Below, one piece after another: positions 1 through 27,656 of a stretch of DNA of 27,656 nt. A program made the translations under genes and the position numbers. Source of the DNA: a virus; the IMG/VR virus record IMGVR_UViG_3300013006_000108, positions 1-27,656 of that record, one strand, 5' to 3'. A model generated the notes under the pieces. That model saw nothing but the letters and a program-made list of their open reading frames with translations, had not been told where the DNA came from and searched no databases. Each line of letters begins with the position of its first letter. Positions within the stretch are counted from its first letter, which is position 1.

Positions 1-69
1 CAGATTAAAACTGGCAGGAGGGCTGGTAGGGATGTTGAGGGCTTATTAACGCAATTAGAAGGTAATTAA
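1..69 (+). CDS. C-terminal end of an upstream virion gene (partial)
   Basis: Frame 1 is open from the first base and ends with TAA at 67-69, giving the last 22 residues of a protein ending in QLEGN. The tail is basic, then mixed. It ends 3 nt before the tail-fibre start. In T7 the gene before the fibre is the large internal virion protein gp16, so this may be its equivalent, but that rests on position only. There is too little sequence for a homology call. Confidence 0.6.
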   Translation, partial: QIKTGRRAGRDVEGLLTQLEGN

Positions 70-72
70 TTT

Positions 73-1968
73 ATGGCTACTTACATTATAGCCACACCAG
101 CAAGCCCCTATTTAATTGCCATACCCTTTCCGTTTCTTGCTGAAGAGGATGTAAAAGTAAAACGACTTGATGCTTTTGGAATTTATAATTCCTTAACTTA
201 CAATAACGACACTCAATGGAATAACAACCTTTCTAATGGCTACCCAGTTAGTATTGCGGTTTACAGAGTAGTACAAGGAACAGAGGTTGGTTTGGGTTCG
301 ACTAGTTATTATGTACAACTCAGCAGACCCAATACTGGAGTTTCCCATATTGTTTTTAGAAGTACTCCTACTTATGCCCCTTCTTTTGTAAATGGGTCGG
401 CTTTAACTGCCGAAGATTTAAATACTGCTTTTTTAAACTTGTCTTATCAAGCAGAGGAAAAAGATCAAATAGAAATAGGAACCTCAAATGTTAATTTAAA
501 CGGAAAATTTGATAAAACAGGCGGGACAATTAGCGGGGCTACAACAATTTCAGCTAATTTGTCGATGAATAACAATCGAATTGAAAATGTTGCAAATCCT
601 ATCTCATCTAATCAAGTCGCTACTAAAGAATATGTTGATTTAGCCAATAGTGCGGGAGGTACGCCTACAATCTTGGCCAATACCATTACTTCAACTGAAT
701 TGTCAAAGGTTGCTGGAACAGAGGCCGTAACTACAGCTACTATAAGGGATTTAAATGTAACCGAAGGTAAACTAGCTACTGATTCTGTTACTAATACAAA
801 ATTAGCCGATGGTTCTGTTACTACAGCCAAACTTGGAGCTGGTTTAACTATTAATTTTGCTGGAAATTCAATTCGGTGTGCTGATGATGGAACGACTAAT
901 CCTTTATGGGAATCAACTACAACTTCTACTTCAAACAATTTAAATTTTAGACGGCCAGTAACTACAAATTCAATTAGAGCTTTAGCCGTAACAACAGCTA
1001 AAATAGCAGATTTAAATGTAACCGCAGGTAAATTAGCTACTGATGCTGTTACTACTGACAAGATTCTTAATCTAAACGTAACTGGAGCTAAAATTGCTGA
1101 TTCAACTATAACTTCTGGTAAGCTTTTAACTTCTGGATTAAGTTTTTCATCCGTTGGGGCTTTGACTGCTCAAGCAACAAGTGTTGCATCTTTAGCTTCA
1201 AGTGGAGATATTTCTGCTCCTTCATGGACTAACCATAAATTAACAAATAATTGGTCTAATTTAGACCCAAACAACGATTTTACTAGCGGGTTTTCATTAG
1301 AATACGCTCCTTTTTATGCAAGCGGGGTATTACAGACCGCTTCCCCGCCTTTTGTTCGTCGTATCAAAGCCAACCCCTATCCTTATAGAATAGTCATAGC
1401 TCATAGGCATTGGAATCAAGTAAATGCTATTGTAAATCAAACATGGGAAACTAGAAAATTCAATATAGTTGAGTTTAATAATACTAACTTTTTTACATTA
1501 AATAGTAATGGCTCAGTAACTTTTGACGGGGCTTTGTCTGCGGGAACTTGGCTAGTGGAAGGATTTATGCAGTTTGGCTGGACTTCTGCCAGCGGTTCTT
1601 TGCATGGATACAGCCGAGTTGCTGGGCCTGGGTTTGCAAAAACTTTTAATACTAGTACGGAAACAGAAACAAATGCTGGTTATACTTCGTCAGAAATAGG
1701 ATTAATTCATGGCACTTCTTGTTTCTCTAGTGGCTCTAATACCACAGACCCCAAAAGTTTTTTTAGTGGTGTTATTTATATTCCTTCTGGAACTATTATA
1801 ACACTTAAAGTTCAACATTATACTGCTTTTGCTGGAGCACCTGCCACAGCATCCGTAGGCTATAGGTCTACTGGATATGGTGGGGCTAGTCCATTTACTT
1901 CGTTGACTAATCAACATTCTTTTGCGATGACTACTTTTACAAAAATTGGCGAAAATCAATCACCATGA
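73..1968 (+). CDS. T7-like tail fibre protein
   Basis: Receptor-binding tail fibre of 631 aa. Residues 1 to about 150 resemble the T7 gp17 N-terminal tail-attachment domain: IPFPFLAEEDVKV near the start, then SALTAEDLNTAFLNLSYQAE followed by a charged helix. Residues about 150-365 form a low-complexity shaft of degenerate repeats of the type TTAKIADLNVTAGKLATD; a 16-base stretch recurs exactly at 748-763 and 1009-1024. The C-terminal 230 residues look like a separate beta-rich knob; FTLNSNGSVTFDGALSAGTW and a later IPSGTIITLKV resemble C1q/TNF-like jelly rolls (inference). A purine-rich AGAAGGTAAT precedes the ATG. The gene looks more A+T-rich than the terminase genes after it, as is common for exchanged fibre genes. 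It overlaps the next gene by ATGA. Confidence 0.9.
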   Translation: MATYIIATPASPYLIAIPFPFLAEEDVKVKRLDAFGIYNSLTYNNDTQWNNNLSNGYPVSIAVYRVVQGTEVGLGSTSYYVQLSRPNTGVSHIVFRSTPTYAPSFVNGSALTAEDLNTAFLNLSYQAEEKDQIEIGTSNVNLNGKFDKTGGTISGATTISANLSMNNNRIENVANPISSNQVATKEYVDLANSAGGTPTILANTITSTELSKVAGTEAVTTATIRDLNVTEGKLATDSVTNTKLADGSVTTAKLGAGLTINFAGNSIRCADDGTTNPLWESTTTSTSNNLNFRRPVTTNSIRALAVTTAKIADLNVTAGKLATDAVTTDKILNLNVTGAKIADSTITSGKLLTSGLSFSSVGALTAQATSVASLASSGDISAPSWTNHKLTNNWSNLDPNNDFTSGFSLEYAPFYASGVLQTASPPFVRRIKANPYPYRIVIAHRHWNQVNAIVNQTWETRKFNIVEFNNTNFFTLNSNGSVTFDGALSAGTWLVEGFMQFGWTSASGSLHGYSRVAGPGFAKTFNTSTETETNAGYTSSEIGLIHGTSCFSSGSNTTDPKSFFSGVIYIPSGTIITLKVQHYTAFAGAPATASVGYRSTGYGGASPFTSLTNQHSFAMTTFTKIGENQSP

Positions 1969-2174
1969 GCGAGGAACTACATCGTGATATAGGCCGAATT
2001 GAAGGCAAGATTGACTCTATTTTAGCTAATCAAGACGAGTTTAGGTACACTTTTGAAAAACACGACTCTCGCTTGAACAAGCTGGAAGGCTCGCAAATGA
2101 AGGCTATGGGGGCGTTTGGTGTTCTCGTATTTGGGTTGAACTGGGTGTGGGATTACTTTAAAAATAAACTATGA
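1965..2174 (+). CDS. Small coiled-coil plus membrane-anchor protein (holin/XhlA-like)
   Basis: A 69-aa protein with a charged amphipathic N-terminal half (RDIGRIEGKIDSILANQDEF, then a KHDSRLNKLEGSQ heptad pattern) and one C-terminal hydrophobic segment (about residues 46-64, MGAFGVLVFGLNWVW) before a short basic tail. This architecture is that of XhlA/haemolysin-like and class II-like holin accessories. The position between fibre and small terminase matches T7 gene 17.5 (holin). Its ATG overlaps the fibre stop (ATGA) and its own stop overlaps the TerS start the same way, so the three are probably translationally coupled. A holin or holin-partner role is inferred from topology and position. 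Confidence 0.55.
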   Translation: MSEELHRDIGRIEGKIDSILANQDEFRYTFEKHDSRLNKLEGSQMKAMGAFGVLVFGLNWVWDYFKNKL

Positions 2175-2455
2175 GTGACGCAGATGAAGTTTCAAAGATC
2201 ATGGAGGAGCTTCACATTGAGCTTGCCAATGAGTTTCTGCGTAGGGTCAAGATGGGCGATGCAACCCCAGCAGACCTAAACGGGGCTAGGCAATTCTTAA
2301 GGGATAACGGGATTGATGCGGTTGCGTTGCGTGGCTCGCCTCTTCAGAAACTAGCTATGGTACTGCCTTTTGAAGAACAACAACTAATAGAGGCTCCATT
2401 AAAGACTTTCAGCTTGCCAGCACCCGAACAAGTAGATAAGGCTGTATCTCTATGA
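2171..2455 (+). CDS. Small terminase subunit (T7 gp18-like)
   Basis: A 94-aa protein with the pattern of T7-group DNA maturase A: an N-terminal helix (VSKIMEELHIELANEFLRRV), then GDATPADLNGARQFLRDNGI, a short helix-turn-helix-like motif shared by small podovirus terminases, and a Leu/Pro-rich C-terminus. It recognises the concatemer and loads the large subunit. It lies between the holin-like gene and TerL as in T7, overlaps both neighbours by 4 nt, and has the usual family length (T7 gp18 is 89 aa). Confidence 0.8.
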   Translation: MSDADEVSKIMEELHIELANEFLRRVKMGDATPADLNGARQFLRDNGIDAVALRGSPLQKLAMVLPFEEQQLIEAPLKTFSLPAPEQVDKAVSL

Positions 2456-2676
2456 AAGCAAGGGATTACAAGAAAGAATACAGGGAGTATCAAGGCCACC
2501 CCTTGCAAATTAAGCACAGGGCTAAACGCAACTCCGCAAGGAGAATGATGATTCGTAAGCACGGCAAGTCAAAACTTAAGGGTAAGGACATTGACCATAA
2601 AGACGGCAACCCAATGAACAACTCCAACGGGAACCTACGCATTACTTCTATTCGATACAACCGAGCCAAGCACTAG
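2452..2676 (+). CDS. Small HNH endonuclease-like protein
   Basis: A 74-aa, very basic protein. The C-terminal half carries an HNH core: DIDHKDGNPMNNSNGNLRIT, with the DH pair and the N...N of the beta-beta-alpha metal finger, followed by the typical ending SIRYNRAKH. No CxxC zinc knuckles are visible. The ATG overlaps the TerS stop (ATGA). HNH proteins next to terminase genes assist packaging in several tailed phages; in T7 this slot (gene 18.5) holds the Rz spanin instead, so the gene replaces the usual lysis gene here. It could alternatively be a homing-type nuclease. Confidence 0.65.
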   Translation: MKARDYKKEYREYQGHPLQIKHRAKRNSARRMMIRKHGKSKLKGKDIDHKDGNPMNNSNGNLRITSIRYNRAKH

Positions 2677-2701
2677 GCTCAATAAAACACAAGGCGGGTA
2701 A

Positions 2702-4378
2702 ATGCAACTAGACCCTAGATTACAGGACTTTCGTAACTTTCTATTCATGGCTTGGAGCCATTTAGGTCTTCCTGCTCCCACAAAGGTTCAGTACCAGATC
2801 GCTGAGTACCTACAGCACGGGCCAAAGCGTTGCGTCATCCAAGCCTTTCGAGGCTGTGGTAAAAGCTATGTATCCGCTGGCTATGTCCTATGGAGGCTTC
2901 TTCTTGACCCCAAGCTAAACTTCTTAGTTGTGTCAGCCAGCAAAAGCCGTTCTGATGATTTCTCTACTTTCTGCTTGCGTCTACTAAGCGAGATGCCTCT
3001 GCTAGAACACCTAAAGCCTACTGAGGAACAGCGGTGCTCCAAGGTAGCCTTTGACATCAATGGTGCTCCAGCTTCACAGGCTCCTAGCGTAAAGAGCATT
3101 GGTATCACAGGTCAGATTACAGGTAGCCGAGCAGATGTAATTATTGCCGATGACGTTGAGGTTCTTAACAACTCCGCAACCGAGGGGATGCGTCACAAGC
3201 TGTCGGAAACCATTAAAGAGTTTGATGCGGTTATTAAGCCTCTTACAACCAGCAAAGTAATCTATCTAGGCACACCACAAAGCTACAACAGCATATACAA
3301 GATGCTTCCAGAGCGGGGGTTTAAAACTTGTGTTTGGCCTAGCAGGTTCCCTAGCGAAAGCGAGCGAATAGCTTACGGAGATTCTTTTTCAGTTGACTTG
3401 CGAGATGAACTGCATAACGACCCCACACTTCTAGGTAAGCCTACAGACCCCCAAAGGTTCAGCGAAGCAGACCTTATGGAGCGTCAAGCTAGTTATGGTC
3501 GCTCTGGGTTTGCCTTGCAGTTTCAGCTAAACACAAGCCTATCCGACCAGAACAGATACCCCCTTAAACTCTCCGACTTGATTGTGATGACCCTTAATCC
3601 AGACATGGGGCCACAGAAGGCTGTATGGGCATCTAGTCCAGAGCTTGCTTGGAACGAGTTACCCAATGTCGGCCTTAACGGAGACAGGTTTTACAGGCCA
3701 ATGAGTGTTGTAGAGCCTTGGGTCAAGTACGATGGCTGTTGCATGAGCATAGACCCCTCTGGAAAGGGCAGGGATGAAACAGCCTATGCGGTGGTCAAGA
3801 TGCTTCACGGACAGCTATTCTTGGCCGAAATAGGAGGCTTAATGGAGGGTTATAGCCCTAAAAGCCTAGAGACGCTGGCTGAAGTCGCCAAGAAGCATGG
3901 TGTAAACTCTGTAATCATCGAAGAGAACTTTGGTGGAGGTATGTTTACCAGCCTTATCAAGCCTGTATTCGCCCGTATACACCCGTGCAACATAGAGGAA
4001 GTCAGACACAGCAAGCAGAAGGAAGCCCGTATTATTGATGTCTTGGAGCCTGTTATGAGTAGCCATAAGCTTATTGTTGACTCTGATCTAGTACGAAAGG
4101 ACTATGCCGATTGTGATGTGCGTGGCTTAGACACAGCCCTTAAGTACAGCTTGTTCTACCAGATGAGCCGTATCACAAGGGATAGGGGTGCTTTGTCAAA
4201 CGATGATCGACTTGATGCTTTAGCGATGGCTGTGCAGTACTGGGTAGAGCAAATGGGTAGAGATACTGATTTAGCTTTAGTTGAACAAAAAGATCGACTT
4301 TTAGATGATGAGTTGGCTAAGTTTGCAGACAGCGTTTTTGGAAGAAAGCGCAAACAACAAACTTGGATGAATGTATAA
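2702..4378 (+). CDS. Large terminase subunit (T7 gp19-like)
   Basis: Packaging ATPase and nuclease, 558 aa (T7 gp19 is 586). The Walker A motif is FRGCGKS (about 49-55), Walker B is VIIADDVE (about 146-153), and a coupling-type motif IYLGTPQS follows near 187. The C-terminal RNase H-like nuclease shows MSIDPSGKGRDETAY with Asp351, a second acidic motif VIIEEN (Glu407/408), and DDRLDA (Asp501/502/505). All three acidic positions are present, so it appears active. AAGGCGGG lies just before the start. Its 3' end overlaps the following ORF by 8 nt. Confidence 0.95.
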   Translation: MQLDPRLQDFRNFLFMAWSHLGLPAPTKVQYQIAEYLQHGPKRCVIQAFRGCGKSYVSAGYVLWRLLLDPKLNFLVVSASKSRSDDFSTFCLRLLSEMPLLEHLKPTEEQRCSKVAFDINGAPASQAPSVKSIGITGQITGSRADVIIADDVEVLNNSATEGMRHKLSETIKEFDAVIKPLTTSKVIYLGTPQSYNSIYKMLPERGFKTCVWPSRFPSESERIAYGDSFSVDLRDELHNDPTLLGKPTDPQRFSEADLMERQASYGRSGFALQFQLNTSLSDQNRYPLKLSDLIVMTLNPDMGPQKAVWASSPELAWNELPNVGLNGDRFYRPMSVVEPWVKYDGCCMSIDPSGKGRDETAYAVVKMLHGQLFLAEIGGLMEGYSPKSLETLAEVAKKHGVNSVIIEENFGGGMFTSLIKPVFARIHPCNIEEVRHSKQKEARIIDVLEPVMSSHKLIVDSDLVRKDYADCDVRGLDTALKYSLFYQMSRITRDRGALSNDDRLDALAMAVQYWVEQMGRDTDLALVEQKDRLLDDELAKFADSVFGRKRKQQTWMNV

Positions 4379-5165
4379 AGTTATGTCAGATTGGACTCTT
4401 AACAGATCAACAATGAAATGGGAACGCCCTGCTCCTTCCTTTAGTGCTCCCTTACCCACCCCCACTAAAGCTACTACTCAGCCACAGGTCGCAGAAAAAG
4501 CTCCCACAATGCCTCAGAATGAGCCTACAATGGCCTTCAAAATGAACTTAAACAGCAACCAAGTCGATTCCCTTACAGGCATCATCCGTGATTCCGCTAA
4601 AGCTATTATGAGTGCAGAGGGAGTCTCTACCACCCAATCTGGCCGTAAAGAGACCTATGGCTTCCGAGAAGGAAATCCAGGTTATCAAGAAGTTAGTCAA
4701 GCTGTACAGAAGTTTGGAGCTAACAGCGAACAGGCTACCAATGCTGTAGCTGGTCAGCTTTCTTCAAAGCTAAAGGTCGTAGGGTTACCCAATGTCAAAG
4801 ACGCTGGCATGATTGGAGCCATTATGTCTGTTGCACACATGAGGGGTGATTCGGGTGCTAGAGCCATCCTTAACTCTGTTGGTACAAGCTCTGACAAGAT
4901 TGAGTACAGCCGTAAGGACATCACCCCAAAAGCTCTTACTGCCCTCAATGGGATGAGTGCTGGGGAGTTCCACACCAAGCTTAGGCAAGCTAGAGAGCTT
5001 TACGACAAGACCCACTACTGGAATAGGACAGACAGCATAAAGATGCCCAATGGCAACACACAAACAGGCAGGTGGGGCGACCTCTTTGGTAAGGGTCTTA
5101 TCAACCGATACAATGATGAATATAAGACTTTTAGTAGGCTTTCTGGTGGCTCCCCTACGGGGTAA
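4371..5165 (+). CDS. Putative muramidase-like protein downstream of TerL
   Basis: A 264-aa protein. Residues 1-55 are Pro/Thr-rich and probably disordered. The rest is a globular domain with features loosely recalling GH108-type N-acetylmuramidases: a possible catalytic Glu in MSAEG (Glu83) followed by KETYGF (about 93-98), a hydrophobic helix GMIGAIMSVAHMRGDSGARA, then ELYDKTHYW (about 209-217), and a final LFGKGLINRYNDEY resembling the family's GWLNR ending. The order of elements is not fully canonical, so this is a weak call; a virion protein is the alternative. The start could be the first ATG (overlapping TerL) or the in-frame ATG at 4383 (MSDWTLN). This is the last rightward late gene before the non-coding junction. 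Confidence 0.4.
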   Translation: MYKVMSDWTLNRSTMKWERPAPSFSAPLPTPTKATTQPQVAEKAPTMPQNEPTMAFKMNLNSNQVDSLTGIIRDSAKAIMSAEGVSTTQSGRKETYGFREGNPGYQEVSQAVQKFGANSEQATNAVAGQLSSKLKVVGLPNVKDAGMIGAIMSVAHMRGDSGARAILNSVGTSSDKIEYSRKDITPKALTALNGMSAGEFHTKLRQARELYDKTHYWNRTDSIKMPNGNTQTGRWGDLFGKGLINRYNDEYKTFSRLSGGSPTG

Positions 5166-5334
5166 CACTAAAAAAGAACAAGCCTAGACTTAAGTTGTTG
5201 TTAGTTAATAGTTTATAGTTTTCCCTTATGGGAATTGTCTGTATAGTAGAGGAGACGCTCTGATTCTCCTTACTTAAATGAGTCTTAAGGGGGTCTAGTT
5301 TAAGGTTACTTTATGGGGGAAAGGGGGTGTCTTA

Positions 5335-5434
5335 TTAATCATATATTAGAATAATGAGATTAATCATATGTATAGATTACTCTAAAATAGTAACATGACT
5401 TTAATCATATATATAGATTTCTATAAAATAGTAA
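5335..5434 (+). repeat. Direct repeats beginning TTAATCATAT
   Basis: Two 34-bp copies, 5360-5393 and 5401-5434, differ at only 3 positions (period 41). A shorter copy sharing TTAATCATAT starts at 5335 (25 bp upstream). Each long copy reads TTAATCATAT, then TATAGATT, then TAAAATAGTAA. They lie in the A+T-rich gap between late and early genes. They could be binding sites for a regulator, promoters for the phage polymerase, or part of a terminal or origin element. The repeats are seen directly; the role is unknown. Confidence 0.75.
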
Positions 5435-5498
5435 AAAGTAATAACCTATTCTAAACTTCAATAATAACACTTACATAACCAATGTATGATATATGTAC

Positions 5499-5527
5499 TT
5501 TACAAAATGAATAAAATTCTTTAGAAA
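5499..5527 (+). promoter_or_regulatory. Candidate sigma70-type promoter, leaderless
   Basis: TTTACA at 5499-5504 and TAGAAA at 5522-5527 with a 17-bp spacer; the -10 box ends 7 nt before the ATG at 5535, so the predicted transcript starts at or next to the start codon. There is no Shine-Dalgarno before that ATG. The -10 box is weak (4 of 6). It would drive the first rightward early genes. Confidence 0.35.
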
Positions 5528-5534
5528 ACTCTAT

Positions 5535-5672
5535 ATGAAAAAAGGACTCTATTACAACATGAACAGACGCAAGAAGCTTGGCATCAGCCGTAGCAAAAAG
5601 AACTCTACGATTGACCTTAAGATTTATAAGAAGATGAAAAACAAGTCTGGTGGGTTTGCAGAAGGCAAGTGA
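5535..5672 (+). CDS. Small basic conserved phage protein
   Basis: A 45-aa, Lys/Arg-rich protein beginning MKKGLYYNMNRRKKLGISRS and ending GGFAEGK. The opening KGLYxNxxxRKKxGxSR is a pattern I recognise from many small uncharacterised phage and marine-virus proteins; function unknown. Its TGA overlaps the GTG start of the next gene. The ATG lacks a Shine-Dalgarno and sits 7 nt after a -10-like box. Confidence 0.65.
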   Translation: MKKGLYYNMNRRKKLGISRSKKNSTIDLKIYKKMKNKSGGFAEGK

Positions 5673-5977
5673 AGATCGGCCCGTTGGAGTTTGAGGTCGT
5701 AGAGTACGACTCCACTTCAGCTTACAAAAAGCTAATGGGGAAAGAAGGTTCCTCTGATATGTTCGGCATATGCCAGACCTATCCAAAGACACAGATTCTT
5801 ATTAACAGCCTTCAAGACCCACAGAGCAAGCAACTTACTTTGCTACATGAGGTACTAGAAGCCATAAACTTTCTTTACGAGGTCAAGCTGTCAGAACGGG
5901 ACATCAAGACGCTTGAAGCAACACTAGGACAGGTGCTTAAGGATAACCCTAGCTTTACTAAGGGGTTTATTACTTAA
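5669..5977 (+). CDS. Small metallopeptidase-like protein (HExxE)
   Basis: A 102-aa protein with a GTG start that overlaps the preceding stop. The N-terminal half reads as beta-strands (PLEFEVVEY, then FGICQTYPKTQILINSL), followed by a helix with LLHEVLEAINFLY; His60-Glu61 and Glu64 sit where HExxH metallopeptidase-like phage proteins have their first zinc ligands. The ending (LETLEATLGQVLKDNP-type helix) matches small ImmA/SprT-like phage proteins as I know them. The second His of HExxH is Glu here, so activity is uncertain. It converges tail-to-tail with a leftward gene, overlapping by 8 bp. Confidence 0.55.
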   Translation: MKIGPLEFEVVEYDSTSAYKKLMGKEGSSDMFGICQTYPKTQILINSLQDPQSKQLTLLHEVLEAINFLYEVKLSERDIKTLEATLGQVLKDNPSFTKGFIT

Positions 5978-6125
5978 TCGACTTCCAGACCGCATAATCC
6001 ACATCTAGCTTAACCGACCAGCACATAAGCTTATTGTAGAGCCTGTACCCGTAGCCATACCGAAGGCTAGTACGGCTTACAAGGTCACCTAGATGGTACA
6101 GAAGCCAAGATAAAGCAGTACACAT
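5970..6125 (-). CDS. Small conserved phage protein on the minus strand
   Basis: A 51-aa protein, MCTALSWLLYHLGDLVSR at the start and LYNKLMCWSVKLD near the end, finishing with VWKSIK. The YxxGDxVSR...LYxxLMxWSVxLD pattern is one I recognise from many short phage proteins of unknown function, which is why I choose this short form over a longer frame reading back to 6257. It starts 1 nt after the stop of the leftward secreted-protein gene, so the two form an operon. The N-terminal helix is amphipathic or weakly hydrophobic. Function unknown. Confidence 0.6.
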   Translation of the reverse strand: MCTALSWLLYHLGDLVSRTSLRYGYGYRLYNKLMCWSVKLDVDYAVWKSIK

Positions 6126-6126
6126 A

Positions 6127-6399
6127 CTACCTAGAGCCACTACTAAAGTAGTCACTACCGACCTTAGTTGTATAGGTACGAGGCCCATAATAGCTGTCGC
6201 CCTGCTTAATGGTAATTCCACCAGCACCAAAGTAGGTGTCACGAACCTTAGTGACAATTCCTGTGCCTGTATAGGCTGTGTTATTGACGATTGTAGTCGT
6301 CCCTCTGGACTGATGGGAGACCCCTAAGAACTCAGACCAGTTATCTTCAGCTTGTAAGGTTGCGGTTAGGAAGGTTAGAGCCAGTAATAGTGTTTTCAT
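6127..6399 (-). CDS. Secreted small protein on the minus strand
   Basis: A 90-aa protein with a textbook Sec signal peptide (MKTLLLALTFLTATLQA, predicted cleavage before EDN). The mature part, about 73 aa, is rich in Gly, Thr, Ser and Tyr and has short quasi-repeats (TGTGIVTKVRDTYFGAGG, IKQGDSYYGPRTY, TKVGSDYFSSG), suggesting beta-strands. It has no Cys. No family recognised. It is transcribed against the main gene direction, from its own promoter with a palindrome (6406-6434), and is followed directly by the 51-aa gene. Such isolated, self-promoted genes in temperate phages are often expressed from the prophage; that is inference. Confidence 0.65.
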   Translation of the reverse strand: MKTLLLALTFLTATLQAEDNWSEFLGVSHQSRGTTTIVNNTAYTGTGIVTKVRDTYFGAGGITIKQGDSYYGPRTYTTKVGSDYFSSGSR

Positions 6400-6405
6400 A
6401 CGGAT

Positions 6406-6434
6406 AGAATACTAGGTACAAACGGGTTTGTAAA
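6406..6434 (-). promoter_or_regulatory. Leftward sigma70-type promoter with operator-like palindrome
   Basis: On the minus strand TTTACA (6434-6429), a 17-bp spacer, and TATTCT (6411-6406); the -10 box ends 6 nt before the ATG of the secreted-protein gene, predicting a leaderless mRNA. A perfect 7+7 palindrome, TACAAAC-GG-GTTTGTA on the plus strand (6417-6432), fills the spacer and overlaps the -35 box, a classic position for a repressor operator. The motif match is seen; repression is inferred. Confidence 0.55.
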
Positions 6435-6512
6435 GGGGTGCTGTAAGTTAGAAGGGTGGCTTATAGTGGCTATAAGGGCTTCTTTTTGTTTATAGGCAGT
6501 AATTTAAGGGGG

Positions 6513-6535
6513 ATATACAACGTATAATAGGGAGG
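6513..6535 (+). promoter_or_regulatory. Candidate phage-polymerase or sigma70 promoter
   Basis: The 23-mer ending AATAGGGAGG matches 15 of 23 positions of the T7 class III promoter, including TATAGGGAG-like bases from -3 to +5 (AATAGGGAG), with +1 at 6530. The same bases include a perfect sigma70 -10 box, TATAAT (6523-6528), but no good -35 box lies 16-18 bp upstream. This polymerase is diverged from T7, so the match may be fortuitous. Confidence 0.3.
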
Positions 6536-6555
6536 GATGGGGGATGCCATAGGGG
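6530..6555 (+). other. G-quadruplex-type motif
   Basis: Four G-tracts (GGG, GGG, GGGGG, GGGG) separated by loops of 1, 2 and 8 nt. This meets a relaxed G4 pattern and lies directly at the candidate promoter start point. Whether it folds is unknown. Confidence 0.4.
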
Positions 6556-7272
6556 TGTCGTAGGGGTCATTTGGAGGCATTGAGCATGGACAAGGGTTTC
6601 TATTGCATACCAAAGGGTTAATAGGGATTGATTGAAGTTGGCAAAGGTTGGCTATAAGAGAGAAGGTCTTTTAGTGGGGTTGTTTAATGCTCTTGTTAGG
6701 GGGGCATAAGATTTTGGTGAAAAAATCTGAGAGAGTATTACGTGAATTACTGGTGCGTTTTCCCCCCCTATGGGTCTGGCCGTTTTTTTTGCCCGTAAAA
6801 TTTTGCTAGTAATCGCTATCATCTGACCACGTTGCACGATGGACGCAACCGAGAACAAGACGGGCAAGGAACGGGCAAGCGGGACAGGCAGTAGCAGGGC
6901 AGCAAAGACATTAGGAATGTTTACACCTGCATGCAACCAACCCAAACGCCATCCCGACCCCAGAACCAGAAGCGCAGCCCATTCGCCTATGGTGCAACGG
7001 GAGCAAATGCAACGCCGAGTTATGTTTTTCATGTTTTTTTTGTATACCTTGTAAGCATTTCAACCGACCCCAAAAAACTCCTGGCTATTATCAAACCTAA
7101 TGCCGACCAGTAGCCCAGCCACTATCATTCCTCTATCATCTTTTTATCTTGCCAAAAACCCAAATCCACAAGGTGAGCCGTAAACACCCCTAGAAACGCT
7201 CTTTCACTCTTCCCGCTGTCCTCTATCCAGAAAGCCACTAAGAATCTTTTTAGTAAAGGCACGAAATATCCC

Positions 7273-7299
7273 TTGACACACTTGCTCTTCCCGTATAGC
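7273..7299 (+). promoter_or_regulatory. Promoter of the amidoligase cassette
   Basis: A perfect -35 box, TTGACA (7273-7278), and a TATAGC -10 box (7294-7299) with a 15-bp spacer, slightly short. The -10 box ends 8 nt before the ATG at 7308, so the transcript would begin within about 2 nt of the start codon. The GGAGGG immediately before that ATG is too close to serve as a Shine-Dalgarno, supporting leaderless expression. Confidence 0.5.
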
Positions 7300-7307
7300 T
7301 TGGAGGG

Positions 7308-7415
7308 ATGGAAACACACAACGAAACTTGGACGCTGGTTGCCTTTGGGATTCTCTGCCTTGTGGCAGGATTTTTCTGGGGCGGTCTTTACGTCCTAACA
7401 AACCGAAAGAAATAA
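7308..7415 (+). CDS. Micro membrane protein, first gene of the amidoligase cassette
   Basis: A 35-aa protein: a short polar N-terminus (METHNETW), one hydrophobic segment of about 20 residues (LVAFGILCLVAGFFWGGLYV) and a basic tail NRKK, predicting a single membrane span with the C-terminus in the cytoplasm. It begins just after a good sigma70-like promoter and ends 7 nt before the amidoligase start. No family recognised. A second micro membrane protein closes the cassette, so the two may anchor or partner the enzymes. Confidence 0.5.
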   Translation: METHNETWTLVAFGILCLVAGFFWGGLYVLTNRKK

Positions 7416-7422
7416 ACACACT

Positions 7423-8385
7423 ATGAAAAAAACACTATTCAAGAAGGCAATCCGCTGGGGTGGCTTGGACATATCCAAATATCCTACGCCGTTAAAGATG
7501 AGCGTGGGTAGACATATGCGAAATATGGCCGAGGCTAACCGCTTCGACTCCACCGATTATCCTAGCGCAATCCCAACCGCACACATCCCGAACTTTCAAC
7601 GGGCTGGGGCTTGGCTCTGGTCTGCTATGCAAGAGAAGCGGAAAGTTTATCGCCCCCTAGTTTCGGTAATGAAACGGGAGATAAGTATTCGCCAACTACT
7701 AGACATAGAATCCCACAAGGGAGAGTTTGTAGGGGTAGAGATAGAGTTTTATATGCCCCGCACCAACAATGAAACGGCACAGCTTAAGGCTCGTTTCGTG
7801 GACATATGCCAAGATGGATCCATATGCCCTCCGAATGGAATGAGAGGCTTAGAGGCTCGGCTGGTATATGTTCGAGGAGTTAGTGAGAACCGCCTAGACT
7901 CATTCTGTGAAAAACTATCACTATCACAGGCACAGGTGAATCGCTCCTGCGGTCTGCACCTTCACCTTGACCAGAGAAACGTAAGCCGTGCAACAGCTTG
8001 GAGGAGATACCATCGCCTCGTGGGGTCTTTAAATTGGCTCAAATTAGCCGTCCCGCCGTCCCGCCTTGGTAACACCTACTGCAAATTAAACGAACTTGGA
8101 ACCAACCCCGAGAACTACGATAGGTACATGGCAATAAACTGGGAGGCCTATCGGGAGCACGGCACAATTGAAATCCGTTTATTAAACGGGACAACATCAG
8201 CCGATAAAATTAAACATTGGGTTTCCCTCTGCATTGGAGCAAGCCGAAACACTCTTCCCACGATTGAAGCGATGATGAATTGCCCCGAAATCCCACGGGA
8301 AGCAAAAGAATGGTTCATGGCTCGTAAACGCAAGTTTTATCCCTCCAATCAATCGGGGATGAATCAAGAAGGCTCAGAAGATTAA
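7423..8385 (+). CDS. Amidoligase (glutamine synthetase/COOH-NH2 ligase fold)
   Basis: A 320-aa protein with the signatures of the amidoligase family (Pfam Amidoligase_2, related to GCS2/GS-fold ligases): FVGVEIEFYMP (about 102-112, metal-binding acidic strand), CGLHLHLDQ (about 181-189, metal-ligand His pair), and REHGTIEIRLLNGTTSADKI (about 245-264). These enzymes use ATP to join a carboxylate to an amine, as in cell-wall or peptide-tag modification. The first 95 residues are basic and lack the signatures. It is followed, 30 nt later, by a class II glutamine amidotransferase that could supply ammonia. The leader AAATAAACACACT lacks a clear Shine-Dalgarno. The substrate cannot be told from sequence. 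Confidence 0.85.
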   Translation: MKKTLFKKAIRWGGLDISKYPTPLKMSVGRHMRNMAEANRFDSTDYPSAIPTAHIPNFQRAGAWLWSAMQEKRKVYRPLVSVMKREISIRQLLDIESHKGEFVGVEIEFYMPRTNNETAQLKARFVDICQDGSICPPNGMRGLEARLVYVRGVSENRLDSFCEKLSLSQAQVNRSCGLHLHLDQRNVSRATAWRRYHRLVGSLNWLKLAVPPSRLGNTYCKLNELGTNPENYDRYMAINWEAYREHGTIEIRLLNGTTSADKIKHWVSLCIGASRNTLPTIEAMMNCPEIPREAKEWFMARKRKFYPSNQSGMNQEGSED

Positions 8386-8415
8386 ACACAACCAACCAAG
8401 AAAGAAAAAAAACAC

Positions 8416-9150
8416 ATGTGCATCGCAATACTAAAAACTAAAAACGCAAAGATCAGCCGAAAGCATCTTGAAAACTCTGCCGAAAGTAATCCCGACGGGT
8501 TCGGGGTGGCTTGGACGGATGGCCAAAAACTACGCACCTTTAAAACTATGAAAGCGGGCGAATGGATTGACAAGGTGATGAGCTTGGAGAAATCCATCGC
8601 TATCATTCACGCCCGAATCACAACGCACGGAGCAACCGACTTGGAGAACTGCCACCCTTTCAGAGTGTCGAAAGGTCTGGCCTTTATTCATAACGGATGC
8701 TTGCCAATATCCACAGCCGACAAGCCGACACGCTCGGACACTTGGCATTTTAATCAAAAGGTGATGCAACCACTAGTGAGGGACACGGGAGGAATCACCG
8801 CCCCACTTGTCGAAATGCTTCACGAGTATTCCAAAGGCTCCAAGCTTTGTTTCCTAAACTATACTGGAAAGTTCATCATCATAAATGAATCCGCTGGGCA
8901 TTGGGCTGGTGGGGTCTGGTACTCAAACGCATCCTACAAAAACTCTACCGACTGGTGGAAATGTGGTGGCTACTCGCTCCCGCCTATATCATCCTACGGA
9001 CGCTCTCCCGTGAAGATTGAAAAGGATTCTGGGGGAGCCGTACCGCTTGACGACGACGACACAATCGAGCGTATGATCGAGGAGGACGCAATCAAGAAAT
9101 GGGAACAGCGAGCCTTTCACAATGAGGACGTGGGGGAGTTATTTGAATGA
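8416..9150 (+). CDS. Class II glutamine amidotransferase
   Basis: A 244-aa Ntn-hydrolase. Met is followed directly by Cys2 (MCIAILK), the N-terminal nucleophile after Met removal. Other family motifs follow in order: NPDGFGVAW (about 25-33), IIHARITTHG (about 63-72, with the Arg that binds the glutamine carboxylate), NCHPF (about 77-81), FIHNG (about 90-94) and SDTWHFN (about 105-111). It would hydrolyse glutamine to glutamate and ammonia. The C-terminal 60 residues are acidic. No synthetase domain is fused, so the partner is probably the amidoligase upstream. A/C-rich leader; its stop overlaps the next ATG (ATGA). Confidence 0.88.
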   Translation: MCIAILKTKNAKISRKHLENSAESNPDGFGVAWTDGQKLRTFKTMKAGEWIDKVMSLEKSIAIIHARITTHGATDLENCHPFRVSKGLAFIHNGCLPISTADKPTRSDTWHFNQKVMQPLVRDTGGITAPLVEMLHEYSKGSKLCFLNYTGKFIIINESAGHWAGGVWYSNASYKNSTDWWKCGGYSLPPISSYGRSPVKIEKDSGGAVPLDDDDTIERMIEEDAIKKWEQRAFHNEDVGELFE

Positions 9151-9263
9151 CACCGCCAAGACTAGAAAGCCTCTGGGATGGTGTGAAGGTCTTAATCGTA
9201 GCGTGTTGGCTCTTCCTCGGGCTGATTGGCTACTTAAAAAACCAAAGCGATGACGGCGAGTAG
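9147..9263 (+). CDS. Micro membrane protein, last gene of the amidoligase cassette
   Basis: A 38-aa protein: an N-terminal amphipathic stretch (MTPPRLESLWDGV), one hydrophobic span (about 15-30, VLIVACWLFLGLIGYL) and an acidic tail (KNQSDDGE). It overlaps the amidotransferase stop by ATGA and has a good Shine-Dalgarno (GGGAG at 9134-9138, 8 nt before the ATG), which supports it as a real gene. No family recognised. The terminator-like hairpin begins 25 nt after its stop. Confidence 0.55.
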   Translation: MTPPRLESLWDGVKVLIVACWLFLGLIGYLKNQSDDGE

Positions 9264-9288
9264 CGACTAGGCAAAACCTAATGCAACC

Positions 9289-9325
9289 AACGGGGAGTGG
9301 GTTCAAATCCTGCCCCCGTTTTTTT
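9289..9325 (+). terminator. tRNA-like hairpin terminator; candidate attP core
   Basis: A 7-bp stem AACGGGG (9289-9295)/CCCCGTT (9314-9320), one bulged A, a second 5-bp stem GTGGG/CCTGC (9297-9301/9309-9313), and the loop TTCAAAT (9302-9308), followed by T-run 9319-9325. As a hairpin it is a good intrinsic terminator for the cassette. The inner stem and loop match a tRNA T-arm consensus (GGTTCAAATCC), and the bases before it (ATGCAACCAAC) could be an anticodon loop and stem 3' strand, as expected for an attP core copied from the 3' half of a host tRNA gene. No complete tRNA can be folded from 9250-9321. Confidence 0.55.
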
Positions 9326-9358
9326 GTGCCAAAATCCAAACCGAAAACCCAAAAGAAA

Positions 9359-9405
9359 CACCACCCCTAGTGGCCTAGCCAAAATCGCAACACCACCCCT
9401 TGTGG
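9359..9405 (+). repeat. Pair of short hairpin repeats
   Basis: CACCACCCCTAGTGG (9359-9373) and CACCACCCCTTGTGG (9391-9405): 14 of 15 identical, 32-bp period. Each can form a CCAC/GTGG hairpin with a 5-nt loop. They lie between the tRNA-like hairpin and the A+T-rich iteron zone, in the presumed attachment/control region. Role unknown. Confidence 0.65.
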
Positions 9406-9519
9406 TAAAACCGCCAAAAAATCCCCCATACTTACTCTGAAAGGAATATAAAAAATATATATATTAAATATGATATATAAAAATACTACTTATTTACGAA
9501 GTAAATAGAAGATAATCTG
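9406..9519. other. A+T-rich segment with a palindrome
   Basis: Almost pure A/T from about 9440 to 9520, with an inverted repeat TATTTAC-GAA-GTAAATA (9491-9507). There is no reading frame. Such easily melted segments beside iterons occur at replication origins and at attP arms (bendable DNA); the sequence does not decide between them. Confidence 0.4.
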
Positions 9520-9558
9520 TATATATGATAGTTATATATGATAGTAAATTATGATAGT
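9520..9558 (+). repeat. Three tandem 13-bp iterons
   Basis: TATATATGATAGT at 9520-9532, the identical copy at 9533-9545, and AAATTATGATAGT at 9546-9558 (10 of 13 identical). They are in perfect tandem register and are followed by GGGCCACG. Candidate binding sites for an accessory factor (excisionase, IHF-like bending protein, repressor) or an origin protein. Confidence 0.75.
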
Positions 9559-9576
9559 GGGCCACGTTGGGCTGGC

Positions 9577-9672
9577 AATTACCTGTACGTTTTACCCGTG
9601 CGTTTATAAGATACGCTTATACTTTTCAAAGAGAGTGTTTTTCCCTTTGCTTTAATTACCTGTGCGTTTATA
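9577..9672 (+). repeat. Candidate integrase arm-type sites
   Basis: Three direct copies with consensus ACCYGTRCGTTTWTA: 9581-9594 within AATTACCTGTACGTTTTA (9577-9594), 9594-9608 (ACCCGTGCGTTTATA), and 9658-9672 within AATTACCTGTGCGTTTATA (9654-9672). They lie just upstream of the integrase operon, as arm-type sites often do. The third overlaps the promoter candidate of the gene at 9683, which would allow autoregulation by whatever binds here. Confidence 0.55.
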
Positions 9673-9674
9673 TT
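9647..9674 (+). promoter_or_regulatory. Candidate promoter of the integrase operon
   Basis: TTGCTT (9647-9652; 3 of 6), a 16-bp spacer and TATATT (9669-9674; 5 of 6). The -10 box ends 8 nt before the ATG at 9683, so this too predicts a leaderless mRNA; no Shine-Dalgarno precedes the ATG. It overlaps the third arm-type repeat. Confidence 0.35.
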
Positions 9675-9682
9675 CAGCAGAT

Positions 9683-9853
9683 ATGAAACACATAGCGATA
9701 ACCAAAGATAACTATTACAACCTGCGATTGCTTTACGACAACAGCATTTGCGAGGGAAAGAAACCAACCGATGTCGTCAACTGGAAAGGTAATGAGATTC
9801 TAGTTGGGTACTTAAAGTATGTAGTTGAATACATGAAAGGAATCGTACTTTGA
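9683..9853 (+). CDS. Small protein coupled to integrase
   Basis: A 56-aa protein from the ATG at 9683. An upstream in-frame GTG at 9662 lies inside the arm-type repeat and the -10 box, so I reject it as the start. The sequence (ITKDNYYNLRLLYDNSI, then VVNWKGNEILVGYLKYVVEYMKG) resembles a common type of small phage protein with a conserved GNEIL...YxKYxxEYxK ending; function unknown. Its position directly before the integrase would suit an excisionase or regulator, but no helix-turn-helix is obvious. Its TGA overlaps the integrase TTG (TTGA). Confidence 0.55.
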   Translation: MKHIAITKDNYYNLRLLYDNSICEGKKPTDVVNWKGNEILVGYLKYVVEYMKGIVL

Positions 9854-10833
9854 ACGGCTCCATTCAATCAACGGGTGATTCATTCGGAGTGTCATTCACA
9901 ACCAAAGGCAAGCGTATACGCAGACGTTTTGGTTCGATGACGCAAGCCGAGGGTTACCTAATGGACTTACGCAGGGCTTCCATAGCTGGTAAGCCTTTGC
10001 CCGAAACCGAAAGCAACCTTATAACTTGGAAAGAACTTAAAGACCAGACACTCGCTTTGGTTTGGAAGGGAGCTAAAAGCGAGAACACAAGTCGCCTCAA
10101 CACAGACCATATCGTGCGTTACTTCGGTAGTTGCACACCCGTAGCTCACTTCACCCAAGGAGACCTAGACAACTGGGTAGTATCCTTAAAGACGCTAGGT
10201 AACTCTGACGGGACTATTAACCGCAAGATGTCTTGCTTGAGCAGGATGTTACGCTTCGCCTTGCAACGGGGCTACATCAGCCATAGGTTCCACTTTCCAA
10301 TCAAGAAGGAAAGCAAAGGTAGAATCCGCTTCATAACTCAAGAGGAAGAAGCAGTCATCCTTGAGAAGGCAAGCGACAAGCTAAAGCCTTTGTTCACCTT
10401 TTTGCTCTACACAGGGGCAAGAGTTGGGGAAGCCTTGAAGCTGAGTTGGGTTGACTTAAACTGGACTAACAAGGTGGTCACGTTCTGGGACACCAAGAGC
10501 GGTGAGAGCAGAACAATCCCTATGACCCTTAAGGTGCTTAAGACTATGAGGGAGTTGACAAGAAACGGACTTGACGGCCCGTTTAGTGACATCAAGCAGT
10601 TCACAATCAACAGGACTTGGACAAGCATAAGAGACCAGATGAACTTAACTGCTGACAAAGAGTTTGTTCCTCACGCTCTTAGACATACTTGTGCAAGCAG
10701 GTTAATACAGCGGGGTGTACCGATTGTAGTTGTCAAAGAGTGGCTCGGGCATAAAACAATTCAGATGACCATGAGGTACGCACACCTAGCTCCTACAAAC
10801 CTGCTGGAAGCAGTCGGGGCGTTGGAGGATTAA
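9850..10833 (+). CDS. int: Tyrosine integrase
   Basis: Site-specific recombinase, 327 aa, apparently complete. The N-terminal arm-binding domain (about 1-45) has SFGVSFTTKGKRIRRRFG; a core-binding SAM-like domain follows (about 55-145), then the catalytic domain (about 160-327). Catalytic residues: Arg191 (YTGARVGEAL), Lys216 (DTKSGES), His275 and Arg278 (HALRH), His301 (WLGHKT) and Tyr310 (MRYAHL). The TTG start is chosen because it overlaps the preceding stop, because AAAGGAA lies about 8 nt upstream, and because the arm domain would otherwise be lost. Integrase just upstream of the RNA polymerase is the arrangement known from temperate T7-like phages such as some cyanophages and pelagiphages. 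Confidence 0.93.
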   Translation: MNGSIQSTGDSFGVSFTTKGKRIRRRFGSMTQAEGYLMDLRRASIAGKPLPETESNLITWKELKDQTLALVWKGAKSENTSRLNTDHIVRYFGSCTPVAHFTQGDLDNWVVSLKTLGNSDGTINRKMSCLSRMLRFALQRGYISHRFHFPIKKESKGRIRFITQEEEAVILEKASDKLKPLFTFLLYTGARVGEALKLSWVDLNWTNKVVTFWDTKSGESRTIPMTLKVLKTMRELTRNGLDGPFSDIKQFTINRTWTSIRDQMNLTADKEFVPHALRHTCASRLIQRGVPIVVVKEWLGHKTIQMTMRYAHLAPTNLLEAVGALED

Positions 10834-10834
10834 C

Positions 10835-11005
10835 ATGGACAACCCTAAACCAGATGCAAAACCCTATACTTATGTGGAACGTACCGAAGCCCAAAAAGAG
10901 TGGGACAAAGAGATTGGTGAACAATGCAAGTGGGATGAATACATCTCTAACAAGCTTGAGCGAGAAGATACGGAGAATCGTAGTGATGATGAAGAAGAGT
11001 CATGA
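10835..11005 (+). CDS. Small acidic protein of unknown function
   Basis: A 56-aa protein, MDNPKPDAKPYTYVERTEAQ at the start and a strongly acidic end (REDTENRSDDEEES). Charged and hydrophilic, probably partly disordered. The ATG follows the integrase stop by 1 nt. The end overlaps an ATG at 11002 by ATGA. No family recognised; acidic early phage proteins sometimes mimic DNA or inhibit host enzymes, but nothing here shows that. Confidence 0.5.
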   Translation: MDNPKPDAKPYTYVERTEAQKEWDKEIGEQCKWDEYISNKLEREDTENRSDDEEES

Positions 11006-11040
11006 AACAACTAAACGCAATAACAACGGAGGTAGATTAC

Positions 11041-11238
11041 ATGAAAATTGAAGCACACAGGAGGCTTGAATGGCAGGAAGAACTGCTTGACCTAGCCGTA
11101 GTAAACTTAAAGAAGATGAATACGGGATTACCAACTGGATTCTGGAAAGACCTACAAACAATCTGTACCCAAGTAGAATCAGCCAGATTGATTGGTAGGG
11201 AGACGATTAACAGGCTTAAAGGAGCCGTTGCACCATGA
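11041..11238 (+). CDS. Small helical protein of unknown function
   Basis: A 65-aa protein beginning MKIEAHRRLEWQEELLDLAV, predicted mostly helical. I choose the ATG at 11041 because it has a strong Shine-Dalgarno (GGAGGT at 11028-11033, 7-nt spacing). The alternative in-frame ATG at 11002 would add 13 residues and overlap the previous stop (ATGA), so it cannot be excluded. Its TGA overlaps the ATG of the next gene. Confidence 0.55.
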   Translation: MKIEAHRRLEWQEELLDLAVVNLKKMNTGLPTGFWKDLQTICTQVESARLIGRETINRLKGAVAP

Positions 11239-11474
11239 TTACTAATTGTACTGACCAAAAAGCTAGTCCTATTGCTATTGAGAACCTATTAAACAGGCTC
11301 AAGGCTTGCCCAAATGTAAGCACATGGGTTGTACCCGCTGGGTTCTCCATATGGAAAGCCCAGAAGCAACCTAGAATGGTGCAGGTAGTAGGAGATAACA
11401 GCGAGATTAACGGAAGAATAAAGCGAACCTTCATGGAGCTAGGGTGGTCGGTTCTGGAGAGGGAGATGTCGTAA
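11235..11474 (+). CDS. Small protein of unknown function
   Basis: A 79-aa protein: MITNCTDQKASPIAIENLLN, then VVPAGFSIWKAQKQPRMVQV and a C-terminal IKRTFMELGWSVLEREMS. Mixed alpha/beta character, no recognised family. It overlaps the preceding gene by ATGA and the next by TAATG, within the coupled run that links integrase to RNA polymerase. Confidence 0.5.
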   Translation: MITNCTDQKASPIAIENLLNRLKACPNVSTWVVPAGFSIWKAQKQPRMVQVVGDNSEINGRIKRTFMELGWSVLEREMS

Positions 11475-11641
11475 TGATACGGACACTAAATGATATTACC
11501 ATTTATACCCTTCTTATCCTTTTTGGGATTATAGGGTTATGTTTAGGCTTATTGATACTATCGTTTGCTCTATGGGCTGGAGAGAGGCTTATTGAAACTA
11601 TAAAAGACAAGCTAGAATATATGAGGTTAAACAGGTGGTAA
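11474..11641 (+). CDS. Small membrane protein
   Basis: A 55-aa protein with one long hydrophobic segment (about 8-34, ITIYTLLILFGIIGLCLGLL continuing through FALWAG), then a charged helix (ERLIETIKDKLEYMRLNRW). I use the ATG at 11474, which overlaps the preceding TAA and has GGAGAGGGAG upstream; an earlier frame from 11444 would run 30 nt into the previous gene. Possibly an early membrane protein acting on the host, or a lysis/exclusion factor; not recognised. Confidence 0.5.
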   Translation: MIRTLNDITIYTLLILFGIIGLCLGLLILSFALWAGERLIETIKDKLEYMRLNRW

Positions 11642-11811
11642 AGACTCATAAATTCTTAAAGCAACTCACAGATTCTTATGGACGCTTTATACAGAAGTGG
11701 GGAGTCTTTGAGCAAATCCTTGAAACAGGCTTCTTTAAACCACGCATATATGAACGCTTACTCAAATCCTTTGACACCCTACAGGAAGCCAACAGGTACT
11801 TAAGTAAATGA
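11635..11811 (+). CDS. Small basic protein of unknown function
   Basis: A 58-aa protein from a GTG start (GTG GTA AAG: MVKTHKFLKQLTDSYGRFIQ), ending SFDTLQEANRYLSK. The GTG has GAGGT 8 nt upstream and overlaps the preceding gene by 7 nt; the stop overlaps the next ATG (ATGA). Basic and helical. It fills what would otherwise be a 166-nt gap in an unbroken chain of overlapping genes, which supports it as real. Confidence 0.45.
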   Translation: MVKTHKFLKQLTDSYGRFIQKWGVFEQILETGFFKPRIYERLLKSFDTLQEANRYLSK

Positions 11812-12095
11812 AAACCTTTGAAGTACCATTTAGAGATGTTTATTACATGAGTCATGGTGATGAAGACACAGCCCAATACATCAATGGGGTGGCTACCTTT
11901 GAGGTAGTTAAGGATAAGGAATGTCCCTTACGTTACATCGACTCCAATGATGTCTGGGCAAGTTCTCCGCTAGGTGCTTACCAAGTAGACACCGATTCAG
12001 ATGAGCACAGGACGCTTGTTCGTGTAGCCGTTGAGGATGATGAGAAGGTATGGAAGTCGGCTAAAAAGATTGCTAAAACAAAGAAGCTAATTTGA
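11808..12095 (+). CDS. Small acidic protein upstream of RNA polymerase
   Basis: A 95-aa protein, MKTFEVPFRDVYYMSHGDED at the start, acidic in the middle (NDVWASSPLGAYQVDTDSDE), with a basic C-terminal tail (KSAKKIAKTKKLI). It looks like a small beta-rich domain. No family recognised. Its TGA overlaps the TTG start of RNA polymerase (TTGA), so polymerase translation may depend on it. Confidence 0.55.
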   Translation: MKTFEVPFRDVYYMSHGDEDTAQYINGVATFEVVKDKECPLRYIDSNDVWASSPLGAYQVDTDSDEHRTLVRVAVEDDEKVWKSAKKIAKTKKLI

Positions 12096-14350
12096 GCTTA
12101 ACGCAAACACAACTAGACCATAAGGCAGTATACGAAGCACAACTAAAGCGAGACAAGGCCAAGGCTAGGAATGTCTCTTCTGGTAGGGAGAGCTTATCTG
12201 GTGGTCAAGGCTTCTTGTTACGCCATTCAGTTGCATCCGTAGCTGAGACAATAGCCCTATGGATTGATAAGGCCCAGAATTCTCCTGGCCCCAAGCATAA
12301 ATCGGTTGCTTTGATGGTGCAACTAAAGCCCTTGGAGCTTTCGGCTCTTACCTGCCGTGCCGTGTTGAATGGCATATCCACCCAGAGAGCCTTTGCCTCT
12401 GTAGCCTTTGAACTAGGTCGGCTTGTAGAGCATGAGGCAAGGCTAAAGGAAAGCCCCAGTAAAGAGTGGAACAGAATAAAGAGGAGGATGAAACTACGCA
12501 AGGGGCATAGACACAAGATGCAGTCGGCTTTCCGTGGGATGAGCAACAAGACTATATCTTGGGGTACGATTGAGAAGGCTTCAATAGGTGGTGTTCTCAT
12601 TGAACTCTTTATCAAGAGCACAGGGCTTTGTGAGGTGGTGACCACAAGGACTAGTAAGACTAGGATGAACTACATTGTTGCAACAAAGTCCTGCTCCGAG
12701 TGGATGAAGGAGTTTGAGGGTACGGAGGTGCTACGGCCCCTTATGCTTCCAAGGGTAGAGGCGGGTTCTGACCCCAATGTATTCTGGGTTAAGTGCAGGT
12801 CGAAGAAGCAACAAGCCCTTTACAAGACACAGCCAGAAGTTGTACAGGATTGCGTACAGGCTATGCAACAGGTGGCTTGGAGGATTAATACGGATGTGCT
12901 CGAAGTGCTGGATACCTATTACAAGAACGGGCTAGAGATTGGTGGTGAGTCTGTAAACTGCCACAAGGAAATCATAAGAGAGAACTTGGATGCCCTTACA
13001 CCAGAGCAAGCCAAGGACAGAATAAAGAGTATGTGGAGGTCGCATACCTACAATGTCTGGAACAGAGCCAGAGGCTACTTCATTACCCAACAGATTTTGA
13101 TGGCCAAAGAACTTAAAGGCCAGCCCTATTATTTACCCGTGCAACTAGACTTCAGAGGTCGGGTGTATTACCTACCTACTCATATTGGGCCACAGAGGGA
13201 TGACATCTCGAAAGCCTTGGGTGACTTTGATGAAGCCGTTCCTTTGACTGAGGAGGGCAAGTACTGGTTCAAGGTGGTGGGTAGTTCCCACTTTGGATGT
13301 GACAAGGTTAGCTATGAGGAGCGTGTAGCTTGGGCTGAATTGCATGATAGCGATATTAGAAAGGTCGTTGCTGACCCCTACGGGTGCAAGTGGTGGCATG
13401 AAGCAGACGAGCCTTGGCAGTTTCTTAGGTGGTGCTTTGCTTGGGTTAATGGAGCCGAAAGGTTCCCAGTATGTTTAGACGCTACAAGCAACGGGCTACA
13501 GATTTTATCCCTCCTTACAGGTGATGCAGAGACAGCCCTACTTACCAACGTATTGCCCAGCGATGTACCCCAAGACATCTATGGCCTCTTGGCTAGGAAG
13601 GTAGAACACTATCTATTGGGTACTCCAAGTGACATGGCTACCTTCTGGTTGCAACATGGGTGTAATAGGAAGCTGGTTAAGAGACCCGTAATGACCATCC
13701 CCTACGGAGTATCTAGGTATGGTATGTCCCAACAGCTAATAGAACAAACAGACTGCTCGCTAGTGCAGGGGTTGTTTCTTGCTGACTTAATAATCAAGGT
13801 GCTTGGTGAGATAGTGCAAGCCCCACAGGAAACTATGACTTGGTTGAAGCAACTGGCAAAGATACCAACAGACAACGGATGTCCTATGGTATGGTCTAGT
13901 CCTTCTGGCTTTCCAATATATCAACCTTACTTCGTGAGTAAAAGTAAGGCGGTCAAGTTGCGGATTGGTGACACCATTCGGTATATGAACTTAACCAACA
14001 AGATAACCAGCAAGCTCGACAGGGAAGCACAGATCAACAGCTTTGCTCCCAACTTCATTCACAGCCTCGATGCAAGTGTTGTTCATGTCTCCGTGCAGAG
14101 GATGAATAAGGCAAACATAAAAAGCCTCTTCACAATCCATGATTGTTTTGGTTGTCATGCAAGTCGTGTTCCTGCTATGAGGAAAGTTGTGGCAGAAACT
14201 ATGAGGGACATATTTAAAAATCCTTTGCTCAAAGCTCTTAAGACCGAAGTAGCCTCATCTATTAGTTTACCTACTAACTTCATTTTAGAGCCTTTCTACG
14301 GCGGTTTTCCTATTGACCAGATAATCCACAGCTTGTACCTTATTAAATAA
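12092..14350 (+). CDS. Single-subunit DNA-directed RNA polymerase (T7 gp1-like)
   Basis: A 752-aa T7-family polymerase. Key motifs: catalytic Asp463 (VCLDATSNGLQ; T7 Asp537), KRPVMTIPYG with Lys530 and Tyr538 (T7 Lys631/Tyr639), and NFIHSLDASV followed by TIHDCFG with His683-Asp684 (T7 His811-Asp812). LDFRGRVYYLP (about 352-362) is the conserved palm entry. It is about 130 residues shorter than T7 (883): roughly 74 are missing before the first catalytic Asp, mostly N-terminal domain, and about 57 after it, including the specificity-loop neighbourhood, so its promoters should differ from those of T7. The start is TTG overlapping the previous stop. It transcribes the replication and structural genes downstream. 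Confidence 0.96.
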   Translation: MSLTQTQLDHKAVYEAQLKRDKAKARNVSSGRESLSGGQGFLLRHSVASVAETIALWIDKAQNSPGPKHKSVALMVQLKPLELSALTCRAVLNGISTQRAFASVAFELGRLVEHEARLKESPSKEWNRIKRRMKLRKGHRHKMQSAFRGMSNKTISWGTIEKASIGGVLIELFIKSTGLCEVVTTRTSKTRMNYIVATKSCSEWMKEFEGTEVLRPLMLPRVEAGSDPNVFWVKCRSKKQQALYKTQPEVVQDCVQAMQQVAWRINTDVLEVLDTYYKNGLEIGGESVNCHKEIIRENLDALTPEQAKDRIKSMWRSHTYNVWNRARGYFITQQILMAKELKGQPYYLPVQLDFRGRVYYLPTHIGPQRDDISKALGDFDEAVPLTEEGKYWFKVVGSSHFGCDKVSYEERVAWAELHDSDIRKVVADPYGCKWWHEADEPWQFLRWCFAWVNGAERFPVCLDATSNGLQILSLLTGDAETALLTNVLPSDVPQDIYGLLARKVEHYLLGTPSDMATFWLQHGCNRKLVKRPVMTIPYGVSRYGMSQQLIEQTDCSLVQGLFLADLIIKVLGEIVQAPQETMTWLKQLAKIPTDNGCPMVWSSPSGFPIYQPYFVSKSKAVKLRIGDTIRYMNLTNKITSKLDREAQINSFAPNFIHSLDASVVHVSVQRMNKANIKSLFTIHDCFGCHASRVPAMRKVVAETMRDIFKNPLLKALKTEVASSISLPTNFILEPFYGGFPIDQIIHSLYLIK

Positions 14351-14351
14351 T

Positions 14352-14603
14352 ATGAATACAAAATACACATTCACAAGTGACGACGTAGAGCAGGGAGAAT
14401 CTTATGGATTCCCAAAAGCTAAAACCACGATGGAGTTTGAAGCCAAGGATATTTTTGAAGTCCTCGAAGGCTTTCAGCAATTCCTAAAAGGTAGTGGCTT
14501 TGAACCTGCTGGCCGTCTTCAATTTGTGGACGACACAGATAATGATTCGCTTCAGCCGAACCTAACGGGGTTTGAATTGGATACCTTCGCAGGTAACAGC
14601 TAA
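14352..14603 (+). CDS. Small protein between RNA polymerase and SSB
   Basis: An 83-aa acidic protein: MNTKYTFTSDDVEQGESYGF, then FEAKDIFEVLEGFQQFLKGSGF and GRLQFVDDTDND, ending FAGNS. It begins 1 nt after the polymerase stop. The combination of a helix and acidic strand recalls small conserved proteins seen at this place in other T7-like marine phages, but I cannot name a family. A polymerase or host-transcription modulator is possible by position only (T7 gp2 sits nearby). Confidence 0.6.
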   Translation: MNTKYTFTSDDVEQGESYGFPKAKTTMEFEAKDIFEVLEGFQQFLKGSGFEPAGRLQFVDDTDNDSLQPNLTGFELDTFAGNS

Positions 14604-14642
14604 AACACAACAACACAAAACACAGAAAGGTAAAAACACAAA

Positions 14643-15284
14643 ATGGATAAGAAGTATAATCGTGTACGTTTGACCAGCCCTAAAGGTGTGGCGATGTACC
14701 CAAAACTAAACAGACCAGATACTAAATTCAATGAAGACGGGGTTTACTCTACGAAACTTTTAGTTTCTAAAGATGAAGCCACTTCATTCGTTCAGTCGGT
14801 AAAGCAACTCCTCAAAGAATACTACGAGGAGAATTGCAAACAGCAGAAGAAGACTAAACTCAAACTCGCAGACTACCCTTGGAAAGATAACGAGGATGGT
14901 GACAAGCTTGAGATTAACTTCAAACTGCCAGCTAAGATCAAGATGAAGAATGGGGAGAGCATTGAAATGCGACCTGCCCTGTTCGACAGCAAAGGTGCTC
15001 CTTGTGACAAGCTGATTGGAGGAGGCTCAGTAATCAAGATTGGTTGCGAAGCTAGTCCTTGGTTTGTTCCTGCATTGGGAGTCGGGGTTACCCTTCGTCT
15101 CCGTGCAGTACAAGTAATCGACCTCAAAGAGCCCTCTGCTGGTGGCTCTAGCTTTGAGAGCTTTGGCTTCTCTTCAGAAGAAGAGGGCTTTGTAGCTCAA
15201 GGTGAAACATTCCCAGAACTAAATCAACCCAAGGAGTCCTCAAGTGTACCGAGCAAAACGCCCGAACTACCAGAGGACTTCTAA
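14643..15284 (+). CDS. Single-stranded DNA-binding protein (T7 gp2.5-like)
   Basis: A 213-aa protein (T7 gp2.5 is 232). The OB-fold core starts at VRLTSPKGVAMYPKLNRPDT and includes NEDGVYSTKLLV, PALFDSKGAPC and IKIGCEASPWFVPALGVGV, the conserved gp2.5 pattern in which the final strand gives LRLRAVQVIDL. The C-terminal 45 residues are Ser/Glu/Pro-rich and end ELPEDF, the acidic tail plus terminal Phe that in T7 contacts the DNA polymerase and helicase. A/C-rich leader with GAAAGGT upstream. Its 3' end overlaps the next gene by 41 nt. Confidence 0.9.
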   Translation: MDKKYNRVRLTSPKGVAMYPKLNRPDTKFNEDGVYSTKLLVSKDEATSFVQSVKQLLKEYYEENCKQQKKTKLKLADYPWKDNEDGDKLEINFKLPAKIKMKNGESIEMRPALFDSKGAPCDKLIGGGSVIKIGCEASPWFVPALGVGVTLRLRAVQVIDLKEPSAGGSSFESFGFSSEEEGFVAQGETFPELNQPKESSSVPSKTPELPEDF

Positions 15285-15633
15285 ATATAGAAGCGGTCTC
15301 GAAATCCAGATTGCGTCCCAGCTTGAAAAGGCTGGGGTGCAGTTTGGGTACGAAACCATGCGACTAAAATATCAAAGAATATGCCATTACATTCCAGACT
15401 TCATACTTCCAAACGGCGTGATAATCGAGGGAAAGGGGTGGTTCACTCCGCAGGACAGGAGCAAGTTGCTTCTGCTGAAGAAACAAGACCCAAGCTTAGA
15501 CGTTCGATTGGTTTTTTCCAAGTCTTCAGCTCGTCTGAGCAAAAAGTCCCAGACCACCTACGGGGAGTGGTCAACGACAAACGGGTTCCTCTGGAGTGAA
15601 AAAGTAATTCCAAAAGAATGGCTGATTTTTTAA
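15244..15633 (+). CDS. Endonuclease I (Holliday junction resolvase, T7 gp3-like)
   Basis: A 129-aa protein with clear T7 endonuclease I features: YRSGLEIQIASQLEKAGVQF (catalytic Glu20), YIPDFILPNG (Asp52), and VIIEGKGW (Glu62, Lys64), matching T7 Glu20/Asp55/Glu65/Lys67. It ends KVIPKEWLIF, as T7 has KLIPAEWIKE. The enzyme debranches replication intermediates and degrades host DNA. The GTG start is supported by AAGGAG seven nt upstream, although it lies 41 nt inside the SSB gene. It overlaps the primase-helicase by 16 nt. Confidence 0.95.
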   Translation: MYRAKRPNYQRTSKYRSGLEIQIASQLEKAGVQFGYETMRLKYQRICHYIPDFILPNGVIIEGKGWFTPQDRSKLLLLKKQDPSLDVRLVFSKSSARLSKKSQTTYGEWSTTNGFLWSEKVIPKEWLIF

Positions 15634-17213
15634 GACATACGGAGTGTAGTAAGTGCGGGTCTTCAGACGCTCGAGCCGAGTATGCTGATGGTTCCGCTTA
15701 CTGCTTCTCCTGTACTGCATATTCTAAGAGTGACGGGGAAATAAAGGAGAAACCAAACATTTATATGGCTAACTTAATAGAGGGTAGTGTTACTGCTTTG
15801 ACTAAACGCAATATCCACATGGAGACTTGCCAGAAATTCAACTACAAGGTGGGAGACTTCAACGGGAAGCCTGTTCAGATTGCTGAGTATTGGGATAAAG
15901 AAGGAAACCCAGTAGCCCAGAAGCTTAGGTTCCCTAACAAGGACTTTATGATTCTTGGGGATGCCTCCGAGATGACCTTGTTTGGACAGCATCTATTTAG
16001 GGACGGGGGTAAGATGCTTGTGATTACTGAAGGGGAGATTGATTGCCTTTCTGTATCGCAAGCTCAAGGCAACAAGTGGCCTGTAGTATCCATTCCTACT
16101 GGAGCACCATCAGCTACCAAGGCCCTGCGTAAGAACATAGATTGGGTAGAGAAGTTTGAGAAGGTCGTGTTCATGTTCGACATGGATGAAGCAGGTAAGA
16201 AAGCCTCAAAGGAGTGTGCTTCACTACTCAGTCCAGGAAAAGCTAGGATTGCTACGTTGCAGATGAAGGATGCTAATGAACTGCTTGTTGCTGGCAGGGG
16301 GCCAGAGATTATAGATGCTATTTGGGGAGCTAAAGAGTTCAGACCCGATGGTATTGTAGGGGGCAACGAGCTTTGGGATTACATAACCAAGGTTGACCTA
16401 GAAGAATCTGTATCTTACCCATACGCAGGTGTTTCTGCTATGACTCACGGCTTGCGTAAGGGCGAGTTAGTAACCATTTGTGCTGGTTCTGGCATAGGCA
16501 AGAGCCAGTTCTGTAGGGAGATTGCTCATTGGCTTCTACGCAACAACAAGACCATTGGATACATAGCCCTTGAGGAGTCAGTAAGGCGTACAGCATTGGG
16601 CATCCTTGCGATTGAGGCCAGTAAGCCGTTGCACCTAAAACCCGACAGCATAACCCAAGATGAACTGAAGACCCTGTTCAATGGTACGATTAGCCAGAAG
16701 TTCTTCACCTATGATCACTTTGGTTCCTTGGATTCGGACAACCTGCTCAACAGAGTAAGGTACATGGCTAGGGGTTGTGGTTGTGAGTACATCGTACTCG
16801 ACCACTTGAGTATTGTTGTCTCTGGCATGGGTGATGGAGATGAGCGAAGGCTTATCGACAACACAATGACCAAGCTCCGTAGCCTTGTGGAAGAACTTAA
16901 GATTGGGATGATTCTTGTGTCCCATCTTAAGCGTCCAGAAGGCAGGGGGCATGAAGATGGTGCAACCACAAGCCTTTCACAGCTTCGAGGCTCGGCTGGT
17001 ATTGCCCAGCTTTCAGACATAGTGATTGGCTTAGAGAGAGACCAACAAGCCGAAGGTAACGACAGGAACATAACGAGTGTCCGTATTCTCAAGAATAGGT
17101 TTACTGGAGAGACGGGGATTAGTTGTCGCCTTGAGTACAGCAAGGAAACAGGCCGTCTCAAAGAGATTGCCATACCAGATTCAGAGATAGAAGTACCAGA
17201 AGAACTGGAATAA
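15618..17213 (+). CDS. Primase-helicase (T7 gp4-like)
   Basis: A bifunctional 531-aa protein (T7 gp4A is 566). The N-terminal zinc ribbon has Cys10, Cys13, Cys29 and Cys32. The Toprim primase core has ITEGEIDCLS (Glu138/Glu140) and FMFDMDEAG (Asp188/Asp190). After a linker comes the RecA-like hexameric helicase: Walker A AGSGIGKS (289-296), the catalytic-Glu region YIALEE (about 315-320), and Walker B-like YIVLDHLSI. It therefore carries the full primase and helicase set. The C-terminus is acidic (EIEVPEELE), like the T7 tail that binds the DNA polymerase. Confidence 0.95.
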   Translation: MADFLRHTECSKCGSSDARAEYADGSAYCFSCTAYSKSDGEIKEKPNIYMANLIEGSVTALTKRNIHMETCQKFNYKVGDFNGKPVQIAEYWDKEGNPVAQKLRFPNKDFMILGDASEMTLFGQHLFRDGGKMLVITEGEIDCLSVSQAQGNKWPVVSIPTGAPSATKALRKNIDWVEKFEKVVFMFDMDEAGKKASKECASLLSPGKARIATLQMKDANELLVAGRGPEIIDAIWGAKEFRPDGIVGGNELWDYITKVDLEESVSYPYAGVSAMTHGLRKGELVTICAGSGIGKSQFCREIAHWLLRNNKTIGYIALEESVRRTALGILAIEASKPLHLKPDSITQDELKTLFNGTISQKFFTYDHFGSLDSDNLLNRVRYMARGCGCEYIVLDHLSIVVSGMGDGDERRLIDNTMTKLRSLVEELKIGMILVSHLKRPEGRGHEDGATTSLSQLRGSAGIAQLSDIVIGLERDQQAEGNDRNITSVRILKNRFTGETGISCRLEYSKETGRLKEIAIPDSEIEVPEELE

Positions 17214-17230
17214 GGAAAACAAAACACAAC

Positions 17231-19069
17231 TTGAAAACACTTATATTTGATGTCGAATCAGACCACCTAGTAGAAAAGACCACCAAGATACATTGTCTTG
17301 TTATTACAGACATGGATACTGGTATAACCACTAGGTATAACCAACAGCCAAACGGCAACCCAGTTGAGCTAGGTATTAAGGAGCTAGAGAAGGCATACAA
17401 GATTATCGGACACAACATCATTGGGTTTGACATACTTGTGATTAAGAAGCTCTATAGCTGGTTTACACCGCCAAAGATGATAGAGGATACTTTGGTAATG
17501 ACTCGGCTTATCTGGCCAGACCTAAAGGAGAATGATTTCTCTAGGTTAAACGATGGCTTCCCTAAAGAGATGATTGGTTCCCATTCCCTTAAGGCTTGGG
17601 GCATACGCATTGGCTTACACAAAGGAGACTTCAAGGAGAGTAATGACTTTGAAGTATGGACACCTGCTATGGAGGATTACTGCGTACAGGATGTAGCCGT
17701 TACCCTGCAACTCTATAGGCTTATCCAGAGTAAGAACCCATCAAAGACAAGTGTACAACTGGAACACGATTTTGCCCAGATAATGCAGAACCAAGAAGCT
17801 TATGGTTTTAAGTTTGACAATACGAAGGCCGAGGGGCTATGTGCCTTGCTTCAGAAGAAGAGGGCAGAGATTGAAGCGAATATGCAAGCCGTCTTTCCTC
17901 CAGCAGAGGAAGAAATGAAATCGAACTTGTGGGCTACCCAAGATGGTAAAGAATGGGTAACCAAGAAACAAGCAGTAGAGGCTGGCTACAAAGCAAAGGA
18001 TATAGTTAAAGGTGCGAAGAAAAAGAAAATCATCCCGTTCAACGCAGGAAGTAGAGACCAGATCGCCAACCGCTTCATCGCAAAGGGCTGGAAACCGCAA
18101 GAGTTTACACCAGATGGAAAGCCCAAAGTTGACGAGCAAGTGCTTACGGCTCTTGAAAAGCTGGGATTTGCAGAGGCCAAACCCCTCCTAGAGTATTTAC
18201 TTGTATCTAAACGGCTTGGACAACTAGCAGAGGGCAAAGAGGCGTGGATGAAGCTGGTTAAGCAAGACGGGCGTATGCACGGCAGAGTGATTACTAATGG
18301 TGCTGTAACGGGTCGTTGCACCCACAGAAACCCTAACATGGCTCAAGTACCCAGAGTCGGCTCTGCTTATGGTGAGGAGTGCCGTAGCCTCTTTGTAGCT
18401 ACAAATGGTTTTAAGCTTATTGGTGCAGATGCCAGCGGTATTGAGTTGCGTTGCTTGGCTCACTTCATGGCTCCTTATGACGGCGGGAGCTACGCCAAGG
18501 TGCTACTTGAAGGAGATATCCACACAGCCAACCAGCAAGCCTCTGGACTACCTACTCGAAACGATGCAAAGACCTTTATCTACGCCTTCTTGTACGGAGC
18601 AGGGCCAGCTAAGATCGGTAGCATCATTAACAAAGGCGAGAGGGAAGGCCGTAAGATTATTGACCAGTTTCAAACCAAGCTCCCAGCCATTAAGAGACTT
18701 AAGGATGCAGTAGAGCTAGCGGTAAACCAGAGGGGTTACTTGATCGGTCTGGATGGCAGACACCTCCCTGTTCGCTCTGCTCACGCCTCCTTGAATGTCC
18801 TTCTTCAGTCGGCAGGGGCTTTGATTATGAAGAGGGCAACCATTAATTTAGTTAGGTTGCTGAAGGAGCAAGGCTATGAGTTTGGTAAGGACTACGGGAT
18901 TGTTGCACATATCCATGATGAACTGCAGATTGAGGCTAAGTGTGGAATTGAGGAGGCAGTCGGCAGAATTGCAGTAACCTCCATAAGACAAGCTGGGCTT
19001 GATTTTAAGTTCCGATGCCCACTTGACGGGGAGTTTAAAACTGGCTTTAATTGGGCAGAGACCCATTGA
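17231..19069 (+). CDS. Family A DNA polymerase with 3'-5' exonuclease (T7 gp5-like)
   Basis: A 612-aa polymerase. The exonuclease motifs are intact: LIFDVESD (Asp7/Glu9), HNIIGFD (Asp67) and YCVQDVAVT (Asp154). The polymerase domain has GADASGIELR (Asp400; T7 Asp475), the O-helix RNDAKTFIYAFLYG (Arg443, Lys447, Tyr451; T7 Arg518/Lys522/Tyr526) and AHIHDELQ (His562-Asp563). It is 92 aa shorter than T7 (704). About 55 of these are lost between the third exonuclease motif and motif A, where T7 has its thioredoxin-binding loop; here that loop (about 221-270) is shorter and basic (KGAKKKK). TTG start with AAGGAA and an A/C-rich leader. Confidence 0.95.
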   Translation: MKTLIFDVESDHLVEKTTKIHCLVITDMDTGITTRYNQQPNGNPVELGIKELEKAYKIIGHNIIGFDILVIKKLYSWFTPPKMIEDTLVMTRLIWPDLKENDFSRLNDGFPKEMIGSHSLKAWGIRIGLHKGDFKESNDFEVWTPAMEDYCVQDVAVTLQLYRLIQSKNPSKTSVQLEHDFAQIMQNQEAYGFKFDNTKAEGLCALLQKKRAEIEANMQAVFPPAEEEMKSNLWATQDGKEWVTKKQAVEAGYKAKDIVKGAKKKKIIPFNAGSRDQIANRFIAKGWKPQEFTPDGKPKVDEQVLTALEKLGFAEAKPLLEYLLVSKRLGQLAEGKEAWMKLVKQDGRMHGRVITNGAVTGRCTHRNPNMAQVPRVGSAYGEECRSLFVATNGFKLIGADASGIELRCLAHFMAPYDGGSYAKVLLEGDIHTANQQASGLPTRNDAKTFIYAFLYGAGPAKIGSIINKGEREGRKIIDQFQTKLPAIKRLKDAVELAVNQRGYLIGLDGRHLPVRSAHASLNVLLQSAGALIMKRATINLVRLLKEQGYEFGKDYGIVAHIHDELQIEAKCGIEEAVGRIAVTSIRQAGLDFKFRCPLDGEFKTGFNWAETH

Positions 19070-19450
19070 GTGAAGCGAACTAATGAAACCGAACTGGCTT
19101 ATCTTGCAGGTTATTTTGACGGAGAAGGTTGCATCTTTATATCAAAAAGGGGTTCAAGAGTTGTTGGTATTAAATCGTGTTATCCCAAAGTTGTTCAGCG
19201 TTTTCATTACCTTTATGGAGGCAGGTGCGATAAGGGTCTTCAAAAGAGTCATCAATTACAATGGAGGCATTTCTTTTATTTTCGGATATGCGGAGAACAA
19301 GCCGTTGCTGTTATCAGAAGCATATACCCGTTTATGCGTGAAAAGAAGGAGCAAGCTAGATTGTTTCTTAAACACAGCACCTCAAAGGATGCTTATACTA
19401 AAGCCCAATATGCTATGCAAATTAAGAGCTTGAAAAAGGTACGATACTAA
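19070..19450 (+). CDS. LAGLIDADG homing endonuclease, free-standing
   Basis: A 126-aa protein with one LAGLIDADG helix near the N-terminus, LAYLAGYFDGEGCIFI (about 9-24), including the metal-binding acidic residue of FDGEG. The rest (VVGIKSC, HYLYGG, FFYFRICGEQAV, IYPFMREKKEQARLFL) fits a single-motif enzyme that acts as a homodimer. The GTG start follows the DNA polymerase stop with no gap (TGAGTG), and 4 nt separate its stop from the exonuclease start. It is not inside a visible intron or intein: the polymerase is uninterrupted. Confidence 0.85.
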   Translation: MKRTNETELAYLAGYFDGEGCIFISKRGSRVVGIKSCYPKVVQRFHYLYGGRCDKGLQKSHQLQWRHFFYFRICGEQAVAVIRSIYPFMREKKEQARLFLKHSTSKDAYTKAQYAMQIKSLKKVRY

Positions 19451-19454
19451 AATT

Positions 19455-20198
19455 ATGAAAAACACAAAAAACACACTACTAATAGACGGCGATTGGCTTG
19501 CCTTCTGGCATACCATTACCAATGAATACCCCTGTGATTGGGGCAACGATATGTGGACTCTCCACGGAGATGTCAAAACAGCTACGCAGACCATTACTGC
19601 GTTCCTTGTAGACCTAAAGGAAGAGCTAAAGGCTGATACAATGAAAGTAGCTCTTTCAGATAAGGAGAACTGGAGAAAGAAAATCCTACCTACCTACAAG
19701 GAAAGCAGGAAGAAGCTAAGGAAACCCCTGTTGTACCCTAAGGTTAGGGAGTGGCTGGTTTCAGAGTATGGGGCTGAGATGCAACCAACCCTAGAAGCTG
19801 ACGATATTCTAGGTATTTGGGCTACAGAGCTTGAGGGCAAGGCTATTATTGTAGGCGAGGATAAAGACTTCAAACAGCTACCAGCAAGCCACTACAACCC
19901 CCACAAGGCTGAACAAGGGGTCATTGAGGTCTCTAAAGAACAAGCTGATTGGTGGCATCTATTCCAAGCCCTTACGGGTGACCAAACAGACGGCTATACT
20001 GGATTGGTCGGATGTGGCCCCAAGACCGCTGAAAAGATTCTCGGGCCTGTAGGCTCGGTAGGACTCTGGGATAAGGTAGTTAAAGCCTACGATAAAGAAG
20101 GACTACCAGAACACGAAGCCTTGGTTCAAGCTAGGGTTTCCCGTATATTGAGAACAGGTGAGTACAAGAACAATGAGGTAATACTATGGCAACCTTGA
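19455..20198 (+). CDS. 5'-3' exonuclease (FEN-type, T7 gp6-like)
   Basis: A 247-aa protein (T7 gp6 is 300). LLIDGDWLAFW (about 8-18) is the first metal-binding motif; KESRKKLRKP is the conserved basic arch region; EADDILGIWA (about 114-123) and VGEDKDFKQL (about 134-143) carry the acidic cluster; GDQTDGYTGLVGCGPKTAEKIL (split as GDQTDGYTGLVG and CGPKTAEKIL) is the helix-hairpin-helix DNA-binding element. It removes RNA primers and degrades host DNA. It overlaps the next gene by 13 nt. Confidence 0.93.
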   Translation: MKNTKNTLLIDGDWLAFWHTITNEYPCDWGNDMWTLHGDVKTATQTITAFLVDLKEELKADTMKVALSDKENWRKKILPTYKESRKKLRKPLLYPKVREWLVSEYGAEMQPTLEADDILGIWATELEGKAIIVGEDKDFKQLPASHYNPHKAEQGVIEVSKEQADWWHLFQALTGDQTDGYTGLVGCGPKTAEKILGPVGSVGLWDKVVKAYDKEGLPEHEALVQARVSRILRTGEYKNNEVILWQP

Positions 20199-20488
20199 GT
20201 GTATACATAAGCGGAGCGATGACGGGGCTACCAGACTGCAACTACCCCGCCTTTCACGCTAAAGCTACTGAATTGCGAGCCAAAGGCTATGTAGTTCGCA
20301 ACCCAGCAGAGAACTTTGATGGGGATACAACCCTACCAAGGTATATGTATCTAAAAGAAGATATTAAGAATCTCTTAAGCTCTGATCGTATTGTGTTTTT
20401 GGCTGGCTTTGAGAAAAGTGCTGGAGCACTCCTGGAGGCTTTGGTTGCACGGGAATGTAATATCTTGACACTAGGAGAACACGAATGA
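20186..20488 (+). CDS. DUF4406 / nucleoside deoxyribosyltransferase-like protein
   Basis: A 100-aa protein with VYISGAMTGLPDCNYPAFHA at the start, GYVVRNPAENFDGD, and YLKEDIKNLLSSDRIVFLAG, followed by SAGALLEALVARE. This is the DUF4406 pattern, related to nucleoside 2-deoxyribosyltransferases: the YISGxMTG loop and a late Glu (GALLEALVA) in the position of the active-site Glu. It probably handles nucleotides or their derivatives. It overlaps both neighbours, including the following MazG-like gene by ATGA, which suggests a joint role in the nucleotide pool. Confidence 0.8.
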   Translation: MATLSVYISGAMTGLPDCNYPAFHAKATELRAKGYVVRNPAENFDGDTTLPRYMYLKEDIKNLLSSDRIVFLAGFEKSAGALLEALVARECNILTLGEHE

Positions 20489-20859
20489 GTGATGTAGTTG
20501 TTAAAGACTCGGGTAAACGACAGAACTTTGATACTGGTTCTGTTAGGGACACCAACGAGAATAAGGGTCGGTTTGACCTGCTCCCACCCTACGCCCTGTT
20601 TATGTGGGCTAGACAGCTTGAAGAGGGGGCTAAGAAATATGATTCACGCAACTGGGAAAAAGGCCAGCCATTGAGTCGTTATGCTAATTCTGCGTTGCGT
20701 CATTTAACAAAACATCTTGCAGGAATGAGAGATGAAAGGCATGATGTAGCTTGTCTCTGGAACATTGGAGCGATGATAGAGACAAAACATAGGATTGACA
20801 AGGGGTTGTTGCCAAAGGAGTTGGATGACCTACCTACAACAGATAATGGATGGAATTAA
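20485..20859 (+). CDS. MazG-like dATP/dGTP diphosphohydrolase (DUF5664)
   Basis: A 124-aa protein with FDLLPPYALFMWARQLEEGA, KKYDSRNWEKGQPLSRY, SALRHLTKHLAG and DVACLWNIGAMIETKH. This is the all-helical fold family annotated as dATP/dGTP pyrophosphohydrolase (DUF5664), whose members include MazZ of Z-genome phages; the helical acidic residues (ERHDVACLWN) fit the metal site. The reaction would be dNTP to dNMP plus PPi. No PurZ- or DatZ-like gene is present in the window, so a base-modification role is not supported; nucleotide recycling from host DNA is more likely. Confidence 0.78.
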   Translation: MSDVVVKDSGKRQNFDTGSVRDTNENKGRFDLLPPYALFMWARQLEEGAKKYDSRNWEKGQPLSRYANSALRHLTKHLAGMRDERHDVACLWNIGAMIETKHRIDKGLLPKELDDLPTTDNGWN

Positions 20860-20861
20860 AT

Positions 20862-21068
20862 ATGATTACAAAAGCAAAAAATAATGTTGACGAGTTTCCA
20901 AAAGTACCTAAGACATTACTAGATGCCCTCGACACTATGGTTCCAGAAAGATGTCCAGATTCTAGTGAATCTGATCGTGATATTTGGCTTTACAGCGGTC
21001 AGAGGCATCTTGTAAGGTTCTTGAAACAAAGATTTGAAGAACAAACAGAAAAGGAAGTGAGAAAATAA
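20862..21068 (+). CDS. Small conserved podovirus protein
   Basis: A 68-aa protein from the ATG at 20862 (MITKAKNNVDEFPKVP); an in-frame ATG at 20850 would add four residues inside the previous gene. It carries PKTLLDALDTMVPERCPD and SDRDIWLYSGQRHLVRFLKQ followed by RFEEQ. The SDRxIWxxxGQRxxVRFLxxxFEEQ pattern is one I recognise from T7-like phages just before the head genes, of unknown function. It is followed directly by the Gly/Pro-rich protein. Confidence 0.65.
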   Translation: MITKAKNNVDEFPKVPKTLLDALDTMVPERCPDSSESDRDIWLYSGQRHLVRFLKQRFEEQTEKEVRK

Positions 21069-21069
21069 T

Positions 21070-21285
21070 ATGTGTGCATTTGGAGGAGGAGGAGGATTTA
21101 AAGCACCACCACCCGCTCCGCCACCCCCTGTACCTCCCCCTGCTCCCGCACCAGTTGAAATGGCTTCTGGTGTAGCCACTCCCGAACTTAAAAAGAAACA
21201 AGTTGCCTCTCGTCGTAGAGGAAGGTCATCTTTGGTTATTGACTCTAATGCTGGTGTTGAATATGGTGCTAATGTACCATCTTAA
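21070..21285 (+). CDS. Small Gly/Pro-rich protein, probable virion-associated
   Basis: A 71-aa protein: MCAFGGGGGFKAPP, a run of Pro/Ala (about 13-28), then LKKKQVASRRRGRSSLVIDS. Gly-rich N-terminus, Pro stretch and RGRSSLVI-type end occur in a family of short proteins encoded just before the portal in podoviruses, sometimes listed as virion proteins or T7 gp6.7-like by position; that equivalence is inference. Low complexity of the first half makes similarity searches unreliable. It begins 1 nt after the previous stop. Confidence 0.6.
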   Translation: MCAFGGGGGFKAPPPAPPPPVPPPAPAPVEMASGVATPELKKKQVASRRRGRSSLVIDSNAGVEYGANVPS

Positions 21286-21299
21286 GGAGAATATAAAAA

Positions 21300-21566
21300 A
21301 TGATTAATTATGAAGCTCTTGGTAAATATGGCGTTGAATACATAACTAATACTACTCCATCTGCAGTAGGTAAAAACTATTGTTCAATCACCATGCTTGA
21401 AGATACTACATTCACAACATTAACCGCAACAAACTGGTCTGCTGGCACTACTGCTAGTATTTATACGACATCAGCAGTTACTTATCCTAAAGGGATAACC
21501 ATTTTTGGTAAATTTACTGCTATTACTCTTCTTACTGGGAAAATTCTCGCCTATAAAGCTTTTTAA
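21300..21566 (+). CDS. Small predicted structural protein
   Basis: An 88-aa beta-rich protein: MINYEALGKYGVEYITNTTP, then MLEDTTFTTLTATNWSAG and YPKGITIFGKFTAITLLTGK ending ILAYKAF. The EDTxFTxLT...PxGxxIxGxFTxIxLxxGxxxAYKA pattern is common in small phage proteins that accompany structural genes; a decoration or assembly role is possible. AAGGAG lies 10 nt before the ATG. Its stop overlaps the lipoprotein start (TAATG). Confidence 0.6.
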   Translation: MINYEALGKYGVEYITNTTPSAVGKNYCSITMLEDTTFTTLTATNWSAGTTASIYTTSAVTYPKGITIFGKFTAITLLTGKILAYKAF

Positions 21567-21721
21567 TGTTACAGCCTAAATGGGTTTGTATTGCATTACT
21601 TTTAGGGTTGCTAGTAACTTCTTGCTCTGATAAAACAACACAGAGCGATGAAGAATACGAAACAAAATACCCAAATGTTCCGACAATGGGCGTTACAGAC
21701 CCTAATTGGGGTAAATTTTAA
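21566..21721 (+). CDS. Small lipoprotein
   Basis: A 51-aa protein: MLQPKWVCIA, a hydrophobic stretch LLLGLLVTSC with the lipobox ending in Cys20, then an acidic, polar tail (SDKTTQSDEEYETKYP and so on). It should be a lipidated outer- or inner-membrane protein with a mature part of only 32 residues. It overlaps the preceding stop (TAATG) and ends 3 nt before the 601-aa gene. Possible roles are an outer spanin or a superinfection-exclusion lipoprotein; nothing in the sequence decides. Confidence 0.6.
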   Translation: MLQPKWVCIALLLGLLVTSCSDKTTQSDEEYETKYPNVPTMGVTDPNWGKF

Positions 21722-21724
21722 TTT

Positions 21725-23530
21725 ATGAACTTTTTAGGATTAGAAACAGCTTTAGGAGCCTCTAGCACTATATATCGGCCAATTATTGCGGTACAGACAG
21801 CGGGAGTTGTAAACCAATTTATAAGCCAAATTATAGTTAGCGGTGCAGGAACGGCCACATCTAACGGAACATACACAAGAGCGTCTGGCGGGACTACGAC
21901 TTTTACTGGGCCGAATGGAAACACAATAGGTTTAGAAGAAACCTACGGAGGACTATTTGCTTTTCAAATTTATGATGCTGTTGTTGCGGACACTACTTAT
22001 ACTATTGTAATTGATTATATTACAATTGCTTCTGTAGACCTTGCGGTTGGCGTGGCTCCAGTACCGACTACAACCACCTCATTAATTTCAGCAGGTTCTC
22101 CTGGTTTAGGCTTCCCAGTTGCCATCAACATTGGAAGAGCAACTACAAATATCTGGCAGGGGGATGGAACCTATTATATTGGACATTTGAGTAATGTAGC
22201 AGTAGGACAAAAAAGAACTTTTGAAAAACAAGGTATCTTTACAACTACTAGCGATGTTTCAGTTTATAATGCTTATGGTGATCGCAGTATATATGGTGAA
22301 GCAACTTTTATTAATGGTAAACATTATATTTCTTATGTAAATTACTATGCCAATCCAGCATGGATGAGTTATAATATAGGTCATTATTTGCTTATTGGAT
22401 TGTGTACTTCAGTTAAGCACGCCGATGTTGATAACAATATGACAGAAGATTTTTCTGGATTTGGGTGGGTTGCTTGTTCTGTTTGGTCTGATTCTTCCAT
22501 TGGGGATGGCACAGCGGGTGCTTATGTTGTAGCTACGAACCCATCAACAGATTATAACAATTTTCCTACTACTGGCTGGACTCCAGCAAACCCAATTATA
22601 ACTAGCGTACCCACCAGTATTCCTGTAGCTACTACAAACACGATAAGTGTTGTTGATACTTTTTATGCCAACCAAACAATAACTCTAAATAAAGTTAGTA
22701 GCACAGAGTATTCAACTACAGCATACCCATTTGCTATGGGAGCAATTTATTGTGAATCAACTTCAACTGATGTTAATATAAATTATAATAAAATATCGGT
22801 TATCAAAATTGGCGACCATTGGATTTATAGGTATTTCGGCTCATATGTGTGTGGCACAACTATTAATACCAACGTAGACCCTACATCCGTAGTAGAAATT
22901 ACCAACGGAGAAATCCCCTCAAATGGTTGGAGTCCAGCCCTATCAATTACTGCTGTCGAGCCTCCTGCTGGTATTCCTGTGGCGAGTACGAATACAATTA
23001 TAGTTGTTGATACAAGTGGTTATGGATGGGATGGCAGTTACGAAAAAGAATCATCCACAATATATAGAAATGGAGCAAATTCATATGAGGTTATTAGTTG
23101 GAATGGATCTGGATGGCGTTTATATGATGAAGATTCTTCGGCACAAGTTTTCCCAGTTCCGCCATCAACTAATATAAATTACATCGCAACTACTGGCTGG
23201 CCTGCCCAAACACTCGCCGTACCCAGCGGGATTCCTGTAGCGAGTACGAACTCGATTTCTGTTAATGGTTTTGCTTTAAGCAAGCAATCAAGCATACTTT
23301 TCTTAGGCGAAGTAGTTATTGGCTATGAAGATTGTGGCAACGATCAAACTCGTGATTATGGGAATAAGGGACGATTAGAGTTTTCTGGTGGTAGCTGGTC
23401 ATATAAATATGGGCCGTTTAGTCTTTGTCTGGAAACTTGGGATTTTACGACATACACAAATCCATCCACTAATGCCAATCTTATACCCATAACTGGCTGG
23501 TCACCCAGTCGAACCATCACCGCCCCTTAA
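21725..23530 (+). CDS. Large repeat-containing protein before the portal (possible fibre/adhesin)
   Basis: A 601-aa protein rich in Thr, Ser, Gly, Tyr and Asn and predicted almost all beta. A motif recurs four times: TGWTPANPIITSVPTSIPVA (about 284-303), then SNGWSPALSITAVEPPAGIP (about 400), TTGWPAQTLAVPSGIPVAST (about 488) and ITGWSPSRTITAP (C-terminus). Each complete unit ends in IPVASTNTISV-like sequence, with module lengths of about 90-120 residues. No family recognised. The gene looks more A+T-rich than the portal gene that follows. T7 has the tail-assembly protein gp7.3 near this place, but nothing of this size; a head or tail appendage is likely, by analogy only. Confidence 0.6.
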   Translation: MNFLGLETALGASSTIYRPIIAVQTAGVVNQFISQIIVSGAGTATSNGTYTRASGGTTTFTGPNGNTIGLEETYGGLFAFQIYDAVVADTTYTIVIDYITIASVDLAVGVAPVPTTTTSLISAGSPGLGFPVAINIGRATTNIWQGDGTYYIGHLSNVAVGQKRTFEKQGIFTTTSDVSVYNAYGDRSIYGEATFINGKHYISYVNYYANPAWMSYNIGHYLLIGLCTSVKHADVDNNMTEDFSGFGWVACSVWSDSSIGDGTAGAYVVATNPSTDYNNFPTTGWTPANPIITSVPTSIPVATTNTISVVDTFYANQTITLNKVSSTEYSTTAYPFAMGAIYCESTSTDVNINYNKISVIKIGDHWIYRYFGSYVCGTTINTNVDPTSVVEITNGEIPSNGWSPALSITAVEPPAGIPVASTNTIIVVDTSGYGWDGSYEKESSTIYRNGANSYEVISWNGSGWRLYDEDSSAQVFPVPPSTNINYIATTGWPAQTLAVPSGIPVASTNSISVNGFALSKQSSILFLGEVVIGYEDCGNDQTRDYGNKGRLEFSGGSWSYKYGPFSLCLETWDFTTYTNPSTNANLIPITGWSPSRTITAP

Positions 23531-23561
23531 TAACCATATATCATAAGGTAATTAAAACAAT

Positions 23562-25160
23562 ATGAAAACAGCATCAGCCCTATACAGCGAACTAGAACTA
23601 CAACGCAACCAATTCCTAGACAGGGCTAGAGACTCTTCAGAGCTAACCATTCCTACTCTTGTACCTCGTTCTGGTCATGGGCCTTCCTCTGAATACACTA
23701 CTCCGTATCAAGGAATTGGGGCTAGAGGAGTTAATAACCTTGCCAGCAAGCTATTGTTGGCCTTGCTACCGCCTAACCAGCCTTTCTTTAAATTCATCGT
23801 AGATGAGTTTAAGTTTAAGCAGTTGCAGGGAGATAAAGGGCTTAAAGCAGAGATTGAAAAAGCTTTGAGTGGTATTGAACGGGCTATTATGTCAGAGATT
23901 GAGACATCTGCTGTTCGAGTATCAGCTTATGAAGCCCTTCGCCACCTAATTGTGGCTGGTAATTGTCTTTTATACATCCCCGCTTCTGGCGGTATTAGGG
24001 TATTTCGTCTTGAGAACTATGTAGTCAAGCGTGATTCTTTTGGAAACATTCTTCACATTATTACTAGGGAACGTATTTCTCCTTCTGCCCTGCCAGAAAA
24101 AGCTAAGATGATGGTTTCCAAATTAGATTCAAATGAGCCGAATATTGATTTACTTACCTGCATCCATAGGAAAGACGATAAATGGTATGTATACCAAAGC
24201 ATCAAGGACAAGATCGTTCCAGATTCAGAAGGTGAATATCCAATCGACAAGCTCCCTTGGATGCCCCTTCGCTTCATTCGTATGGACGGAGAAGATTATG
24301 GTCGTGGGTTTGTAGAGGAGTATATCGGTGACCTGCGTTCCCTTGAAGCCCTTACCGAAGCTATTGTTCAAGCCTCTTCTGCTTCTGCCAAGGTAGTCTT
24401 CTTGGTGCGTCCTAATGGAGTAACCAATAAGAAGATGTTAGCCGAGGCTCGTAATGGTGCAATCATCACGGGTGACCGACAGGATGTATCTTGCTTACAG
24501 GTAGAGAAACAAGCTGACCTTCGTATTACCCAAAGCGTAATGGAAGCTATTTCTTTGCGGTTGGGATACGCCTTTCTTCTAAATGCCTCTGCTGTTCGTA
24601 ATGCAGAACGTGTAACTGCTGAAGAAATCCGTTACCTCTCCAATGAAATCGAAACAGCCCTTGGTGGTGCTTATAGTGTACTTTCCCAAGAATTTCAGCT
24701 ACCGCTGGTTTCACGCATTATGGATAGGATGCAACGACAGAACAGGCTCCCTAAGATTGACAATAAGCTTATTCGGCCTGTTGTTGTTACAGGAGTAGAC
24801 GCTCTGGGTCGTGCTTCTGACTTAACCAAGCTAGACTTGTTTATCCAAGGCATCGCACAGACTCTAGGGCCACAAGCTGTTCCTCAATTCGTCAACATCG
24901 AGAACTACCTTGCTCGTAGGGCTACCAGCCTTGGTATTGATACTGAAGGGCTTATTCGAGACCAAGAAGAAGTCAAAGCAGAGAATGAACAAGCCATGCA
25001 ACAACAGCAGAGAATGAGCCTAGCGGAAAAGCTGGGGCCACAGGCTATTTCAAGCATGGGTCAAATCGCTAATGGAAGTGAAGGATTTAAAGCTGGACTC
25101 GCCCAAGCTATGAGCCAAGGTATGCCACAGGCTCTAAATCAGCCTCAACCTAGTCAGTAA
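23562..25160 (+). CDS. Portal / head-tail connector (T7 gp8-like)
   Basis: A 532-aa portal (T7 gp8 is 536), the dodecameric ring at the DNA-entry vertex. The N-terminus (LYSELELQRNQFLDRARDSS followed by LTIPTLVP) and YQGIGARGVNNLASKLLLAL followed by LPPNQPFF are the podovirus connector hallmark. Wing and stem regions follow, including ALTEAIVQASSASAKVVFLV and VTAEEIRYLSNEIETALGGA. The C-terminus is Gln-rich (EQAMQQQQRMSL, then MPQALNQPQPSQ). AAGGTAATT lies upstream of the ATG. Confidence 0.95.
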   Translation: MKTASALYSELELQRNQFLDRARDSSELTIPTLVPRSGHGPSSEYTTPYQGIGARGVNNLASKLLLALLPPNQPFFKFIVDEFKFKQLQGDKGLKAEIEKALSGIERAIMSEIETSAVRVSAYEALRHLIVAGNCLLYIPASGGIRVFRLENYVVKRDSFGNILHIITRERISPSALPEKAKMMVSKLDSNEPNIDLLTCIHRKDDKWYVYQSIKDKIVPDSEGEYPIDKLPWMPLRFIRMDGEDYGRGFVEEYIGDLRSLEALTEAIVQASSASAKVVFLVRPNGVTNKKMLAEARNGAIITGDRQDVSCLQVEKQADLRITQSVMEAISLRLGYAFLLNASAVRNAERVTAEEIRYLSNEIETALGGAYSVLSQEFQLPLVSRIMDRMQRQNRLPKIDNKLIRPVVVTGVDALGRASDLTKLDLFIQGIAQTLGPQAVPQFVNIENYLARRATSLGIDTEGLIRDQEEVKAENEQAMQQQQRMSLAEKLGPQAISSMGQIANGSEGFKAGLAQAMSQGMPQALNQPQPSQ

Positions 25161-25187
25161 ACAACACAACAAAGGAGTAAACACACA

Positions 25188-25946
25188 ATGCAATCAGTAA
25201 ACACACCGCTAACTCAGACACCTGCTGACGCACCTAATCAGCCTATTGCTGACCCTAAAGGTGGCGGTCTTATCCAGCAGGATAACCAAACAACTACCCA
25301 AGAGGTGCGTCCTACTTGGCTTCCAGAGAAGTTTAAGTCTCCAGAAGAAATGGCTAAATCCTACTCAGAGCTAGAGAAACGCTTTGGACAGCCTAAACAG
25401 GACGCAACCAAGACAGAACAGCCCCAAGACGCAACACAACAGCCTGTATCTGGCTTTCAGAAGTACAGCGATGAATACTTCTCTAATGGCAAGCTGTCTG
25501 ATGAAACATATTCTGAATTGGCTACCAAGGGTATACCTAAAGAGTATGTTGACCAGTACATGAAGGGTTTTGAAGCTACTCAAGAAGCCCAATCCCAAGC
25601 TATTATCTCTGATGTCGGGGGTGAAGAGCAGTTTAAGGCTATGAGTACTTGGGCATCTGAAGCCCTCTCTGAAACCGAACTAGAAGCCTATAATCGGGCT
25701 GTATCTAGCGGTAATAAAGATGAGGCTTCCTTTGCAGTTAAAGGCATCTATGCCCGTTATAGGGCTGGTGCTGGTGGCTTAGAGCCTCGTTTACTAGCTG
25801 GTGAGACTTCCCTCTCTGGCCCTAGTGATGTATACAGAAGCACGGCAGAAGTTGTTGAAGCCATGAAAAACCCTAAATATAAAGCTGACAAGGCATACCG
25901 AAAGGATGTTGAAGAGAAGCTTAATAGGTCTAATGTCTTCAACTAA
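25188..25946 (+). CDS. Capsid assembly scaffold (T7 gp9-like)
   Basis: A 252-aa acidic, Gln/Pro-rich protein. It has a disordered N-terminus (Gln/Thr/Pro), then RPTWLPEKFKSPEEMAKSYS, the typical scaffold motif, and a C-terminal helical part (GGEEQFKAMSTWASEALSET and DEASFAVKGIYARYRAG) ending KADKAYRKDVEEKL. It drives capsid assembly and leaves before packaging. It sits between portal and capsid as expected. A/C-rich leader with AAAGGAG. Confidence 0.9.
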   Translation: MQSVNTPLTQTPADAPNQPIADPKGGGLIQQDNQTTTQEVRPTWLPEKFKSPEEMAKSYSELEKRFGQPKQDATKTEQPQDATQQPVSGFQKYSDEYFSNGKLSDETYSELATKGIPKEYVDQYMKGFEATQEAQSQAIISDVGGEEQFKAMSTWASEALSETELEAYNRAVSSGNKDEASFAVKGIYARYRAGAGGLEPRLLAGETSLSGPSDVYRSTAEVVEAMKNPKYKADKAYRKDVEEKLNRSNVFN

Positions 25947-25957
25947 AGGAGAAATAT

Positions 25958-26152
25958 ATGGAAAATAATAAAGCAGGTTACAAAACTACAGAGTTCTGGT
26001 TGTCCGTAGTCGCCATGATTATTGGTGCTGTATCAGCCAGCGGTCTCTTTCCCGCAGAAGGAGCTTGGCAACAGGTTCTTGGTGTAGCCACTACTGCTCT
26101 AATTGCATTAGGCTATACTGGAGCAAGGTTGTCTCTTAAGAATAAAGAGTAG
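25958..26152 (+). CDS. Holin-like membrane protein
   Basis: A 64-aa protein with two hydrophobic segments, TEFWLSVVAMIIGAVSASGL (about 10-29) and QVLGVATTALIALGYTG (about 39-55), joined by a short Pro/Glu-containing turn, with a basic C-terminus (RLSLKNKE). The opening GYKTTEFWL is typical of small phage holins as I know them. Strong Shine-Dalgarno (AAAGGAG, 6 nt from ATG). It is followed by a short membrane protein and an overlapping lipoprotein, together resembling a lysis cassette inserted between scaffold and capsid. Confidence 0.6.
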   Translation: MENNKAGYKTTEFWLSVVAMIIGAVSASGLFPAEGAWQQVLGVATTALIALGYTGARLSLKNKE

Positions 26153-26157
26153 TAATA

Positions 26158-26340
26158 GTGTGGTTAGCAATATTTCAAGCTCTTGCGTATCTAGTCCAAG
26201 CTTGGGTATCTGCTTTGACGGGGAGGGCTGTTCTTGAAGTCAAGGCTTCTGACGGCTCTCCCCCGCCTCTGTATATTCGCAGGGCTTTTAACGACAGGGT
26301 GTTCGAGTTTATCAGAAGCAAAAAAAGTAGTATTCGTTGA
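26158..26340 (+). CDS. Small protein overlapping the lipoprotein gene
   Basis: A 60-aa protein from GTG: WLAIFQALAYLVQAWVSALT (hydrophobic, probable membrane anchor), then RAVLEVKASDGSPPP and a basic end (RRAFNDRVFEFIRSKKSSIR). It begins 5 nt after the holin-like stop. The lipoprotein starts inside it in the +1 frame and overlaps by 107 nt, the geometry of Rz/Rz1 gene pairs. It has no coiled coil, however, and is shorter than a usual inner spanin, so it may be only partly related or even spurious. Confidence 0.4.
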   Translation: MWLAIFQALAYLVQAWVSALTGRAVLEVKASDGSPPPLYIRRAFNDRVFEFIRSKKSSIR

Positions 26341-26518
26341 CGAATCTGGTGGTTTTGTTCGTCTTGGGCCTAATGTTACAGGCCAAGTTTATGTGTGGAA
26401 CGGGACTCATTGGGCATTGAGCCAGAATAAGATAAAGCTTCCCGAAGGATGGTATGCTGGCTCTGTAGGTGTGGATGCAAAGGAAGGGCTTGACAAAGCT
26501 CCGCAACCTAGTAAATAA
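26234..26518 (+). CDS. Lipoprotein, possible spanin component
   Basis: A 94-aa protein from a TTG with an excellent Shine-Dalgarno (GGGAGGG at 26221-26227, 6-nt spacing). A signal peptide of about 22 residues ends in the lipobox LLTTGC, followed by SSLSEAKK. The mature part has VVFVDESGGFVRLGPNVTGQ and VYVWNGTHWALSQNKIKLPE followed by GWYAG, a pattern (RLGPxVxGxVYxWNGxxWxLSxNKxxLPEGWY) that I recognise from small phage lipoproteins near lysis genes. It begins inside the upstream ORF in the +1 frame. Outer-membrane anchoring is likely; spanin function is inferred. Confidence 0.65.
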   Translation: MKSRLLTALPRLCIFAGLLTTGCSSLSEAKKVVFVDESGGFVRLGPNVTGQVYVWNGTHWALSQNKIKLPEGWYAGSVGVDAKEGLDKAPQPSK

Positions 26519-26625
26519 ACACTCAAGTTTTGGAAAAGCTTTCCTAAAGCCCCGACCCTCTGCGGAGGACAATCGCTGGAGCAAACAGATTGATCTACCA
26601 GAGCGAACAACCAAAGAATCGTTGG

Positions 26626-26684
26626 AGTTCGTTTTGAATCGTGTGGTTTGATCGAACTACGACATTAACAATAGAAAGATATAA
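26626..26684 (+). promoter_or_regulatory. Inverted repeat and candidate late promoter before the capsid gene
   Basis: Perfect arms AGTTCG (26626-26631) and CGAACT (26653-26658) are followed by CTACGACATTAACAATAGAA (about 26657-26676) and an A+T-rich leader to the ATG. T7 has its strong phi10 promoter here. TACGAC and ATAG of the T7 consensus are present but with spacing 2 nt too long. AATAGAA recurs at 9504-9510 and AATAGTAA at 5386-5393 and 5427-5434, so it could be a promoter core of this polymerase. Speculative. Confidence 0.25.
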
Positions 26685-26688
26685 TAAT

Positions 26689-27656
26689 ATGGCTCTAGCT
26701 ACTAATACTCTAGCCCGTCCAGGATCTAATCTTCCTGCGGGATCAGACAAAACAGAACTCTTTCTCAAAAAGTTCGCTGGCGAAGTACTGACGACTTTTG
26801 AGACCGAGGCTTTGTTTAAAGACCTCACAACGACCCGCACGATTGAGAACGGCAAATCTGCCCAATTCCCAGTTGTCGGAACGGCTGTGACCAAATATCA
26901 TACCTCAGGTGACTCTGTCATTGAAGGTACGAGCTACCTCAACAATATGTCGCACGTTGAGAAGGTTATCACAATCGAAGGATTGCTGACCTCCTCTGTG
27001 TTGCTGGCAAACATCGACGAAGCGATGAACCACTTTGATGTGCGTTCCATCTATTCCTCCGAAATTGGTCGTGCCTTGGCAAAAGCCTTTGATCGGGCGA
27101 TTGCACAGACGACTATTTCAGCGGCTCGTCAAGCCCACAGCTTCGGAACTAACGGCCCAGACGGAGATTCTGGAACATCCGATACTTTCGCGGCTCTTGC
27201 TAACTCAGTTGCAGTCACTAACTCTGGCACAGATGGTGCTGTGCTGGCGGGTGCGGTGCTTGCTGGACTGCGAAAGCTCGATGAACAAGATGTTCCTTCG
27301 GAAAACCGATACATCGCTGTTCGTCCTGCTCAGTACTGGCTCTTGTTGGATGCTCTCACAAAGGGCGACTTCAAGGCTCCTTATACTGGCAATTCTGGCA
27401 TCTTCGAGAACGGAAGGGTCGCTATGATCGGTGGTGCAACCATCGTGAAAAGCAACAACATTCCTTCTACGGATTTGTCGGGTGATACGACGATTCCAGC
27501 ACAAGGCACGGGCGGTTCACGCCGTCTCAACTTTGCGAACACGCAAGCGATTGTGTTCCATCCTGCCTCCACGGGTTGCGTCAAGCTCCTCGATGTGGCG
27601 GTTGAGAGCGAATACCAGATTGAGCGACAGGCGACCTTGATGGTTGCTAAGTACGC
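26689..27656 (+). CDS. Major capsid protein (T7 gp10-like), 3' end cut by the window
   Basis: Open from the ATG at 26689 to the last base, 322 complete codons (T7 gp10A is 345). The start MALATNTLARPGSNLPAGSD is followed by ELFLKKFAGEVLTTFE and SAQFPVVGTAV, the T7-group HK97-fold signature. Later come LDEQDVPSENRYIAVRPAQY, then VAMIGGATIVKSNNIP and AIVFHPASTGCVKLLDVAVE, typical for the P-domain and A-domain. Only about the last 20-30 residues should be missing. Weak purine-rich AGAAAG upstream. Confidence 0.95.
   Translation, partial: MALATNTLARPGSNLPAGSDKTELFLKKFAGEVLTTFETEALFKDLTTTRTIENGKSAQFPVVGTAVTKYHTSGDSVIEGTSYLNNMSHVEKVITIEGLLTSSVLLANIDEAMNHFDVRSIYSSEIGRALAKAFDRAIAQTTISAARQAHSFGTNGPDGDSGTSDTFAALANSVAVTNSGTDGAVLAGAVLAGLRKLDEQDVPSENRYIAVRPAQYWLLLDALTKGDFKAPYTGNSGIFENGRVAMIGGATIVKSNNIPSTDLSGDTTIPAQGTGGSRRLNFANTQAIVFHPASTGCVKLLDVAVESEYQIERQATLMVAKY

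Follow-up and report, generated by a model that had tools for sequence, protein, structure and literature searches.

Comparison with closely related phages indicates that the stretch of DNA studied here probably contains a moron-like accessory slot, in which two genes for membrane micro-proteins (micro1 and micro2) stay fixed while the two-gene cargo between them is exchangeable; the comparison holds one such swap, in one genome. The window – the whole 27.7-kb stretch (27,656 nucleotides) that was analysed, virus record IMGVR_UViG_3300013006_000108 – comes from a temperate T7-like podovirus, and its cargo consists of an amidoligase and a class II glutamine amidotransferase. The initial annotation had placed four genes here – micro1 (7308..7415), the amidoligase (7423..8385), the amidotransferase (8416..9150) and micro2 (9147..9263), all on the plus strand – and they lie as it described; its view of them as one self-contained system is not supported by the comparison. 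The slot reading corrects this tempting four-part view and offers a precise, testable cargo slot in temperate T7-like phages.

A probable slot and its cargo

Both micro-genes are complete in nine virus records, the window included, and in eight of these the enzyme pair lies between them. The ninth, the sister phage IMGVR_UViG_3300032281_000336 (L020), has both micro-genes and no enzyme pair between them. Aligned with another member of the lineage (L002), it shows 93% identity over 6141 bp, up to a point 16 nt past the micro1 stop; there follow ~1.8 kb of unrelated DNA, and similarity returns from within micro2 (85% over 93 bp, then 94% over 161 bp). The unrelated stretch codes for a DUF932 protein (PF06067, E 4e-24) and a GP88 protein (PF17338, E 7e-25). 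The start of micro2 overlaps the GP88 stop, mirroring the window, in which the micro2 ATG overlaps the stop of the amidotransferase. We considered the possibility that L020 is an assembly chimera formed through shared k-mers: such a chimera would still need reads that join the DUF932/GP88 cargo to micro1- and micro2-like sequence.

Close relatives thus differ in the genes that their conserved flanks enclose, as in a moron or accessory slot. A second variable zone separates micro2 from the terminator and holds one or two changing small ORFs in most relatives; in more distant integrase relatives, the position of the slot is occupied by other small genes. On the basis of this comparative gene content we take the stretch from terminase to integrase to be an accessory zone, in which micro1 and micro2 would be the stable ends of one slot. 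The ORFs of the second zone were seen in L003, L004, L006, L007 and L014 – one example is a 52-aa Cys-containing protein, MDDKKQQVG... – and are absent from the window and from L020.

We propose that the slot of this temperate T7-like lineage is bordered by the terminase/lysis region on one side and by the integrase on the other, its fixed left end being a candidate host-type promoter with micro1 and its fixed right end micro2, upstream of the terminator. Recombination at the conserved micro-genes would bring in two-gene cargo, the translation of which would be coupled to that of micro2. The micro-proteins themselves most likely have a role in the phage that is independent of the cargo, such as that of small membrane factors. 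Given that eight of nine records keep the enzyme pair, its linkage with the micro-genes may nevertheless be functional, and both cargos might need micro1 as a shared membrane adaptor, which would make "independent" the wrong word.

A broader version of the last idea holds that the micro-proteins are a general adaptor pair, through which varied cytoplasmic cargo enzymes could reach the inner membrane, so that the cargo changes and the adaptor stays. Such an adaptor would fit the conservation of micro1 and micro2 around two different cargos and the translational coupling that micro2 shows in each case, but DUF932 and GP88 proteins have no known membrane role and the cargos are only two in number; we regard the proposal as unlikely. 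A docking slot, in which the selected micro-genes provide homologous ends for effector swaps while the micro-proteins carry each cargo to the lysogen's inner membrane, strikes us as doubtful. Were it true, the phage lineage would gain interchangeable functions directed at the host surface or at host takeover.

The phage that carries the slot is represented by an incomplete genome, sister contigs reaching ~39 kb. Between the scaffold-like and tail fibre genes (26300-27656 and 1-70), neither a major capsid gene nor tail tube/internal virion genes could be clearly recognised, and for this reason ~11 kb seems to be missing from the record relative to the 39-kb relatives. Among named phages, the terminase (2702-4378) is closest to those of autographiviruses of Rhizobium, Pseudomonas, Pelagibacter and Roseobacter (up to ~59% identity), and the single-subunit RNA polymerase (12092-14350) to those of pelagiphages and Pseudomonas phage LUZ100 (28-30% identity). 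A tyrosine integrase (9850..10833, plus strand; PF00589, E 3.4e-30) stands beside the slot, and this place is constant: the same order recurs in relatives whose contigs span the integrase. Two scans of bacterial genomes for prophages or a host, made with the amidoligase and amidotransferase profiles, found no member of the window lineage; their single, distant match was a Bacteroidota MAG contig.

Three further features of this neighbourhood deserve mention. An ORF of 90 aa (6127-6399, minus strand), which begins much like a signal peptide, is oriented opposite to its neighbours and is 89-96% identical in most relatives. Repeated TTACCTGTGCGTTTAT-type motifs are found 5′ of the integrase (9570-9690) and may represent arm sites for the integrase, or else promoters of the phage. 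Several independent contigs of the lineage (L004/L180, L020/L182, L007 and L181) start or end at one AT-rich stretch between the terminator and the integrase (~9440-9560), possibly a physical genome end or an assembly break caused by a repeat.

Micro-genes, candidate promoter and terminator-like hairpin

The protein encoded by micro1 comprises 35 aa, with a G-rich span and a basic C-terminus, and that encoded by micro2 38 aa. A single hydrophobic span is present in each (Kyte-Doolittle maximum over 19 aa of 2.07 for micro1 and 2.13 for micro2), which fits the single-span protein originally noticed at each end. Both reading frames are open in all relatives that cover them, that is, in the window and nine related contigs. 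From pairwise substitution counts, pN/pS in frame is 0.185 for micro1, 0.168 for micro2 and 0.197 for the amidoligase, whereas the remaining two frames of the micro-ORFs give 1.2-2.9. Judged by this difference in substitution pattern, the micro-ORFs exceed chance and are genes under purifying selection.

Scans of IMG/VR with each micro-protein gave matches confined to the window lineage, nine further contigs apiece; two extra matches to micro1 (L027 and L028) were discarded as reading-frame coincidences in unrelated sequence. Neither protein had a significant match in Pfam, PHROGs, PADLOC or 50,697 named phage records, and terminase relatives at 45-58% identity have neither gene. Two undescribed families of membrane micro-proteins under selection are thereby added.

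The position of amide-forming enzymes between micro-ORFs also calls to mind a RiPP-like pathway, in which the micro-ORFs would supply the peptide that the enzymes modify. The sequences of these ORFs are, however, those of membrane spans and not of leader/core peptides, and we rejected the idea of a RiPP substrate because the micro-genes are intact and conserved in L020 without the enzymes; it must be considered extremely improbable.

A candidate sigma-70 promoter (7273..7301, plus strand; TTGACA – 17 nt – TAGCTT) precedes micro1 in the alignment of nine lineage members. The TTGACA (7273-7278) is present in eight of the nine, and TATCTT is the −10 in most. Of the TTGACA promoter first ascribed to the cassette, the hexamer is conserved, but the −10 of the window is a poor one, TAGCTT, and the window copy was not among the promoters listed by a consensus scan. 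Because the candidate promoter ends only 6 nt before the micro1 ATG, in the window as in most relatives, the micro1 transcript may be leaderless.

The accessory region is closed by an intrinsic-terminator-like hairpin with a T-run (about 9289..9325, plus strand), predicted at about −20 to −24 kcal/mol and conserved, with compensating stem changes, in all lineage members examined. The hairpin had been described as a terminator right after the cassette. The structure itself is conserved, but since variable ORFs separate it from micro2 in most relatives, it would end the region and not specifically the four genes. Its GGTTCAAATCC apex (hairpin at 9289-9320) resembles a tRNA T-loop and its stem covaries across relatives; ARAGORN did not call it a tRNA, and Rfam and tRNA searches gave nothing.

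The enzyme pair

The 320-aa amidoligase, a glutamine-synthetase-like carboxylate-amine ligase, matches PF12224 (Amidoligase_2; E 5.6e-16) with 59.6 bits against a curated cut-off of 22. Its acidic/His/Arg catalytic set – E106, E108, D131, E144, H179, R214, E250 and R252 – is invariant over 44 phage sequences. A structural model (mean pLDDT 69) gave, with VIA-align, a list of matches headed by glutamine synthetases, 171 residues being aligned to the human enzyme (Z 12.8, rmsd 3.4); a plain Foldseek search with the same model gave no significant match, and the glutamine-synthetase fold is thus a prediction of the second-look aligner. The 244-aa amidotransferase, of the class II (Ntn) type, matches PF13230 (GATase_4; E 8.4e-8). 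Its N-terminal Cys (C2) and the Arg/Asn-Gly/Asp pocket (R67, N93-G94, D108) are invariant over 37 sequences, and its model is predicted to share the fold of the GlmS glutaminase domain (1xff; Foldseek E 1.9e-7). The enzyme signatures and intact key residues of the initial annotation are borne out for both proteins.

From the families and their intact active-site residues, the predicted chemistry of the pair is the glutamine-dependent amidation of a carboxylate: the amidotransferase would free ammonia from glutamine, and the ligase would activate the carboxylate with ATP, yielding an amide. In line with a published hypothesis, the target is most likely a carboxylate of the host cell wall or surface, the amidation of which would hinder later phages (superinfection exclusion). 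Any specific substrate is put forward with much less confidence than the slot and its cargo. A search of a library of defence systems gave no meaningful match.

The pair is not new; it is widespread and already published for several phage groups. The amidoligase lies upstream of the amidotransferase, on the same strand and nearly always adjacent to it, in 50 of the 52 distant IMG/VR phage loci with an amidotransferase that we examined, and the same order is found in the window and in its close relatives that carry the pair; conserved pairing is thus evident. Named phages with the pair include the OM43 phages MEP401/402, the integrase-bearing Podoviridae isolate ctgrD200, Marvin-group mycobacteriophages and a human faecal phage. 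For the OM43 phages it was proposed that the pair might change the wall of the host and so keep out superinfecting phages (PMC10580990), a hypothesis whose source, as cited there, is Iyer et al. 2009. In RIO1-like podoviruses the pair has been termed a "peptidoglycan modification cassette" (PMC5498523), and LUZ24-like phages also have it (PMC3890496). The window adds a temperate, integrase-linked lineage to this widespread phage enzyme pair.

These distant loci bear directly on the view that the four proteins form a self-contained system, both micro-proteins anchoring the enzymes at the membrane to amidate a wall precursor. The four genes are conserved and tightly packed in eight of nine lineage records, and the overlap of the micro2 start with the amidotransferase stop points the same way. 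Among distant pairs, a TM-like small ORF directly 3′ of the amidotransferase is found in 6 of 46, compared with 6 of 141 control genes (one-sided p 0.045, a comparison that includes near-duplicate loci and doubtful GTG/TTG starts). Yet ~87% of these pairs have no TM ORF after them and >90% none before – a hydrophobic small ORF 5′ of the amidoligase occurs in 4 of 46 – and L020 keeps both micro-genes around DUF932 and GP88, without the enzymes. Co-occurrence of the micro-proteins with the pair, then, holds in the lineage with the exception of L020 and breaks down in most distant pairs; we think it improbable that the four proteins are one system. At three loci with the enzyme pair (L070, L073 and L075) a single-span small ORF, not recognisably related to micro2, overlaps the amidotransferase stop.

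Comparison with known systems

The published pairs (OM43 MEP401/402, mycobacteriophage Marvin, LUZ24-like and RIO1-like phages) consist of the same two families in the same order, adjacent or close, as in the window. The window pair differs in being flanked by two lineage-specific single-span micro-genes, beside the integrase of a temperate T7-like phage. Its amidoligase, moreover, is shorter, without the Cys-rich N-terminal segment that most distant amidoligases carry in the alignment consensus, and the window has neither the ATP-grasp nor the gamma-glutamyl cyclotransferase neighbour found in LUZ24-like phages. The initial impression that the four-part set was not a known one therefore needs dividing: the micro-gene flanks are undescribed in the literature as far as searched, but the pair is published, and with the same guess of cell-wall change and exclusion.

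A second comparison is with the right-end accessory genes of autographiviruses. In the Roseobacter phages CRP-125 and CRP-171, GP88 genes – the family found in the cargo of L020 – lie after the terminase near the right genome end; micro1 and micro2 were not found in these accessory regions. The likeness to T7 gene 19.5 is one of position and size only, and we claim no kinship. A third comparison is with the phage moron: like a moron, the slot holds accessory genes flanked by conserved modules, has a candidate promoter and a putative terminator of its own, and varies among close relatives. It differs from a moron in that its ends would themselves be conserved micro-genes, which persist while the interior changes.
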